Below are positions 1 to 64,000 of a stretch of DNA of 64,000 nucleotides, one piece after another. Every line of letters starts with the position of its first letter. Position 1 is the first letter of the stretch. The position numbers and the translations under genes were made by a program. The notes below the pieces were generated by a model. It was not told the origin of the DNA. It searched no databases and saw only the letters and a list, made by a program, of their open reading frames with translations. The DNA is from Meiothermus sp. Pnk-1 (lineage in GTDB: Bacteria > Deinococcota > Deinococci > Deinococcales > Thermaceae): NCBI RefSeq assembly GCF_003226535.1, contig NZ_QKOB01000007.1, positions 1-64,000 on the forward strand, given 5' to 3'.

Positions 1-127
1 TCATCAGCCGCTGGATCTGTTTGCCAAACTCAATCACCAGCAACTCCTGCTCGGCTATATTCTTCCCCTCTCCCAGCCGCTCGTACTCATCCACCAACTG
101 ATGCATCCGTTCCCGTATTTCGCTCAT
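1..127 (-). CDS. Partial hypothetical protein, N-terminal 42 residues
   Basis: An open frame begins with ATG at 127 and runs off the left edge of the window. The visible 42 residues start MSEIRERMHQLVDEYERLGE and are charged and probably helical, with no motif I recognise. It is transcribed away from the toxin-antitoxin-like pair that starts at 220, leaving about 90 bases for divergent promoters. The coding call rests on the uninterrupted frame and amphipathic composition only; function is unknown. Confidence 0.5.
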   Translation of the reverse strand, partial: MSEIRERMHQLVDEYERLGEGKNIAEQELLVIEFGKQIQRLM

Positions 128-219
128 TCCAACAGTTTAGGCTGTTTGCCTATTTTCAGGACACACCCGGCCGGGTGGGCGCTGTGGCGAGCCTACCAAG
201 CGTGAGATATGATGGTCGT

Positions 220-396
220 ATGGCTACCGCCAAGCCCGTGTTCAAATCCAAAAAAGCCAAGGAAGTCTACCAATTGATTATGAGCCTTCCTCCCCTGACC
301 GATGAACAAGCTCGCAAAATGGTAAAAGCCATTGAGCGGGTTACAGGCCGGCGTCACCCTATTCGCCCCATACGTCGCCCTGATGTGAATCCCTAA
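220..396 (+). CDS. Putative antitoxin of a VapBC-like pair, 58 aa
   Basis: A small basic protein starting MATAKPVFKSKKAKEVYQL and ending in an Arg/Pro-rich tail. A longer in-frame start at 175 exists, but ATG 220 gives the more natural N-terminus. It lies immediately upstream of, and overlaps by a few bases, a PIN-domain ORF, which is the usual antitoxin-toxin order. No DNA-binding motif (AbrB, RHH, Phd) is obvious, so the antitoxin role is inferred from size, charge and position. The stop TAA at 394-396 falls within the presumed start region of the toxin. Confidence 0.6.
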   Translation: MATAKPVFKSKKAKEVYQLIMSLPPLTDEQARKMVKAIERVTGRRHPIRPIRRPDVNP

Positions 397-805
397 AAAG
401 ATTCTACTAGACACAAACTTTTTTATATCCCTCCGGCGCAGAGAGCCGGAGGCAATCAACTTTTTAAAATACCTATCCCCTGAACAAATGGTCACCTCAG
501 CCATTGTCCAAGTGGAATATGCAACAGGCGAGTTTGCGATAGACCCAAGGCAAGAAAAAAGTATACATCAGCTATTTGCTCAATTCAAAATCTTGCCCTT
601 TGAAGAGAACGCAGCGCTCAAAACCGTACGGGAAGCAACTAAACTATCCCTACCCAAAAAACCCAACCCCCACAAACGCCTATTCGATTTGATGATCGCT
701 TCAACCGCATGGACTCATAACCTGACCATCTTGACTGAAAATCTCAAGGACTTTGAAGACCTGGGCTGGGCTCGAGCAGCCAACTGGCGAGAGTATGGCC
801 GGTAG
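389..805 (+). CDS. PIN-domain VapC-like toxin with no canonical start codon
   Basis: The frame encodes a PIN domain beginning KKILLDTNFFISL, with the first acidic residue (Asp of LLDTN), a Glu in VEYATGE, and the later FDLMIAST and LTENLKDF motifs. PIN toxins are Mg-dependent ribonucleases acting on tRNA or other RNA. The frame is open from 389 but holds no ATG, GTG or TTG before the DTN motif: codons are ATC, CCT, AAA, AAG, ATT. The first ATG, at 488, would remove the catalytic Asp. Expression would need a rare ATC/ATT start, or a +1 shift at CCC-TAA (391-396) from the antitoxin frame. It may instead be an inactivated gene. Start uncertain; family assignment good. Confidence 0.6.
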   Translation: MPKKILLDTNFFISLRRREPEAINFLKYLSPEQMVTSAIVQVEYATGEFAIDPRQEKSIHQLFAQFKILPFEENAALKTVREATKLSLPKKPNPHKRLFDLMIASTAWTHNLTILTENLKDFEDLGWARAANWREYGR

Positions 806-991
806 ACAAACCTTCCGCATCCTCATCGTGGGCAAGTCGGACTCGGGGAATCCGGCGCATGGAGGGGCGCTGCCGGCACCCGGTCATCGTCAGCCGCAAG
901 CGCGAGTTCGCCGATCTGGCCGGGGGGCGCCACACCGTGGGCGGGGCCGGCGACCCCACCCCCGCCCTCAAGCGCCACCCCTGGGAGACGC

Positions 992-1312
992 CACTACAAG
1001 CACCCCCTCAACTTCCGCACCCTCGATGCCCGGCGTCAACCCCTCCTGCGGCAACAGTCTGGAGCTTAGATGGGCGCATCGCCGAGGCCGCCTGGCAGGG
1101 CCCACGACCTCAGCCTAGCTGATGAGCGAACCGATCAGCCGCAGGCCCTCGAGCTCACCCGCAAGTTCAAGGCCATGATCGTTGAGGGGGCCGAGCCTGC
1201 GCCTGAACTGGGCGACCTCAGGGCGCTGGCCGGGGTGCACAAGCTGCACGCGCGGGTCAAGTGCGCTACGCTGGCGTGGAACACGCTGGAAGAAGCGCTG
1301 AAGGGGCAGTAA
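992..1312 (+). pseudogene. sufU: Decayed sufU (Fe-S cluster scaffold) remnant
   Basis: Three pieces in different frames match the order of a SufU scaffold protein. They are HYKHPLNF near 992, GVNPSCGN (a cluster-ligand Cys motif) near 1030, and DGRIAEAAWQG near 1070. A C-terminal part of about 60 residues follows, containing FKAMIVEGAEP, LRALAGVHKLHARVKCATLAW and a final EEALKGQ. The central GCAIS segment is missing and at least two frameshifts are needed to join the parts. SufU normally accepts sulfur from SufS; no sufS or other suf gene is nearby. The stretch 806-991 looks equally degenerate and I could not identify it. Confidence 0.75.
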
Positions 1313-1326
1313 CGATTGTCTCCGGC

Positions 1327-3123
1327 TTACGACCCACGGGAGGGTTCCACTTCCCCCTCCTCGCGGAATTGCAGCTCGTAGAGGTCGCGGTACAAGCCGC
1401 CCGCTGCCAGCAACTCCTCGTGGGTACCCTGCTGCACCACCCGGCCGTCCTCGAGCACCACGATCAGGTCGGCGCGGCGCACCGTGGAGAGGCGGTGGGC
1501 GATGACGAAGGTGGTGCGGCCTTGCATGAGGGTCTCGAGCGCCTCCTGCACCAGCATCTCCGACTCGGAGTCGAGGGAGCTGGTGGCCTCGTCGAGGATG
1601 AGGATGCGGGGGTCCTTGAGCAGCGCCCGGGCGATGGCGATGCGCTGACGCTGCCCGCCCGAGAGCCTCACCCCGCGTTCGCCCACCAGGGTGCCGTAGC
1701 CCTCGGGGAAGGCGCAGATGAACTCGTGGGCGTTGGCGGCCTTGGCCGCGGCGACAATTTCGGCCTCGCTCGCCCCAGGGCGGCCATAACCGATGTTCTC
1801 GGCGATGGAGCCGGAAAACAGCAGGGTCTCCTGGGGCACGATGCCGATGTGCGAGCGTAGCTCGCGCAAGGCCACCTCGCGCACGTCGAGGCCGTCTAGG
1901 GTGATGCTGCCGCCGGTCACGTCGTAAAAGCGCGGGATCAGGGCCACCAGGGTGCTCTTCCCGGCCCCGCTGGGGCCCACGATGGCCACCACCTGGCCAG
2001 GTTTGGCCTCGAGGCTCACCCCCCGCAGCACCTCGCCGCGCTCGCCGTAGCCAAAGCGCACGTCCTGGAAGCGCACCCACCCCTGCACCCGTTCCAGCGG
2101 CCTGGGCTGGGCCGGTTCGACCAGGTCGGGGCGCTCGTCGAGCAGCTCGAAGATGCGGCTGGAAGCGCCCAGGGCGCTCTGGATCTGGGTGAAGATGCCG
2201 GTAAAGGTGCCCACCGTGGCGGCGATGTTGAAGGTGTAGAGCACGAAGGTGAAGAGCTGGCCGGGGCTGATCTCCTTCAGCGCCACCAGCCGCCCGCCGT
2301 ACCAAAGCACCAAGCCCAGCGCGGCGGAGACGGCAAAGAAGACGATAGGGTTGAGCACCGCCCCCAGCAGCGCCCGCCGCAGCGCCACCCGGAAGGAGTT
2401 GCCGATGAGCTCGCCATAGCGCTTGGCCTCGAGCCCCTCCGCCGTGAACGACTGCACCACCCGGATGCCCGAGAGGGTCTCCTCGGCACGGGCGTTGGCC
2501 TCGGCCACCCGGTCTTGGAACTCCTTGGAAACCCGGCGGATCAGGCGGCCCAGGAAGATCGCCGCCAGGATCACCACCGGCACCACCGCCAGGATCAGCG
2601 CGGTGAGCTTCCAGTTGGTGAGGAAGAGGATCGCCAAGGTGCTCACCAGCACCAAGGGCTGGGTGAAGAGCTGCACCAGGGTGCTTGAGACCACCGCCTG
2701 CACGGTGGCGATGTCCGAGGTCAGGCGGCTGGTGATGTCGCCGGTCTTGTTGCGCTCGAAAAAGCGGGGGGAGAGGGTGAGCAGGTGGGTGTAGAGCGCC
2801 TTGCGCAGGTCGGCCACCACGCCCTCGCCGGCGCGGGCTACGAGGTAACTTTGCACCCCGCTGAAGACGGCCTGCCCCGCGAACACCCCCAGCAGCACCA
2901 AGAGCAGCGAGTCGAGCCGGGCCAGGTTGGCCTCGAGGAAGGAGGCGTTGATCAGGCGGCCCACCACCTGAGGGAACGATAGGTTGAAAGCGGTGGAGAT
3001 CAGGCTGGCGAGCCCGGCCACCACCAAGCCCCAGCGGTAGGGCCGGGTGTAGGCCAGCAGACGGCGCAACTGGCCCAGGTCACGTTGCCGCTTTGGCGCT
3101 TGCGAAGCATGCATGGCAAGCAT
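1327..3123 (-). CDS. ABC exporter, fused membrane and ATPase domains
   Basis: A 598-residue half-transporter of the MsbA/multidrug type, expected to work as a homodimer in the cytoplasmic membrane exporting lipids or drugs. The N-terminal ~320 residues hold six hydrophobic segments. The C-terminal ATPase shows Walker A GPSGAGKST, signature LSGGQRQR, Walker B ILILDEATSSLD and the switch His in VIAHRLST. ATG 3123 is taken as start; ATG 3114 is an alternative and no clear Shine-Dalgarno distinguishes them. It sits 45 bases from crtI on the same strand. The substrate cannot be read from sequence. Confidence 0.93.
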   Translation of the reverse strand: MLAMHASQAPKRQRDLGQLRRLLAYTRPYRWGLVVAGLASLISTAFNLSFPQVVGRLINASFLEANLARLDSLLLVLLGVFAGQAVFSGVQSYLVARAGEGVVADLRKALYTHLLTLSPRFFERNKTGDITSRLTSDIATVQAVVSSTLVQLFTQPLVLVSTLAILFLTNWKLTALILAVVPVVILAAIFLGRLIRRVSKEFQDRVAEANARAEETLSGIRVVQSFTAEGLEAKRYGELIGNSFRVALRRALLGAVLNPIVFFAVSAALGLVLWYGGRLVALKEISPGQLFTFVLYTFNIAATVGTFTGIFTQIQSALGASSRIFELLDERPDLVEPAQPRPLERVQGWVRFQDVRFGYGERGEVLRGVSLEAKPGQVVAIVGPSGAGKSTLVALIPRFYDVTGGSITLDGLDVREVALRELRSHIGIVPQETLLFSGSIAENIGYGRPGASEAEIVAAAKAANAHEFICAFPEGYGTLVGERGVRLSGGQRQRIAIARALLKDPRILILDEATSSLDSESEMLVQEALETLMQGRTTFVIAHRLSTVRRADLIVVLEDGRVVQQGTHEELLAAGGLYRDLYELQFREEGEVEPSRGS

Positions 3124-3168
3124 TTTAGGGCAGGCCCGGGGCCTCTCGGAGCGTGCGGCGGGTCCTGA

Positions 3169-4806
<1,638 letters not shown>

Positions 4807-4870
4807 GCTTGGCATCCTAACCTTGGGGTTCGGGGGCTACCAACGGCGTGAGCTACAGTCGCCCACGGGC

Positions 4871-5692
4871 TTAGCCTAGCCGGCGTGCCAGCCCGGCGTT
4901 TTGCACGATGGTGGTGGCGATCTCCTCGATGGAGGAGGTGGTGGTGTCGAAGTAGCGAATGCCGTTGTTTTTGAAAAGCCGTTCGGCCCGCTCCACCTCG
5001 TAGCGGCACTGCTCGAGCGTGGCGTAGCGGCTGCCCGGCTTGCGGGCCGTGCGGATCTGGTGCAGGCGTAGGGGGTCAATGGTCAGGCCGAAGACCCGGG
5101 AGCGGTAGGGCTGGAGCAGTTCGGGCAGCGTAAGTCGCTCGAAGTCGCCCTCGGCGAGGGGGTAGTTGGCCGCACGGATGCCGTACTGGAGCCCCAAAAA
5201 GAGACAGGTCGGGGTCTTGCCCGCGCGGGAAACCCCCACCAGGATCACCTCCGCTTGGGCGTAGTGCTTGCTGCCCAAACCGTCGTCGGTGGCCAGGGCA
5301 AAGTCCACCGCGTCAATGCGGGTGAAGTAGGTGCTGGCGTCGTTGATGCTGTGGAAACGGCCCACCCGGGGCTGAACCCGAGCCCCCAACTCGGCCTCGA
5401 GCCTGCTCAAGTACGGCCGGAAGAGGTCAAAGACCAGCGCCGGGGCGCGCTCGAGCAGGGCGCTCAACCCCGGATTGGTCAGGGTGCTGAAGACGATGGG
5501 CCGCACCCCCTGCGCCTCGCAAACCAAGCGGATCTCGGCCACGATGGCCTCGAGCTCGGCCTCGGTATCGGTAAAAGGGCGGGCCTGATACTCGAACGTC
5601 ACCCCCTCAAAGTGCGCCAACAAGCTTCTCGCCACGCTCTCGGCGGTGATGCCGGTGTGATCGGAAACAATAAATACCGTGCGGACTGGCAT
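4871..5692 (-). CDS. ppsR: Phosphoenolpyruvate synthase regulatory protein (DUF299 kinase/pyrophosphorylase)
   Basis: A 273-residue member of the bifunctional kinase/pyrophosphorylase family. It begins [14 protein letters not shown] and carries the P-loop-like [14 protein letters not shown] in the middle, both hallmarks of the family. In other bacteria the protein inactivates PEP synthase by ADP-dependent phosphorylation of a Thr and reactivates it by Pi-dependent dephosphorylation. The gene is divergent from ppsA, whose start is 141 bases away, which strongly supports PpsA rather than PPDK as target. The length matches the family (about 270 residues). Confidence 0.93.
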
Positions 5693-5833
5693 TTGCCCTT
5701 AGTCTACCGCCGTTCCTTGCCCTGCTCGCGCCGCCAGGCTCGGTGTACTTGCCTCGCTTTCACACCACCCACCCGGAGCCCTTGCGCACCCACACTGAGG
5801 TACAGTAAGGAAAAGCGCCAGGAAGGGGGAGGT

Positions 5834-8197
<2,364 letters not shown>

Positions 8198-8254
8198 AAA
8201 TACAGCCCTCCGTACGTCCCACGCCGTACGTCGAACGAAGGGGATCGGTCCCCC

Positions 8255-8320
8255 GGGTGTACGAGCTTTGCTCGTCCCGACAGGGAATCTACCTCTGGGT
8301 GTACGAGCTTTGCTCGTCCC
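8255..8320. repeat. Two direct copies of a 24-base hairpin element after ppsA
   Basis: The 24-base unit that starts GGGTGTACGAGC and ends TTTGCTCGTCCC occurs at 8255-8278 and identically at 8297-8320, 42 bases apart. Each contains the perfect stem ACGAGC-TTT-GCTCGT. The element lies just downstream of ppsA and upstream of the convergent AraC gene. It may aid termination or mRNA stability, but no T-tract follows. Confidence 0.7.
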
Positions 8321-8329
8321 CAGCATTTA

Positions 8330-8412
8330 GCGTATAGCGTACGACGTATGACCTAAGTCACGTCTTGCGTTTTGCGTATAGCGTACGACCCAAGACGTAC
8401 GGCCATCTCTAC
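8330..8412. repeat. Dispersed intergenic repeat rich in CGTA/TACG (copy 1)
   Basis: The 16-mer GCGTATAGCGTACGAC occurs here twice (8330-8345 and 8374-8389) and again at 62165-62180. The 30-base stretch 8360-8389 matches 62151-62180 with a single mismatch. Related CGTA/TACG-rich sequence also fills 8205-8240. It is strictly intergenic, between the 3' ends of ppsA and the AraC-type gene. Confidence 0.75.
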
Positions 8413-8434
8413 GACGCGGTACGGAAGGCCAACA

Positions 8435-9394
8435 TCAGGCCTCCGCGGAGAGCAGTTCACCTTGCTCCCGTAACCGGTTGATGTCCCTCGAGGGCGCGCT
8501 CCCGAACAGGCGGCGATACTCCCGGCTGAATTGCGACGGGCTGGCGTATCCCACCTGCCGGGCGGCCGTCGCGGCATCCATCCTCGAGGTCAGCATCAGG
8601 CGCCGGGCCTCCTGAAGGCGCAGTATCTTCTGAAACTGCAACGGGCTCATCGAGGTGACGGCCTTGAAGTGCTGGTAGAAGGAGGAGGGGCTCATGTTCA
8701 CCATCCTGGCCAGTGCCTCGACGCGCATCGGCTGGTCGAAGTTAGACCGTATCCAGCGAATAGCCCGGGCGATACGGTACACGCTTGACTCGGCGAGGCC
8801 GATCTGGGCTACCCGGCTCCCTATCGAACTGCGCAGCAGGCGGATCAGGACCTCCTCGACCGCCAATGGGGCGAGCAGCTCGGCATCTTGCGGGCTGGCC
8901 ATCAGCTCGAGCAACCGGAGCGCCGCTTTCACCACGCCCGCGTCGCTTCCGCCGATATACACCCCCTTATTCCCGTAGACCGCGGGCAGGCCGTGCGGAT
9001 ATACCTTCAAGATCAGCTCGGCAATTTGGCGGGGGTCTAAATCCAGGCGAAGGCAGAGGAAGGGCTCGGCGGGGCTGGCCCGGGTGACCTGAAACGACAG
9101 GGGCAAATCCACCGAGAACACGATCATCTGGGCCGGGTTGTACTCGTATCTCTCCGATCCCAGCAGAGCCGCTTTGGCCCCCTGTGCCACGATGCACAGC
9201 GCCGGGGTGGACAAAGCGAGCAAGGGGGCCTTGTAAGGGCGCGAGTGGCGGCTGACGTATACGCCGGGAAGCCGAAGCGCAAACACGCCGTCGTAGGGAG
9301 CGTACGCGCGGATCAACCCAGCCAGCTTCAGCAGGTCGGACGGATCCGGCTCCGTGGGGTTTTCCAAATGGGACAGGGGCTTCGCTTGGCTCAT
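8435..9394 (-). CDS. AraC-family transcriptional regulator
   Basis: A 319-residue regulator. Residues ~25-190 resemble the AraC N-terminal effector-binding cupin-like domain. The C-terminal ~100 residues are a double helix-turn-helix, with the first helix pair around [20 protein letters not shown] and the second around [21 protein letters not shown]. The latter matches the AraC consensus including the conserved GY and the Phe-x-R. It is divergent from the alcohol dehydrogenase at 9631, so it probably controls that gene and itself. The effector is unknown. Confidence 0.92.
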
Positions 9395-9464
9395 CGCGGT
9401 TCTCCCTTTGGGGCACGCTGCCGCCCTGACTTACCCCCATTGTAGGCAGCGCAACCGGCCCGAT

Positions 9465-9531
9465 TTGCCTAAATCTCCAAATCCCTTATCCCATCCTCCA
9501 TAGAGGAAGAGGTCCCCGGAGTTTTAGGCAA
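9465..9531. promoter_or_regulatory. Inverted repeat between araC-type regulator and alcohol dehydrogenase
   Basis: TTGCCTAAATCTCC at 9465-9478 and GGAGTTTTAGGCAA at 9518-9531 are complementary at 12 of 14 positions, with arm centres about 53 bases apart. They sit in the only intergenic space shared by the two divergent genes, which suggests a two-site operator for the regulator. No clear -35/-10 pair could be assigned around them. Confidence 0.5.
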
Positions 9532-9630
9532 GAACCCCCCAGAAACAGACAACCGGCTGCGGGGTAAGCGGGGCCATACTGGCATCGCTGGCCGGCGCAA
9601 CTTCCGGCTTTGCGTGGGAGGTAAACCACC

Positions 9631-10656
9631 ATGCGTGCAACGGTCATGTACGGCCCCCGTGACGTGCGCTCCGAAGAGCGCCCAGATCCCCAAATCCTCG
9701 AGCCCACCGACGCGATCATCCGGTTGCCCGCCACCTGCATCTGCGGCTCCGACCTGTGGCCCTACCGTGGCTTCGACCGCCTAACCCAGCCCACCCCCAT
9801 GGGCCACGAGTACGTGGGCATCGTCGAGGAAGTGGGCAGCGCGGTAAAGAACATCAGGCCGGGGCAGTTTGTGGTGGGCTCATTCTTTGCCTCGGACAAC
9901 ACCTGCCCCATCTGCCAAGCTGGCTACCATAGTTCCTGCGTCAACCGGCAACCCGGCGCCCCCACGGGGGCGCAAGCGGAGTACGCCCGCATCCCCCTGG
10001 CCGACGGTACCCTCGTCCCCACCCCAGAGATTCCCCCCGACGACCTGATCCCGAGCCTCTTGGCGGCCTCCGATGTGCTGGGGACCGGCTGGTTCGCTGC
10101 GGTGGCGGCCCAGGTGCAGCCGGGCAAGGCGGTCGCGGTAGTCGGGGATGGAGCCGTCGGGCTGCTGGCGGTGCTCTCTGCCAAGCAGATGGGCGCCGAG
10201 CGCATCTTTTTGCTGGGGAGCCGCAACCCATCGCGGCAGGCTTTGGCCAGGGAGTTCGGCGCTACGGACATCCTCGAGGAGCGCGGCGACGAAGGCGTAG
10301 AGCGGATCAAGGATCTGACCGACGGCCTGGGGGTGCACTCGGCCATCGAAGCGGTCGGCACCCAGGAATCCATGATGATGGCCATCCGCGCTACGCGCCC
10401 AGGAGGTCACGTGGGGTTTGTCGGCGTGCTCCACGACGTGGCCATTCCGGGGCAGGAGTACTTTTTCTCCCACGTACACCTGCACGGCGGGCCCGCCCCG
10501 GTGCGCCGCTTCCTGCCCGAGCTGATCGAGCTGATCTGGAAGGGGAAGATCAACCCCGGCAAGGTTTTCGATCTGACCCTGCCCCTAGCCCAGGTCGCCG
10601 AGGGTTACCGCGCGATGGACGAGCGCCGGGCGATCAAGGTGTTGCTGCGCCCATGA
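9631..10656 (+). CDS. Zinc-dependent alcohol dehydrogenase family protein
   Basis: A 341-residue medium-chain dehydrogenase. The catalytic zinc site is visible as ICGSD and PMGHEYVG. The NAD(P)-binding motif is VAVVGDGAVGLLAVLSAKQMG in the middle. The structural-zinc loop is incomplete: CPICQAGYHSSC offers three Cys where the family usually has four, so this zinc may be absent. ATG 9631 follows GGGAGGT with suitable spacing. It is divergent from the AraC-type regulator. The substrate (an alcohol or polyol) cannot be told from sequence. Confidence 0.9.
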   Translation: MRATVMYGPRDVRSEERPDPQILEPTDAIIRLPATCICGSDLWPYRGFDRLTQPTPMGHEYVGIVEEVGSAVKNIRPGQFVVGSFFASDNTCPICQAGYHSSCVNRQPGAPTGAQAEYARIPLADGTLVPTPEIPPDDLIPSLLAASDVLGTGWFAAVAAQVQPGKAVAVVGDGAVGLLAVLSAKQMGAERIFLLGSRNPSRQALAREFGATDILEERGDEGVERIKDLTDGLGVHSAIEAVGTQESMMMAIRATRPGGHVGFVGVLHDVAIPGQEYFFSHVHLHGGPAPVRRFLPELIELIWKGKINPGKVFDLTLPLAQVAEGYRAMDERRAIKVLLRP

Positions 10657-10770
10657 TGGGGGACTCGAGCCGCCATGCCGTTATACCGTGTGCGCCGGCA
10701 ACTCGATTTCCTGCACGGATGTTCTATGTCGTACGTCGTACGCCAAACGCGTTGGTAAAGGAGTAAACGA

Positions 10771-10818
10771 ATGAGCCCATCGCTGTTGAAGCTCAACCAC
10801 AGCATCCCAGAAGCCTGA
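10771..10818 (+). CDS. Possible 15-codon leader peptide or gene remnant
   Basis: ATG 10771 is preceded by AAAGGAG with seven bases of spacing, and the frame encodes MSPSLLKLNHSIPEA before TGA. It ends 24 bases before the aldo/keto reductase start. The strong ribosome binding site argues that something is or was translated here, either a leader peptide or the 5' stub of a deleted gene. Confidence 0.3.
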   Translation: MSPSLLKLNHSIPEA

Positions 10819-10830
10819 GAACCACCCTAG

Positions 10831-11853
<1,023 letters not shown>

Positions 11854-11876
11854 ACGCGTGAAAGGAGGTGAAGCGT

Positions 11877-12299
11877 ATGGCCACCCAAGGAAGTGGATTC
11901 CAAAAGCCTAAGGCCGGCCGCTGGACGGCGGAAGAGCTGGCCCAAATCGCCCCGGCCGACGACCTCCACGTCGCCCCTTTTCGGGAAGACGGGGTCACCT
12001 ACGGCACCCCCACCTGGGTCTGGTGCGTGGTGGTGGGGGAGGCCGTCTACGCCCGGGCCTACCACGGCCCCCGCTCTAGCTGGTACCAAGCGGCGGTGCG
12101 CCAGGGGGCCGGGCGGGTGCACGTGGCGGGGATGGTCCGGGAGGTGGTCTTTCAGCCGGTCCCGGCCGAGGATCCCCTCCAAAAGGCCATTGACGCCGCC
12201 TACCGGGAAAAGTACGGGGGAAGCCCCTACCTGGAACCCATGGTGAGCCCCCGGGCCCGGGCGGCCACCGTGCGGATCCTGCCCCGAGAGGAGGCGTAG
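11877..12299 (+). CDS. DUF2255-like small protein
   Basis: A 140-residue protein with WTAEELAQIAPADDLHVAPFREDG, a central WVWCVVVGEAVYARAYHGPRSSWYQAA and a C-terminal RAATVRILP. This pattern is that of the DUF2255/flavin-binding split-barrel-like proteins often found near oxidoreductases. GTG 11868 is possible in frame, but AAAGGAGG is eight bases from ATG 11877, which decides the start. Its stop overlaps the SDR start (TAGTG), implying translational coupling. Biochemical function is unknown. Confidence 0.8.
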   Translation: MATQGSGFQKPKAGRWTAEELAQIAPADDLHVAPFREDGVTYGTPTWVWCVVVGEAVYARAYHGPRSSWYQAAVRQGAGRVHVAGMVREVVFQPVPAEDPLQKAIDAAYREKYGGSPYLEPMVSPRARAATVRILPREEA

Positions 12300-13036
12300 T
12301 GGGTCAGCGGATCCTCATCACCGGCTCGGCGGACGGCCTGGGGCGGCTTCTGGCGCAGAAGCTGGTGGCCCTGGGGCACCGGGTGGTCCTCCACGCCCGC
12401 AACCCCAGGCGGGCCGAGGAGGCCCTGGCCCAGGTGCCCGGCGCCGAGGGGGTGCTGGTGGGGGACCTGGCCCGCCCTGAGGAAGTCCTCCGCCTGGCGG
12501 AGGCCGCCAAGGCCGCAGGGCCCTTCCATGCGGTGGTCCACAACGCCGGGGTGTACCAGGCCCCGGAGGGGGAGATCCTCTGGGTAAACACCCTGGCCCC
12601 CTACCTCCTCACCGCCCTCATCCCCAGGCCCCAGCGCTTGGTCTACGTCAGCTCCGACCTCCACCTCCAGGCGAGGCCCGACCTCGAGGCCCTGGCCAAG
12701 GGGCAGATTGGCTACGGCGAGTCCAAGTTCTACCTGGTCCTCCTGGCGAAGGCCCTCGCCCGCCTCTGGCCCGAGGTCTACGCCAACGCCGTGGACCCCG
12801 GCTGGGTGCCCACCAGGATGGGCGGCCCCACCGCCCCGGGTAGCCTCGAGGCGGGCGTGGCCACCCAGGCGTGGCTCGCCGTAAGCGACGATCCGCGGGC
12901 CAAGGTCAGCGGCCGTTACTTCCACCACCTGCGCGCAGCACGCCCTCATCCTCAGACCGATAATGTGGTGCTCCAGGAGGCCTTCTTGACCCTGTGCGCC
13001 AAGCTGACCGGCGTAGCCCTGCCTAAGGAGAGGTGA
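12299..13036 (+). CDS. Short-chain dehydrogenase/reductase
   Basis: A 245-residue Rossmann-fold SDR. The cofactor motif is ITGSADGLG near the N-terminus, followed by NAG in VVHNAGVY. The catalytic Ser is in LVYVSSDLH, and the Tyr/Lys pair is YGESK. The GTG start at 12299 overlaps the stop of the preceding gene. The position after an aldo/keto reductase suggests joint metabolism of a carbonyl compound, but no substrate can be named. Confidence 0.9.
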   Translation: MGQRILITGSADGLGRLLAQKLVALGHRVVLHARNPRRAEEALAQVPGAEGVLVGDLARPEEVLRLAEAAKAAGPFHAVVHNAGVYQAPEGEILWVNTLAPYLLTALIPRPQRLVYVSSDLHLQARPDLEALAKGQIGYGESKFYLVLLAKALARLWPEVYANAVDPGWVPTRMGGPTAPGSLEAGVATQAWLAVSDDPRAKVSGRYFHHLRAARPHPQTDNVVLQEAFLTLCAKLTGVALPKER

Positions 13037-13039
13037 GCC

Positions 13040-13126
13040 ATGCGGGCGATACCCATCCTGATCCTGAGCTTGGCCCTTTTGGCCCTCGCCCAGGAAGACG
13101 CCGTGCGGGTGGAACCCGTACGCTAA
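13040..13126 (+). CDS. 28-residue secreted-peptide-like ORF
   Basis: ATG 13040 follows AAGGAGAGGTGAGCC, and the frame encodes a hydrophobic signal-like segment (ILILSLALLALAQ) followed by only about a dozen residues before TAA. It could be a tiny exported peptide. More likely it is the 5' stub of an exported protein whose body was lost, since the cupin gene starts directly after it. Confidence 0.35.
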   Translation: MRAIPILILSLALLALAQEDAVRVEPVR

Positions 13127-13140
13127 GGGAGGAGATGAAC

Positions 13141-13539
13141 ATGATCCAGATACATCGGAAAGGCACGCACCCCAAGGCCCAGGGCGACCCCGCCTACTTC
13201 ACCGGCCCGGTGGAGGTGGAAACCCTTCTGGAGGCCCCACCCCCGGCCCGGGTCCGGGTGGCCCGGGTGCGCTTTGCCCCCGGGGCCCGCACCCACTGGC
13301 ACACCCACCCCCTGGGGCAGACCCTGGTGGTCCTGGAGGGGGTGGGCTGGGTCCAGGAGGAGGGCGGCCCCAAGCAGGAGATCCGCGAGGGGGACGTGGT
13401 CTGGTTCCCCCCAGGGGTCAAGCACTGGCACGGGGCCGCCGCCCACACCCCCATGGTCCACCTGGCCATCCAAGAGGCCCAGGAGGGCCAAACCGCCCAC
13501 TGGCTCGAGCCCGTAAGCGAGGAGCAATACCAGGGCTGA
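13141..13539 (+). CDS. Cupin-domain protein
   Basis: A 132-residue single-domain cupin. Motif 1 is GARTHWHTHPLGQTLVVLEG and motif 2 is PPGVKHWHGAA, giving the usual His/Glu metal ligands; the first motif has Gln in place of the common Glu. Such small cupins include quercetinase-like and carboxymuconolactone-associated proteins. ATG 13135 is also in frame, but GGAGG lies only two bases from it and eight from ATG 13141, so the latter is chosen. It is the last gene of the 10.8-13.5 kb cluster and converges with the DeoR gene. Confidence 0.88.
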   Translation: MIQIHRKGTHPKAQGDPAYFTGPVEVETLLEAPPPARVRVARVRFAPGARTHWHTHPLGQTLVVLEGVGWVQEEGGPKQEIREGDVVWFPPGVKHWHGAAAHTPMVHLAIQEAQEGQTAHWLEPVSEEQYQG

Positions 13540-13542
13540 TCA

Positions 13543-14334
13543 TTACCCCGCCCTGGATGCGGTTCGCTCGAGCTCGGCGGCTTGGTACTTCAGCCCCTGG
13601 CGCTCCAGGTGCTGCAAGAAGTCCTTCGGTGCGCCCTCGTCGGTGATGAGCAGGTCGATCTCCTCCAGCGCGGCGAAGCTGGCCAGCGTCGCCCGCCCCA
13701 GCTTGCTGGAGTCCACCAGGGCGTAGGCGGTGTCCACCGACCGGATCATGGCCTGCTTGGTCTGGGCCTCGTAGGGGTTGGGGGTGGTGTAGCCCTTGAC
13801 CGCCGTAACCCCGGTAGCGCTCATAAAAGCCTTGTCGGCGTGGTAGACCTCCAGGGTCCGCACCGCCGCCGGGCCGATCAGGGCCATGCTGTGGTGGCGC
13901 ACCTGCCCGCCCAAAAGCAGCAAATCCCAGCGGGTCTCGGAGAGCTCGAGGGCGATGGGCACCGAGTTGGTGATGACGTAGAGCGAGCGAAACCGGCGCT
14001 TCATCAGCTGGGCCAGCACCAGCGTGGTGGTCCCGGCATCGAGGACGAGGGTGTCGCCCTCTTCGATATACTCCAGCGCCGCCTGGGCGATGGCCTGCTT
14101 TTCCGCCTGCTGAAGGTGGATTTTTTCGCGAAAAGAGGGGTTGAACAGGCTTTTGTGCGCAGCGGTGGCCCCGCCGTGGGTGCGGTGCAGCAGGCCGCGG
14201 CCCTCGAGCTCGGTGAGGTCTTTGCGTATGGTGACGTGGCTGACCCCAAAGAGCCCGACCAGCTCGTCCACCTGCACCGAGCCCTTCCGTTCCAGGAGCT
14301 CGATGATCTTGCTACGCCGATCCTCGGTTTTCAT
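13543..14334 (-). CDS. iolR: DeoR-family regulator of the inositol genes
   Basis: A 263-residue DeoR-type repressor. The N-terminal winged helix-turn-helix reads VQVDELVGLFGVSHVTIRKD, followed by GLLHRTHGGA. The C-terminal sugar-phosphate sensor domain has VLDAGTTTL and YALVDSSKLGR. It is the last gene of the inositol cluster, 55 bases after iolB. In Bacillus the DeoR protein IolR is induced by 2-deoxy-5-keto-gluconate-6-phosphate, the product of IolC; the same logic is likely here. ATG 14334 is chosen because it gives the normal N-terminus, with an in-frame ATG at 14376 as alternative. The name is inferred from context. Confidence 0.82.
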   Translation of the reverse strand: MKTEDRRSKIIELLERKGSVQVDELVGLFGVSHVTIRKDLTELEGRGLLHRTHGGATAAHKSLFNPSFREKIHLQQAEKQAIAQAALEYIEEGDTLVLDAGTTTLVLAQLMKRRFRSLYVITNSVPIALELSETRWDLLLLGGQVRHHSMALIGPAAVRTLEVYHADKAFMSATGVTAVKGYTTPNPYEAQTKQAMIRSVDTAYALVDSSKLGRATLASFAALEEIDLLITDEGAPKDFLQHLERQGLKYQAAELERTASRAG

Positions 14335-14389
14335 ATAAAACCCGCTGAAAAAGACGCCACGGGCCGGGCTTTCCATCTTGTCGCACCCC

Positions 14390-15238
14390 TCATCCCCCTT
14401 CCGAGCGGCCCCCCACGGGCAGCCTCAGCGGCTTCCCCGCCCAATCCTCCCGCATCCAGCCCCAGTCGGGGTCGTCCACGGGCGGTGTGGCCCGGGCCTC
14501 GCCGAGGGCTTCGCCGGCCATGTAGTTGAGGTAGTAGACGTTGGACCCGGGCGGCGCCACAACCGGATGATAACCCCTGGGCGCGAGGATCAGGTCGCCG
14601 TCTTTGGCCAGCAGAAGCTCGTCCAGGCCGTCTTCGGGGCTGTAGTTGCGGTGGATGGCCCAGCCGGTCTTAGGGCTGATCCTGTAGTAATAGGTCTCCT
14701 CGATGTACAGCGAGCCCATGCGCCCGTCGTGGCGGTGCGGCGGCCAGCCCGACCAAAAGCCCGAGGGCGTGTAGACCTCGTAGAGCAGCAGGCGCTCGGC
14801 GGGAAGGTGTGGCCCCAGGATGTGCGACACCTGGCGCAGCGCGTTGGCTCCCCCCCGCATCTCCACGCGAATTTCCTCGGGCCTGAACAGCCGCACGGGA
14901 TAGCGTCCCTCCGCGGGGGCCCCCCCCAGGGCAAACTCGGCCTCCGTAAGCGCCTGGACCAGGTATTCGGTGCGCGGCGGCAGGTACAAGACCGAGGGCA
15001 GCTCGGAAAAGACATCCTGGCGCTTTAGCGCGAAGGAGCGGGTCCCGACCTCGACCCGTATCTCCCCCGATAGCGGCACCAGGGCCACCTCCCGACCGTC
15101 GGAGCTGCCCTGCTGGGTATGGCCCGCCGGAAGGGCCACGGCCTGGAAGGAGAGGTACTTCCACCCCGCCGAGGCCGGGTTCACCTCGACGAGGCTCCCC
15201 ACGCCCGAGCGGGGCCTGCGGTGGTTGGGCGAGCTCAT
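14390..15238 (-). CDS. iolB: 5-deoxy-glucuronate isomerase
   Basis: A 282-residue KduI/IolB-fold protein that isomerises 5-deoxy-glucuronate to 2-deoxy-5-keto-gluconate in inositol breakdown. Diagnostic segments are GWPPHRHDG, with the metal-binding His pair, then SLYIEETYYYRI and the C-terminal PRGYHPVVAPPGSNVYYLN. The long upstream extension of the frame is spurious: ATG 15238 overlaps the stop of the upstream dehydrogenase (ATGA), a sign of translational coupling. Its length agrees with IolB proteins (about 270 residues). Confidence 0.94.
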   Translation of the reverse strand: MSSPNHRRPRSGVGSLVEVNPASAGWKYLSFQAVALPAGHTQQGSSDGREVALVPLSGEIRVEVGTRSFALKRQDVFSELPSVLYLPPRTEYLVQALTEAEFALGGAPAEGRYPVRLFRPEEIRVEMRGGANALRQVSHILGPHLPAERLLLYEVYTPSGFWSGWPPHRHDGRMGSLYIEETYYYRISPKTGWAIHRNYSPEDGLDELLLAKDGDLILAPRGYHPVVAPPGSNVYYLNYMAGEALGEARATPPVDDPDWGWMREDWAGKPLRLPVGGRSEGG

Positions 15239-16239
15239 GCGATCTCCTCCAGCCGCACGGGGCGCCCCTCTTTGAGGCTCCTGGTCGCCGCCAGGGCGAT
15301 GCGCAACGACTCTATGGCGTCTTTGGGGCCCGGCGTGGGCGGCTTGCCGGTGGCCAGCGCCCGGAAAAAGGCCTCGAGCTCGAGGCGGTAGGCTTCCTTG
15401 AAGCGGTCCATGAAGAAGTGGTAGTGGTCGGCCCTGACCCCGCTGCCGTACTGCCACAGAGGGGTCTTGGGGGTGGCGTCCATCACCAGCTTGCCCCCGG
15501 AGCCGAAGACCTCGGTGCGCACGTCGTAGCCATACACCGCGCGCCTGGAGTTCTGGATGACCCCCAGCGCGCCGTTCGCGAAGCGCAAGGAGAGGTTGGT
15601 GGTGTCCACGTCGCCGATCTCGCCGATTCTGGGGTCTACCCGCACCGCGCCCCAGGCGTGGACCTCCTCTACTTCTCCAACCAAAAAGCGCGCGCAGTCG
15701 ATGTCGTGGATGGACTGGTCGATGAAGATGCCCCCCGAGCCCTGGAGGTACTCGAGGGGGGCCGGAGCCGGGTCGCGCATCACCGCGATGAACTGCTCAA
15801 CCTCCCCGATCTCCCCCGCCTCGATCTTTTCCTTGGCCTGGTGGTAGGGCGGGTCGTAGCGGCGCTGGAAGCCGATCTGGAAGGGCAGGCCTTTTTGCTC
15901 CACGACCCCCAGCACCCGCCGGGTCTCCCCCAGGTCCTTGGCCACGGGTTTTTCGCAGAAGATGGCCTTGCCGGCTTGGGCCGAGAGCTCGATGTAGCGG
16001 GCGTGGGTGTCGGTAGGCGTGACGATGACCACCGCCTCCACGCCGGGGTGGTGGATGGCCTCCTCGGGGTCGGCGTAGATCCTCTCCGCCCGCAGCAAGC
16101 CCCTGGCCGCCTCCGCGGCCTGGGCATTGGGATCGGCCACCGCCAGCACCCGGGCCTCGGCCACGCCCAGCATGGTACGGGCGTGTTCCATGCCCATCCG
16201 TCCTGCACCCAATAAAGCGACGCCATAGGTCTTACCCAT
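15235..16239 (-). CDS. iolG: Gfo/Idh/MocA inositol dehydrogenase-like oxidoreductase
   Basis: A 334-residue NAD(P)-dependent oxidoreductase. The Rossmann motif is VALLGAGRMGMEHA, the conserved Lys lies in CEKPVAKD, and the second catalytic region contains DQSIHDIDCARFL with the His/Asp pair. In this operon it most likely oxidises myo- or scyllo-inositol to an inosose. Close relatives include IolG, IolX and IolW, so the exact isomer is uncertain. ATG 16239 follows CCCGGAGGTTCAC, a clear ribosome binding site; the frame upstream of it is discarded. It is the only dehydrogenase in the cluster. Confidence 0.82.
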   Translation of the reverse strand: MGKTYGVALLGAGRMGMEHARTMLGVAEARVLAVADPNAQAAEAARGLLRAERIYADPEEAIHHPGVEAVVIVTPTDTHARYIELSAQAGKAIFCEKPVAKDLGETRRVLGVVEQKGLPFQIGFQRRYDPPYHQAKEKIEAGEIGEVEQFIAVMRDPAPAPLEYLQGSGGIFIDQSIHDIDCARFLVGEVEEVHAWGAVRVDPRIGEIGDVDTTNLSLRFANGALGVIQNSRRAVYGYDVRTEVFGSGGKLVMDATPKTPLWQYGSGVRADHYHFFMDRFKEAYRLELEAFFRALATGKPPTPGPKDAIESLRIALAATRSLKEGRPVRLEEIA

Positions 16240-16256
16240 GTGAACCTCCGGGTTGA

Positions 16257-17258
16257 TCAAAACCCACCCCTCGAGCGGATGAACTCGAGCACTTCGTCGA
16301 GATACGGGGCAAAGTCCGCACAGCCGATCCGGGTCACCACGATGGCTCCACAAGCGTTGCCCATGCGCGCACTCTTGTACCAGTCCCAGCCCTGCAAGCG
16401 CCCGTAGATCAAACCCGCCGCAAAAGCATCCCCCGCACCCAGCACGCTGAGCACTTCCACCTCGAAGCCCGGGGCATTCACCACGCTGCCGTCCGGCAGG
16501 TACACATCGGCCCCCCTGGCCCCCCGTTTGACCACCAGGGCCTCTCCCCCCCTGCCCAATAGCGCCCGGATGTTGGCCTCCACATCGCCTTGGATTTCCG
16601 GCGCGGTGATCTGCGAGTGGCGGATGGTGATGTCCTCGGCCCGGCGCAGCATGGCCGCGTTGACCTCCTCCTCGGTGCCGATGGCCACATCCACCATCGG
16701 CAATAAGGCGCGGATCTGCACCCCATAGGCGCGGGGGTCGTGCCAGCCGTCGGCCCGAAAGTCGAGATCCAAAAAGACCGTGACCCCCGCGGCCTTGGCC
16801 TGTTCGGCGGCAAAAAAGGTGGCGCTGCGGCTGGGCTCTTTGGCCAGGGCAAGCCCAGAAAGCTGCACGGCCTTGGCCTGGGCAATGGGCGTATTGAGCA
16901 CATCATCGATCGAAAGCTGGATGTCGGCGGCGTTCTCACGGTAGAAGGTGATGGGGAATCTATCCGGAGGCTCGATGCCCAGCAGCACCGCCGAGGTGCG
17001 GGTTCCGGGCTTTTGCGGGATGAAGCGGGTCTCCACCCCTTCGCGCTTGAGCCTCTCGACGATGAACTCCCCTATTTTGTCCTCCCCCACCGCCGTCAGC
17101 AGCGCGGCCTTGAGCCCAAGGCGGCTGGCCCCGACCGCGATGTTGAGCGGGCTCCCGCCGATGTAGGCCCCGAAGGTACGGATATCGGGAAAAGGGGCCC
17201 CGATGTCGTTGGAGTACAGGTCGATGGAGGAACGCCCGATGGTGATGAGGTCGTACAT
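16257..17258 (-). CDS. iolC: 5-dehydro-2-deoxygluconokinase
   Basis: A 333-residue PfkB-family kinase. The N-terminal part has GAYIGGSPLNIAVGASRLG and the C-terminal PfkB signature is LGAGDAFAAGLIYGRLQ, which carries the catalytic Asp. IolC phosphorylates 2-deoxy-5-keto-gluconate, and its product is the usual inducer of the pathway. The opening MYDLITIGRSSIDLYSNDIG is characteristic of IolC rather than of ribokinase or KDG kinase. It lies 10 bases from iolE and 17 bases before the dehydrogenase gene. Confidence 0.94.
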   Translation of the reverse strand: MYDLITIGRSSIDLYSNDIGAPFPDIRTFGAYIGGSPLNIAVGASRLGLKAALLTAVGEDKIGEFIVERLKREGVETRFIPQKPGTRTSAVLLGIEPPDRFPITFYRENAADIQLSIDDVLNTPIAQAKAVQLSGLALAKEPSRSATFFAAEQAKAAGVTVFLDLDFRADGWHDPRAYGVQIRALLPMVDVAIGTEEEVNAAMLRRAEDITIRHSQITAPEIQGDVEANIRALLGRGGEALVVKRGARGADVYLPDGSVVNAPGFEVEVLSVLGAGDAFAAGLIYGRLQGWDWYKSARMGNACGAIVVTRIGCADFAPYLDEVLEFIRSRGGF

Positions 17259-17268
17259 GCCTATCCCC

Positions 17269-18195
17269 TCAGTACCCCGTGACCTGGCGCAGGTACTCGC
17301 GGTTGCGCCTGGCGCTCTCTTTGGGCTCGCCCATGCCCGGCAGCACGTCCTGCTCCACCGTGATCCAGCCGTCGTAGCCCAGCGAAATCAGCTTGCGGGT
17401 CACCGCAGCGAAGTCGATCTGGCCCTTACCCAGTTCGCAGAACACCCCGCGCCCGACGGCCTCCTTGTAGTTCCAGCCTTTGCTGCGGGCTTCGCCGGCG
17501 ACGACGGGGTGGCAGTCTTTGTAGTGCACGTACCATATGCGCCCCCAGAAGCGCTCGAGGCCCGCGAGCACCGCTTCTGGCTGGTTGGTGCCCGTTCCGT
17601 AGAGGTAGTGCCCGGTGTCGAACACCAGCCCAATGACGGCGCCGTCGGTGTGCTCGAGGAAAGCCTCGATCTCCCAGGGCGCCTCCACGTACCCCGCCGA
17701 GTGGTGGTGGAAGACCGTGCGCAAACCCGTCTCGTCGTAGACGGCCCGGGCGATGCGCATGGCCCCCGCGGCAAAGGCCTTCCACTGCTGGGCGCTGAGG
17801 CCCAGCTCAGGCCGGATACGCCCGGCGTTCTCGAAGCGCACCGGGTCGCGGCTGTGCTCATCGGCCAGCACCACCAAGGGCTGCCAGCCATCGCCCACCT
17901 CGGCCACGCTTTTCAAGAGGCGGGCCGTGCGCAGCACGCGCGCTTCGCCCGCGGTGTGTTCGCTGGGCTCGAGCAGGTAGACCCCTTCGTAGGCCCCCAG
18001 CATGGTCAGGCCGCGCGAGGTAAGCTCCAGCCGCAAGCGCTCGGGTTCGGTGGGCATGTAGCCAAAGTCGCCCAACTCGGTGCCACGGTAACCGGTTTCT
18101 ACCAGCTCATCGAGCATTTGCGCGTAGCCGATGCCCTGCCCCCACCCCTCGATGGTGCCCCAACTGCACGGTGCATTGCCGAAACGGATAGCCAT
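17269..18195 (-). CDS. iolE: Myo-inosose-2 dehydratase
   Basis: A 308-residue TIM-barrel protein of the AP-endonuclease-2 superfamily. The opening RFGNAPCSWGTIEGWG is a signature of IolE. Metal-binding regions are seen in GTELGDFGYMP, VFHHHSAGYVE, LVFDTGHYLYG and WITVEQDV. It dehydrates scyllo-inosose (2-keto-myo-inositol) to the trihydroxycyclohexane-dione that IolD hydrolyses. The gene lies between iolD (29 bases) and iolC (10 bases), as in many iol operons. Confidence 0.94.
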   Translation of the reverse strand: MAIRFGNAPCSWGTIEGWGQGIGYAQMLDELVETGYRGTELGDFGYMPTEPERLRLELTSRGLTMLGAYEGVYLLEPSEHTAGEARVLRTARLLKSVAEVGDGWQPLVVLADEHSRDPVRFENAGRIRPELGLSAQQWKAFAAGAMRIARAVYDETGLRTVFHHHSAGYVEAPWEIEAFLEHTDGAVIGLVFDTGHYLYGTGTNQPEAVLAGLERFWGRIWYVHYKDCHPVVAGEARSKGWNYKEAVGRGVFCELGKGQIDFAAVTRKLISLGYDGWITVEQDVLPGMGEPKESARRNREYLRQVTGY

Positions 18196-18224
18196 TGTCT
18201 AAAGTTCCTTTCCCGGAGGTCTTG

Positions 18225-20102
18225 TCAGAAATAGCGCCGCTGCTTCTTCAGGTAGGCCTCGTACGCCTCGCGGGCCTTCCTGACCGCAGGCTGGCCCGAG
18301 ACCTCGGCCACCGGCACGTCCCACCAGCTCTCGAAGCCCGGCAGGCGGTCGTCTACACTCACCGCAACCACGATCACCCGCACGCCCCTGGCTTTGCGGG
18401 CCTCTTTGAGGGCTTCTGCCAACTCGCGGTAGTTCCTGGGGCTCCACACCGTCGCCCCCATGGCCCTGGCGTGGGCGGCGAAGTCCACGGCCACCGGGGG
18501 GCCGTCGGTGCGGCCCGTCCTAGCGTCGCGCCGCCGCAGCTCGTTGTTGAAGGAGGGCGAGCCCAACGACATCTGCAGGCCGCGAATCGAGCCGAAGGCC
18601 CGGTTGTCGATCAGCACGACCGTAAAATCCAGCCCCTCGGCCACCGCGGTGACGATCTCCGAGTTCATCATCAGGTAGCTGCCGTCCCCCACGAAGACCA
18701 CCACCTCGCGCCCCGGCTCGGCCAGCGCCACCCCCAGCCCGGCGGGAATCTCGTAGCCCATGCAGGAGAAGCCGTACTCGAGGTGATAGGCCTTGGGGTC
18801 TTCACAGCGCCAGAGCTTGAGCAGATCGCCCGGCAGGCTCCCCGCCGCGCAGATCACGGTGGCCTTGCCGCCGAAGGCCTCGCCCACCAGACCGATGACC
18901 TCGGCCTGGGCCATCTCCTTCTTCTCGGGCCGGGGGGTACGGTACTCGCTCACCAGGGCGTCCCACTCCCGCTTGAGCCGGGCGACCTCTTCGCGGTAGG
19001 GGGCCGAAGTGCCCGCGAAGCCCTCGAGGGCCGCGGTCAGGGCCTCGAGCCCGCGCCGGGCATCGGCCACCAACGAAACCCCGGAGAGCTTACCGGCGTC
19101 GAAGGGCACCACGTTCAACCCGACGAACTTCACCTCCGGGTTCTGAAAGGCGGTCTTGGAGGCGGTGACGAAGTCGCCCAACCGCGTGCCGATGGCCAGG
19201 ACCAGGTCGGCCTCACGGGCCAGGCGGTTGGCGGCGGTTCCCCCGTTTGCACCCACCGGGCCCACGTTCATGGGGTGATCCCAGGGCAAAGCCCCCTTGC
19301 CCCCCTGCGACTCCGCTACCGGAATGCCGTAGGCCTGGGCAAAAGCGGCGAGCTGGGTGTGGGCTTCGGCGTAGAGCGTGCCCCCTCCGGTCACGATCAG
19401 CGGGCGTCTGGCCCTGCGGATGAGCTCGGCCACCTGTTCCAGCACCTCCGGCTCGGGTGTGGGGCGGCGGATGCGCCAGACCCTGGGGGCGAAGAACGCC
19501 ACCGGCCAGTCGTAAGCCTCGGTCTGCACGTCCTCGGGCAGGCAGAGGGTGACCGCTCCGGTCTCGGCGGGATCGGTGAGCACCCGCATGGCCTCGGGCA
19601 GCGCGGAGAGGAGCTGGGAGGGCCGGGTGATGCGGGTGAAGAAGCGGGAGAGGGGCCGGAAGGCGTCGTTCACGCTCACGTCGTGCTCGAGGGGGTGCTC
19701 GAGCTGCTGCAGGACGGGATCGGGCAGGCGGCTGGCGAAGTAGTCGGAGGGTAGGAGCAACACCGGCAGGCGGTTGACGGTGGCGGTGGCCGCGGCGGTG
19801 AGCATGTTGGTGGAGCCCGGCCCCACCGAGGCGGTGCAGGCGAAGGTGGACAGGCGGTTTTTGTGCTTGGCATAGGCGATGGCCGCGTGCACCATGGCCT
19901 GTTCGTTCTGGGGTCGGTAGGTGGGTAGGCCCACCGCGTCGCCGTACTCCTCCAAAGCCTGCCCCAGGCCAGATACGTTGCCGTGACCGAAGATGGCCCA
20001 GACCCCCCGGATGAGGCGCTCTTCTCTCCCGTCTCGCTCCGCGAACTGGGCGGCCAGGAACTTGACCAGGGCCTGGGCGACGGTGAGGCGAAGGGTACTC
20101 AC
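18225..20102 (-). CDS. iolD: 3D-(3,5/4)-trihydroxycyclohexane-1,2-dione acylhydrolase
   Basis: A 625-residue thiamine-diphosphate enzyme that opens the inositol-derived ring to 5-deoxy-glucuronate. N-terminal features are IFGHGNVSGLGQAL and YRPQNEQAMVHAA, with the catalytic Glu in the latter. The C-terminal TPP-binding motif is VFVGDGSYLMMNSEI followed by VVLIDNRAFGSI. GTG 20102 is preferred over the longer frame because GGAGG lies seven bases ahead of it. A strong promoter at 20314-20343 lies 212 bases upstream, so iolD probably opens a transcript iolD-iolE-iolC-iolG-iolB and perhaps the regulator. Confidence 0.94.
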   Translation of the reverse strand: MSTLRLTVAQALVKFLAAQFAERDGREERLIRGVWAIFGHGNVSGLGQALEEYGDAVGLPTYRPQNEQAMVHAAIAYAKHKNRLSTFACTASVGPGSTNMLTAAATATVNRLPVLLLPSDYFASRLPDPVLQQLEHPLEHDVSVNDAFRPLSRFFTRITRPSQLLSALPEAMRVLTDPAETGAVTLCLPEDVQTEAYDWPVAFFAPRVWRIRRPTPEPEVLEQVAELIRRARRPLIVTGGGTLYAEAHTQLAAFAQAYGIPVAESQGGKGALPWDHPMNVGPVGANGGTAANRLAREADLVLAIGTRLGDFVTASKTAFQNPEVKFVGLNVVPFDAGKLSGVSLVADARRGLEALTAALEGFAGTSAPYREEVARLKREWDALVSEYRTPRPEKKEMAQAEVIGLVGEAFGGKATVICAAGSLPGDLLKLWRCEDPKAYHLEYGFSCMGYEIPAGLGVALAEPGREVVVFVGDGSYLMMNSEIVTAVAEGLDFTVVLIDNRAFGSIRGLQMSLGSPSFNNELRRRDARTGRTDGPPVAVDFAAHARAMGATVWSPRNYRELAEALKEARKARGVRVIVVAVSVDDRLPGFESWWDVPVAEVSGQPAVRKAREAYEAYLKKQRRYF

Positions 20103-20313
20103 GCCCTGACCTCCAGTCCCGGCAAGATGCGGAGTGCCCAAAGCCCGGCGCGGTCATGGTTTCGCTTTTGCCCTTTCATATCTCCCCCTGAACTCCTGCA
20201 CCCTGACTGCACAGCCGGTCTCGAGCGGCTAACCTGCCGCCAGGCATCGCCAAAAAAGAACGGACCCGCTGTGCGGCTGGCTACGAAGACGCCCTGGCCA
20301 GTCGGTAGTCGGT

Positions 20314-20343
20314 ATTCTAAGAAGCTCGGCTTTCGTATGTCAA
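20314..20343 (-). promoter_or_regulatory. Promoter for iolDECGB with CGAAA half-sites
   Basis: Read on the minus strand, TTGACA (20343-20338) is followed after 18 bases by TAGAAT (20319-20314), close to the sigma-A consensus. Half-sites surround it: TTTCG at 20331-20335 in the spacer, and CGAAAG at 20360-20365 and 20371-20376, two direct copies 11 bases apart just upstream. The remainder of 20103-20418 holds no gene that I can support. The CGAAA sites are proposed operators of the DeoR-type repressor. Confidence 0.75.
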
Positions 20344-20418
20344 TATTACTGGGCCATAGCGAAAGAAAAGCGAAAGCTTCATCTTTCATTTCAAATCCGA
20401 CCATCGCCCCTCTGCCCC

Positions 20419-21225
20419 TCACCCGAGCAGCAAGCCCTGGAGGGCCCTGAACCCGCGGATTGCCACCTGCTCAGGGTCTTCCTTCCACAGCGCTTCGTTG
20501 AAGGTCTCCAAGCTCCACGGCCCGTCGAAGCCGCTCGAGCGCAGCTCCTGGAGGTAGCGCTTCAGGGGAATCCGCCCCTCCCCCGGAAGCACCCGGTCCC
20601 CATCCTCGATGGACATACTCGCGGGCCGGGCGCAGTCGTTGAGGTGGACCAGGCGCAGGCGGTCGGCGGGGAAATCGCCAAAGCTGCTCCCTGAGGCATA
20701 CACGTGGCAGGAATCCGGTACGAAACCGATCTCGGGAAGGGAGCGCGCGAGCTCGAGGGCTTTGGCGGAGGTATTCACCGGGCACTCGGCGAAGCCCAAG
20801 AACTCGAAGCCCAGCTCGATACCGTATGGTTTCGCAGCCGCCTGAGCCAGGGCCAAGCCCTCGCGCAGGCCCTCAAGCGCGGCCTCGAAGGAAACACCCC
20901 TAGCCCGCAGCGGGACGACCAGCAGCAGCCCCGCGCCCAAGGCCGCAGCGATGTCGAGCAGCTCGGGCAGGTCGGCTTCGAGCTTCCTGGTGTCGAGCCT
21001 CCCGCCGGGCAGAGATTGAAGCCCCAGGCCGTTGAGGCTCACGACCCTCCCGCCTCCCGACCTCAAAGCGGATACCGTCGCCTCGAGCTCGCTTTTGTTG
21101 TCCTTGTCCCGCAGGCGCTCGGCCCTGGCCTCGATGCCCGCAAAACCGGCTTTGAGGGCCACCTCGAGCTGACGCGGGGTGGGGGTGGTCATGAGGGTCG
21201 CGCCGTTCAGATACGGTTCGTTCAT
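20419..21225 (-). CDS. iolI: Inosose isomerase-like sugar epimerase
   Basis: A 268-residue TIM-barrel protein resembling IolI along its length. Corresponding segments are NGATLMTTP, VVSLNGLGLQ, LLVVPLRA, KPYGIELGFEFLGF followed by CPVNTSA, GFVPDSCHVYASGS and EDGDRVLPGEG. IolI interconverts inosose isomers, allowing growth on D-chiro-inositol and related cyclitols. It is located 19 bases after the second permease gene, at the end of the transporter transcript and separated from iolD by a promoter region. Confidence 0.85.
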   Translation of the reverse strand: MNEPYLNGATLMTTPTPRQLEVALKAGFAGIEARAERLRDKDNKSELEATVSALRSGGGRVVSLNGLGLQSLPGGRLDTRKLEADLPELLDIAAALGAGLLLVVPLRARGVSFEAALEGLREGLALAQAAAKPYGIELGFEFLGFAECPVNTSAKALELARSLPEIGFVPDSCHVYASGSSFGDFPADRLRLVHLNDCARPASMSIEDGDRVLPGEGRIPLKRYLQELRSSGFDGPWSLETFNEALWKEDPEQVAIRGFRALQGLLLG

Positions 21226-21243
21226 AGGGGTCTCTCCAAAGCC

Positions 21244-22089
21244 TTATTTCTCGCGGATCACCCCGAAGGTGAGCCCCGCCAACACGTAGCGCCGGGCCAG
21301 GATCATCAGGATCAGGGGAACCAGCAGGGCGATCAGCCCGGCTGCGGCCATCTCGTTCCAGATCAGGTTGAACTGGGTAACGAAGGCCTGCACGCCCACC
21401 GGGAAGGTCTGGGCCCTGGGGGTCTGAGTCAGGATCAGGGCAAACAAAAACTCGCTCCAGGCGAAAGCGAAGATGATGATGCCCGCCGCAAGCAGCCCAG
21501 GGGCAATCAGCGGCAGCACCACCCGGAAGAACGAGACGGGCCGGGTCGCACCGTCGACGAAGGCGGCCTCCTCGAGCTCTAAGGGCACTTCGGCCAGGAA
21601 GCTCTTGAGCATCCAGATGGAGAAGGGCAGGTTGAAAAGGGTGTAGATGAACACCAGGGCCAAAGGGTTGTCGTAGAGCTGGAGGGTGCGCACCACCCCG
21701 AAATAGGGCACCACCACCGCCACCGGCGGCAAAAAGCGCAGGCTCAAGGCCCAGTTCAGCACCCCCACCCGCAGCCTCCTCGAGACCGGCAGACGGGTGA
21801 TAGGGTAGGTGATCAACAGGCCCAGGGTGAGCGTGGTCAGGACCGTGGCCCCGCAAACCAGCACGCTGTTGCGCAGGAGCTTCCAATTACCCTTTTCCAC
21901 CAGCACGGTGTGGAAGGCCTCGAGGGTGGGGGCCTGGGGCACCAGCGTGGGCACGATGTGGCCCAGCAGCTCGCCCTGCCCCTTGAGCGAGGTGGCGACC
22001 AGCCAGTACAGCGGGAAGAGGTAGACCAGCCCGAAGGCTACCAGAACCGGTAGGGCAACCACCCGCCAGAGCAAAGCACGCCCGCGCAT
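21244..22089 (-). CDS. ABC sugar permease, MalG type
   Basis: A 281-residue inner-membrane permease with six predicted membrane segments and the cytoplasmic EAA loop EEAAFVDGATRPVSFFRVVLPLIAPG near residue 190. ATG 22089 overlaps the stop of the first permease (TGATG), which excludes the longer upstream frame. Together with the next two genes it forms a CUT1-family importer, here inferred to carry inositol. No ATPase gene is present, so a shared MsmX-type ATPase elsewhere probably energises it. Confidence 0.93.
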   Translation of the reverse strand: MRGRALLWRVVALPVLVAFGLVYLFPLYWLVATSLKGQGELLGHIVPTLVPQAPTLEAFHTVLVEKGNWKLLRNSVLVCGATVLTTLTLGLLITYPITRLPVSRRLRVGVLNWALSLRFLPPVAVVVPYFGVVRTLQLYDNPLALVFIYTLFNLPFSIWMLKSFLAEVPLELEEAAFVDGATRPVSFFRVVLPLIAPGLLAAGIIIFAFAWSEFLFALILTQTPRAQTFPVGVQAFVTQFNLIWNEMAAAGLIALLVPLILMILARRYVLAGLTFGVIREK

Positions 22090-23015
22090 CAGTCCCTCTC
22101 CAGCGGCAACAGTCGCGTGATGAACGAGTATAGCAGGCTGATCCCCACCATCACCATCACCGCTAGGGCCGCCGCCTCGCCGGTGTCGAAGAACTTGAAG
22201 GCGATGCGGTAGAGGTACAGCGACAGCAACTGGGTAGTGGTCCCCGGCCCCCCGCCGGTGAGGATGAAGACGTGGTCGAAGACCCGCAGCACGTCGGCCA
22301 GGCGGAAGAAGAGGATCAGCAGTAGTAGGGGCCTCAGGTAGGGCAGCTCGATGTGCCAGAACTGGCTCCAGGAGGTAGCGCCGTCCACCTGGGCGGCCTC
22401 CACCGACTCCCTGGGCACCGTCTGGAGCCCGGCGAAGAGCACCAGGTACACGAAGGGCGTCCACTGCCAGATGTCCACGCTGGCCACGGCGAGCATGGCC
22501 GTGTAGGGCTGGCCCAGCCAGTTGATCTCCTGGTGAATCCAGCCCGCCATGATCAGCAGGTGGTTCAGCACCCCGTAGTTGGGGGCATAGATCAGGCGGA
22601 AGATCACCCCCACCGCCACCGGCGGGATGACGATGGGGGTGATCGCCAGCAGGTACAGCACCAGCTTGAGCCAGCTCGAGCGCACCGTGCGGTGCACCAG
22701 CAGCGCCAGCAACAAGCCCAGCACGATCTCTAAGGGCAGCACGATTGCCGCGTAGATGGCCGTCTGCTTGAGAGAGGCGTACAGCAGGGGGTTCTCGAGG
22801 CTGCTCTGGTAGTTCAAAAGGCCCACGAACTTCCCCCCACGGGTAGCCGTGACCGACTGCACCAAGGCCACCGCGAAGGGATAGGTGACGACGCAGAAAA
22901 TCACCCCCAGCACCGGGAAGAGCATCCAGTACGCTAGGCGCTCCTGGCGGCTGAGGCCCCCGCGCCCCCCTTTGCGGGGGAGCGCGGGATGCATTGAGTC
23001 ACCGAGGTTGGCCAT
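22089..23015 (-). CDS. ABC sugar permease, MalF type
   Basis: A 308-residue permease with six hydrophobic segments and an EAA motif at VEAAQVDGATSWSQFWHIELP. The cytoplasmic N-terminus is short and polar (MANLGDSMHPALPRKGGRGG). It starts five bases after the binding-protein gene ends and is translationally coupled to the second permease. CUT1 permeases of this type import mono- or oligosaccharides and polyols; the inositol assignment comes from the surrounding iol genes. Confidence 0.93.
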   Translation of the reverse strand: MANLGDSMHPALPRKGGRGGLSRQERLAYWMLFPVLGVIFCVVTYPFAVALVQSVTATRGGKFVGLLNYQSSLENPLLYASLKQTAIYAAIVLPLEIVLGLLLALLVHRTVRSSWLKLVLYLLAITPIVIPPVAVGVIFRLIYAPNYGVLNHLLIMAGWIHQEINWLGQPYTAMLAVASVDIWQWTPFVYLVLFAGLQTVPRESVEAAQVDGATSWSQFWHIELPYLRPLLLLILFFRLADVLRVFDHVFILTGGGPGTTTQLLSLYLYRIAFKFFDTGEAAALAVMVMVGISLLYSFITRLLPLERD

Positions 23016-23019
23016 CGCC

Positions 23020-24309
23020 TCAGTACCCGGCCTTCTTCATGATGGCGTCGATCTCGCTACAAGCTTTCTGCATGGCCTGCTCGGCGGTCTGCTGCCCGGC
23101 CAGGGCGGCGTTGAGGTTGGTGCCAATGGAGGTCTCCACCGCGTTCCACTGGTCGGTGCGGGGCCGCCAGTTGGGCCCGGAGGCCAGCGAGTCGGCTAGG
23201 GCGGCGAAGTAGGCATGCTTCTGGCTCATTGCCGGGTCTTTGAGGATGCTCAGGCGCGAGGGGATGCCCCCGGCATCGACATAGGCCTTCTGGGTGCTGG
23301 GCGAAATCAGCCACTTGATGAAGTCGGCGGAGGCCTTGGCGTTGGGCGAGCCCTTGGGGATGACCAAAAGCCAGTTGCCCATCATGCCCCGGCCCGGCTG
23401 CCCGTTGGGGCCCCCGGGCATTTTGATGTAGGCCAACTTGCCGATGGTCTTGGAGACTTTGGGGTTTTCGGTAAAGCCCGTGACCTCGCCGGGCCAGATG
23501 GTCGACTGATGGCCCTGGCCGGTCATCAACAAGCGCGAGCGGTCGGCAGCGTCGGTGTTCTCCGGTCCGCTCTGGGCCACGGCCTTTAGGTCCTTGACCA
23601 GGAAGTTGGCGGCCCGCACGGCGTTGGCCGAGGTCAGGGTGCACTTCCAGTTGTTGTCGAAAACATCCCCGCCGAAAGACCACAAGATGGGCAGCCAGTC
23701 GGCCACGATGGGGTTGGTGGCCGCGCCGCGGATCACGTAGCCGGCGTAGCCCGGCTTGTTGAGCCGCCTGGCGGTGTTGAGCACGTCCGTCCAGGTGCGG
23801 GGGGCAGCGGAGTTGTCCTTGCGGTAGGTGAACAGCTCCACGTTGCCCACGATGGTCATGCCGTAAAGGCGCCTTTGCTTGTTCCTCTCTGAAGGGGGAA
23901 CCGGCCCTTTGGGAGGAGGCCAGGTGCCCACGTCGTAGACCACTGAAGGGATGTCCGGATCACGGGTGAAGCCCAGCGCATCGAGCGGCTCGAGCCAACC
24001 TTCGGTGCCGAACTTAGGCATCCAAGGATCGTCGATCATAGCCATGTCGATGGTCTGACCCCCAGCCTGGAACGTCGTCACCAGCTTTTCGTAGAGTTGC
24101 GGATAGGGGCTTTCGACGATCTCGAGCTTGATCCCGGTCTCCTTCTCGTACATCGGAGCCACCGCCTTTAGACCCAAATCCTCGTCCCCCGCCACCGCAG
24201 CGATCACCAGCTTGGCAGGCTTAGCCCCCTGGCCTTGTCCCAGCATTAAACTCAGACCCAAAAGTCCTAGAATAGCTAATAGCCCCAATACTTTCGCCCT
24301 ATACTGCAT
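23020..24309 (-). CDS. Extracellular sugar-binding protein (probable inositol receptor)
   Basis: A 429-residue family 1 solute-binding protein. It has a basic start and hydrophobic signal peptide (LGLLAILGLLGLSLMLG), then LVIAAVAGDEDLGLKAVAPMYEKETGIKLEIVE and a conserved WPGEVTGF region. ATG 24309 follows GAGGAGGTGGAC, an excellent ribosome binding site, so the 31-residue upstream extension is rejected. A consensus promoter lies 73 bases ahead. It is the first gene of the transporter-iolI transcript. Confidence 0.92.
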   Translation of the reverse strand: MQYRAKVLGLLAILGLLGLSLMLGQGQGAKPAKLVIAAVAGDEDLGLKAVAPMYEKETGIKLEIVESPYPQLYEKLVTTFQAGGQTIDMAMIDDPWMPKFGTEGWLEPLDALGFTRDPDIPSVVYDVGTWPPPKGPVPPSERNKQRRLYGMTIVGNVELFTYRKDNSAAPRTWTDVLNTARRLNKPGYAGYVIRGAATNPIVADWLPILWSFGGDVFDNNWKCTLTSANAVRAANFLVKDLKAVAQSGPENTDAADRSRLLMTGQGHQSTIWPGEVTGFTENPKVSKTIGKLAYIKMPGGPNGQPGRGMMGNWLLVIPKGSPNAKASADFIKWLISPSTQKAYVDAGGIPSRLSILKDPAMSQKHAYFAALADSLASGPNWRPRTDQWNAVETSIGTNLNAALAGQQTAEQAMQKACSEIDAIMKKAGY

Positions 24310-24363
24310 GTCCACCTCCTCAAAAGCGCACTGGTGACGACAACGCATCAAAGAGGTTTGATG

Positions 24364-24410
24364 TTTCGTTGTTGTTTCGATATTATATTTATTCGAAATC
24401 AAAATGTCAA
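24364..24410 (-). promoter_or_regulatory. Consensus promoter of the inositol transporter operon with operator half-sites
   Basis: On the minus strand TTGACA (24410-24405) and TATAAT (24387-24382) are both perfect and separated by 17 bases. TTTCG occurs on the plus strand at 24364-24368 and 24375-24379, direct repeats 11 bases apart, and ATTCGAAAT spans 24391-24399 between the boxes. A promoter this strong is presumably held by a repressor; the same half-site and 11-base period occur ahead of iolD. Confidence 0.85.
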
Positions 24411-24486
24411 CTTAGGCTTTTCTCAAGTAAATACTCAGATATCGTTGAAAAGCCAAAGATTGACCCTCAAATAGAAAGGTCTCGAG

Positions 24487-24501
24487 GTTTCGAATCGAAA
24501 C
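24487..24501. promoter_or_regulatory. Perfect palindromic CGAAA operator-like site
   Basis: GTTTCGAATCGAAAC is a perfect inverted repeat (six-base arms, three-base centre) built of the same CGAAA half-sites seen near both iol promoters. It lies about 77 bases upstream of the transporter promoter and ten bases downstream of the gpsA stop codon, so it could serve as a distal operator. Confidence 0.55.
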
Positions 24502-24510
24502 TAGCGAGTT

Positions 24511-25488
24511 CTACTCCGGCTTGGCCTCTCTTCCCATCAACTCGGATAGCTCCTGCCGGGGGTCCGCCCCCTCGTAGATGACCTGATACACCGACTCGGT
24601 GATGGGCAGTTCGGCCTCGGTTTGCTTGCCCCAGGCATGCAGCGCCTTGACCGTGTAGATGCCCTCCACGGCTTGCTTCTGGGCCTCGAGGTCGGCCAAG
24701 CTGACCCCTTGGACGATCCTCTCGCCCGCCCCGCGGTTCCTCGAGTGGGGGCTGGTGGCCGTGGCCACCAGGTCGCCCAGCCCGGAAAGCCCGTAGAAGG
24801 TCTCGGCCTCGGCCCCCTGGGCCACGCCAAACCTCACGATCTCGCGCAAGCCGCGGGTCACCAGGGCAGCCCTGGCGTTATCGCCCAGCCGCAACCCGTC
24901 CGACATCCCGGCGGCCAGGGCGATCACGTTCTTGAGCGCCCCGCCCAGCTCCACCCCGATCAGGTCGTCGCTGGTATAGACCCGGAAGCTGGGGCCGGCG
25001 AAGACCTGCTGCACCAGCCGCGCCAGCCCCTCCTCTGCCGCAGCGGCCACGGCGGCGGCGGGCAGGAAACGCCCCACCTCCTCGGCGTGGTTAGGGCCGG
25101 AGAGGGCCGCCACCCGCGAAACTCCGGTGATCTCGCGGATCACCTGGGTCATGCGCAACAGGCCGCCTTCGCTGTACTCGAGGCTCTTGACCGCGGAGAC
25201 ATAAGCCGGGGCCAGGGGAAGCGCGGCCAGGGTAGCGCGCAAGCCTTTGGAGGGGATGGCCACCACCGCAAGCTCGGCCTCCCAGAGGGCTTCCTGGGGA
25301 TCGGCGGTGGGCCGGATCGCCGGGGGCAGGACTACCCCCGGCAGGTAATCGCGGTTTTCCCGCATCGCCACCAAGGCTTCGGCCTGCTCGGCCCGCCGGG
25401 CCCACAGCGCAACCTCGTTCCCGCGGCTGGCGGCGAGAACGGCCAGCGCGGTACCCCAGGCTCCCGCACCAAGGACAGCGATCTTCAT
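24511..25488 (-). CDS. gpsA: Glycerol-3-phosphate dehydrogenase [NAD(P)+]
   Basis: A 325-residue enzyme reducing dihydroxyacetone phosphate to sn-glycerol 3-phosphate for phospholipid synthesis. The N-terminus MKIAVLGAGAWGTALA is the cofactor fold. SGPNHAEEVGRFLPAA and GVELGGALKNVIALAAGM (catalytic Lys) are conserved, as is FYGLSGLGDLVATATSPHSRNR. It follows the SpoIIM-like gene by six bases, suggesting co-transcription. Length and motifs fit GpsA throughout. Confidence 0.96.
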   Translation of the reverse strand: MKIAVLGAGAWGTALAVLAASRGNEVALWARRAEQAEALVAMRENRDYLPGVVLPPAIRPTADPQEALWEAELAVVAIPSKGLRATLAALPLAPAYVSAVKSLEYSEGGLLRMTQVIREITGVSRVAALSGPNHAEEVGRFLPAAAVAAAAEEGLARLVQQVFAGPSFRVYTSDDLIGVELGGALKNVIALAAGMSDGLRLGDNARAALVTRGLREIVRFGVAQGAEAETFYGLSGLGDLVATATSPHSRNRGAGERIVQGVSLADLEAQKQAVEGIYTVKALHAWGKQTEAELPITESVYQVIYEGADPRQELSELMGREAKPE

Positions 25489-25494
25489 GGCCTA

Positions 25495-26541
25495 TCAGCG
25501 CATCAGGTAAATCAGCGAATACGACTCGTAGAAAGCCCCCACTACCAAGAAGAAAGCCCCCAGGTAGACGGTGAGCGCCAGGGCCCGGAAGCCCGCCCCA
25601 TACCCCTCGCGCCGCAGCACCTTGGAAAGCAGCACCATTCCGCCAAACGTCACCAGGATATACGCCTGCAGTTCGATGAGCAGGGTGGGGACGTGGAAGA
25701 GATAACGGCCCGCGGGAAAGAGCGCGGGGGACAAGGCCAGGCCGAAGAAGAAATAGCGCAGGCCGTTGAGCAGCAGCGCCGGGATACCCAAAGCCAGCGC
25801 CGGAAGGGCCGTGGTGAGCAAAAGACCCCGGGTGAAGTTCCAGAAAAAGATGATCAGGGCGACCTCGAGCGGCCCCGCCGTGAGCAGCCCGCCCAGGCCC
25901 ACCTGTTGCAAAGCCCCCCCGACCAACTTTTGCACCAGCATGGCCACCTGGGGGGAGGCGTAGGCGGTGAAGGAGCCCAGCACGAAAAGGCCATACAGCC
26001 CTATGTTGATGCCCAGATAGAGCCTGCCGTACTGCCGCACCAAGGCCCAGCCCTCCTGCCACAGGCCACGCAGCCTGCCAGGCAAAAACAGTAGCGCCAG
26101 CCACAGCAGGGAAAGCCCTAGGAAGGCCCACCAGGCCAGCGGGCTCGAGGTCCAAGCGGGGATCAGGCTGGCGTCCGAGACCCAGCCAATCCCAACCACC
26201 CGGTCCCCCCGCAGCGAGACCTGTACGTTGCCCCCCTGCCCCCCCACGGCGGCGGGGAAGCGGACCACCGTGGTGCCGTCGGGGTTTTGGGCAAGCTCGG
26301 GTTGGTCGAGGTTGATCTCGAGCCCTCCCGGTACCGGGGAGAAGGCCAAGGCCCGCTCGAGGATCCTGAGCTGTTCGTCCAGCGGCTTGCCGATGGCCTG
26401 GGCCGGATCGGTGTTGTATTTGCCGGCCTGCCAGTCCCGCACCGCCTGGCGGGCCTGCTCGAGGGCGGCCCCCTGGGCCAGGGCGGGGAACGTACCCAAG
26501 ATCAGCACGGCCATGACGGCTAAGCAGGTGAAGAGGGTCAA
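25495..26541 (-). CDS. SpoIIM-like integral membrane protein
   Basis: About 349 residues. A signal-like hydrophobic start (TLFTCLAVMAVLILGTFPAL) is followed by a soluble part of ~100 residues with VQVSLRGDRVVGIGWV. Five or more membrane segments follow in a pattern resembling the SpoIIM/DUF95 family: NIGLYGLFVLGSFTAYAS, LIIFFWNFTRGLLLT, then VPTLLIELQAYILV. TTG 26541 gives a natural signal sequence and ATG 26514 is the alternative. The frame further upstream to 26676 runs through intergenic repeat and is unlikely coding. Function in this lineage is unknown; it is probably co-transcribed with gpsA. Confidence 0.72.
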   Translation of the reverse strand: MTLFTCLAVMAVLILGTFPALAQGAALEQARQAVRDWQAGKYNTDPAQAIGKPLDEQLRILERALAFSPVPGGLEINLDQPELAQNPDGTTVVRFPAAVGGQGGNVQVSLRGDRVVGIGWVSDASLIPAWTSSPLAWWAFLGLSLLWLALLFLPGRLRGLWQEGWALVRQYGRLYLGINIGLYGLFVLGSFTAYASPQVAMLVQKLVGGALQQVGLGGLLTAGPLEVALIIFFWNFTRGLLLTTALPALALGIPALLLNGLRYFFFGLALSPALFPAGRYLFHVPTLLIELQAYILVTFGGMVLLSKVLRREGYGAGFRALALTVYLGAFFLVVGAFYESYSLIYLMR

Positions 26542-26635
26542 ACGTCCTACGTCGAACGTCCTACGTAGTGGGCTCGAGCAACCTTGGGCATAGGGCGTGA
26601 ACCGTACGACGTTCGCCTTTCGACTTTTGGCTCTC
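26541..26635. repeat. Dispersed CGTA/TACG-rich intergenic repeat (copy 2)
   Basis: The spacer between pyrE and the SpoIIM-like gene contains GTCCTACGTCGAACGTCCTA and ACCGTACGACGTTCGCC. These are CGTA/TACG-rich words like those at 8.3, 10.7 and 62.1 kb. It runs through the extended open frame of the membrane protein, which is why that extension is not accepted. Confidence 0.55.
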
Positions 26636-26642
26636 GACATAC

Positions 26643-27194
26643 TCACACTTCCTGCAAGGGTACCCCGGCCCGGCACAAGGGACAGTCCGCCGCGTCATAT
26701 GTGGGGAACTCGAGGGCGGTGAGGGCCCGCAAGGGCACGCCGAAGTCGGCTTGGCCCCCGCTCCGGTCCACAATCGCGCCTACCGCGACGCACTCTGCCC
26801 CCCTGGCCCTAGCCGCCGCTATGGCCCGCTTTAGCGAACCTCCGGTGGTGATCACATCCTCGACAGCCAAAAACTTCTCGCCCGGATGGATGGTGAGCCC
26901 CTCGCGCACGTACATTCCACCCTGGGGTTCCTTCTCGGCAAAGAGGGCCCGACCTCCCAGGTACTTGGCGGTGACGAAAGCCAACACCACCCCGCCCATG
27001 GCCGGGCCGATCACGAAATCCACCTCCAGATCCTCGAATAGCCCGGCGATTCCCTCCCCCACCGCCTCGGCATACAGCGGGTGCTGCAGGAGGGTGGTGG
27101 ATTGCAAGAACATGGGGGAGTGGCGGCCTGAACGTAAGAGAAAGTGGCCCTCGAGCAGGGCTCCGGTCTCGCGGTACATCTGCAGAACGTCCAC
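26643..27194 (-). CDS. pyrE: Orotate phosphoribosyltransferase
   Basis: A 183-residue transferase converting orotate and PRPP to OMP in pyrimidine synthesis. The PRPP-binding motif is FLAVEDVITTGGSLKRAI, and the flexible loop is around AEKEPQGGMYVREG. The C-terminus holds CPLCRAGVPLQEV, a Cys pair seen in related PyrE proteins. GTG 27194 (MDVLQMYRETG) is chosen because it gives the family N-terminus; the frame extends 14 codons further. It lies 45 bases downstream of pyrF, which supplies the next enzyme. Confidence 0.94.
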   Translation of the reverse strand: MDVLQMYRETGALLEGHFLLRSGRHSPMFLQSTTLLQHPLYAEAVGEGIAGLFEDLEVDFVIGPAMGGVVLAFVTAKYLGGRALFAEKEPQGGMYVREGLTIHPGEKFLAVEDVITTGGSLKRAIAAARARGAECVAVGAIVDRSGGQADFGVPLRALTALEFPTYDAADCPLCRAGVPLQEV

Positions 27195-27239
27195 CTCTCC
27201 TATGCTACCCGGCAGGATGCCTCGCGGCAAAACCAAGGC

Positions 27240-28019
27240 TCACGCCAGCGCTTTCAGGTAGGCATCGGCCTGGGAGCACGCCGCCTGGATGTCCGGCTTG
27301 CCCCCAGGGTAGTAAAGCGACCGGCTGGCCGAGTTCAGTAGGCCCGCGCCGCTCACGGGGGTACCCCCCTGGGCCCCCAGGCCGGGGAGCAGGAGAAGCG
27401 AGTGGGGCAGCGCAGAGCGCAGTTCGCTCACCTGCTCGGGGTAGGTCGCCCCGACCACCGCCCCCACCCGGCTCCACTGGCCCACCCGATAGCGCTCGGC
27501 CTGCCGGTGGAGCCACGCCGCGACCGCCTGGTAGAGCTTCTTTTCCCCTACGAGGAGGTCCTGGAACAGCCCCGCGCCGGGGTTCGAGGTCTTGACCAGG
27601 ACGAACACCGCCCCCCCCGACCGCGCGGCGGCCCGGAAGAAAGGCTCCATAGCGTCCTCCCCCAGGTAGGGGTTTACGGTGAGGGCCGAACCGGGGTAGG
27701 CCTCGAGGTAGGCCCGGGCATAGGCTTCGGCGGTGGAGCCGATGTCGCCGCGCTTGGCGTCCACGATCACCGGCACCGCCATCACCCGGGCCCCCGCGAT
27801 CAGCTCGTGCAGCAAGGCGAACCCCTCTGGCCCCAAAGCCTCGAAGAAGGCGGCCTGGAACTTGACGGCGGCAATCCTCCCGGCCAAAGCCTCCATCAGC
27901 TCGAGGGTATAGGAGCGAATCGCGGCGATTGGCTCGGCGGGGTGTAGCTCAGGCCGCGGGTCCACCCCTAGAACCAACGGGGGACGGCCCTCGATCTCCA
28001 GAACGAAGTCGCAGCTCAT
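27240..28019 (-). CDS. pyrF: Orotidine 5'-phosphate decarboxylase, type 2
   Basis: A 259-residue decarboxylase making UMP from OMP. The catalytic signature is [18 protein letters not shown], with [12 protein letters not shown] upstream and [13 protein letters not shown] near the C-terminus binding the phosphate. This arrangement marks the longer type 2 PyrF found in actinobacteria, Deinococcus-Thermus and others. It precedes pyrE on the same strand and is divergent from the Wzz-like gene, whose start is 61 bases away. Confidence 0.95.
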
Positions 28020-28068
28020 CCCCCTAAGCCTACACGCTCAGCCCAACCCCATCCTCAGGAATCTTGTG

Positions 28069-28074
28069 TACGAT
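28069..28074 (+). promoter_or_regulatory. -10 box for a leaderless wzz transcript
   Basis: TACGAT is followed after only six bases by the GTG start at 28081, the spacing expected if transcription begins at or just before the start codon. No Shine-Dalgarno is present and no convincing -35 hexamer was found. Confidence 0.45.
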
Positions 28075-28080
28075 AGGGCC

Positions 28081-29052
28081 GTGAACGAGACCGCCCAAGG
28101 ACAAGACGAAATCTCCCTGCGCGATCTGTACCTGGTGCTCAAGCGCAACGCCCGGACTATCCTCGCCGTCCCGCTGGGAGCTGCCCTGGTCACCTTCGCC
28201 ATCAGCACGATCCTCCCCAAAACCTACCGCAGCCAGGTCAACCTCAGCCTCTCGGTAACCAGCCAGCAACAGCTCTCCGGCCAGATCCTGGCCAACCTGC
28301 CCTCGCTGAGCGGGCTGGCGGGCTCTTTCCAAGACCTGCTGGCGACCCGGGAGCTGGCCCAAACCCTCGGCGTGGCCAACCCCGCCTCGCGCTACCAGGC
28401 CAAGTTCGACGATAAGACCGGCGTCTGGAAGCTCTCGGCCAAGGGCTCGAGCCCCGAGGAGGCCAAGCGCGCCGCCGAAAAGCTCCTCGCCACCGCCCGC
28501 GATTTTCTGGAGGGCCGGCTGACCCAGACGGTAAACAGCAACCTGGCCGCTTTGCTGGCCCAAGCGCGCATCGACGCCGAGGGCGCCCAGCTCGGCCTCC
28601 AGGAGATCAAAAAAGCCCTGGCCAACACCTCCCCTACCGCAGGCGCCGACGCCGCGGTGGCCGCAGCGCTGGAGTCGCAAGGGGTGAACCCCTTGGTGGC
28701 CCGCGCGTCTAGCCCAGCCTACGCCTCGCTCAAGCTGCAGGAAGCCAACCTGCGCTCCCAGCTGGCCCAGGCCCAAGCCCGGATCGAGACCTACTCGCGG
28801 CTCGCCCAAAACCCCCAGGAGATCCGCGCCCTGGTCGGCCAGGCCATACAGATCCAGATCCTAATCCCCCCGACTGAGCCCCTGCGCCCGGCCTCGCCCA
28901 AACCCCTGCTCTACGCCGCGATCGCCGCCGCGCTGGGGCTGTTCCTGGGGGTGTTTTGGGCCTTTTTGGCAGAAGCCTTGGCGCCGGGCAGGCCCGAAGC
29001 GGAGGCGGCGCATACTCCCCCATCCGTCAAGGAGACCGTGCGCTTGCCCTGA
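28081..29052 (+). CDS. Wzz-type polysaccharide chain-length protein
   Basis: A 323-residue membrane protein of the chain-length determinant family. It begins ISLRDLYLVLKRNARTILAV with the first membrane segment at ~25-45. A long extracytoplasmic helical region follows, with a second membrane segment (LLYAAIAAALGLFLGVFWAFL) near residue 285-305 and the Pro-rich motif LIPPTEPLRPASPK just before it. Such proteins set polymer length in Wzy-dependent pathways. There is no tyrosine kinase domain. The Wzx/Wzy locus it may serve lies about 16 kb downstream. GTG 28081 is preferred over an upstream GTG at 28066. Confidence 0.85.
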   Translation: MNETAQGQDEISLRDLYLVLKRNARTILAVPLGAALVTFAISTILPKTYRSQVNLSLSVTSQQQLSGQILANLPSLSGLAGSFQDLLATRELAQTLGVANPASRYQAKFDDKTGVWKLSAKGSSPEEAKRAAEKLLATARDFLEGRLTQTVNSNLAALLAQARIDAEGAQLGLQEIKKALANTSPTAGADAAVAAALESQGVNPLVARASSPAYASLKLQEANLRSQLAQAQARIETYSRLAQNPQEIRALVGQAIQIQILIPPTEPLRPASPKPLLYAAIAAALGLFLGVFWAFLAEALAPGRPEAEAAHTPPSVKETVRLP

Positions 29053-29066
29053 GAAAAGCTCCCGGT

Positions 29067-29486
29067 TTAGACCAGCCGGGCTTCCAAAACGATCTCCGGC
29101 ACCGCGGCCAGCGCCTTGGAGATGGGGCATCCGGCTTTGGCCTGCTCGGCCAGCTGGCGAAACTTGGCCTCATCCAGCCCGGGCACTTTCCCCTCGAGGT
29201 GGAGCTCGATCTTGGTAATGGCAGGACCTTCGCCCAGGTGAACCTTGGCCGTGCAGTCGAGCCGCTCGGCGGGGGTCTGGTTGTTGGCCAGAAGCGCCGA
29301 GAGGAACATGGCATAGCAACCGGCGTGGGCCGCCGCGATCAGCTCCTCGGGGTTGGTCCCGGGTTCATCCTCGAAGCGCATCCGGTAGGTGTAGGGCCCC
29401 TCCCACGCCCCGCTGCCCAGTTTCAGACGTCCCTTACCCTCGCGGAGGGTCCCCTGCCAGGTGGCTTCGGCTGAGCGTATAGGCAT
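29067..29486 (-). CDS. OsmC-family organic hydroperoxide reductase
   Basis: A 139-residue OsmC/Ohr-superfamily protein. The two redox Cys are visible in AAHAGCYAMFLSALL and KAGCPISKALAAV, and TNPEELIAAAHAGC is the OsmC (rather than Ohr) form of the first motif. These enzymes reduce organic and lipid hydroperoxides with thiols. ATG 29486 gives the typical MPIRSAEATW start, so the longer upstream frame is rejected. It converges with the Wzz-like gene (14 bases apart). Confidence 0.93.
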   Translation of the reverse strand: MPIRSAEATWQGTLREGKGRLKLGSGAWEGPYTYRMRFEDEPGTNPEELIAAAHAGCYAMFLSALLANNQTPAERLDCTAKVHLGEGPAITKIELHLEGKVPGLDEAKFRQLAEQAKAGCPISKALAAVPEIVLEARLV

Positions 29487-29552
29487 ACGTTTCCCCCTTC
29501 GGCCCTCACCATACCCCCCCCGCAGCGGGGGCGGCTGTGAGGCTGCTTGCAA

Positions 29553-30413
29553 ATGGGCGAGCCCCCGCCAGACAATGGGGAGGTGCTGGCCTTTTTGTTC
29601 GTGGACGGACTGGGGCTGAGCGATGACCCCCGCAGCCCGCTCCAGACCCTCGAGCTGCCCACCCTGCGATGGCTGACCCGCGGCTTTTCGCGCCAGCCTT
29701 TTGTTGCCGCCCCGACCAGGGCTTACCGGGTGCTGGACGCCACGCTCGGGGTCGAGGGACTGCCCCAGTCGGGTACCGGGCAGACCACGCTCCTCACCGG
29801 CACCAACGCCGCCCGGTGGCTGGGCTACCACCAAGGCCCACACCCTTTACGCCGCTTACAAGATCTGCTGCGCGAAGAGAGCTTGCAGGTGTGGAGCCAG
29901 GCCAGGGGCCTCGAGGTCCTCCACGCCAACGGCTACCGCCAGGAGTACCTGGAGCGGGTCCAGACCTCGCGGCGCAACCTGCTCTCGGCCTTCGCCTACG
30001 CGGCCCGCTCGGCGGGGCTTGAGCTGCGCTCGCTCGAAGACCCCCTGGCCATCGCCCCCGCCTTCTGGGACGAGCCGGAGAAAGCCGGGGAGCGGCTGGC
30101 CCAGCTGGCCGAGCGACACGACTGGGTGGTGCTCGAGTACTGGGCGCTAGACTACTTCGCCCACCGCGAGCCCCACCTGTTGCCCGAGCGCCTCCTCGAG
30201 CTGGACCGGTTTTTGCGGGGCTGGCTCGAGGCCAACCCCTCCGCCACGCTTCTGCTGACCTCCGACCACGGCAACGCGGAAGAACCCTGGCACCCCCAGC
30301 ACACCCGCAACCCGGTCCCCCTGATCGTGGTCGGCCCCCTGGCCGCTACGCTCCCGCCCATGTCGAGCCTGACCGACGTGGCGCCTTGGGTTCGCGCGGT
30401 GTTGGGGAAGTAG
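29553..30413 (+). CDS. Alkaline-phosphatase-fold metalloenzyme
   Basis: About 286 residues with features of the phosphopentomutase/phosphoglycerate-mutase metalloenzyme superfamily. An early FLFVDGLGLSDD places the first metal-binding Asp, SGTGQTTLLTG stands at the nucleophile position, and LTSDHGNAEEPWHPQHTRNPVP supplies later ligands. It is shorter than PGM or PPM, lacking their large inserted domain. TTG 29547, ATG 29553 and GTG 29583 are all possible starts. The substrate is unknown; it is divergent from the OsmC gene. Confidence 0.82.
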   Translation: MGEPPPDNGEVLAFLFVDGLGLSDDPRSPLQTLELPTLRWLTRGFSRQPFVAAPTRAYRVLDATLGVEGLPQSGTGQTTLLTGTNAARWLGYHQGPHPLRRLQDLLREESLQVWSQARGLEVLHANGYRQEYLERVQTSRRNLLSAFAYAARSAGLELRSLEDPLAIAPAFWDEPEKAGERLAQLAERHDWVVLEYWALDYFAHREPHLLPERLLELDRFLRGWLEANPSATLLLTSDHGNAEEPWHPQHTRNPVPLIVVGPLAATLPPMSSLTDVAPWVRAVLGK

Positions 30414-30493
30414 GCGCAGGGTTTGCGGTCGCTCGAGCGCCCCCCAACAGCCCCCATCGGCATGGGACGTGCGACCTTTCGGCGTTTTGCGCT

Positions 30494-30937
30494 TCACCTC
30501 GAGCGCTGCGCATTCTGCGCCGGCCGCCAGTACAGCGCCCGGTTCTCCGGGTAGAACAGCCAAATCAGCCCCAGCACCGGCTGGATCAGCGGCAAAAAGC
30601 CATAGTCCACCCCGTACAGGTGCCACACCGTCCGCCCGATGAAGGCCGGCTCGATCACGCTCCAGGTCCCCACGATCAGCACCCCCAGGGTCTCGAACCC
30701 CAGCAGCCCCACCGCCATGTACCAGGCCCAGGGCCGGCGCACGATAAAGCCCAGCGTGGCCAACAGGTAGGCCAGCGCCGCGACGGCGGACAAGCTGGGC
30801 GGAAGGTAATCGCTTACCCCAGGCTTGAAGAAGAGCTGGTAGATGGCCCTGGCCCCGGCGGAGAGGGCCAGCACCGGATAGGAAACGGTAAGGATCTGTC
30901 CAGCCGCGCGCACGAGTTGAGGAGAGGGGCGAATCAC
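30494..30937 (-). CDS. Small integral membrane protein, unknown function
   Basis: A 147-residue protein with four likely membrane segments: around ILTVSYPVLALSAGARAIY, LSAVAALAYLLATLGFIV, WYMAVGLLGFETLGVLIVG and FLPLIQPVLGLIWLFY. The organisation resembles small uncharacterised membrane proteins of Thermaceae, but I recognise no named family. It converges with the metalloenzyme gene and is divergent from the iron-binding protein gene. Confidence 0.75.
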   Translation of the reverse strand: MIRPSPQLVRAAGQILTVSYPVLALSAGARAIYQLFFKPGVSDYLPPSLSAVAALAYLLATLGFIVRRPWAWYMAVGLLGFETLGVLIVGTWSVIEPAFIGRTVWHLYGVDYGFLPLIQPVLGLIWLFYPENRALYWRPAQNAQRSR

Positions 30938-30989
30938 GTCCTATAGTCTAGCCTCCGGCGACACGTGGAACCAGGCAAAGATCATTTTG

Positions 30990-31004
30990 TAGGAATAGTT
31001 CCTA
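30990..31004. promoter_or_regulatory. 15-base perfect inverted repeat upstream of fbpA promoter
   Basis: TAGGAATAGTTCCTA is a perfect palindrome (six-base arms, three-base centre), ending 30 bases before the fbpA -35 box, next to AT-rich sequence TTATAAACTTATAAAA. Its position suggests an operator for an iron-responsive or other regulator; it does not match the Fur or DtxR consensus that I know. Confidence 0.5.
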
Positions 31005-31034
31005 TTATAAACTTATAAAATCCGACTGGAATAC

Positions 31035-31063
31035 TTGACATTGATCCCCTAGGTCTTTACACT
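31035..31063 (+). promoter_or_regulatory. fbpA promoter
   Basis: TTGACA at 31035-31040 and TACACT at 31058-31063 are separated by 17 bases. Transcription would begin near 31070, which places the 31070-31087 palindrome at the very 5' end of the mRNA. Confidence 0.8.
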
Positions 31064-31069
31064 TTTCCT

Positions 31070-31087
31070 GCGCGCCTCGAGGCGCGC
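31070..31087 (+). promoter_or_regulatory. 5'-end hairpin in fbpA leader
   Basis: GCGCGCCTCGAGGCGCGC is an 18-base perfect palindrome immediately before the ribosome binding site GGAGGA (31088-31093) of fbpA. At the predicted 5' end of the transcript it would fold into a GC-rich stem next to the Shine-Dalgarno, able to protect the mRNA or tune initiation. Confidence 0.6.
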
Positions 31088-31098
31088 GGAGGAAACTT

Positions 31099-32160
31099 AT
31101 GAAAAAAGCCGTTTCCGCGCTTCTTACCGTGGCGCTGGCCCTGGGGGTCGCCCAGGCCCAGCAGAGCCTCACCCTCTACACCGGGCGCAGCCAAGCCCTG
31201 GTAGACAAGCTGGTGCAGCAGTTCCAAAAGGACACCGGGATCAAGGTCAACGTGCGCTACGGACGCGACGCGGAGATCCTGGCAGCCTTGCAAGAGGAGG
31301 GCAGCCGCAGCCCCGCCGACGTGTTCTGGGCCAACACCTCGGGGGCCCTCGAGGAGGCGGTCAAGCGCAACCTGCTGGTCCAGCTCCCGGCCAGCCTGAC
31401 CCGTCAGCCGCAGGAGTTCGTACCCTCCCATGGGCGCTGGGTTCCGGTTTCGGTGCGCTTCCGGGTGGCGGCCTATAACCCCGCCAAGGTCAAGGACTCG
31501 GACTTCCCGGCCTCGGTGATGGACCTGCCCAAGGTGGCCAAGTTCAAAGGGCGCATCGGCTGGACCCCCACCTACTCGAGCTTCCAGGACTTCATCACGG
31601 CCATGCGGGCGGTGAAGGGCGAGGCCGCCACCAAGGCCTGGCTCCAGGCCATGATCGCCGCCGGGGCCAAGGCCTACCCCTCCAACCCGCCCATGCTCGA
31701 GGCCATGCAGGCCGGGGAGATCGACGTGGCGCTCACCAACCACTACTACATCCAGCGCATCCTGGCCGGGGTGGGTGAGGGCGAGTATGAGGGCAAGGGA
31801 GAGAGCGAGGAAGAAGCGAAGAAGGAGCTGGCCGCACGCGAGGCCAAGGCCGGGGTAGCCACCTACTACTTCGCCCCTGGCGACGTGGGCGGGCTGGCCC
31901 TGGTTACCGGCGCCGGCATCCTCGCCACCAGCAAAAACCGAGCCGATGCCACCCGCTTCCTCAACTACCTGCTCTCGAGCAAAGCCCAACCCTACTTCGT
32001 CAACGAGGTACGGGAGTACCCGGTGATCGCCGGGATTGCCCTGCCCAGGACCATGCTGCCCTTCGCTAAGGCCATCCAGCTGAGCCCGAAGATCGATTTC
32101 GCCAAGCTCACCGACCTGGAAGGCACCCTCAAGCTGTTGCGCGAGGTGGGGCTGCTCTGA
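31099..32160 (+). CDS. fbpA: Ferric iron ABC transporter, binding protein
   Basis: A 353-residue FbpA/AfuA-type periplasmic binding protein. The signal peptide is MKKAVSALLTVALALGVAQA, and the mature start QQSLTLYTGRSQALVDKLVQQF is typical of iron-binding members. Iron-ligand tyrosines are expected in the paired Tyr of ALTNHYYIQRIL. An unusual acidic stretch (GEGEYEGKGESEEEAKKE) is inserted near residue 235. It is followed, after a pseudogene, by the permease and ATPase genes of the same system. Confidence 0.9.
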   Translation: MKKAVSALLTVALALGVAQAQQSLTLYTGRSQALVDKLVQQFQKDTGIKVNVRYGRDAEILAALQEEGSRSPADVFWANTSGALEEAVKRNLLVQLPASLTRQPQEFVPSHGRWVPVSVRFRVAAYNPAKVKDSDFPASVMDLPKVAKFKGRIGWTPTYSSFQDFITAMRAVKGEAATKAWLQAMIAAGAKAYPSNPPMLEAMQAGEIDVALTNHYYIQRILAGVGEGEYEGKGESEEEAKKELAAREAKAGVATYYFAPGDVGGLALVTGAGILATSKNRADATRFLNYLLSSKAQPYFVNEVREYPVIAGIALPRTMLPFAKAIQLSPKIDFAKLTDLEGTLKLLREVGLL

Positions 32161-32202
32161 GATCCGGAAGACTCTCCGGGCGGCCATACCCAAGGTTTTG
32201 GT

Positions 32203-32602
32203 ATGCGAACATCGCTCTTGGCGGTTTCCGCTTTTTGCGCCAGCGCCTATGCCCAGCTCGAGCAGGCTGCCGCCGCTTATCGCAACGACATGATGCGGCG
32301 GCGTTCTCCGCCCAGATCGCCCCAACCCGAGCGATCCCCAGGCCAGGCCCCATTTGCCCAGATGGGGTGCTCCAGCTGCCACACCCCACCCTTACCGCGA
32401 CCTCCTGTGGCACGATACGGGAAAGGGGCTGGCCGACGGACGGCCAGACGGGGAGGCGAGCGGCCAGGAGGGGCGCCCGCCCCCGCTGTGGGGCGACGAA
32501 GCCTATTCTCCACGACGGGCGGGCGCGGACGCTCGAGGAGGCCATCCTCTGGCACGGGGGCCGCCAAGGGACCTCCACGAGTTGTTGGCCTTCTTGAAGT
32601 AA
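32203..32602 (+). pseudogene. Wrecked di-heme oxidoreductase (DUF1111-like) gene
   Basis: Fragments in three frames match a secreted di-heme oxidoreductase in order. First comes a signal peptide beginning MRTSLLAVSAFCASAYAQLE, then MGCSSCHTP near 32363, which is a c-type heme CxxCH site. Next is YRDLLWHDTGKGLADGRPDG with EASGQEGRPPPLWG, then LHDGRARTLEEAILWHGG in another frame, and a final LHELLAFLK. Large internal deletions and at least two frameshifts make it non-functional. It interrupts the fbpA-fbpB operon. In other bacteria such proteins accompany iron-uptake genes, which fits the location. Confidence 0.78.
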
Positions 32603-32615
32603 GGAGTCTTTGGCC

Positions 32616-34208
32616 ATGCTAGAAGCACGCCGTATGGGGCGAAAACAGGCAACCCGGCCCATCCCCCCATACTTTCTCGTCCCGGCCGTGCTGGCCGGGG
32701 CGGGAGTCCTGCTGCCTCTGGTGTATTTGCTGCTGCGGGCCCTCGAGGCCGACCCCCAGACCCTGGCCCAACTGGTCCTCCGCGAGCGCAACCTGCACCT
32801 GCTGGGCAACACCCTCTGGCTCACCCTGGGGGTCATGGCGGGGACTACCCTGCTGGCGCTGCCGCTGGCCTGGCTCACCGCGCGCAGCGACCTGCGCGGC
32901 CAGCGGCTTTTGGCCCTGTTGCTCACCCTGCCGCTGGCGATCCCCGGCTACGTGGGGGCCTTTGCCCTGTTGGGCGCCAGCGGGCCGGGCGGGCTCATCC
33001 ACGCCCTCACGGGTATCCCCTGGCCGCGGCCCTCGGGGTACTGGGGGGCCTTGGGGGTGCTGGTGCTCTTCACCTACCCCTACTTGTTCTTGAACCTGCG
33101 CTCGGCGTTGCTGGGGCTCGACCCCAGCCTCGAGGAGGCCGCCCGCAGCCTGGGATATCGCGGCCTCGAGGTCTTTTTCAAGGTCGTGCTCCCCCAGCTA
33201 AGGCCCGCCCTGTACGCCGGTTGGCTCTTGGTGGGGCTGCACGTGCTGGGCGATTTCGGGGTGGTCAGCCTGATGCGCTTCGAAACCTTCAGCTACGCGA
33301 TCTATTTGCAGTACTCGGCCTCCTTCGACCGCATCTACGCGGCCTGGCTCTCGCTGATGCTGTTGGTGCTCACCGCCGGCTTTCTCCTGGCCGAAGCCCG
33401 GTCGCTGCGGGGGCTTTCCTTGAGCCGGGTCGGGTTGGGGAGTGCCCGGAGACAACGCGCCGTAGCGCTCGGGGGGTGGCGCTGGCCCGCTTTGGGCCTG
33501 GTGGCCCTCACGCTGGGGGCAGCGTTGGGGGTGCCGGGTGCGGCCATCGCGTACTGGGTGTTCCGCTGGCCCGGCGACTACAACCGGGGTCTGGAGGGGA
33601 TCGTGCAAAGCTTCTTGCACTCGGCCCAGGCTTCGGCTCCGGCGGCCATCCTAGCCGCCCTGTTGGCCCTGCCGCTGGCCTATCTGGGGGTGCGTTTTCC
33701 TTCGGCCTTCTCGCGGGCCCTCGAGCGCACCGCCTACCTGGGCTACACGGTGCCGCCGCTGGCGTTTGCCCTGGCCCTGATCTTCTTCAGCCTACGGGCG
33801 GTTCCCTTTCTCTATCAGACCTTGGCTTTGCTGGTGCTGGCTTACTCCTTGCACTTTCTGGCCGAGGCCATCGGACCGATCCGCAGCGCCCTCTACCAGG
33901 CCAGCCCGAGGCTCGAAGAAGCCGCCCGCAGCCTGGGCTATAGCCCTGTGGGGGCCTTTGTGAAAGCCAGCCTGCCCCTCCTCCAGCGGGGGGTGCTGGC
34001 CAGCATGGCCTTGGTGTTTCTCTCGAGCCTCAAGGAGCTTCCCCTCACCTTCCTTCTGGCCCCGGTGGGTTTTGACACCCTAGCCACGCGCATCTGGGGG
34101 TACACTTCGGAGGCGATGTTCGCCGAAGCCGCCCCTTATGCCCTGTTGATCGCCTTGTTCTCGGCGCTGTTCGTGGGGCTGCTGCTCGCCCAGGAGAGAA
34201 AAACGTGA
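32616..34208 (+). CDS. fbpB: Ferric iron ABC transporter, permease
   Basis: A 530-residue permease made of two fused six-segment halves, as in FbpB/SfuB. Each half has its EAA loop: LEEAARSLGYRGLEVFFKVVLP and LEEAARSLGYSPVGAFVKASLP. ATG 32616 is preceded by AAGGAG at nine bases; an in-frame TTG at 32610 is less likely. Its stop overlaps the GTG start of the ATPase gene. It imports iron delivered by FbpA. Confidence 0.92.
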   Translation: MLEARRMGRKQATRPIPPYFLVPAVLAGAGVLLPLVYLLLRALEADPQTLAQLVLRERNLHLLGNTLWLTLGVMAGTTLLALPLAWLTARSDLRGQRLLALLLTLPLAIPGYVGAFALLGASGPGGLIHALTGIPWPRPSGYWGALGVLVLFTYPYLFLNLRSALLGLDPSLEEAARSLGYRGLEVFFKVVLPQLRPALYAGWLLVGLHVLGDFGVVSLMRFETFSYAIYLQYSASFDRIYAAWLSLMLLVLTAGFLLAEARSLRGLSLSRVGLGSARRQRAVALGGWRWPALGLVALTLGAALGVPGAAIAYWVFRWPGDYNRGLEGIVQSFLHSAQASAPAAILAALLALPLAYLGVRFPSAFSRALERTAYLGYTVPPLAFALALIFFSLRAVPFLYQTLALLVLAYSLHFLAEAIGPIRSALYQASPRLEEAARSLGYSPVGAFVKASLPLLQRGVLASMALVFLSSLKELPLTFLLAPVGFDTLATRIWGYTSEAMFAEAAPYALLIALFSALFVGLLLAQERKT

Positions 34209-35242
34209 GCCTGCGGGTAGAGAACCTCACCAAACGCTTTCACCCGGATCTGCCCCCGGTGGTGCAGGGGGTGAGCTTCAGCCTCGAGCGGGGAGAGGTC
34301 TTCGCCCTGTTGGGGCCCTCCGGCTGCGGCAAAACCACCACCCTGCGCCTCATCGCCGGGTTCGAGCACCCCGACGCCGGAGCCGTCTACCTGGACGACC
34401 AGGCCATCACCCGCCTTCCGCCCGAGCGGCGCGGCATCGGCTTCGTCTTCCAAGACTACGCCCTCTTCCCCCACCTCACCGTGCTGCACAACGTGGCCTT
34501 CGGCCTGCGCGGCCTGCCTCCACGGCAGCGGCGAGCGCGGGCCCTCGAGGTCTTGCAGCTGGTGGGGATGACCGTCTTCAAAGACCGCAAGCCCAGCGAG
34601 CTTTCCGGCGGGCAGCAGCAGCGGGTCGCCCTGGCCCGGGCCATCGCGCCGGGGCCCAAGGTGGTGCTCCTCGACGAGCCCTTCTCCAGCCTGGATGCCG
34701 GGCTGCGCCAGGCCACCCGCGATGAGGTGCGGCATCTGCTCAAGCAAAGCGGGATCACCTCGGTGCTGGTCACCCATGACCAAGAAGAAGCCCTCTCCTT
34801 CGCCGACCGGCTGGCGGTGATGCGGGGGGGCCAGCTCGAGCAGATCGGCACCCCGGAGGAGGTCTACGAACGCCCCTCTACCCCTTTCGTGGCGCAGTTT
34901 TTGGGCCGCACCAACCTGCTGCCGGGGGAGGCCCGGGGCCTCGAGGCCACCACCGCCTTGGGCAAGGTCCCCTTGGCCGGCGGGGCGGTAGGGCCGGTGA
35001 TGCTCTCGTTGCGCCCAGAGCACCTGCGGCTGGAAGCGGGCGGCGAAGCCGAGGTGCTCACCCGGGAGTTCAAGGGCCACGACCTCACTTACCGGGTGCG
35101 GCTGGCGGGCCGGGAGTACCTGGTGCACGAAGCCTCCGGCAGCAGCTTCCAGCCCGGCGACCGGGTGCACATCCGGGTGGTGGCTAAAGCGGTAGTGGTG
35201 GGGCAGCACCCCGCCGAAGCGCCACCGCCTTCCAAGGCTTGA
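34205..35242 (+). CDS. fbpC: Ferric iron ABC transporter, ATPase
   Basis: A 345-residue ATPase with Walker A GPSGCGKTTT, signature LSGGQQQRVALARA, Walker B VVLLDEPFSSLD and switch His in VLVTHDQEEA. The C-terminal ~110 residues form a TOBE-type regulatory domain (SLRPEHLRLE). The GTG start overlaps the permease stop (GTGA), showing translational coupling. The order binding protein, permease, ATPase matches ferric transport operons. Confidence 0.92.
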   Translation: MSLRVENLTKRFHPDLPPVVQGVSFSLERGEVFALLGPSGCGKTTTLRLIAGFEHPDAGAVYLDDQAITRLPPERRGIGFVFQDYALFPHLTVLHNVAFGLRGLPPRQRRARALEVLQLVGMTVFKDRKPSELSGGQQQRVALARAIAPGPKVVLLDEPFSSLDAGLRQATRDEVRHLLKQSGITSVLVTHDQEEALSFADRLAVMRGGQLEQIGTPEEVYERPSTPFVAQFLGRTNLLPGEARGLEATTALGKVPLAGGAVGPVMLSLRPEHLRLEAGGEAEVLTREFKGHDLTYRVRLAGREYLVHEASGSSFQPGDRVHIRVVAKAVVVGQHPAEAPPPSKA

Positions 35243-35262
35243 GCTTTGCTAGGCTTTAAGAC

Positions 35263-36042
35263 GTGCGGCGGATCAAGCTCATCGTCGAATTCGACGGGAC
35301 GCACTTCGCGGGGCTGCAAACCCAGGCCCAGGGCGAGCGTACCGTGCAAAACACCCTCGAGCAGGCCCTCGCGCAGATCCCCGGCGCCATCCCCAAGGTG
35401 GTGGCCGCGGGCCGCACCGACGCCGGGGTTCACGCCCTGGCGATGCCCTTCCACTACGATACCCTCGATACCATTCCCCCTGAGAAGATCCCCTTCGCCC
35501 TCAACGGCCTGCTGCCGCCCGACCTGCGGGCCCTGGCCGCCCAGGAGGCACCGCCGGGGTTTCACGCCCGCAAGAGCTGCTGCTGGCGGGCTTATCGCTA
35601 CCGTATCTTGAACCGCAAGATGCCCAGCCCCCTCTTGCGCCACTACGCCTGGTGGCTACCGCAAAACCTGAACCTGGTGGCCATGCGCCACGCCCTTGAG
35701 CACCTGGTGGGCGAGCACGACTTCCAAGCCTTTGCGGTCAAGGAGAAGCGGCCCACCGTACGGCAAATCTACCGGGCCCACCTCACCGTCCTCACCCCCG
35801 ATATCGCCCAGGATGCCAAAAACGAGCGGGAAATCCACCTCGAGTTCGTAGGGTCGGGGTTTCTGCGGGGCCAGGTGCGGAGCATGGTAGGTACCCTGGT
35901 CGAGATAGGACTGGGTAAACGAGACTCGCAGAGCGTACGGGAGTTGCTCAAGGGCGGCCGCCGCTCCCAGGCCGGGCCGACCGCCCCTCCCCAGGGGCTG
36001 TACTTTGTCGGGGCGGGCTACACGCCGTGGGGGGCAGCATGA
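35263..36042 (+). CDS. truA: tRNA pseudouridine synthase A
   Basis: A 259-residue TruA forming pseudouridine at positions 38-40 of the tRNA anticodon stem. The N-terminus is IKLIVEFDGTHFAGLQ, and the catalytic Asp is in AAGRTDAGVHALAM. GSGFLRGQVRSMVGTLVEIG is the C-terminal signature. The GTG start has no Shine-Dalgarno and lies seven bases after TAGGCT (35250-35255), which could be the -10 box of a leaderless mRNA. Its stop overlaps the next gene (ATGA). Confidence 0.95.
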   Translation: MRRIKLIVEFDGTHFAGLQTQAQGERTVQNTLEQALAQIPGAIPKVVAAGRTDAGVHALAMPFHYDTLDTIPPEKIPFALNGLLPPDLRALAAQEAPPGFHARKSCCWRAYRYRILNRKMPSPLLRHYAWWLPQNLNLVAMRHALEHLVGEHDFQAFAVKEKRPTVRQIYRAHLTVLTPDIAQDAKNEREIHLEFVGSGFLRGQVRSMVGTLVEIGLGKRDSQSVRELLKGGRRSQAGPTAPPQGLYFVGAGYTPWGAA

Positions 36043-37241
36043 ACGGACCACGTATCCTTATCCTCTCCAACGGCCACGGCGAGGACGCCATCGGGGTGGC
36101 CATCGCCCGGGAGCTAGCGCACTTAGGCCTCGAGCCCCTGCCCCTCCCGCTGGTGGGCCGGGGAAACGCCTACGAGCGGGCCGGTTTTCCGGTGCTGGGG
36201 CCGCGCCGGGAGATGCCCTCGGGGGGGTTCGTGCGCCTCAACCCCCGGGCCCTCCTGGCCGATCTGCGCGCCGGCTGGCTGGCGATGACCCAAGCGCAGG
36301 TGCGGGCATTGCGCGCGGTGGCTGCGGGGGCGGCCACGCTGGTGGTGGGCGACCTCTACGGGCTTTTTCTGGGCAGCCGCTACGGGGGGAGGCCGCTTTT
36401 CCAGGTGCAGCCGCTGGTCTCGGTGCGCTACCCGGGGGGAAGGGGCCTCGAGGCCATCGAACACCTCCCCGCCCAACGCTTTCTGCTCCCCGAGCGGCTA
36501 CTCATGCGCCGGGCCGCGCGGGTCTACCCCCGCGACCCCGAGAGCGCGGCCTGGCTCCAGGCGCGGGGGGTCCGGCAAGCGGTGTACCTGGGAAACCCCC
36601 TGCTCGACGCCCTCGAGGGCGAGGCCCCCCTCGAGCCCTCCCCCCCCTATCTCCTCCTCCTCCCCGGCTCCCGGAGCGATGCCTACTTCAGCCTGCCGAT
36701 CATGCTGGAGGCGGTGCGCGCGCTGCGCCTCCCGGGGCTGACCCCGCTCGTGGCTTGGGCAGGGCTGGACCTGGAGCGGCTACGCGCCCCGGGCTGGAGG
36801 CTCGAGCGGCTCGCTGGCCGGGAGGCCGGCATCACCCACACCCTGAGCCACCCCGACGGCACCCGGGTCTTCCTCACCCAGGGAGCCTTCAAATCGGCCC
36901 TGCTGGGGTCCAGGCTGGCCTTCTCAACCTCCGGCAGCGCCGCCGAGCAGGCCGCCGGGCACGGAGTACCCCTCATCGGCTTCCCCACCCCGGGCCCGCA
37001 GTACACCGCGAGCTTTGCCCGGGCACAGCAGCAGCTGTTGGGCCGGGCCCTCACCCTGACCCCTCCCTCTCCTCCTGAGCTTGCCCAGGCCGCCCGGACC
37101 CTGCTCGCTCACCCCGAGGCCTACCGAGCCGCGCAGGAGGAAGGGGAAAAAGCCATGGGGGTGCCCGGAGCAGCCCGGCGCATCGCCGAGGACATCGCCG
37201 CGCTGGCCTACCTCCCCCAGACCTCGAGCCACACCCGGTAA
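36039..37241 (+). CDS. Lipid-A-disaccharide-synthase-related glycosyltransferase
   Basis: A 400-residue GT-B-like protein of the group related to LpxB. The N-terminus ILILSNGHGEDAIGVAIAREL starts the first Rossmann domain. The second domain includes LLLLPGSRSDAYFSLPIMLEA and FSTSGSAAEQAAGHGVPLIGF, corresponding to the UDP-sugar site. Thermaceae are generally thought to lack lipid A, so it probably glycosylates another lipid or carotenoid. ATG 36039 overlaps the truA stop. Its 3' end overlaps the convergent gene by 34 bases. Confidence 0.82.
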   Translation: MNGPRILILSNGHGEDAIGVAIARELAHLGLEPLPLPLVGRGNAYERAGFPVLGPRREMPSGGFVRLNPRALLADLRAGWLAMTQAQVRALRAVAAGAATLVVGDLYGLFLGSRYGGRPLFQVQPLVSVRYPGGRGLEAIEHLPAQRFLLPERLLMRRAARVYPRDPESAAWLQARGVRQAVYLGNPLLDALEGEAPLEPSPPYLLLLPGSRSDAYFSLPIMLEAVRALRLPGLTPLVAWAGLDLERLRAPGWRLERLAGREAGITHTLSHPDGTRVFLTQGAFKSALLGSRLAFSTSGSAAEQAAGHGVPLIGFPTPGPQYTASFARAQQQLLGRALTLTPPSPPELAQAARTLLAHPEAYRAAQEEGEKAMGVPGAARRIAEDIAALAYLPQTSSHTR

Positions 37242-37924
37242 GCCCCTAGCGGCTGGAAGCTGGCGTCCAGCCCCAGCCGTACCCCATCGGCGTAGCTGTA
37301 GGCCAGGCCGAGCAGCAGCTTGCGCCCGGGGTTCCACCAGAAGGAGCCCTCGAGGGCGTCCTGAGGGGAAACGGCCCACCTGCCGTGGCCGAACACCCCC
37401 CGGTCGCCCTGCCAATACAGCCCCCCGTACACCCCTTCCAGTCCCAGGCGCGGGGTGAAGCCCGACCCTCCCAGGAAGGCCCCCGCCGAGAACCCTCCGC
37501 TCCGGCCTCCCAGATAGACCCGGCCACCCCACAAGTAGGCGGCCTCGAGCGAAAGGTGGCCTACCGGCTCGGCCAGCGCATAGCTTCCGTATACCCCCCA
37601 AGCCCCCTCCGGACCAAAGGGGGTCAGGTCCTCCGGATTGCCGTAGCGGGCCCACTTGCCCACCACCACCCGGTAGGGCTCGAGCCGGGCGTCCAGATAC
37701 CCTTCCAGGAGGTCGGCCTGGGGCTCGAGGTCCACCCACACCGCCCCCTTGCCCTGCAGGGTAAACCGGGCTGCGGTGGTACTGGCTTGCAGGCTAAGCC
37801 CGGCGGTTCCTAGGTTCCCGGTGCTCCCCCAGTGCAACCGGAACAGGGCTTCGGGCTTCAGGTCCAGGCTGAGTTGCGGCCACAACAGCGGCAGGCTGAT
37901 CCAAGCGAACAGGAGACGGCGCAT
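37208..37924 (-). CDS. Putative outer-membrane beta-barrel protein
   Basis: A 238-residue protein with a signal peptide (MRRLLFAWISLPLLWPQLSL). The rest is rich in Gly, Tyr, Trp and Leu in alternating patterns such as GVYGSYALAEPVGHLSLEAAYLWGGRVYLGG, consistent with antiparallel membrane strands. It ends in a hydrophobic strand VWLEVWGR. The ATG at 37924 is used because upstream sequence is intergenic repeat. I recognise no named family. It converges on and overlaps the glycosyltransferase gene by 34 bases. Confidence 0.65.
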   Translation of the reverse strand: MRRLLFAWISLPLLWPQLSLDLKPEALFRLHWGSTGNLGTAGLSLQASTTAARFTLQGKGAVWVDLEPQADLLEGYLDARLEPYRVVVGKWARYGNPEDLTPFGPEGAWGVYGSYALAEPVGHLSLEAAYLWGGRVYLGGRSGGFSAGAFLGGSGFTPRLGLEGVYGGLYWQGDRGVFGHGRWAVSPQDALEGSFWWNPGRKLLLGLAYSYADGVRLGLDASFQPLGAYRVWLEVWGR

Positions 37925-37937
37925 CCCCCCTACGCTA

Positions 37938-37985
37938 AAGGCAAAACGCAAAACGCTCAACGCCCTATGCTGGACGTAAGAGCCC
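37938..37985. repeat. Degenerate dispersed intergenic repeat (copy 3)
   Basis: The sequence AAACGCAAAACGCTCAACGC followed by CCTATGCTGGACGTAAG resembles, in reverse orientation, the GCGTTTTGCG/GCGTTTGGCG words of the repeat family at 8.3 and 62.1 kb. It occupies the spacer between the outer-membrane protein gene and the dipeptide permease gene. Confidence 0.4.
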
Positions 37986-38041
37986 CCATGCGAGAAGGTC
38001 GAACCCCTCTCCCGGTGAGATAGGGGCTACGGAGAGATCCT

Positions 38042-39262
38042 TCACAACCGGCTACGCGGGTCCAGGGCGTCACGCAAGCCGTCGCCCATGTAGTTGAACG
38101 CCAGCACCGTGACGAAGATCATAAAACCCGGCGCCAACGCCAGCCAGGGGGCCGAGAAAATATATTCTTGGGCGTTGGAGAGCATGTTACCCCAGGTCGC
38201 CACCGGGGGCTGGACGCCAAAGCCCAGGAAGGATAGGGCCGCCTCGGTCACGATGGCGTCACCCACGCCCAAGGTCACGCTCACGATCACCGGCGCCAGC
38301 GCGTTGGGAACCAGGTGGCGGAACATGATCCGACTCTCGCTGGCCCCCATGGCCTGGGCTGCCGCGGTGAAATCCTGCTCCCGCAAGGAGAGGATCGCTC
38401 CGCGGATCAGGCGGGCGGTCCCGGTCCAGCCCAGCACCACCAGGATGGCGATGATGATGAACACCGAGGCCGATTCGCCGAAAGCGGCTTGCGCCCACTG
38501 CCCCACCACCACGTTGGGGTCGCGCAGCAGCGCCGAAAGCACCAGCAGCAGGGGCAGGGTAGGAATGGTCAGCACAAAGTCGATCACCCGGCTGATCACG
38601 ATGTCCAAGTCGAGCCGGATGGTCCCCCACATACCCCATATGGCCGCCGCCGCCACCGCTCCCCAGGCCACCAGCAGGCCCAGCCCGGAGAGCAGGTTGC
38701 CCAAGCTCCGCTCCCCGCCCAAGTACGCCCGGACGTCATCGCCGGAGAGTTTCCAGGCCAGGTCTGCGATCAGGTACAGCGCCAGGTAGTAAAGCCCCCA
38801 GGAGATCACCCGCCACCCCGCAAAGGGGAGCGGGTGCCAACCCTCTTTGGCCGGGGCCAAGGGCCCCAGGTAGAAGCGGAAGGGCTTGCCGGCGAAATAC
38901 CCGGCCAGCGTACCCAGCACGGTGCCGATCAGTACGCTGGCAATAGCCGCAGTGAACCCCACCAACAGGGAAATCCGGGAGCCGTAGATGATCCGCGAGA
39001 GCACGTCGCGGCCCAGGTCATCGGTGCCTAGCCAGTGCTGGGAGGAGGGAGGGTTGAAGTACTGCGCCCCCAGATCCCCCTGGGTGGGTTGGGCGGTGGG
39101 GTCGTAGGGGGCAATGTAGGGGGCTAACACAGCCATTAAGATCAGGAGGATAATGAAGATCAAGGAGGCCATGGCGAGCTTGTGCTTCCTGAAGCGCCGC
39201 CAGGCCAAGGCCCAGGTGGACTGCGACTGGGCCCACTGGGGTTTTGCTGCAACCGTTGCCAT
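38042..39262 (-). CDS. dppC: Dipeptide/oligopeptide ABC permease with membrane insertion
   Basis: A 406-residue DppC-type permease. The usual parts are the first membrane segment (MASLIFIILLILMAVLAPYI), WLGTDDLGRDVLSRIIYGSR, and the C-terminal EAA region AAAQAMGASESRIMFRHLVPN. Between GTLAGYFAGK and ISRVIDFVLTIPTLPLL there are roughly 90 extra residues with two additional hydrophobic segments (ISWGLYYLALYLIADLAW and LSGLGLLVAWGAVAAAAIWG), whereas standard DppC is about 300 residues. It lies eight bases after dppB. Confidence 0.9.
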   Translation of the reverse strand: MATVAAKPQWAQSQSTWALAWRRFRKHKLAMASLIFIILLILMAVLAPYIAPYDPTAQPTQGDLGAQYFNPPSSQHWLGTDDLGRDVLSRIIYGSRISLLVGFTAAIASVLIGTVLGTLAGYFAGKPFRFYLGPLAPAKEGWHPLPFAGWRVISWGLYYLALYLIADLAWKLSGDDVRAYLGGERSLGNLLSGLGLLVAWGAVAAAAIWGMWGTIRLDLDIVISRVIDFVLTIPTLPLLLVLSALLRDPNVVVGQWAQAAFGESASVFIIIAILVVLGWTGTARLIRGAILSLREQDFTAAAQAMGASESRIMFRHLVPNALAPVIVSVTLGVGDAIVTEAALSFLGFGVQPPVATWGNMLSNAQEYIFSAPWLALAPGFMIFVTVLAFNYMGDGLRDALDPRSRL

Positions 39263-39270
39263 AAAGCCCC

Positions 39271-40275
39271 CTAATTGTAGCGGATGCGCGGATCCACCAC
39301 CGCATACATCAGGTCCGCGATGAGGTTGAAGAGCACCGTCAGCAACGCCAGCAGGGCCAAAGACGCCATCGCCACGTTGTAATCCTTCTCCAACAAGGCG
39401 TCAAAGATAGCCCGCCCCATGCCCGGCCAGGAGAAGATGGTCTCGGTGATGACCGCCCCCCCCAGTACCCCCGGGATGGCCAGCCCCACCAGCGTGACCA
39501 TGGGGATCAGGGCGTTGCGCAAGGCGTGTTTATACAGCACCACCCGCTCGGAGAGCCCCTTGGAGCGGGCGGTGCGCACGTAGTCCTGGTTCAGGACCTC
39601 GAGCAGGCTGGCCCGCATGAAGCGGGTCCAGGCCGCCATCTGGATCAGCGAGAGGGCCAGCACCGGCAGGATCAGGTGGCGAATCCACTGCACGACGTAC
39701 TCGCCCAGGCTCACCGTGCTGCCTATGTCCGAGGGCAAGTACGGGGGCACTCCTCCGGTGGGCAGCCGCAGGTTCTCCGGCATCACCACCGCGAAGAAAT
39801 ACAGAAGCAGGATGCCCAAAAAAAAGATGGGGATGGAAAACCCCAAGAACGAGATGAAGGTGATAGCGTAGTCCGCTGCCGTGTACTGCCGCACTGCCGA
39901 AAAGATGCCTACCGGGATCGCCACCGCCAGGGCCAGGATAAACGCCAACCCCGACAGCAGCAGGGTCTTAGGCAGCCGCTGCCCGAAGATGTACTCCCCC
40001 GCAGGAATCCCGTAGGTGCGGGACTGGCCCAGGTCTCCCTGCGCCGCCCGGCCCAACCACTTGAAATAGCGGATATAGATGGGCTGATCCAGCCCATAGG
40101 CCCGGCGGAGTTGCTCGAGCTGTTCGGCGGTGATGCGCGGGTTGTTGCGCTTTAGTTCGTCCAGCGGATCGCCCGGCTGCAACGCCAATAGCGCGTAGAT
40201 CACGACAGAAGCCGCAAACAACAGCGGCACCATCTGGAGTAGCCTTCGTACCGTGTAAGCAAACACAAGCCTCAA
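39271..40275 (-). CDS. dppB: Dipeptide/oligopeptide ABC permease
   Basis: A 334-residue DppB/OppB permease with six membrane segments. The first is in RLLQMVPLLFAASVVIYALL, followed by the family motif DPLDELKRNNPRITAEQLEQL. The C-terminal EAA-like loop is RTARSKGLSERVVLYKHALRN. It is downstream of the binding-protein gene across a terminator-like hairpin and upstream of dppC. No ATPase (DppD/F) gene is in the window, so these must lie elsewhere. Confidence 0.94.
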   Translation of the reverse strand: MRLVFAYTVRRLLQMVPLLFAASVVIYALLALQPGDPLDELKRNNPRITAEQLEQLRRAYGLDQPIYIRYFKWLGRAAQGDLGQSRTYGIPAGEYIFGQRLPKTLLLSGLAFILALAVAIPVGIFSAVRQYTAADYAITFISFLGFSIPIFFLGILLLYFFAVVMPENLRLPTGGVPPYLPSDIGSTVSLGEYVVQWIRHLILPVLALSLIQMAAWTRFMRASLLEVLNQDYVRTARSKGLSERVVLYKHALRNALIPMVTLVGLAIPGVLGGAVITETIFSWPGMGRAIFDALLEKDYNVAMASLALLALLTVLFNLIADLMYAVVDPRIRYN

Positions 40276-40356
40276 ACCTCCACGTTCAGATTATGCCCCC
40301 ATTTCGGTAAAAATGCTCAACGCGCCTCGAGGTCTGCGGCGGTTGGGCAGAGAAAA

Positions 40357-40378
40357 GCCCGCAGGTGTGCCTGCGGGC
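40357..40378 (-). terminator. Terminator-like hairpin between dppA and dppB
   Basis: On the minus strand GCCCGCAGG-CACA-CCTGCGGGC forms a nine-pair GC stem followed by TTTTCT, at the 3' side of the binding-protein gene and 81 bases before dppB. A leaky terminator here would give more binding protein than permease. Confidence 0.75.
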
Positions 40379-40396
40379 CTACAGGGCGATCGGGGT

Positions 40397-42271
40397 TTAC
40401 TGGTTGAAGGCGCTGGCGTACTTGGCCTGGTCGAGGCGCTTCACCGCGCCGCGGCTCTCCCAGCCGATCTCCCAGGCGTTCCAGCCGGGGTAGCCGTTGC
40501 CGCCGGAGTAGGCAGAGGAGACGTAGTTCACCAGACCCTTGCGCACCACGTAGGGGTTGGAGCGGAAGTACAGCGGAAGGGCCGGCAGCTCCTTGGCCCA
40601 GATCTCCTGCGCCTGGGCGAACAGCTGCTTGCGGCGCGCCTCGTTGAACTCGAGCACGCCCTGGCTGGTCAGGCGGTCGAAGTCGTCGTTGCGCCAGCCG
40701 CCGATGTTCTGCCCTTGGTAGTTGTTGTCCTTGGTCGGCACCGAGATGGCCCCGGTGTTCAGGTTCTTGTACTGGAAGAGGTCGCCGCCCTCAGCCAGGC
40801 TGGACACCCAGGCAAACTCGAACAGCCCCGTCCAGCGGCATTCTGAGGCGCGCTGGATGAAGTCGTCGGCGAAGACCACCGCGCTGGGGGCGTTGTTGAT
40901 CTTGACGGAGATGCCCAGCTGTTTGAAGTCGTTGGCGAGGAACTGCTGGGTGCGCTCGCGGATGGCGTTGCCCGCGGTGGTGACAAACTCGATCTCGAAG
41001 CGGACGGTGCGCCCTCCCACGGTGCGCTGCAGGATGCCGTCCGGGCCCTTCTTCCACCCCAGCTGGGCCAAGAGGTCCTCGGCCTTCTTGAGGTTGTACT
41101 CGTACTTGGTCACGTTGGGGTTGAACAGAGGGTTCACCGGGGCGATCCAGGTGTGGGCCACCGGCTGCAGGCCGTCGAAGAAGGCCTTGACCAGCCCTTC
41201 GCGGTTCATGGCGTAGAGGAGGGCCTGGCGGGTGCGCACGTCGTCAAGGCCCAGATCCTTGACCTGCTGGCAGTTGCTGAACTTGTTTACGTCGATGTGC
41301 TCCCAGATGGGCCCGGGGACGAACCAGATGTCGAAGCGGCCCGGGGCCCGGCTAGTGAGCTGCCGGGAGCGGGCTTGGTCGAAGGTCAGGGCCACCGAGG
41401 AGGTGACGTCGATCCCGCCCCCCAGAATGGCCACCAGGAGCGAGTTGGTGTTCTGGATGAAGCGGTAGGTGACCTTCTGCACGTACTTATCGGCTCCCCC
41501 TTGAGGGGTGAGGGCGGTGAAGTTGGGGTTGCGCACCATCTCCACGCTGTTCCCCGGCACCCAGCGGCTAACCCGGAACGGCCCGGAGTAGACCATCTTG
41601 CGGGCGTTGATGGCCTGCGGGGTGGAGAAGCTGTTGAAGAAAGCCCGGTAGATCTCGTTGATCTTCTCGGCGTCCTTGTCCAGGTTGAGCCCCTTGACCT
41701 GGGCCAGGGCCTTGTCGAACTCCGCCTTCATGACGTGGGCCGGGGCGTAGCCGATGGGCGAGCCGTAGGTGTCGTAGTAGTAGGCGGGCTCAAAGGTTAC
41801 CGTAAAGTTGCGGGCATCTTTCACGCTCAACTTCACCCGCTGCCAGTAGTCGGGGTTCAACACCGGCATGCCGGGGGCCTTACCCACGTCGTAGTAGAAC
41901 TTGATGTCGTCGGTGGTGAGGGGCTGGCCGTCGGACCACTTTAGCCCTTCCTTGAGGGTCAGGTCCATCTCGAGCCGCTTTTTACCCCCACCGATATCGG
42001 TCACCCGCAGGCGGCGGTTTTGCTCGGTGGGCAGCTCCGTCACCAGCACCGGGAAGTTTTCGCTTTCGGCATTGGTGCCGATCAGGGGAGCGATCAGATA
42101 TTGCTCCATCTCGCTCTTGATGGCCTGGTTGGAGATCACATTGAGGAAATCTCCCGCCAACACCCGGGGTTCTTGCGAAGCCCCCACGATCAGGCTGTTG
42201 TCCTGCGGACCGGCCCAGGCCAGCCCGGCTAGGGCAAAGCCCAGCACGGCGAACTTACTCAAACGGTTCAT
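40397..42271 (-). CDS. dppA: Peptide ABC transporter, substrate-binding protein
   Basis: A 624-residue family 5 solute-binding protein with signal peptide MNRLSKFAVLGFALAGLAWA. Family features are LKEGLKWSDGQPLTTDDIKFYYD near residue 105, VRTRQALLYAMNREGLVKAFF, and a C-terminal ELPALPLYFR. It is some 80 residues longer than common DppA, with an extended middle. A good promoter lies 48 bases upstream and GGAGG precedes the ATG by six bases. The exact ligand (peptide, oligosaccharide or nickel complex) is not readable; peptide is the likeliest. Confidence 0.9.
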   Translation of the reverse strand: MNRLSKFAVLGFALAGLAWAGPQDNSLIVGASQEPRVLAGDFLNVISNQAIKSEMEQYLIAPLIGTNAESENFPVLVTELPTEQNRRLRVTDIGGGKKRLEMDLTLKEGLKWSDGQPLTTDDIKFYYDVGKAPGMPVLNPDYWQRVKLSVKDARNFTVTFEPAYYYDTYGSPIGYAPAHVMKAEFDKALAQVKGLNLDKDAEKINEIYRAFFNSFSTPQAINARKMVYSGPFRVSRWVPGNSVEMVRNPNFTALTPQGGADKYVQKVTYRFIQNTNSLLVAILGGGIDVTSSVALTFDQARSRQLTSRAPGRFDIWFVPGPIWEHIDVNKFSNCQQVKDLGLDDVRTRQALLYAMNREGLVKAFFDGLQPVAHTWIAPVNPLFNPNVTKYEYNLKKAEDLLAQLGWKKGPDGILQRTVGGRTVRFEIEFVTTAGNAIRERTQQFLANDFKQLGISVKINNAPSAVVFADDFIQRASECRWTGLFEFAWVSSLAEGGDLFQYKNLNTGAISVPTKDNNYQGQNIGGWRNDDFDRLTSQGVLEFNEARRKQLFAQAQEIWAKELPALPLYFRSNPYVVRKGLVNYVSSAYSGGNGYPGWNAWEIGWESRGAVKRLDQAKYASAFNQ

Positions 42272-42319
42272 CAGGCCTCCTTGAAGCTATACAGATGGCA
42301 TTTTTTCTTTGCCGCCATC

Positions 42320-42347
42320 ATTATAGCCAGAGGAGCATTACCGTCAA
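42320..42347 (-). promoter_or_regulatory. Promoter of the dipeptide transporter operon
   Basis: On the minus strand TTGACG (42347-42342) is followed after 16 bases by a perfect TATAAT (42325-42320), 48 bases upstream of the binding-protein ATG. No operator-like repeat is evident. The rest of the 42272-42484 spacer shows no gene. Confidence 0.8.
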
Positions 42348-42484
42348 TCTGATGACCTATAGGGCTTTTGGTTGATTGGCGTCCACCGAACGGTGGATCG
42401 GATCGGAATTGTAGGCTCGCTTTCCTTCGTAACCACCGGCCCGGCATCCAGCCCTGCCTTCAGGCCCTTGGCTCAACGCGAAAA

Positions 42485-42506
42485 CCCCCTCCGGGGTCGG
42501 AGGGGG
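42485..42506 (-). terminator. Rho-independent terminator of the ErpA-like gene
   Basis: Read on the minus strand, CCCCCTCC-GACCCC-GGAGGGGG forms an eight-pair stem followed by TTTTCG, starting 16 bases after the stop codon of the IscA/ErpA-type gene. Confidence 0.8.
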
Positions 42507-42522
42507 TCAGGAAGGGCGAGCC

Positions 42523-42942
42523 CTAATGGCCACCGCAGCCCCCCGCGCCTGCGGGGGCCTTGGCCCCATCGGTACGGAAGGAGTGGCCGCAGCCACAGGA
42601 AGAGGTGGCGTTGGGGTTGTTGACGGTGAAGCCGCCGCCCATCAGGTTTTCCACCCAGTCCACCTGGGAGCCTATCAGCAAGGGCAAGGACATCCGGTCT
42701 ACCACCAGGCGCACCCCGTGCATCTCCACGAAGGTGTCGCCCTCGAGCTCACGCTCATCTACCGCCATCCCGTATTGGTAGCCGCTGCATCCGCCCGACT
42801 TGACGAAGACCCGGATGGCAGCCTGGGGCTTGTTGTACTTTTGCAAGATTTCCTGCGCCTTGGCGGCGGCGTTCTCGGTGATGGTCAAAACGGGCGGCTC
42901 TACCCCGCCGCTTTCCTGGAAAGCCTTGGGCTCTTGGACCAT
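42523..42942 (-). CDS. erpA: IscA/ErpA-type iron-sulfur cluster carrier
   Basis: A 139-residue A-type carrier that delivers Fe-S clusters to apoproteins. The three conserved ligands are Cys in [13 protein letters not shown] and two Cys in [10 protein letters not shown]. Beyond the normal C-terminus there is an extra tail [13 protein letters not shown] with one more Cys. The N-terminal ~17 residues precede the family core ([15 protein letters not shown]). It is divergent from the peptidase gene at 43021 and ends at a clear terminator. ErpA is preferred over IscA only by general resemblance. Confidence 0.9.
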
Positions 42943-43007
42943 GCGATCCTCCTAACTTTAAAAAGTATCACACGACCCTGGGGGAAAGGTGTCCCGGCAC
43001 ACCCGAA

Positions 43008-43013
43008 TAGAAT
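43008..43013 (+). promoter_or_regulatory. -10 box for a leaderless peptidase transcript
   Basis: TAGAAT is separated by seven bases from the ATG at 43021, and no ribosome binding site is present, so transcription probably starts at or beside the start codon. The -35 region is not conserved. Confidence 0.55.
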
Positions 43014-43020
43014 AGCCCCT

Positions 43021-44160
43021 ATGGAGATCGCCAAGGTTCAGTCGGTCCTGCGCCAGGGCAAAACCCCGGCCTGGCTACTCTATAGCTTCTTTGGCAGCAA
43101 CCCCTTGGCCCTGGATTTTCTGGGGCTTTCCCAGCTACACCTCTCCCGGCGCTTTGCCTACTTGATCCCGGCTTGGGGCGAACCCACCCTGATCGTCCAC
43201 GCCATCGAGGAAAGCCTCTTCCCTCCCCTGCCCGGCAAGAAGCGGGTGTTCCACTCGCTCGCGTCCTTCAAGGCCGCCCTCGAGGAGGTGGTGGCCCCCT
43301 ACGGCCGGGTGGCGATGGAGTACCAGCCCGGCGGGAGCATCCCCTACCTCTCCCGGGTGGACGCCGGGACTATCGAACTCTTGCGGGGGATGGGGCTCGA
43401 GGTGGTCTCCTCGGCGGAGATCCTCTTGCAGTTTCAGACCTGGAACGCCGAAGCCCTGGCCGCGCACAAACGAGCCGCCCAGGGGATCGAGGGCGCCCTC
43501 CAGCGGGCTTTGCACTTCATCCGTTCGCGCCTAGACGATCCGCCCAGCGAGCTCGAGGTCCAGGCCGAGATCGGCCAGGTCTTCGCGGCCCGGGGGCTTA
43601 CCTTCGACCACCCGCCGATGGTGGCCTTTGGTCCCCACGCCGCCAACCCCCACCACACCCCCGGCCTGGCCCGGCTCGAGCGCGGCCAGGTGGTCCTCAT
43701 CGACCTGTGGTGCAAGGAGCCCTCCGGCCCCTACGCCGACGTGACCTGGATGGCCGGCTGGGAGGTGCCGGAGGAGGTCCACCGAGCCTTCCAAGCGGTC
43801 ACCCAAGCCCGCGACCGGGCGGTGGAGTACATAGCCCAGGCCTACCGGGAGGGCCGCCACCCCCAAGGGCTCGAGGTGGACCAAGCCGCCCGGGAGGTGC
43901 TGGAGGGGGCCGGGTTGGGGGCCTACATCCTGCACCGCACCGGCCACAACCTGGGCTTTGCCGCCCCCCACGGCAACGGAACCCACCTGGACGCCCTCGA
44001 GACCCACGACACCCGCCCCCTCATCCCTGGCCTGGCGTTTACGGTAGAACCTGGGGTCTATCCCGGGCCTTGGGGGCTCAGGAGCGAGATCAACGTCTAC
44101 CTCCACCAAGCCGGGCCGGAGATCACCACCGGCGTGCAGCGCGAGATCGACCCCCTCTAG
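43021..44160 (+). CDS. M24-family peptidase-like protein (Xaa-Pro aminopeptidase type)
   Basis: A 379-residue protein with a creatinase-like N-terminal domain (~1-150) and a pita-bread catalytic domain. Metal ligands are expected as Asp in [10 protein letters not shown], Asp in GPYADVTWM, His in HRTGHNLGF, Glu in TVEPGVYP and Glu in LRSEINV, all present, so it is likely active on X-Pro bonds. The frame extends upstream to 42526, but ATG 43021 begins the conserved protein and follows a -10 box closely. It is divergent from the Fe-S carrier gene. Confidence 0.88.
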
Positions 44161-44183
44161 GCGTTTGGCGTTTGGCGCTCCGC
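44160..44183. repeat. Short remnant of the dispersed intergenic repeat (copy 4)
   Basis: GGCGTTTGGCGTTTGGCG is a local duplication of the GCGTTTGGCG word found in the longer intergenic repeats, located directly after the peptidase stop codon and before prs. Confidence 0.4.
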
Positions 44184-44203
44184 TTGTTATGCTCTTACAC
44201 GGC

Positions 44204-45145
44204 ATGGATCAGCCCCTGATGGTCTTCACCGGCCAGTCCAACCCCGCTTTGGCCCGCGAAATCTGCACAAACCTGGGCATTCCGCTCGGCAAATCCACCA
44301 CCGAGAAGTTCGCCAACGACAACCTCTTCGTGCGCTTCGAGGAGAGCTTACGCTCCGCCGACGTGTTCATCGTGCAGTCGCTGACCCCACCGGTGCACGA
44401 GCACCTGATGGAACTCCTGATGATGATCGACGCGGCCAAGGGCTCGAGCGCGGCCCGGGTCACCGCGGTAATCCCCTACTACTCCTACGCCCGCTCGGAC
44501 AAAAAGGACGCCCCGCGCATCTCCATCGCCGGGCGGTTGGTGGCCGACCTCATCCAGACCGCCGGGGCCGACCGGGTGCTCACCATGACCCTGCACTCCC
44601 CCCAGGTGCACGGCTTCTTCAAGATCCCCATGGACCACCTCTCCGCCGAGCCGGTGATCGCCAACTACTTCGCCACCCGGGTGGAAGACCTCGAGCGCTC
44701 GGTGATCGTGGCCCCCGACGCCGGGGACCTCAAACGGGCCTCCTCGCTGGCCCGCCGGCTGGCCCTCCCGCTGGCCTTCATCGACAAGCAGCGCCTCTCC
44801 GATACCGAGGTGGCGGCCAGGGCCCTGGTGGGCGACGTGAGGGGGAAGAACGCCCTCATCATCGACGACGAGATCTCCACCGCGGGCTCGCTGGTCAAAG
44901 CCGTGGACACGGTGCTGGAGGCCGGGGCCAAGCAGGTCTACGCCGCCGTGACCCACGGGGTGTACGTAGGGCCCGCCGTGGAGCGCATCGAGAAAAGCCC
45001 GGTGATCGAAGTGGCCGCCACCAACACCTGCGCCACCGCCACCCAGCAAAGCCGCAAGTTGCAAACCCTCTCCGTAGGCCCCCTGTTCGCCGAGGCCATC
45101 TGGCGCATTCACCGGGGCGAATCGGTCTCTGCCCTGTTCACCTGA
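44204..45145 (+). CDS. prs: Ribose-phosphate pyrophosphokinase
   Basis: A 313-residue PRPP synthetase making PRPP from ribose 5-phosphate and ATP for nucleotide synthesis. Visible motifs are [13 protein letters not shown] at the start, [27 protein letters not shown]-like [20 protein letters not shown]-like [12 protein letters not shown], and the PRPP-binding loop [16 protein letters not shown] 44204 is preferred over the in-frame codon at 44165. No ribosome binding site is seen, and TATGCT lies ten bases ahead, so the mRNA may have almost no leader. Confidence 0.95.
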
Positions 45146-45148
45146 GCG

Positions 45149-45652
45149 CTATGGCCTCCAACCGCTGGGGGTGGCCGAGTAGGTGCCATCGGAGTTGAGC
45201 TGGATGCGCACCAGCTTGGAGACGGTAAGGGTCGTGGGGTAAGGTTTAGCCCGCCGGGTGCCCTCGCGGATGGCCTGCACCAGGGCGTTGGAGAAGTCCA
45301 GCAAAATCGCCTCCTGCTGCCAAGCAGGGAACGCGCTCGCGGTGCGGGTAAAACAGCTGGGGTTGGGCGCCGGGCAGCCTGGCTCGAGCACCAGCTTTCC
45401 GCCCACAAAGCGCAAGGCGTATGCCCCCAGCTGCACCCTCCCCCCCTGGCGCAGGGTCTGCTGCCAAAAGGGAAGGTGCTGACGCCACAGCAGCCGGGCT
45501 TCATCGGTCTTGGGGCTGATGGAGTAACGCCAGGCCCCGGGGGTGGCCGCTGCGCTGGACTGAGTGGCGGTGATGCGGAAAAACCCCGAGGTGGGCAAAG
45601 TCTGGGCCAGGCCGAGGCCCAACAGGGTGATTAGGGTAAGCCAGCCTCTCAC
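45149..45652 (-). CDS. Secreted protein of unknown function
   Basis: A 167-residue protein with a signal peptide (WLTLITLLGLGLA) and no membrane segment after it. The mature part contains a pair of Cys in GCPAPNPSCF that may form a disulfide. The GTG start at 45652 overlaps the stop of the ligase-like gene (GTGA), so it is the last gene of the polysaccharide transcript. It converges with prs, three bases away. No family is recognised; the long upstream frame is a shadow of the ligase gene. Confidence 0.7.
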   Translation of the reverse strand: MRGWLTLITLLGLGLAQTLPTSGFFRITATQSSAAATPGAWRYSISPKTDEARLLWRQHLPFWQQTLRQGGRVQLGAYALRFVGGKLVLEPGCPAPNPSCFTRTASAFPAWQQEAILLDFSNALVQAIREGTRRAKPYPTTLTVSKLVRIQLNSDGTYSATPSGWRP

Positions 45653-47331
45653 CCTGTCAGTGTATCGGGATGGTTCTGATCCCGCCGTGCAGGCATCACT
45701 AGGCGCCCATCCCGTGCGGCTTGCAGGATAGTCCAGGCCAGGCCCACCCAAAGGGGGTAGTAGACCGCCGCGTTGAAGAAGGTGTAGTCGAAGAGGTTGA
45801 GCAAAAGGGCCACCCCCAGCAAGGCGAGCCCTTTCCAGGCGCGCAGGCGGATCAGGAGGAGCGCCACGCCCCCCCACAGCACCCCAAACCCAGCCAAGCC
45901 CAGCAGCCCCCCCTCGGCCAGCAGTTGCAAGAGCAGGTTATGGGCGTGGGGGACATAAGTTTCAATGGCCCCCGGAGGCAGATGGATCTGGTAGTAAAGG
46001 GGGAAATTGCCAAACCCCACCCCCCCTAGGGGGTGCTCCCGAAAAGCCCGCCAGGCGATATGCCAAAATTGCAGCCGGGACTCGGCGCTCGAGTCTATCT
46101 TGGCCGCATCTTGCAACCGCCCCAACCACTCAGGGTGATCGGACAGCGCCGCCCCCAACAGCATCAGCGGGATCAGAACCGCCCAGCGCCAGCGCCCCAA
46201 GCCCCACCACCAAGCCCCCAGCAACAGCCCCCAGGCCCAAAAGGCCGCCCGGCTGCCGGAGACCCAGACCGCCCCCGCCGCCAGCACCAGCGTCAGGCCA
46301 CCCACCCTCGAGCCCCCCACCAGCCAGGCCAGCGCCGCCGCCATCACCGCCCCGTGCCCAAAGAAGTTCGGCTGCGAGGAGAGGCCGCTGACCCTCGCGG
46401 CTCCCTCGAGGTGGGAGAGTTGAACCACCCCATACCCCAGGTGGAGCGCCAGGCCCGCCGCCAGGGCTGCGGCCACCCAGGCCGCCTTCGCCCGCTGCAG
46501 CAGGAACAGACTTCCCTGCAACACCAACCCGGACAGCAGCGCCGTTCCGATCCACCAGGACACCCGCTGCCAAAGGCTGGGCTGATCCATCACGCCAGGG
46601 CGGTAGGGGGTAGGGGCCGCTCCCTCCTCGAGCTGGGCAAAGCCTATCTCGATATAAGTCCAGTCCCCTCCGCCATTGAGAAGATCAATAGCCCGCACGG
46701 ACCGGTCCCCTTCCTGGGCGATATAGCTCCCCCAAACCCGCCAAACCCCGGGGGCTACCGGTTCTACCTGGGTGGGAACCGGATGATGGCCCCGCTCGGT
46801 GAAAAAGGTGATCTGGAAGCGGGCCTCCTTTCCATCGTGGCGCAGGTAGAAGCTCTGGGTGTAGGTCTGGCCGGGCTTCAGGGGATACCAGCGGTCCATC
46901 AGGAACTCGGCCTGTTCGCGGCCCGTGGCCGGGTTCCGCCGCGGCAGGCGCCAGAAGCCCCCCTCCACCCGCTCGGCCCGCCCCCCAGGCCCGTCCTTAG
47001 GGTTCCAGCCGTGCAGCCCGCCCAGCTCGAAGGGGAGGATCTGGTTAGGGGGAAGGCCAGCGGGGGGCGTCCCCAGGAAGGCCGGCTGCGGCAGGGAAAA
47101 CAGTTCTTTTGGCGAGAGGAGCTGGCCCAGCGAGCCCAGTAGGGCAAAGAGCAGAAGAGGCCCCCAGAGCCAAACCCGCCCCCCGCGAACCAGGCTCCAC
47201 ACCCCTACCAGGGCCAATACCCCCCCGGCCCAGGCCGGCTCGAGCGGAAGCAGCAGCCACGGGGCACTCCAGAGAACAGCCCTTAGCCCCCTCAACCTCA
47301 GTAAGCCCCCTTGCCGAACAGCACCACCCAA
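45649..47331 (-). CDS. O-antigen-ligase-like protein with extracytoplasmic jelly-roll insert
   Basis: About 560 residues. Membrane segments occur near residues 15-75 and then in ~10 segments from ~250. The Wzy_C/WaaL signature is in the C-terminal half: VSGSRAAFWAWGLLLGAW, then FREHPLGGVGFGNFP and YVPHAHNLLLQLLAEGG, with the conserved His pair. Between the two membrane parts, residues ~90-240 form a soluble domain ending IEIGFAQLEEGAAPTPYRPG, the closing pattern of CBM4/9-like carbohydrate-binding folds. It would join finished polysaccharide to its acceptor. The start is uncertain: TTG 47331 or TTG 47295, with no ATG nearby. Confidence 0.82.
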   Translation of the reverse strand: MGGAVRQGGLLRLRGLRAVLWSAPWLLLPLEPAWAGGVLALVGVWSLVRGGRVWLWGPLLLFALLGSLGQLLSPKELFSLPQPAFLGTPPAGLPPNQILPFELGGLHGWNPKDGPGGRAERVEGGFWRLPRRNPATGREQAEFLMDRWYPLKPGQTYTQSFYLRHDGKEARFQITFFTERGHHPVPTQVEPVAPGVWRVWGSYIAQEGDRSVRAIDLLNGGGDWTYIEIGFAQLEEGAAPTPYRPGVMDQPSLWQRVSWWIGTALLSGLVLQGSLFLLQRAKAAWVAAALAAGLALHLGYGVVQLSHLEGAARVSGLSSQPNFFGHGAVMAAALAWLVGGSRVGGLTLVLAAGAVWVSGSRAAFWAWGLLLGAWWWGLGRWRWAVLIPLMLLGAALSDHPEWLGRLQDAAKIDSSAESRLQFWHIAWRAFREHPLGGVGFGNFPLYYQIHLPPGAIETYVPHAHNLLLQLLAEGGLLGLAGFGVLWGGVALLLIRLRAWKGLALLGVALLLNLFDYTFFNAAVYYPLWVGLAWTILQAARDGRLVMPARRDQNHPDTLTG

Positions 47332-48761
47332 ACCGTGCGGGCCAGGATGTAGAGGTCCAGCCAGGGGGACCAGTTGCGCACGTAGTAGGCGTCCATGGCC
47401 ACCCGCTCGTCATAGGTGGTGTCGTTGCGCCCGGAGACCTGCCACAGCCCGGTCAGGCCTGGCCGGACCTTGGTGTATAGGGCAAAGAGGGGGCCATAGC
47501 GACCCACCTCCTCCTCGACGATGGGCCGGGGGCCCACCAGGCTCATCTCCCCCTTGAGCACGTTCCAGAGCTGGGGCAGCTCGTCCAGGCTGGTCTTGCG
47601 CAACAACTTGCCCACCCGCGTGATCCGGGGGTCGTTCTTCAGCTTCTGGTCGCGCTCCCACTCCGCGCGCAGCTCCGGGTGGCGCTCTAGGTACTCGGCC
47701 AGCTTGCGGTCCGCATCCTGCACCATGGAGCGAAATTTCCACGCCCTAAAGCGAATCGCAGCCAATCCCAGCCGCGAGTGGCCATAGAACAACGACCCTG
47801 GCGAGTCCAGGCGAATCAACAGGCCGAGAAGGGCGACCAAAAGGAGCAGCGGCAGAGCAAAAACCATCACCAAGCCCAGGTCCATCGCCCGCTTCACCAG
47901 CCTAGGCCCCGGCAACAGGAGCTTCTGGCGCACCTCGAGCCCCAGCACCCCCCCCAGGTCGCGCGAGGTCACCCACAGGCTGGACAGGCCAAACAGGTCG
48001 GGGATCAGGATCAGGTGGGGAAAGTCCATCCCGTGCCGCTCCAAGAGCTCCAGCAGGCGGCCGCGCCCTACCCCCGGCATGGCCACGACGGCGTGCCGCA
48101 CCCCCATGCGGGCGAACTCCCCGGCCCGCTCGAGGCCCCCCACCACCGGCACCCTCTCCACTTCCCGCCCTTGTTTGGCCGGATCGTCGTCCAGCAAGGC
48201 CACGGGTTTGAGGCCCAGCGCGGGCTGTTTGCGCAAGACCCGCACCACCGCCTCGCCGGTCTGGCCCGCCCCCAACACCAGCACCGCCGCGCCCCACCAG
48301 GGCTTCCTGGCCCACAACTCCCGCACCAGCGCCCGGCCCAACGGCACCAGCACCAAGGCTAGGCCCCAGGCGAAGACAAAGGCCCCTCGGGAGTAGTCCG
48401 CCCCGGCCTTGTACATGAAGGTAGCCGCCCCCAAGATCACGAAGACCAAACTGGTGGAGTAAGAGAGCCGGCGCAGCTCCTCCGGGGGAGCGATGCCTAC
48501 ACCATACAGCCCCGCCAGGCCGTAGGCCAGCGGGAACAGCAGCACCGCCGGCCACAGGGGAAGATAGACATCCCAGAAGAGGGTGCGGTCCCAGAGGTAG
48601 CGCAACCAGACCGCCAAAAACAGTGAGGTTGCTACCAAAAGCAAATCTGCGCCAAACAGTGCGGTGACAGTCCGGCGTGGTGAGGCCAAGGTGAGAAGGC
48701 CAATTTGCTTTTCAGGCTTAGCGCTTATATAACTTGCCCTCATGGCATCACCGGCGTTCAT
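47298..48761 (-). CDS. wbaP: Undecaprenyl-phosphate sugar phosphotransferase, WbaP type
   Basis: A 487-residue polyprenyl-phosphate hexose-1-phosphate transferase that primes repeat-unit synthesis. There are four N-terminal membrane segments, then a nucleotide-fold domain ([19 protein letters not shown]) and one more membrane helix near residue 290. The catalytic domain has [38 protein letters not shown] and VGPRP. ATG 48761 overlaps the preceding gene by 14 bases; ATG 48743, four bases after that stop, is an equally good start. The sugar primed (glucose or galactose phosphate) is not known. Confidence 0.93.
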
Positions 48762-49677
48762 GGGTAAAAAATGCTTTATGCATGGTCAGGTAACGCTTTA
48801 AACGCTGAGGCATGCGGTGCTCTAGGCAACCCATACGGTAAGCTGCGTACTTAAGTAGGGTTCTCAGCAAAGCCGATGGGATTTTTAGCGGGGCCTTCTG
48901 TCGTAAGTAGGTCATCTCTGAGCATAAAAAACGCAGCCCCTCTCCTTCTGCCTTCCCCAAAGCCTCAATTATCCATCGCTCTCTGGCATGAAAAACCCCA
49001 ATATCAAAATAGCGCTTAAACTCTTGTCCAAGCGTGTAGCTATGCGAATGATAAACCTGAGCCTCGGCCACGTAGGCTACCCTCCAACCCGCGAGGAGCA
49101 TCTTTGCAGCCACATATACGTCCTCTCCCAGGATAACCCTATTAGGGAACCCCCCTATCTGCTCCAGTGCACTGCGTCGATAGCAAGAAAAAGAGTCCGA
49201 GTTGAACGCGGCTTTGAGACCCTTGGAAGCAATGTCCCACTGGCTGCGCAGTTCGGAGCGAGACGGGTAGTTGAATAGGCGTGCATGTGACTCAATGGGG
49301 TCTGCCCCAGGGCGTGGAAGCTGGCGACCATAAGCTACCCCCACCGTGGAATCACCAAAAGTCTCCACCAACCGCTCCAAGGCCTCTGGGTGGGCAAGGA
49401 TGGCATCCTGCGTCATGTAAATAAGCAAATCGGCTTCCTTTAAAATTTCAGTGCCTAGCTGACGAGTTCTGCCATGATCAAAGTCTTCACGGGGAATTCT
49501 TCGAACCTCAAAACCATGGGCCAAAGCCAGCTCTACAGTTTTGTCCTGGGAGCCAGAATCTATGATGAGCAAATGCCTAGGGCGAAAGGTCTGGGCACGG
49601 AAGGCTTCCAACCAACGCTCCCATTCACCACCTGCATTTAGAGTGGGGACTACTAAAGCAACATTCCAACCCTGCAT
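48748..49677 (-). CDS. Family 2 glycosyltransferase, rhamnosyltransferase-like
   Basis: A 309-residue GT-A enzyme. It begins VALVVPTLNAGGEWERWLEAF, with LLIIDSGSQDKTVELA supplying the nucleotide-binding region. The DxD position reads YMTQDAI, and a later acceptor-site motif is GEDVYVAAKML. The pattern is close to rhamnosyltransferases that use dTDP-rhamnose, which the rml genes at 62-64 kb would supply. Base composition is clearly less GC-rich than the housekeeping genes around it. It ends just as wbaP starts. Confidence 0.88.
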   Translation of the reverse strand: MQGWNVALVVPTLNAGGEWERWLEAFRAQTFRPRHLLIIDSGSQDKTVELALAHGFEVRRIPREDFDHGRTRQLGTEILKEADLLIYMTQDAILAHPEALERLVETFGDSTVGVAYGRQLPRPGADPIESHARLFNYPSRSELRSQWDIASKGLKAAFNSDSFSCYRRSALEQIGGFPNRVILGEDVYVAAKMLLAGWRVAYVAEAQVYHSHSYTLGQEFKRYFDIGVFHARERWIIEALGKAEGEGLRFLCSEMTYLRQKAPLKIPSALLRTLLKYAAYRMGCLEHRMPQRLKRYLTMHKAFFTHERR

Positions 49678-49690
49678 TGTCTTTGCCCTT

Positions 49691-50728
49691 TTACTCTGCA
49701 GCCGCTTCCTGAAGCACCGACCAAGTGTGCTTAGCTATACTATCCCAACCAAACTGCTTGGACCGCTCGAGGCCCCTTTGCCGTAACCTCTGCCGGAGTT
49801 CCGCATCCGTCACCAACCGCCAAAGGCCATCCGCTATAGCTTCTACATCGAATGGGTCTACTGTCAAAGCCGCGTCCCCCACAACCTCGGGAAGGGCTGT
49901 GCGGTTGCCCGTGAGGGTAGGAGTACCTGATGCCATTGCCTCAAGAGGTGGAATACCAAAGCCCTCGTAAACAGAGGGATACACAAACCCTGACGCAGCG
50001 CTGTATAGTACAGGCAGATACTCATCCGGGACATGACCCACAAAGTGTACCCTGGGTGGCAGCTTTTCCAAGGAAACTTCTTGAAAGATCTGGGCTTTCC
50101 CCTTAGCTCCTGCTACTACCAGCCATACCTCTTCCGGCAGGCGGGTAGATACTAGAGCCCAAGCCTTGAGCAGACGGCCCAGGTTCTTTCGGGGCTCCAA
50201 AGAGCCCAAGCTAAGCACAAAGTGGGATGAAGGCAGCCCCAAGCGCTCCTTGATCTGGTCGTGTTCTTCTTGTGTTCGAGGATGAAAGCGCGGGTCAACG
50301 CCATTGGGAATCACCACTACCCTCCAGGGTTCCAGCCTGATATGTTCTAGGATGCGGGTTTTGCTGAATTCAGAAACCGTAATAATGCGCCGTACCCGTG
50401 GCAGCAATTTAGGCAGCAAAAACCTATACCAGCCAGCGAATCTGGGATTGAGCCACTCGGGATGATCAAGCGGCACTACATCATGCACCGTTACCACCTG
50501 CTGCCTGACTAGCAGCGGGCCGGTATTACTTGGACTCCACAAAAGCCTTCCCCTAAGCTGGGTTGGCAAAACAAACTGCTCCCAGGCATGACCTGCAATC
50601 CCGTCTAGCGCAGGCCGAGGCGCAATGCGCTCGATTCCGGCGCCCAGACGGTCAACGATTTCACTGGTATAGCGCTGCACTCCAGTCAATTTGGAGGCCA
50701 GGGTACGGGTATTAACCACTATGTCCAT
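49691..50728 (-). CDS. Family 4 glycosyltransferase
   Basis: A 345-residue GT-B enzyme. The N-terminal domain ends with VVVIPNGVDPRFHP. The donor domain has FVLSLGSLEPRKNLGRLLKAW and YPSVYEGFGIPPLEAMASGTP, whose EGFGIPPLE is the E-x7-E signature of GT4 retaining transferases. It starts inside the 3' end of wzy (overlap about 17 bases); ATG 50734 is also in frame. It is likely one of the enzymes building the repeat unit, with the donor sugar unknown. Confidence 0.9.
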   Translation of the reverse strand: MDIVVNTRTLASKLTGVQRYTSEIVDRLGAGIERIAPRPALDGIAGHAWEQFVLPTQLRGRLLWSPSNTGPLLVRQQVVTVHDVVPLDHPEWLNPRFAGWYRFLLPKLLPRVRRIITVSEFSKTRILEHIRLEPWRVVVIPNGVDPRFHPRTQEEHDQIKERLGLPSSHFVLSLGSLEPRKNLGRLLKAWALVSTRLPEEVWLVVAGAKGKAQIFQEVSLEKLPPRVHFVGHVPDEYLPVLYSAASGFVYPSVYEGFGIPPLEAMASGTPTLTGNRTALPEVVGDAALTVDPFDVEAIADGLWRLVTDAELRQRLRQRGLERSKQFGWDSIAKHTWSVLQEAAAE

Positions 50729-52007
50729 AACCACGATAGGCGTTCAGCTTAGCCCTTGCAAACCACTTGAACCTATACAAAAGGAACAGCGCCAGAGCTA
50801 TCCCGGGTAAAGAATACATGCTAAGCAAATAAAACTGCGATAGCTGCACACCGATAGTCAGGTATACCGTTAGCGCAAGAGCTGCGTGAAGCAGCGAGCT
50901 TGGGTTCTCCACATATTTCTTGGCATAGCGCGTTGCATTGCCCCAAATAAAGCCTGAGATCAGTGGAACTATAATTACCCCCACCCAACCAAACGAAGCG
51001 TAACCCCACAGTGGCACCGCCAAACGAAATCCTCCCGAAGCAATCTCGCTAACTGAGGTTCCCGGGTTGACCAGTGCCAGTACCCATACTGCTGGACTCC
51101 AAGTAAAATTGTACGGCACAAGCCCACCCACAAAGGTTAGCCCATATGTGTATGAGCCACGCTCGATGAAAGCAGCGAGGAAGGTGAGCTGATCCGAAAT
51201 ATCTGGTGCACCCGAGGCTATGATCTGCCAGATACCAGTGTCTTGGTATACCCCACCCAATGCGTCTAAACCAAATACTGCCTTTAGCAGATAATAAGAG
51301 GCGCTTCCCAAAGGGTAAACCGCCACCACAAATACCAAGAACAGAAGAAAGCCTACGCGGTTTCGAGCAGCCAAAAGGCCAACGAATATGAGAAAGCCAT
51401 AAATAGCCTGGCCGCGCACAAGTGAAGCCGCTATGACTGCAAAACTTAGCAAGGCAAGCAGCAGAAATCTTTTCTTGCTCATATGAAACCATAAAACTAG
51501 GTTCAGTGGGATCAGCAAATACAGCAAGAACATTGAAGCCCTATAGAGGGGAGCCACCGGGCGATAGGCTTCTTGGTAGGGGCCACGAAAAAACTTTGCC
51601 ATAAGGGGGTCTTCGGCAAACATAGGTATAAACCCCATCACAGCAAAACTAACCATTACCCCTGCAAGAGCCATAAGCGTTATCCACAGTACCCTGGGAG
51701 CCACGAAACGCAAGAGTTCTTTTGTGGAAGCATTTAAGGTATGGCGTAAAGGCATTATTTTTAGCAGGGGGGTATAAAAGCCTATAACGATGCCCACAAT
51801 ATAAAACAACATACCCCAAACCAATATCTGCTCGTATAGCATTACAAGTTCAGAGGGGTAGGAATCCAGCACACCCACAAAAACCACCGGCACAATATAT
51901 GCGGTAATAGAGAAGCCAATCTGTAGATGAGCCGGAATATTCCAACGGCTAGGCCACACAAGATAAGAGGCGACTGATAAGAGAACTAATGCTATTGCAA
52001 TCAGCAT
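50712..52007 (-). CDS. wzy: Polysaccharide repeat-unit polymerase
   Basis: A 431-residue membrane protein with about eleven hydrophobic segments and a larger extracytoplasmic loop around residues 225-285, a topology typical of Wzy/oligosaccharide repeat-unit polymerases (O-antigen polymerase, Wzy_C-unrelated type). Wzy proteins diverge strongly, so the call depends on topology, its place between glycosyltransferase genes, and the presence of Wzx. It would polymerise lipid-linked repeat units at the outer face of the membrane. Low GC compared with the housekeeping genes. Confidence 0.8.
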   Translation of the reverse strand: MLIAIALVLLSVASYLVWPSRWNIPAHLQIGFSITAYIVPVVFVGVLDSYPSELVMLYEQILVWGMLFYIVGIVIGFYTPLLKIMPLRHTLNASTKELLRFVAPRVLWITLMALAGVMVSFAVMGFIPMFAEDPLMAKFFRGPYQEAYRPVAPLYRASMFLLYLLIPLNLVLWFHMSKKRFLLLALLSFAVIAASLVRGQAIYGFLIFVGLLAARNRVGFLLFLVFVVAVYPLGSASYYLLKAVFGLDALGGVYQDTGIWQIIASGAPDISDQLTFLAAFIERGSYTYGLTFVGGLVPYNFTWSPAVWVLALVNPGTSVSEIASGGFRLAVPLWGYASFGWVGVIIVPLISGFIWGNATRYAKKYVENPSSLLHAALALTVYLTIGVQLSQFYLLSMYSLPGIALALFLLYRFKWFARAKLNAYRGYGHSG

Positions 52008-52058
52008 TGTCTCAGGACCACCTTCCCAAGCTGTTAAGCTGTAATCCTCTCATCGCCA

Positions 52059-52172
52059 TCAAGAAAAATCACCAACTCGAGCAAGATTGCCCAATGCCAA
52101 GTATATAAGCCAGATGGCCAGGAGCAGCCTAACACTTAGCCCTTGCACAGACCAAAAGCGCCGAAGCACCAT
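52059..52172 (-). CDS. Possible 37-residue membrane peptide
   Basis: ATG 52172 overlaps the stop codon of the upstream glycosyltransferase (TAATG), and the frame encodes a basic start (MVLRRFW) followed by one hydrophobic segment LLLAIWLIYLALGNLA, ending at TGA. The overlapping start and single membrane helix make a real peptide possible. It may instead be a chance frame in the 165-base gap before wzy. Confidence 0.35.
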   Translation of the reverse strand: MVLRRFWSVQGLSVRLLLAIWLIYLALGNLARVGDFS

Positions 52173-53206
52173 TACTCTAGTACCTCTTTATAAACATCTA
52201 TCATTAGTTGAGCCACTCGCTTCCATGAGTAGTTTTTGCTGATGTATGCACTTTGATTGTATATATTTCTGGATTGTGTAAGGGCTCGTTCAATTGCTTG
52301 GCTTATTTGATTTAAGTCACCCTGATTGACAAAGGTGGCATATCTGTCCAAATACTCCCGTACAGGGGGGGACTCTCCCACAATCAAGTTAGCCCCATTG
52401 ATTCCAGCCTCTAGGTTTGCCAGTCCCGGCGTTTCCATCCACGAGATCAAAGCATGGGCATGGGCAGCAGCATATGCATCAGCCAGATCGTTACTACCAT
52501 TCGATAAAAAAGGTATGTGCTTTATGTAGTCAGGGTAGCGTTCTAACTCTTCCTGAAATCGTTGCACATACGCTTTCTCCTTTGATAGCGCCACTGGCTC
52601 ACCAATAAACACCAAAGGGATTTTGATTCGAGCAGCAGCCCGAAGAAGATTCAAGGAATTTTTACGCCGCTCAATGCGTCCAACGCTCAATACAAACCGA
52701 TCGTTACTAGTCAACTCTGGTAAATATTTACGCCTAAATCCATCTGGATCTTGTCCGATAAAATCATCTCTTACGCCATTGGGTACCACCTTTATGGAGC
52801 GCTCCGGCAACCCAAATAGCTTCTGTAGTAAGCGGCTTTCGCTGTAAGAATTGGGCAATACGTAGCGGGCTCCACTTAGCACAGCCTTTCTAAGCGAGGA
52901 TACAGATAAAGGCAAAAAGCCCAAACAGTAGTGGGCCATTCGAGATGTGCCCGTTGGGTAAAATATGGAAGACGTCACATAAGGCACTTTCTTACCAGTT
53001 AAGAGCTTTGTGATTTGAGCAAGGACATAGTCACTTCCAAATAGGTGGGCAATGGTTCTACCAGCAAGTTGGTCGCGACTAAAGTAATCGGCAAATTCCA
53101 CATGAATTCCGAAGGCTTCGAGAGCAGCTTTGGTTTCAAGCAGCTGAACTTCTGTGCCTCCAAACGCTAGGGAGAATGGCCTTGGTGTGAAGAAGACAAC
53201 TTTCAT
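52172..53206 (-). CDS. Family 4 glycosyltransferase
   Basis: A 344-residue GT-B enzyme. The N-terminal glycine loop is PFSLAFGGTEVQLLETKAAL, and the domain link reads IKVVPNGVRDDFIG. The donor domain begins FVLSVGRIERRKNSLNLLRAA. The usual E-x7-E region is altered to ISWMETPGLANLEAGI, still with both Glu, as in some sparsely studied subgroups. Its DNA is markedly AT-richer than most of the window. It precedes the small ORF and wzy. Confidence 0.87.
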   Translation of the reverse strand: MKVVFFTPRPFSLAFGGTEVQLLETKAALEAFGIHVEFADYFSRDQLAGRTIAHLFGSDYVLAQITKLLTGKKVPYVTSSIFYPTGTSRMAHYCLGFLPLSVSSLRKAVLSGARYVLPNSYSESRLLQKLFGLPERSIKVVPNGVRDDFIGQDPDGFRRKYLPELTSNDRFVLSVGRIERRKNSLNLLRAAARIKIPLVFIGEPVALSKEKAYVQRFQEELERYPDYIKHIPFLSNGSNDLADAYAAAHAHALISWMETPGLANLEAGINGANLIVGESPPVREYLDRYATFVNQGDLNQISQAIERALTQSRNIYNQSAYISKNYSWKRVAQLMIDVYKEVLE

Positions 53207-53212
53207 GTTCCA

Positions 53213-54064
53213 TCAACACTCCACGTATTCAGATAGATACCTCTCTGCTTCCTTTGCGTACATGTTTTGAATATCCTCCCTATCTCCCACGAGCCGGAGT
53301 TGGGTAAGCTTAGCAAATGTCGCTATTTCATAAAAGAACATTAGCAGGGCTAAATATATCCCGCGCCACCCATCTCTATATCCTTTTCGCAGTAAATAGT
53401 ATGCGAGGAACTTTCTTGTTGCCTTGAATAGGGCTTTGACAATGTGGGGGTGCTCTCCAGTCTTGGCAGCTTGAAGGGCATGGACGTTGGTATAGCGGTT
53501 TAGCTTAGCGATAAAGTGCTCAAAGTCGAGGTAGCTAAAGTGTATGATTGCCCCATCAGAAGGAAAAGACAGTTCATGCACCTTCGCCCCGGGAAAAACC
53601 TCTATATGATCGTGCATGTTTGCCCTAACGCCGAGCTTCCCCCTTCGGAAGAGCCGATACTGTTTATCCTGGTTGGGACCCCAACCGGAATATTGCATTG
53701 CCGCACCGATCAGATAATTTAGTCGGGGAACCCTTACCACGTCCACCGCGTCCTCGTGGGCTATTTGCAATAAGCACCGGGCTAAAGGAAAAGGCACCAA
53801 CTCATCGGCATCTAGAAAAAACATCCAATCGTTGCTTGCCTTTTCTATGGCCAGCTTTCGGGCTATCTCGAATTCCACCACACGTTCATGCAAAAAAACT
53901 TTCGCTCCAAACTCTTGCGCTATCTCTACCGTGCGATCCGTGCTATACATATCCACGACTATAATTTCGTCTGCCCACGGCTTTACAGATCGCAAGGCAT
54001 GTGGCAAATTTTTCTCCTCATTAAGGGTGTTGATCAAAACAGAAATCTTAGCCCTGTCTTCCAC
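53213..54064 (-). CDS. Family 2 glycosyltransferase, WaaE/KdtX-like
   Basis: About 283 residues. The GT-A start is ISVLINTLNEEKNLPHALRS, followed by DEIIVVDMYSTDRTVEIA and the metal motif MFFLDADELVP. Later FRRGKLGVRANMHDHIEVF and FSYLDFEHFIAKLNRYT resemble the WaaE/KdtX beta-glucosyltransferase group. GTG 54064 is taken as start; the longer frame to 54130 lies within wzx. It overlaps the 3' end of wzx by 17 bases and is probably coupled to it. Confidence 0.85.
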   Translation of the reverse strand: MEDRAKISVLINTLNEEKNLPHALRSVKPWADEIIVVDMYSTDRTVEIAQEFGAKVFLHERVVEFEIARKLAIEKASNDWMFFLDADELVPFPLARCLLQIAHEDAVDVVRVPRLNYLIGAAMQYSGWGPNQDKQYRLFRRGKLGVRANMHDHIEVFPGAKVHELSFPSDGAIIHFSYLDFEHFIAKLNRYTNVHALQAAKTGEHPHIVKALFKATRKFLAYYLLRKGYRDGWRGIYLALLMFFYEIATFAKLTQLRLVGDREDIQNMYAKEAERYLSEYVEC

Positions 54065-55526
54065 CGTTATCACCCTTCCCAAAGAACGTGTAAATCTTTC
54101 GCAATTCCTCTCCCCGACTCCAAACCACAAGTCCTGAGTATACCCCTAACCCCAAAGCAAACACCCCCACTAAGGCATACAAGTTTTGTATGTTAACGAG
54201 TAGCTCCAAAAGGTAAATTCCCATTCCCACCAAAATGGCCAGAACCCAAGGCAGGGAGGCTGCACGCCAAAGCTTAACCGCAACCAGCCTTTGGGCAACC
54301 ACGAAAAGTCCAAAATTGCTAAGCTGAACACCTACGTTCGCCAAAGCAAAGCCCAGAGCCCCAAACCAGTGAATGAGCGGGAGGCCTAGAAACCAGGTGA
54401 GAAGGGCCCATATAACCGTGAACAAAAATGTTGTTTTGGATCTACCCAAAGCGTTGAGTAAACCCTGTAATGGGGTTGACGTGGCCACCACCAAGTTGGC
54501 AAGCGAAAGTAGGTAGAAAATTGGCAGGGCTGCCAGCCATTTCTCCCCGAATATTATTCGGGTGATGGGCTCTATGAGAACTAGAGTAAGGATGGAAATA
54601 GGGGCTGTGAGAGCATTGGTTGCAAACAGTACTCTCTCAACCGCTCTGGTCAGCAATACTCGATCATGTTGAAGCCGGGCAAACAGAGGCATATATAGGC
54701 GCTGAAACACCATTAGGGTCATTACAGAGTAGTTTGCGACCATCTGGGCCCAATTGATGTAACCTACCGACCCAGCCCCTAAATAAAGACCAACGAAGAC
54801 AGGAGTAATCGAGTCCTTAATTAGAGATACGACCTGTCCTCCTTGTAGAAACAAGCCAAACCCTAAATGTTTGCGAGCTCTACTCCAGTCCCAACTCCAC
54901 CCCATTTTCCAGGGGCTGATCCAATTTGCCAGGATTGCTCCAGCAGTCGAGCGAAGCAACAGCGCTATAGCAAAAGATAGTGGCCCATAACCTCGCCAGG
55001 CCAGAAATACCGCCGTGGTGTTGTAGACAAGGGCTTGGGTTATCTCCACAAGCGCAAGCCGGTCAAACGCCAGGCGGCGCTCAAGGCGTACCTGTGGGAT
55101 TACCATGAAAGATGTCATCAGTAACGATGCGGCAACCAGGCGAAATACCCATGCGCTATCCGGTGACAACCGGTACAATTGAGCAATCCATGGTGAAGCA
55201 GCCCACAAAGCCACCGCCAAAATGACAACAAAGATCTGCTGAACAGCATACACCGATCTGTAGTCCAGCTCGTCTGGCTCGCTCGGCTGTCGGATTAAGC
55301 TAGATGCTAAGCCAGTACCACCAAATGCGATGAGAAAAGCCAAAAAGAATGTGACGATACCATAAAGACCAAACTCATCGGGAGTTAGCAGGCGCGCGAG
55401 CAAAACTCCACCTACAACATTTAATCCCTGCACCAGCACCTGACGAACCACCAAAGCAGCAGCACTCCGAACTGCTTGGCGACCCAGGTCTCGCAAGGAA
55501 GAGGTTTGTTCACCAAAGTCGCTCAT
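54048..55526 (-). CDS. wzx: Polysaccharide flippase
   Basis: A 492-residue protein of the MATE-like/Wzx superfamily with about twelve to fourteen membrane segments. It opens GRQAVRSAAALVVRQVLVQG, includes GGVLLARLLTPDEFGLYGIVTF (a pattern typical of RfbX/Wzx) and repeats similar architecture in the second half. It would flip undecaprenyl-linked repeat units across the membrane. ATG 55526 gives the family N-terminus; the upstream frame enters the HEPN-like gene's 3' end. It lies 22 bases after that gene, so the toxin-like block is embedded in the operon. Confidence 0.9.
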   Translation of the reverse strand: MSDFGEQTSSLRDLGRQAVRSAAALVVRQVLVQGLNVVGGVLLARLLTPDEFGLYGIVTFFLAFLIAFGGTGLASSLIRQPSEPDELDYRSVYAVQQIFVVILAVALWAASPWIAQLYRLSPDSAWVFRLVAASLLMTSFMVIPQVRLERRLAFDRLALVEITQALVYNTTAVFLAWRGYGPLSFAIALLLRSTAGAILANWISPWKMGWSWDWSRARKHLGFGLFLQGGQVVSLIKDSITPVFVGLYLGAGSVGYINWAQMVANYSVMTLMVFQRLYMPLFARLQHDRVLLTRAVERVLFATNALTAPISILTLVLIEPITRIIFGEKWLAALPIFYLLSLANLVVATSTPLQGLLNALGRSKTTFLFTVIWALLTWFLGLPLIHWFGALGFALANVGVQLSNFGLFVVAQRLVAVKLWRAASLPWVLAILVGMGIYLLELLVNIQNLYALVGVFALGLGVYSGLVVWSRGEELRKIYTFFGKGDNGGRQG

Positions 55527-55548
55527 AGGCGAAGCTGGCCCACCACGC

Positions 55549-55923
55549 TCACACATTCCTCCCCAGGGCCTCGAGGAGGCGGCGCATAAGGGCCAGATGA
55601 CCGGGTAGACGAGAGAAGATGAGCTTGGCAAGCTCCTCGTTGTAGGTATGAGCAGTCAAATTCCGGTCGTCTACCATCTGCATGCCCCAACGCGCCTCGG
55701 CTTCATAGCAAGCCCGCACCACGCCCTTAGGCGAGGCCAAGTCTATCCCTTCGCACTCCCTAAGGTAAAGCTGGGCAGCTTTCCACACGGCCTCCAGGGT
55801 GTACTCGAAACGCTGGATGGCTGCATCGCGAATCACGGCGTCCGCAGAAGGCTCCAGCGGCAGCTCCGCCAGGGTTTCTAGGGCTTTGCGGGCGATAGAG
55901 AGCCTCTGGGCTAACCGATCCAT
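55549..55923 (-). CDS. HI0074/HepT-like HEPN protein
   Basis: A 124-residue helical protein of the nucleotidyltransferase substrate-binding (HI0074) type. FEYTLEAVWKAAQLYL matches the family's central helix, and DDRNLTAHTYNEE contains the R-x4-H motif (RNLTAH) used by HEPN ribonucleases. In HepT-MntA systems the HEPN protein is the toxin and the MNT partner silences it by AMP transfer to a Tyr near this motif; a Tyr is present (HTYNEE). ATG 55923 overlaps the 3' end of its presumed MNT partner by 13 bases. This copy appears intact. Confidence 0.85.
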   Translation of the reverse strand: MDRLAQRLSIARKALETLAELPLEPSADAVIRDAAIQRFEYTLEAVWKAAQLYLRECEGIDLASPKGVVRACYEAEARWGMQMVDDRNLTAHTYNEELAKLIFSRLPGHLALMRRLLEALGRNV

Positions 55924-56215
55924 CGCACTCCCTCGGTCTCTACGCGCCGCACCAGTTCCGGCGGAGCCTGCGAAAGGTCTACCAGGTCCACCCGAAACAG
56001 CAGGTTCGATTCCTCCAAGCGCTCCCGCAGTTGGGACAGCAGGCCTACCGGAAGGGGAGCCAGCGGCAGTATACCCACGTCCAGGTCGGAACCCCGGCGC
56101 AGGGCTCCGCGGGCTGCCGAGCCGAAGAGGTAAACCCGCACCGGCAGGCCGGAAAAAAACTCTCCAGTATGGCCCGCAAAGCGGCCAGATCGGGTGGGGG
56201 TTCATAAGGCCTCAC
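55911..56215 (-). CDS. MNT-type nucleotidyltransferase, frame broken at a T7 run
   Basis: GTG 56215 overlaps the stop of the upstream gene (GTGA) and opens VRPYEPPPDLAALRAILESFF. At the run of seven T (minus strand; A at 56153-56159) the frame must advance so that eight T are read, giving ...ILESFFSGLPVRVYLFGS. Then follows the MNT signature YLFGSAARG with SDLDVGIL, and the normal C-terminus ending RRVETEGVRWIG. As written, no single frame contains both the start and the active site. It is the partner of the HEPN gene just downstream and would be its antitoxin. It may be made by slippage or be inactive. Confidence 0.7.
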
Positions 56216-56523
56216 GCCGCTGTTTCTCCACACTCATAGATGAGCTTAGCCTCCTTCATCACCCCCCGCAGGAAGGGCAGCTCGCGCCGGTTTGCAAACT
56301 CCTGCGGGGTGAGGATCACCGCTTCCACCGCAAAGGGAAGGTCGCGCAGCGCCCAGAGCACCTGGCCGATGCGCTCCAGGGGGGGCAGGTCGGTCTCCCA
56401 GAGCACGAGGAGGTCCAGGTCGGAGCGCCGGGTGGCCGTGCCCCGCGCGTGGGAGCCAAAGAGGTAAACCCGCTCCACCCCCATTGCACCCAAGCGTTCC
56501 CGTACCGCCTCGAGCCAGCCCAC
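56212..56523 (-). CDS. MNT-type minimal nucleotidyltransferase
   Basis: A 103-residue protein with an intact GSx10DxD active site: VYLFGSHARGTATRRSDLDLLVL, starting around residue 19. The remainder (FAVEAVILTPQEFANR) matches MNT domains of the MntA type. No HEPN gene is directly attached to it, in contrast to the MNT copies on either side. It starts nine bases after the preceding MNT gene and its stop overlaps the next start (GTGA). It may AMPylate the neighbouring HEPN proteins. Confidence 0.85.
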   Translation of the reverse strand: MGWLEAVRERLGAMGVERVYLFGSHARGTATRRSDLDLLVLWETDLPPLERIGQVLWALRDLPFAVEAVILTPQEFANRRELPFLRGVMKEAKLIYECGETAA

Positions 56524-56532
56524 GCGGGCATT

Positions 56533-56852
56533 CTAGCAGAAGCCTGCCTGCCCCCATATCCAGACCGCCTCGCGCTCGAGGGTCTTGGCTAGGCGAGGGC
56601 TTTGCCGGGGCAGCGCGCACCACTCCTCTACAGTGTAGACCAGCGCCTCCGCAGGCACCGGCAGGCTTTCCAAAGGAAGCAGGGCTATGCGTCGCTCAAA
56701 GGAATGGGGGCTGGAGTTTAGGATAAGGAGAAGATCGAGGTCGCTGCCCACCCCGTAATCCCCCCGGGCATAAGAGCCAAACACCCCTACTGCCAACAGA
56801 CCGGGGATTTCCAGGGTGCGAACCCAAGCCTCTAAGGCCGAAAAAACCTCAT
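56533..56852 (-). CDS. MNT-type nucleotidyltransferase, frame broken at a T6 run
   Basis: The active-site region is VGVFGSYARGDYGVGSDLD followed by LLLIL, and the frame continues to VWIWGQAGFC. An ATG at 56852 overlaps the HEPN stop codon (ATGA), the local coupling style, but it is in a different frame. Reading seven T instead of six at 56841-56846 would link MRFF to SALEAWVRTLEIPG and the domain. Without a shift, the only starts in frame are TTG 56886 or ATG 56901 inside the HEPN gene. It pairs with the upstream HEPN gene. Confidence 0.65.
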
Positions 56853-57238
56853 CCCGGCGGGGCCATCTGAGCGTGGACGAACGCAAGGATATCACCGGCA
56901 TACGCCAAAGCCTCCCTACTTTGCAAAGGGCCGTAGTGCTCGGCAGGAGCGCCCTCCGGATAGGCGTCCGGGTAGCGGGTGGGAATATAGAGCGCATCCA
57001 GGGAGCGGGCTTTTTCGATGAGCAACGGGGGCACCGCCAGCGGAAGCTCCGCCAGAAGCCGGGCCACCAGACGTCCTCAAGCCTCCTGACCCAGATGCAG
57101 GTGCAGCGCCTCGACCGCTTTTTCTGCGGCTTGTTGCGCAGCAAAACAGGCCCACTCGTGCCGACCGGCACGCGCAGCAATGCCGGCCAGCTCGAGGTCG
57201 TGCTCGGCCTGGCGCAGCCAGTCGGGCGCGCGGTTCAC
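56849..57238 (-). pseudogene. HEPN-domain gene with one in-frame TGA
   Basis: GTG 57238 overlaps the galE stop (GTGA) and opens [18 protein letters not shown], the standard HEPN (PF05168-like) start. WACFAAQQAAEKAVEALHLH follows. At codon 54 (57079-57077) a TGA appears between GQEA and GRLVARLLAELP, and the same frame then continues with IPTRYPDAYPEG to HAQMAPPG and TGA. In relatives a Trp is common there, so a TGG to TGA change is the simple explanation. Total length with read-through is 129 residues, normal for the family. It could be recently inactivated, read through, or a sequencing error. Confidence 0.75.
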
Positions 57239-58233
57239 CGCCTCAGCATACTCCAGTCCGGGCTGGGGCGGCTGTGCCAGCGCCAGGCAGTCTCCACGAT
57301 GTCCTCAAAGCTCCGGCCAGCCCTCCAGCCCAGCACCCGCTCTGCCTTGGCCGCATCCGCCACCAGTTCGGGCGGATCCCCGGGCCGCCGGGGGGCCAGG
57401 GTGAACGGCACTGCCCGCCCAGACACCGCCTCAACCATGCGAATGACCTCCCGCACGCTGTGCCCCTTCCCGGTGCCCAGGTTGAGCGCGGTAGAAGCCC
57501 CACCATCTTGCAGGTATTGCAGGGCACGCACGTGGGCCTCGGCCAGGTCGGTCACGTGGATATAGTCGCGGATGGCGGTGCCGTCGGGGGTGGGGTAGTC
57601 GGTGCCAAACACCTGTACCGGAGGCCGCTTCCCCAAGACCGCCTCGATCACCAGCGGGATGAGGTGGGTTTCCGGGTCGTGCACCTCGCCCAGTTCCCCC
57701 TCGGGATCGGCCCCGGCGGCGTTGAAGTAGCGCAAAGAGACCCAGCGCAGGCCGTGGCACTCCCCAAACCAGCGCAGCATCTTCTCGCCCATGAGCTTGG
57801 ACTCGCCGTAGGGGTTGATGGGGTCTTGGGGATGCTCCTCGGGGATGGGCAGCCGTTGGGGGAGGCCATAGGTGGCACAGGAAGAGGAAAAGACCACCTG
57901 CCGCACCCCGGCCTGGTGCATGGCCTCGAGCAGGTTGAGGGTTCCCACCACGTTGTTGCGGAAATACTTGGCGGGGTTTTGCATGGACTCACCCACGTAG
58001 GCGTTGGCCGCAAAATGAACCACCGCCTCGATACGGTGATCCTCGAGCGCCCGCACAATCGCGGGCTGATCGCCCAGATCGGCCTCCACCAGAGGTCCCC
58101 ACTTCACCGCCCAGCGATGCCCCATGCTCAGGTTGTCGAAGACCACCGGGGTGTACCCGGCTTGGTGCAGGGCCTTGGCCGTGTGACTGCCGATGTAGCC
58201 CGCCCCTCCTACCACCAAGACCCGCATGCTCAT
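57235..58233 (-). CDS. galE: UDP-glucose 4-epimerase
   Basis: A 332-residue extended SDR epimerase interconverting UDP-glucose and UDP-galactose. The cofactor motif is [18 protein letters not shown], and the catalytic Ser lies in SSSCATYG with Tyr and Lys in [26 protein letters not shown] and [17 protein letters not shown] are further GalE signatures. ATG 58233 overlaps the stop of the intein-bearing gene (ATGA), and its own stop overlaps the HEPN start. It supplies galactose donors for the polysaccharide. Confidence 0.95.
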
Positions 58234-60548
58234 ACCCCCTCCGCTTTGAAGTAGGCAATGGTGCGCAGCAAACCCTCCCGAACCGGAACCCTTGGCTCCC
58301 AGCCCAGAAGCTCGCGGGCCAGGCGTATGTCCGGGCGGCGCTGCTTGGGGTCATCCTGGGGCAGTGGCCGGAACTCGAGCCCCGCCTTGCTGCCGGTCAG
58401 TTCCCGCACCAGCTCCGCCAGCTCGAGCATGGTGTATTCCTCGGGGTTGCCCAGGTTGACCGGCCCGGGGTAATCCACCCCCATCAGGCGCACGATCCCC
58501 TCCACCAAGTCGTCCACGTATTGAAAGCTGCGGGTCTGGGAGCCGTCGCCATAGATCGTGAGCGGTTCGCCCCGCAGGGCCTGGGTGATGAAGTTGGTGA
58601 CCACCCGCCCGTCCTCGGGGTCCATCCGCGGGCCGTAGGTGTTGTGGCAGAAAACGCCGTTTCCAGCGACAAAGTTTTCCGCCCCCGGTACGGAGAAATC
58701 GTAGACCGTGGCCGTGACAAGGCAGGGCCGGACCTCCTTGACCTGGCTCCAGACGATATCCCCCTCCCTTCGGGCGTCTAGCTTCTGACGCACGCCTCGG
58801 TCCCAAGAGAGGAGGTCAAAGTTGTCCAAGGCGCACACGGTCACCCGGTAAAAAGGAAACCGCTTGGTGGCGGTAAGCTTTTTGCCCACCCAGGACTCGT
58901 GGCGGCCCACGCTGGCCACAATGCCGAAGCGGAGGAGGAGGTAGACGAGGCCATAGGCGATCTCCTCCGAGGCCGTGTCAAACACAAGCTCGTTGCCCAG
59001 CTTCTTGCCGCTATGGGTGCCGTCCCCGCAACGGTAGCCCTCCAAAAAATGCTTCAGGCGGGAAAGGGGGAGCTGGAACACCCAGGGGGGAATCCGCTTC
59101 CTTAGCCCTAGAGCGCGGGTGAAAAGGATGTAAAGGGCCTTGGAGTGGACGTAAATCCCTGGAGCACGGTGGGAAGCGGGAGGGACATACTTCACCCTTA
59201 CCCTGAAATGGGTTTCCAGGATGCCCTTGGCTCTCCTGATAAAGGCATCGTCGGAGGAAAAGGTGATGAAGTACCTGCCCTTGTCCCCATACGCCCCTCC
59301 CTCCGCCAGATACAGGCCGAAAAGCCACAAGAGGTCATCTGTCACCCGCACCCTGTTGGGCAACCAGAGGTGGGAGTCTCCGTAGAGGCCAAACTCCGCC
59401 CCGTCGGGTATCTCCCAGCCCAAGGCCTGGAGCACGGCGAGGGGAACAAGCCCTTGGCGCATCCACCGCTTCGTGGCGCAAACGGCGGAGTTGCGAGCGT
59501 TGGCTCCCCGGAAACGCCCCTGGCTTAGGGCTATCTCGTGAATACGCTCCCTTTCTGCCTCAATGCGGTGGGAAAAGGAAGGATGGCGCACCGCCCAGCG
59601 CCACAGCCACTGCGGAGAGCCGTCTAAAGAGGCGAAGATTTGGGCAAGGTCCAGGACCTCGAGGTCCCGCTCCAAAACGGGGAGACGGGCGGGCACGGCC
59701 ACGTAGTCCCCTGGCTTAAGCTCCCGAACAGGCTTGGCCACGGGCCTTCCGTCGGGGCCCCGGACAAAGAGGCTATGGTCCCCCGTTACCTTGACGGTGC
59801 GGCCGTAGCGCAGGCGAACCTCATAGGCCTCCTGCTGGACCGGGTGTCCGATGAAGTACGCGGCCCGCTTAAGCTCTAGCCGAAGGGTGTTCGGATCAAA
59901 GGCGGGTACCAGGACTTCCCTGGGAACCCCCGGGGCCAAGCCCAACCGCTCGGCATAGGCTTGGGCCGTTTCCAGATGGGCCTCGCTATCGTTGAAGAAA
60001 AAGAGGTACTCGTCCGCAAGGACGCTGTTGAATATGCGAACAATACGGGTGGGAAGGCCATACACCCGGTGGTAGGCCAGGGTGAGGGCCTCGGCGTAGC
60101 GCTTGGCCTCGTCGTAGACCGAGCGGGGGCCGATGGGGTTGACGTGGCCCCAGTACCCCTCGGGCTGGGGATGGACCTGCGGGTCGCCGTAGACCTCGCT
60201 GGTCGAGGCCAGGAAGAAGGCTGCTCCACGCGCTCGAGCCAAGTCCAGCAGGTGCCGGGTGCCCTCGGCGTTGACCAAAAGGGTCTCGAGGGGCCGCTTC
60301 AGGTAGCGGGGAGGGGAGGCCGGAGAGGCCAGGTGCATCACCCAGTCGAAGTCTCCCGCCACCTCGAGCGGCCTCGCGGCGTCGGCCTCGAGAAAGCTGA
60401 AGCCCCCGAAGGGGATGAGGTACCCGAGGTTGTGCCGCCCTCCGGTACAGAAGTTGTCCACCCCCAGGACCTGGTGCCCTTCCCGGAGCAGGCGTTCGGC
60501 CAGGTGGCTGCCCACGAAACCGGCAGCGCCGGTGAGCAGGATGCGCAT
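58230..60548 (-). CDS. UDP-glucuronate decarboxylase precursor containing an intein
   Basis: A 772-codon frame in which the host protein is split. Residues 1-174 and 637-772 together make a 310-residue extended SDR like UDP-glucuronate decarboxylase (UDP-xylose synthase). Features are [26 protein letters not shown], the active-site Tyr and Lys in [14 protein letters not shown], then RIFN joined to [14 protein letters not shown] and [13 protein letters not shown]. Residues 175-636 are an intein. The upstream neighbour ugd makes its substrate, UDP-glucuronate. ATG 60548 directly follows the ugd stop. A related NAD-dependent sugar epimerase activity cannot be excluded. Confidence 0.92.
58641..60026 (-). 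mobile_element. Intein with LAGLIDADG homing endonuclease
   Basis: 462 codons. It starts at Ser (SVLADEYL) directly after RIFN and ends in VFCHN directly before Thr of TYGPRM, so the splice residues are Ser1, the penultimate His, terminal Asn and Thr+1. Block B is [11 protein letters not shown] with the Thr and His. The terminal block F/G is [20 protein letters not shown] and HN. The endonuclease has two dodecapeptide motifs, [12 protein letters not shown] at about residue 412 of the precursor and [13 protein letters not shown] at about 500, each retaining an acidic residue. All required splice and cleavage residues are visible, so both activities may be intact. Confidence 0.93.
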
Positions 60549-61943
60549 TTAGCCTTCCACCTTCTGCACCAAGGGCTCCGACACCCCTACGCCCACATAG
60601 CGGAAGCCCAGGCGGGCCAGGGCAGCCTTGTCGAGGAAGTTCCGCCCATCCAGCAGCAGCCGGCGGCGCATGCGCGAAGCCACCCGCTCCCAGGGCCACT
60701 CGCGGTACTGGGGCCACTCGGTGACCAAGACCAGCGCGTCGGCCTCCTCGGCGAGCTCGAGAGCATCCGCACAGTAGCGCAGCTCCAAGTCGGGGAAGAG
60801 GCGCTGGGCATTTTCCATGGCAACGGGGTCGTGCACCCGCACCCGCACCCCTCGCTCGAGGAGCCTACGGGCGATATCCAGGGCGGGGGCATCGCGCAGA
60901 TCGTCGGTATGGGGCTTGAAGGCCAGCCCCAAGAGGCCAACGGTGCGGCCCTTGAGGATCTTCAGCTCGGCCAACAGCTTCTCCACGATCCGCTCGCGCT
61001 GGCGGTAGTTGACCTCGCGGGCCGCGGCCACGATGGGCATGGAAAGGCCGTAATCCTGGGCGGTGGCGATGAGGGCCGCGGTGTCCTTGCCAAAGCAGCT
61101 CCCGCCCCAGCCGATGCCCGCCTGGAGAAAGCGGGTGCCGATGCGGGCATCGAGGCCGATACCCTTGGCGATCTGGGTCACATCGGCCCCTACCCGCTCG
61201 GCCAGCGCCGCGATCTCGTTGATGAAGCTGATCTTGAGGGCCAAGAACGCGTTGGCCGCGTATTTGATCAGCTCCGCCGAGGCCAGGTCGGTGGCGATGA
61301 AGGGCACCGCCTGCAGCCCCTCGGGGCGGGGGATGAACGCGGGGGGGGTGAAGGTCTGCTCGAGGATGGGCCGGTAGAGGGTGTAGAGCACCTCGAGTGC
61401 GCGCTGATCCTCGGCCCCTACCACCACCCGGTCGGGGTAGAGGCTATCGTGGATGGCCGAGCCCTCGCGCAAGAACTCGGGGTTGGAAGCCACCGCGAAC
61501 TGCCCCTGGGGTTTTTGGCCGTTGCGCGCTGCATAGGCTTCTTGTACCAGGCTCTCTACCCAGTTCCCGCTGCCGATGGGCACGGTGGACTTGTTGACCA
61601 CCACGGTAAACCCTGGGCCTAGGTGTGCCCCCACCGAGCGGGCGGCCTGGCGCAAGTACTGCAGATCGGGATTGCCGTCGGGCAAGGGGGGTGTGCCCAC
61701 GGCGATAAACACCACCTCCGCCTGGGGAATGGCCTGGGCATAGTCTTCGGTAAACTGTATCCTCTCCCGGGCCAAAGCCAGCAGTTCTTCGAGGCCCGGT
61801 TCGTAGATAGGAGCCTGCCCCTGGCGCAGCTTCTCCAGCTTGAACGCGTCCACATCTACGCAGATGACCTCATGACCCGCGTAGGCCAGGGTCACCCCTG
61901 TAGTAAGGCCTACATACCCTGTTCCAATGATGGCGATTCTCAT
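60549..61943 (-). CDS. ugd: UDP-glucose 6-dehydrogenase
   Basis: A 464-residue enzyme oxidising UDP-glucose to UDP-glucuronate with two NAD. The NAD fold is [21 protein letters not shown]. The Glu-containing [15 protein letters not shown], the Lys in [19 protein letters not shown] and the catalytic Cys in [12 protein letters not shown] are all present. It is the first gene of the long minus-strand polysaccharide transcript, feeding the decarboxylase next to it. TATACT at 61984-61979 may be its -10 box, but no good -35 is seen. This gene, a known intein host in some archaea, is intein-free here. Confidence 0.95.
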
Positions 61944-62150
61944 ATCTCACCCGGGGAAACCCCCAACCGACCGGAGCTAGTATAACCAAGGCACCAGGCC
62001 TTTCCGAGGCTAATCCAAACCCCACCTTTCCCTGATTCATACTTTCCCTCACCCCAAGCCACCGGAGTCCCCTGGCGGGACGTGGGATCGTCCCTCATGT
62101 TTGAGAAGAAAGGAGCGAGAAGTCAGCAGTGAGAGGGAGGGCGGTACCCT

Positions 62151-62195
62151 ACGTCTTGCGTTTGGCGTATAGCGTACGACGTACGACATAAGTAC
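62151..62195. repeat. Dispersed intergenic repeat (copy 5)
   Basis: Positions 62151-62180 repeat 8360-8389 with one mismatch, followed by GTACGACATAAGTACGG. This lies in the 278-base gap between rmlB and ugd. The rest of that gap (61985-62150) holds no gene I can support. Confidence 0.75.
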
Positions 62196-62221
62196 GGTAA
62201 ATCAAGCTACCAGATAAGGCG

Positions 62222-63283
62222 TCATCGGCTGGCGTACCAGCGCTGCATCAGCTCCTGGTGATGGCGCTGGGAACGTAGTCGCTCCCACCAGCCCCGGTTT
62301 TCTAGGTACCACTGCACCGTCCTGGCCAGGCCCTCCTCGAAGGTGTAGCGGCGCACCCAGCCCAGCGCCTCGGCCTTGGAAGGGTCTACGGAGTAACGGT
62401 AGTCGTGGCCGGGGCGGTCCGCTACGAACTTGACCAGCGTGGGTGGCTTGCCCAACAGCTCGAGCACCCGCCGCGCCACCCGGGTGCCGGGTACCTGCTC
62501 GCGGGCCCCCAGGTTGTAAGCCTCGCCCGAGTTCCCCCGGTGCAGCACCAGGTCGATACCGCTGGCGTGATCGTAGGCGTGCATGTAGTCGCGCAGCGCC
62601 GAACCGTCGCCGTAGAGGGGCAGGGGTTTGTCCTCGAGGGCGTTGGTGATGAAGAGCGGGATGATCTTCTCGGGGTACTGGTAGGGGCCATAGGTGTTGG
62701 AGCCCCGCGTCACCACCACGTCCAGGCCGTAGCTGATCCCGTAGCTATACACCAGGTGCTCGGCGGCGGCCTTGCTGGCTGCGTAGGGGCTGCGGGGGCG
62801 CAGGGGGTCGGCCTCGAGGGAGTGATGAGAGGTGCCCGAGAGGTCGCCGTAGACCTCGTCGGTGGAGACCTGGAGGAAGCGGCGGACTCCGGCCTTGCGG
62901 GCTTCCTCCAAAAGCACCAGGACGCCCTCCACGTTGGTCTTGACGAAGGGTCGGGGGTCGAGGAGGGAGCGGTCTACGTGGCTCTCGGCGGCGAAGTTCA
63001 CGACCGCCTCCACCCCGGCGAGGGCCTCGCGGACCGCCTCGGGGTCGGCGATATCGCCCTGGACGAACTCGATGCGGGAACGCACTGGCTCGAGGTTCTC
63101 CAGGTTGCCCGCGTAGGTGAGCTTGTCGAAGACCACCATCTCCCACTCGGGATGGGCCTCGAGGGCGTAATGCACGTAGTTGGAACCGATAAACCCGGCC
63201 CCTCCCGTCACCATCACCCGTCTAAAGCTCCTCTGAGTACCGGCGTCAGCCGGGGGCCGATGGCCCTTCCCTTGGCTAGCCAC
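62222..63283 (-). CDS. rmlB: dTDP-glucose 4,6-dehydratase
   Basis: A 353-residue extended SDR with a ~22-residue polar N-terminal extension before VMVTGGAGFIGSNYVHYAL. Catalytic features are VSTDEVYGD and the Tyr and Lys in PRSPYAASKAAAEHLV. SNTYGPYQYPEKIIPLFI is characteristic of RmlB. It makes dTDP-4-keto-6-deoxyglucose for rhamnose synthesis. The GTG start at 63283 overlaps the rmlC stop; a GTG nearer the Rossmann motif is an alternative. It is the last gene of the rml transcript before a repeat-bearing spacer. Confidence 0.93.
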   Translation of the reverse strand: MASQGKGHRPPADAGTQRSFRRVMVTGGAGFIGSNYVHYALEAHPEWEMVVFDKLTYAGNLENLEPVRSRIEFVQGDIADPEAVREALAGVEAVVNFAAESHVDRSLLDPRPFVKTNVEGVLVLLEEARKAGVRRFLQVSTDEVYGDLSGTSHHSLEADPLRPRSPYAASKAAAEHLVYSYGISYGLDVVVTRGSNTYGPYQYPEKIIPLFITNALEDKPLPLYGDGSALRDYMHAYDHASGIDLVLHRGNSGEAYNLGAREQVPGTRVARRVLELLGKPPTLVKFVADRPGHDYRYSVDPSKAEALGWVRRYTFEEGLARTVQWYLENRGWWERLRSQRHHQELMQRWYASR

Positions 63284-63818
63284 GGTCTTCCTCCCATAGT
63301 TCAGCGCCGAAATAGTCCCAGGGCAGGCGGCCCTCGTTGGGGTCCTGGGGGTCGAACTGGCTGTTCATGGCGTAGATCAGGGTCGCCCCACGAACCCCCG
63401 CGCGGTAGCCGTGGGCCACCCCGCTGGGGATGTAGAGCAGCGCCGGGGCCTCTCCGGAGAGCAGGTAGGCCCGCCGGTTCCCCAGGGTGGGAGAATCCTT
63501 GCGCACGTCCACCAGCCACACCTTGAGCTCGCCCTCGATCACGCACCACAGCTCGTCCTGGGGGCGCTTGGGGTGGAGGTGAAAGGCGTTGATCCGCCCC
63601 GGCACCGCCCAGGAGACCGAGACCTGCCGCAGCTCAAAGCCCACCGGCAGGCCTTCTACTTGGCCCCCCTCCAGCCGCAGGTGTTCCATGAAGGCCCCCT
63701 CGAGCGCGCGGTGCTTGCGCAGGGGCTGGTGCCACGCCCCGGCGATCTCGGGCTGGGGATCGTAGCGTTGGATGCGGAGGGAGGCGAATACGTCAGGGTC
63801 AAGCATCATCTTCTCCAT
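63276..63818 (-). CDS. rmlC: dTDP-4-dehydrorhamnose 3,5-epimerase family protein
   Basis: A 180-residue RmlC-type cupin. It contains FMEHLRLEGGQVEGLPVGF, RQVSVSWAVPGRINAFHLHP with the active His region, then LWCVIEGELKVWLVDVRKDS and PSGVAHGYRAG. The sequence departs from standard RmlC in places (RINAFHLHPK for the usual RGLHFQ), so it may be a divergent subgroup. It overlaps the upstream reductase gene by 13 bases and rmlB by 8. It acts between the dehydratase and the reductase in dTDP-L-rhamnose synthesis. Confidence 0.87.
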   Translation of the reverse strand: MEKMMLDPDVFASLRIQRYDPQPEIAGAWHQPLRKHRALEGAFMEHLRLEGGQVEGLPVGFELRQVSVSWAVPGRINAFHLHPKRPQDELWCVIEGELKVWLVDVRKDSPTLGNRRAYLLSGEAPALLYIPSGVAHGYRAGVRGATLIYAMNSQFDPQDPNEGRLPWDYFGAELWEEDRG

Positions 63819-64000
63819 TCGCGCTTGAGGCTTTGCCAGCGCCGATTGTCGAGGGAGATGTCCTCGGGAAGCGCCACCGGCGAGTCCGCGCGCAGCCCTG
63901 GTAGCACGTCCTCCCGGGTGCGGCGGGCCAGCTCGTAGGCCGATTTGCGTTCGGTGGCGATGTGCAGGGTGTCGAAGGGGATCTGTCCCAGGTGTTCCAA
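63806..64000 (-). CDS. RmlD-like dTDP-4-dehydrorhamnose reductase, C-terminal part
   Basis: Only the last 64 residues are in the window; the gene continues past the right edge. The segment DTLHIATERKSAYELARRTR followed by LPEDISLDNRRWQSLKREW matches the C-terminus of RmlD-type sugar-nucleotide reductases of the RmlD_sub_bind family, where LxxDxSLD closes the protein. Overlap with rmlC supports an rml operon. The ATG inside the visible part is internal, not the start. Confidence 0.7.
   Translation of the reverse strand: MEHLGQIPFDTLHIATERKSAYELARRTREDVLPGLRADSPVALPEDISLDNRRWQSLKREWRR

Follow-up and report, generated by a model that had tools for sequence, protein, structure and literature searches.

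Described regulators of inositol and related sugar operons

The IolR protein of Bacillus subtilis belongs to the DeoR family and uses tandem 11-mer direct repeats as operators, with a consensus that differs in sequence from the TTTCG/CGAAA half-sites considered here. It represses the iol operon together with a gene for inositol transport, and is antagonised by the product of IolC, as described in PMC5504672. In the same family, RhaR sites are direct repeats with a period of 10–11 bp, and RhaR of Chloroflexus aurantiacus, a thermophile in which it regulates a sugar operon locally, binds tandem TCGAAA half-sites in EMSA (as given in PMC3870299); it is likened to the present system by family and half-sites, but its targets are genes for rhamnose and L-rhamnulose is what releases it, according to the same source. 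Escherichia coli AgaR, also of the DeoR family, is said in PMC5018945 to bind tandem repeats. Co-regulation of inositol transport and catabolism is likewise described for the IolR proteins of Caulobacter (PMC2597717) and Thermotoga (PMC3750489); in these sources, however, the former is called a new class and recognises the palindrome GGAA-N6-TTCC, while the latter is of the ROK family. No earlier report of the operator described below was found in the open-access literature searched, where the combination of Meiothermus, inositol and DeoR gave no paper.

The inositol locus and its DeoR-family regulator

The locus lies in the window (the whole stretch of 64,000 nucleotides of Meiothermus sp. 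Pnk-1 DNA that was analysed) and comprises the following genes.

13543–14334, minus strand: DeoR-family regulator (HTH_DeoR and DeoRC), proposed half-site binder from domain matches and its conserved place beside the operon
14390–15238, minus strand: iolB (TIGR04378, above cut-off)
15235–16245, minus strand: iolG (TIGR04380, above cut-off; the scanned reading frame was the longer one, to 16353)
16257–17258, minus strand: iolC (TIGR04382, above cut-off)
17269–18195, minus strand: iolE (best match TIGR04379, below its cut-off)
18225–20141, minus strand: iolD (TIGR04377, above cut-off)
20419–21225, minus strand: xylose-isomerase-like TIM-barrel protein (PF01261)
21244–22089, minus strand: ABC permease (matches below named cut-offs)
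22089–23015, minus strand: ABC permease (matches below named cut-offs)
23020–24309, minus strand: ABC substrate-binding protein of SBP_bac_1 type (at E 1e-40, in this one of 50 family genomes and no other)

The operon under promoter P1 reads iolD-iolE-iolC-iolG-iolB-regulator, which links the regulator gene to an iol operon with four members above cut-off (iolD, iolC, iolG and iolB) and one, iolE, below; the real start of iolD is probably nearer 20106, judged from where the matches of relatives begin. That the cluster encodes a DeoR-type regulator, as claimed in a preliminary description of this DNA, is borne out by both domains, PF08220 (71.3 bits, cut-off 21) and PF00455 (170.2 bits, cut-off 31.8), which exceed their curated cut-offs. 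The protein also matched 13 NCBIfam models, all under cut-off and none an inositol regulator. The best of these, AgaR (205.5 bits, below the cut-off of 260), was rejected as its identity, and the cluster is one for inositol, not N-acetylgalactosamine, which equally separates the protein from AgaR of E. coli. Of 13 relatives' loci, 11 have the regulator gene next after iolB (including L031, which is cut by a contig end), the remaining two (L033 and L036) ending before its expected place; the HTH is largely invariant.

Promoters and half-sites

A promoter scan over 13 kb, which gave 3 promoter-like sites against 1.4 expected, finds both of the strong promoters noted in the preliminary description, on the minus strand, which is that of the genes. 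The promoters and the sites around them are as follows.

20314–20343, minus strand: P1, TTGACA-18-TAGAAT, 11/12 consensus match (promoter scan; same architecture in relatives)
20331–20335, minus strand: CGAAA half-site within the P1 −35/−10 spacer, 2 bases past TTGACA (recurs in relatives)
20360–20375, minus strand: TTTCG-N6-TTTCG direct pair, 16 bases ahead of the P1 −35 (pattern search; relatives' alignment)
24364–24379, minus strand: CGAAA-N6-CGAAA pair, beginning 2 bases past the P2 −10, over the expected transcription start (pattern search)
24382–24410, minus strand: P2, perfect-consensus TTGACA-17-TATAAT (12/12), promoter of the ABC transporter genes (promoter scan)
24394–24398, minus strand: TTTCG half-site in the P2 spacer (half-site listing)
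24487–24501, no strand assigned: palindrome GTTTCGAATCGAAAC, next to the downstream end of gpsA and of uncertain relation to iol (half-site listing)

The half-sites of P1 stand at 20331, 20360 and 20371, with a lone extra one at 20160, and those of P2 at 24364, 24375 and 24394. The preliminary description was accurate on three further points: pairs 11 bases apart are present at 20360/20371 and 24364/24375, the TTTCG/CGAAA half-sites are common to both promoters, and they overlap both, one lying inside each −35/−10 spacer. The layout of P1 is, in order, the TTTCG pair, TTGACA, two bases and the CGAAA of the spacer; P2 uses the same half-sites in another arrangement. Direct pairs of this period agree with the 10–11 bp direct repeats published for DeoR-type sites (PMC3870299), their binder here being a proposed one.

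The window holds two copies of TTTCG-N6-TTTCG, at P1 and P2 (shuffles gave a mean of 0.06, and 1 in 100 reached two). There are four in the whole genome of 3.51 Mb, as against 20 of the reversed pattern, and the other two are coding, within an 80-aa reading frame and a TatD-family gene. An equal frequency of pairs elsewhere, which would have spoken against P1, was thus not observed, exact pairs being rare and half of them lying at P1 and P2. The 11-base spacing is without genome-wide enrichment (165 matches to TTTCG-N0..30-TTTCG, ∼5.3 per spacing), and the signal of the pairs is their location, not the genome-wide frequency of their spacing. When the P1 intergenic region alone was shuffled with dinucleotide content kept, the 11-base pair appeared in 8 of 5000 shuffles and the count of four half-sites was matched in 38 of 5000.

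Conservation of the P1 layout in relatives

The pattern TTGACA-NN-CGAAA was sought on either strand over 244 kb, in 15 sequences made up of the iolD loci of 13 relatives, the locus from G013 and 14 kb of the window. It is present as a single copy in 13 of them (this locus and 12 relatives, in the Thermaceae), with none on the other strand, and is missing from two Thermus-like loci. It always precedes iolD, as in the window, or the Peripla_BP_4-type binding-protein gene of the inositol locus, a type assigned by Pfam in 2 of the 12 relatives and by near-identical protein starts in the others. The Thermus-like locus L035 (g4), with a regulator 56% identical, has degenerate versions of the layout only. 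After alignment of the 13 promoters on the −35, TTTCG is exact at −32 in nine and at −21 in seven, plus two with one mismatch; the exact 11-base pair occurs in 8/13, one (L031) being displaced by one base, and is equally distant in 7/13; in L024, L027 and L032, the nearer of the two upstream half-sites is degenerate. The spacer half-site appears in all 13 rows by construction, because these were chosen with a pattern that requires it, and the fair figure is 13/15. On the sequences compared, the compact conserved signature is read as TTTCG-N6-TTTCG-N16-TTGACA-NN-CGAAA. A longer composite of the P1 pattern, with up to two mismatches, gave nine matches in 50 genomes, all at inositol promoters (reversed control, one); eight are in iolD genomes, and the ninth, in G013, is before the Peripla_BP_4-type binding-protein gene.

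Conservation of the half-sites in related species, which the preliminary description had made a test of its proposal, is therefore found for P1, whose arrangement recurs in relatives with the DeoR-type gene still at the operon end. Since the P1 switch is kept in this way, it is very probably bound by the cluster's own repressor, and we regard the half-sites with good confidence as operators of the protein encoded at 13543–14334. This proposed assignment draws on gene neighbourhood and family precedent, and is added to what is seen directly in position, spacing, the P1 layout of relatives and the conserved neighbouring gene.

Two other readings of P1 bear on this assignment. The genome has five DeoRC proteins, the cluster regulator and four other DeoR-family genes, one of which (C3:248356) has TTTCG-N5-TTTCG just ahead of its own start, so that sites of the CGAAA type may serve more than one protein; the half-sites might be occupied by a paralog, or by some different regulator whose site is of this type, while the cluster protein binds elsewhere. 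This is unlikely, given that the paralog's site has a 10-base period, that in the 11 loci mentioned the regulator gene accompanies the operon and that the composite pattern is restricted to inositol promoters. The regulator could also be an activator, the upstream pair (roughly 50–70 bases before the expected start) recruiting polymerase, in line with its exact placement in the seven promoters. This we consider very improbable, as the best conserved half-site is within the −35/−10 spacer, P2 has sites that cover the start, P1 and P2 are so close to consensus that neither should require an activator, and DeoR-family sites overlapping promoters or leaders are read as repressor sites in PMC8579813.

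Farther away, locus L092 of a Deinococcales MAG (regulator 66% identical) has TTTCGTTTCGCTTTCG-N5-TTGACA-CT-CGAAA directly before iolD, the pair standing exactly one 11-base step closer to the promoter than in P1. Among the 80 of 91 loci listed with the regulator alignment, 67 have a DeoR relative and fewer than two iol genes detectable at the score cut-off, and none of these 67 has the 11-base pair; the set includes several Thermaceae loci whose 10 kb flank stops short of the operon promoter known on the same contigs. Having neither two iol genes nor the pair, these loci extend nothing.

Promoter P2 and the palindrome near gpsA

P2 rests on its own sequence, because the binding protein of its transporter is found in 1/50 family genomes (E 1e-40), which leaves no relatives for comparison. 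The palindrome at 24487 is present as first described, but cannot be counted as an iol operator, since G001, a sister genome that gives no iolD match, has kept it downstream of gpsA, and the similarity between the window and G001 stops right after it; by itself, it is weak evidence for an operator. Both facts would suit a reading in which P1 is the sole true operator, the half-sites of P2 and the palindrome being chance occurrences in A+T-rich spacer DNA, or leftovers. Yet dinucleotide shuffles of the P2 intergenic region alone give the 11-base pair in 11/5000 and five half-sites in 35/5000, and P1 as the only operator is rather unlikely. The joint regulon of transporter and catabolic genes put forward initially is supported in part, by the shared half-sites and by the conservation of P1 with the regulator gene, its P2 part lacking such comparison.

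Wider regulon and leader RNA

The check proposed in the preliminary description, for 11-base CGAAA pairs at iolA or an msmX-like gene elsewhere in the genome, gave no pair of exact half-sites: in 610 bases around the start of the iolA-like gene (C3:395732) the half-sites are single, with no such pair, and the two loci of PF17912 MalK-type ATPases (L084 and L085) have none. These searches, like the genome-wide one, used exact half-sites, and weaker sites could exist.

The transcripts of ten relatives' loci start with a conserved GACC...GGTC hairpin. The leader pattern GACCTNAGAN{3,8}GGTC occurs at 40 places in 26 of 50 genomes, nine of them being these leaders, and is not specific alone, as the reversed control gives 86; one other close look-alike examined (L050) is coding. 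Neither the window nor nine loci of 3 kb gave an Rfam match to the hairpin, which was left out of the operator finding because none was seen by eye after the window's P1.

Proposed mechanism and significance

In the preferred reading, repression by the cluster's own regulator, the protein would recognise directly repeated half-sites, paired at a period of 11 bases or roughly one turn of the helix, and, once bound, would block RNA polymerase. At P1, the block would act via the half-site in the −35/−10 spacer, aided by the phased upstream pair; at P2, it would involve the half-site in the spacer together with the direct pair that covers the start point. The regulator would be released by a phosphorylated intermediate of inositol breakdown, most probably the product of IolC, which has this role for IolR of B. 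subtilis, so that transporter and catabolic operon would be switched on together; induction by inositol is what this scheme would predict.

It is also conceivable, though doubtful, that a resident inositol repressor captured a foreign ABC transporter, which occupies the iol position next to gpsA and is driven by a new promoter of perfect consensus with the same half-site in a different layout, the old architecture staying before iolD, and that what couples operator to promoter is helical phase and not distance, as the shift by one repeat (11 bases) in the Deinococcales MAG suggests.

Because CGAAA-type half-sites with a 10–11 bp period are published for the DeoR-family RhaR, this is a known type of switch in a new place, and the general picture of how DeoR-family regulators act is unchanged. 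For Meiothermus, Calidithermus and relatives, the finding offers a testable model of the operator behind inositol control, with a signature usable for regulon annotation; if P2 is confirmed, it would also be a clear example of a newly acquired transporter being brought under a local regulon that was already in place.

Half-sites at the two promoters of the iol cluster

All cluster genes lie on the minus strand, in the 5′ to 3′ order gpsA, promoter P2, a substrate-binding protein, two permeases, a TIM-barrel isomerase-like protein, promoter P1, iolD, iolE, iolC, iolG, iolB and a DeoR-family regulator. NCBIfam cut-offs are passed by iolB, iolC, iolD and iolG, and iolE is the best NCBIfam match of its gene, with a score below cut-off. 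The features discussed are the following.

13543-14334, minus strand, DeoR-family regulator, proposed binder of the half-sites
20314-20343, minus strand, P1, promoter of the iolD operon, TTGACA-18-TAGAAT
24382-24410, minus strand, P2, promoter of the ABC transporter genes, TTGACA-17-TATAAT (perfect consensus)
24487-24501, palindrome beside gpsA
24511-25488, minus strand, gpsA (identity read from the translation)

Both promoters carry TTTCG/CGAAA half-sites, including one direct repeat with an 11-base period (a ‘pair’). The minus-strand sequence at P1 is TTTCG-N6-TTTCG-N16-TTGACA-TA-CGAAA, followed by the remaining spacer and TAGAAT, so that the pair lies upstream and one inverted half-site within the spacer. 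P2 reads TTGACA-N6-TTTCG-N6-TATAAT-AT-CGAAA-N6-CGAAA, with the inverted half-site within the spacer and the pair across the expected start. The 11-base pairs announced in the preliminary description are thus present at both promoters, and such pairs are rare elsewhere: TTTCG-N6-TTTCG has only four copies genome-wide, two at P1 and P2 and the others within coding sequence (an 80-aa reading frame and a TatD-family gene). Local shuffles produced such a pair by chance in 8 of 5000 cases at P1 and 11 of 5000 at P2. The 11-base spacing itself is not over-represented genome-wide (165 matches to TTTCG-N0..30-TTTCG, about 5.3 per spacing), and the evidence for the pairs is therefore their location and conservation.

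Conservation of the P1 layout

A search of 50 family genomes at E 1e-100 gave an iolD match in 14, the source genome included. TTGACA-NN-CGAAA, first spotted by eye in the relatives’ upstream regions and searched for afterwards, was sought in 15 sequences totalling 244 kb, namely 13 relatives’ iolD loci, the locus of G013 (a genome with no iolD found) and 14 kb of the window. Thirteen of them contain a single copy, on the operon strand, and none of the 15 has one on the opposite strand. Both loci of the Thermus-like group g4 lack it: L035, with degenerate sites only, counts as a misfit, and L036 covers only 2.2 kb ahead of iolD. The next gene in the 12 motif-bearing relatives encodes a binding protein with a near-identical start (Peripla_BP_4 in both of the two run).

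Thirteen promoters, one per genome, were aligned on the −35; a second, degenerate copy ahead of the separate iolD unit of G011 was left out. The distal TTTCG at −32 is exact in nine and shifted by one base in four (L024 also having a mismatch), while the proximal TTTCG at −21 is exact in seven, has one mismatch in two and is shifted or degenerate in four. Eight of the 13 promoters have both copies exact at the 11-base spacing, among them L031 with its 1-base shift. The spacer half-site is present in 13/13 by construction, since rows were selected with a pattern requiring it, and the fair figure is 13/15 sequences. Conservation of the half-sites in relatives, on which the proposal depended, is accordingly borne out at P1.

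The joined P1 layout, TTTCG-N6-TTTC-N17-TTGACA-NN-CGAAA with two mismatches allowed, gave nine matches in 50 genomes, every one at a P1-type promoter, and one with the reversed control. It fails in 6 of 14 iolD genomes, four by upstream half-site shifts and two in g4. The G013 match, despite the missing iolD, precedes the same binding-protein gene and has gpsA-like sequence upstream. In a Deinococcales MAG (L092), whose regulator is 66% identical, the region immediately before iolD has TTTCGTTTCGCTTTCG five bases ahead of TTGACA, which is followed by CT and CGAAA. Compared with the window, the pair stands 11 bases closer to the promoter, which preserves the phase; the exact step, a single case, could be chance.

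The transporter promoter and the palindrome

P2 has no relatives in the 50 genomes, its binding protein being found in one of them; the closest plasmid-borne relatives of that protein are about 35% identical. The ABC transporter at 20419-24309 is unlike that of L024-L032 and L034, whose first gene encodes a Peripla_BP_4-type binding protein. The transporter of the iol locus seems to have been replaced by another, with the flanking genes gpsA and iolD both retained.

The palindrome announced at 24487 exists, but its role as an iol operator is put in doubt by the sister genome G001, which retains TTTCGATTCGAAACC adjoining gpsA and has neither an iolD match nor a relative of the window’s binding protein (E 1e-40). 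Window and G001 are 89% identical across 2026 aligned bases, ending within two bases of the palindrome (L174, matching window 24485), and no more similarity to the window appears in the roughly 17.5 kb of G001 beyond, where the sequence right after the palindrome looks like a broken transposase frame. The palindrome may have been left behind by a lost iol locus, because five relatives’ loci (L024, L025, L027, L032 and L043) have gpsA upstream of iol, or it may be a separate element. The 15 bases of the palindrome are identical in both genomes, whereas those separating it from the gpsA stop are not, which hints at selection. The match to gpsA in G001 is split into two overlapping pieces, suggesting a frameshift.

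Other features of the relatives’ loci

Ten relatives’ transporter transcripts (L024-L032 and L043) begin with a conserved GACC...GGTC inverted repeat, with 10 to 12 bases between its arms, just after the −10 (e.g. L026:2965-3047). The repeat may be a leader RNA element: changes on both sides are seen at two of the eight predicted pairs, and the sequences from L026 and L031 each fold as a hairpin of 12 pairs; the L024 version folds no better than shuffles, and Rfam gave no match. L014 (G002:C3:112211-114112) has an iolD match with one in-frame TGA. Between iolC and iolG, L026 (10760-11589) and L027-L030 hold 0.83-0.92 kb, space for one gene, which the window lacks.

The DeoR-family regulator and its predicted regulon

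Matches to HTH_DeoR and DeoRC in the regulator exceed their cut-offs; among NCBIfam models AgaR fits it best, with a score below cut-off, which leaves the protein without a curated name. In 11 of the 13 loci from relatives its gene comes after iolB, the contigs of the other two ending too early, and its HTH is largely invariant across the nine aligned. DeoR-family RhaR regulators are reported to use direct repeats with a 10-11 bp period; the Chloroflexus member binds TCGAAA sites in tandem, and L-rhamnulose releases it (PMC3870299). Half-site and period both match those of P1 and P2. By analogy with Bacillus subtilis IolR, which is antagonised by the IolC product (PMC5504672), that product would be the inducer here. 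Just 5′ of the start of another DeoR-family gene stands TTTCG-N5-TTTCG, with a 10-base period (L006:1251-1265; G000:C3:248106-248120), perhaps that paralog’s own operator; as a guess, spacing (10 versus 11 bases) may help separate regulators.

Of the proposed operator code, the half-sites and the pair are shared by both promoters and the layout at P1 is conserved, but P2 stands without relatives. Judged from sequence, P1 is very probably the operator-promoter of the DeoR-family regulator, and P2 is probably under the control of that protein too. Genome-wide, exact 11-base pairs outside coding sequence occur at P1 and P2 only, which is the regulon as seen by exact pairs.
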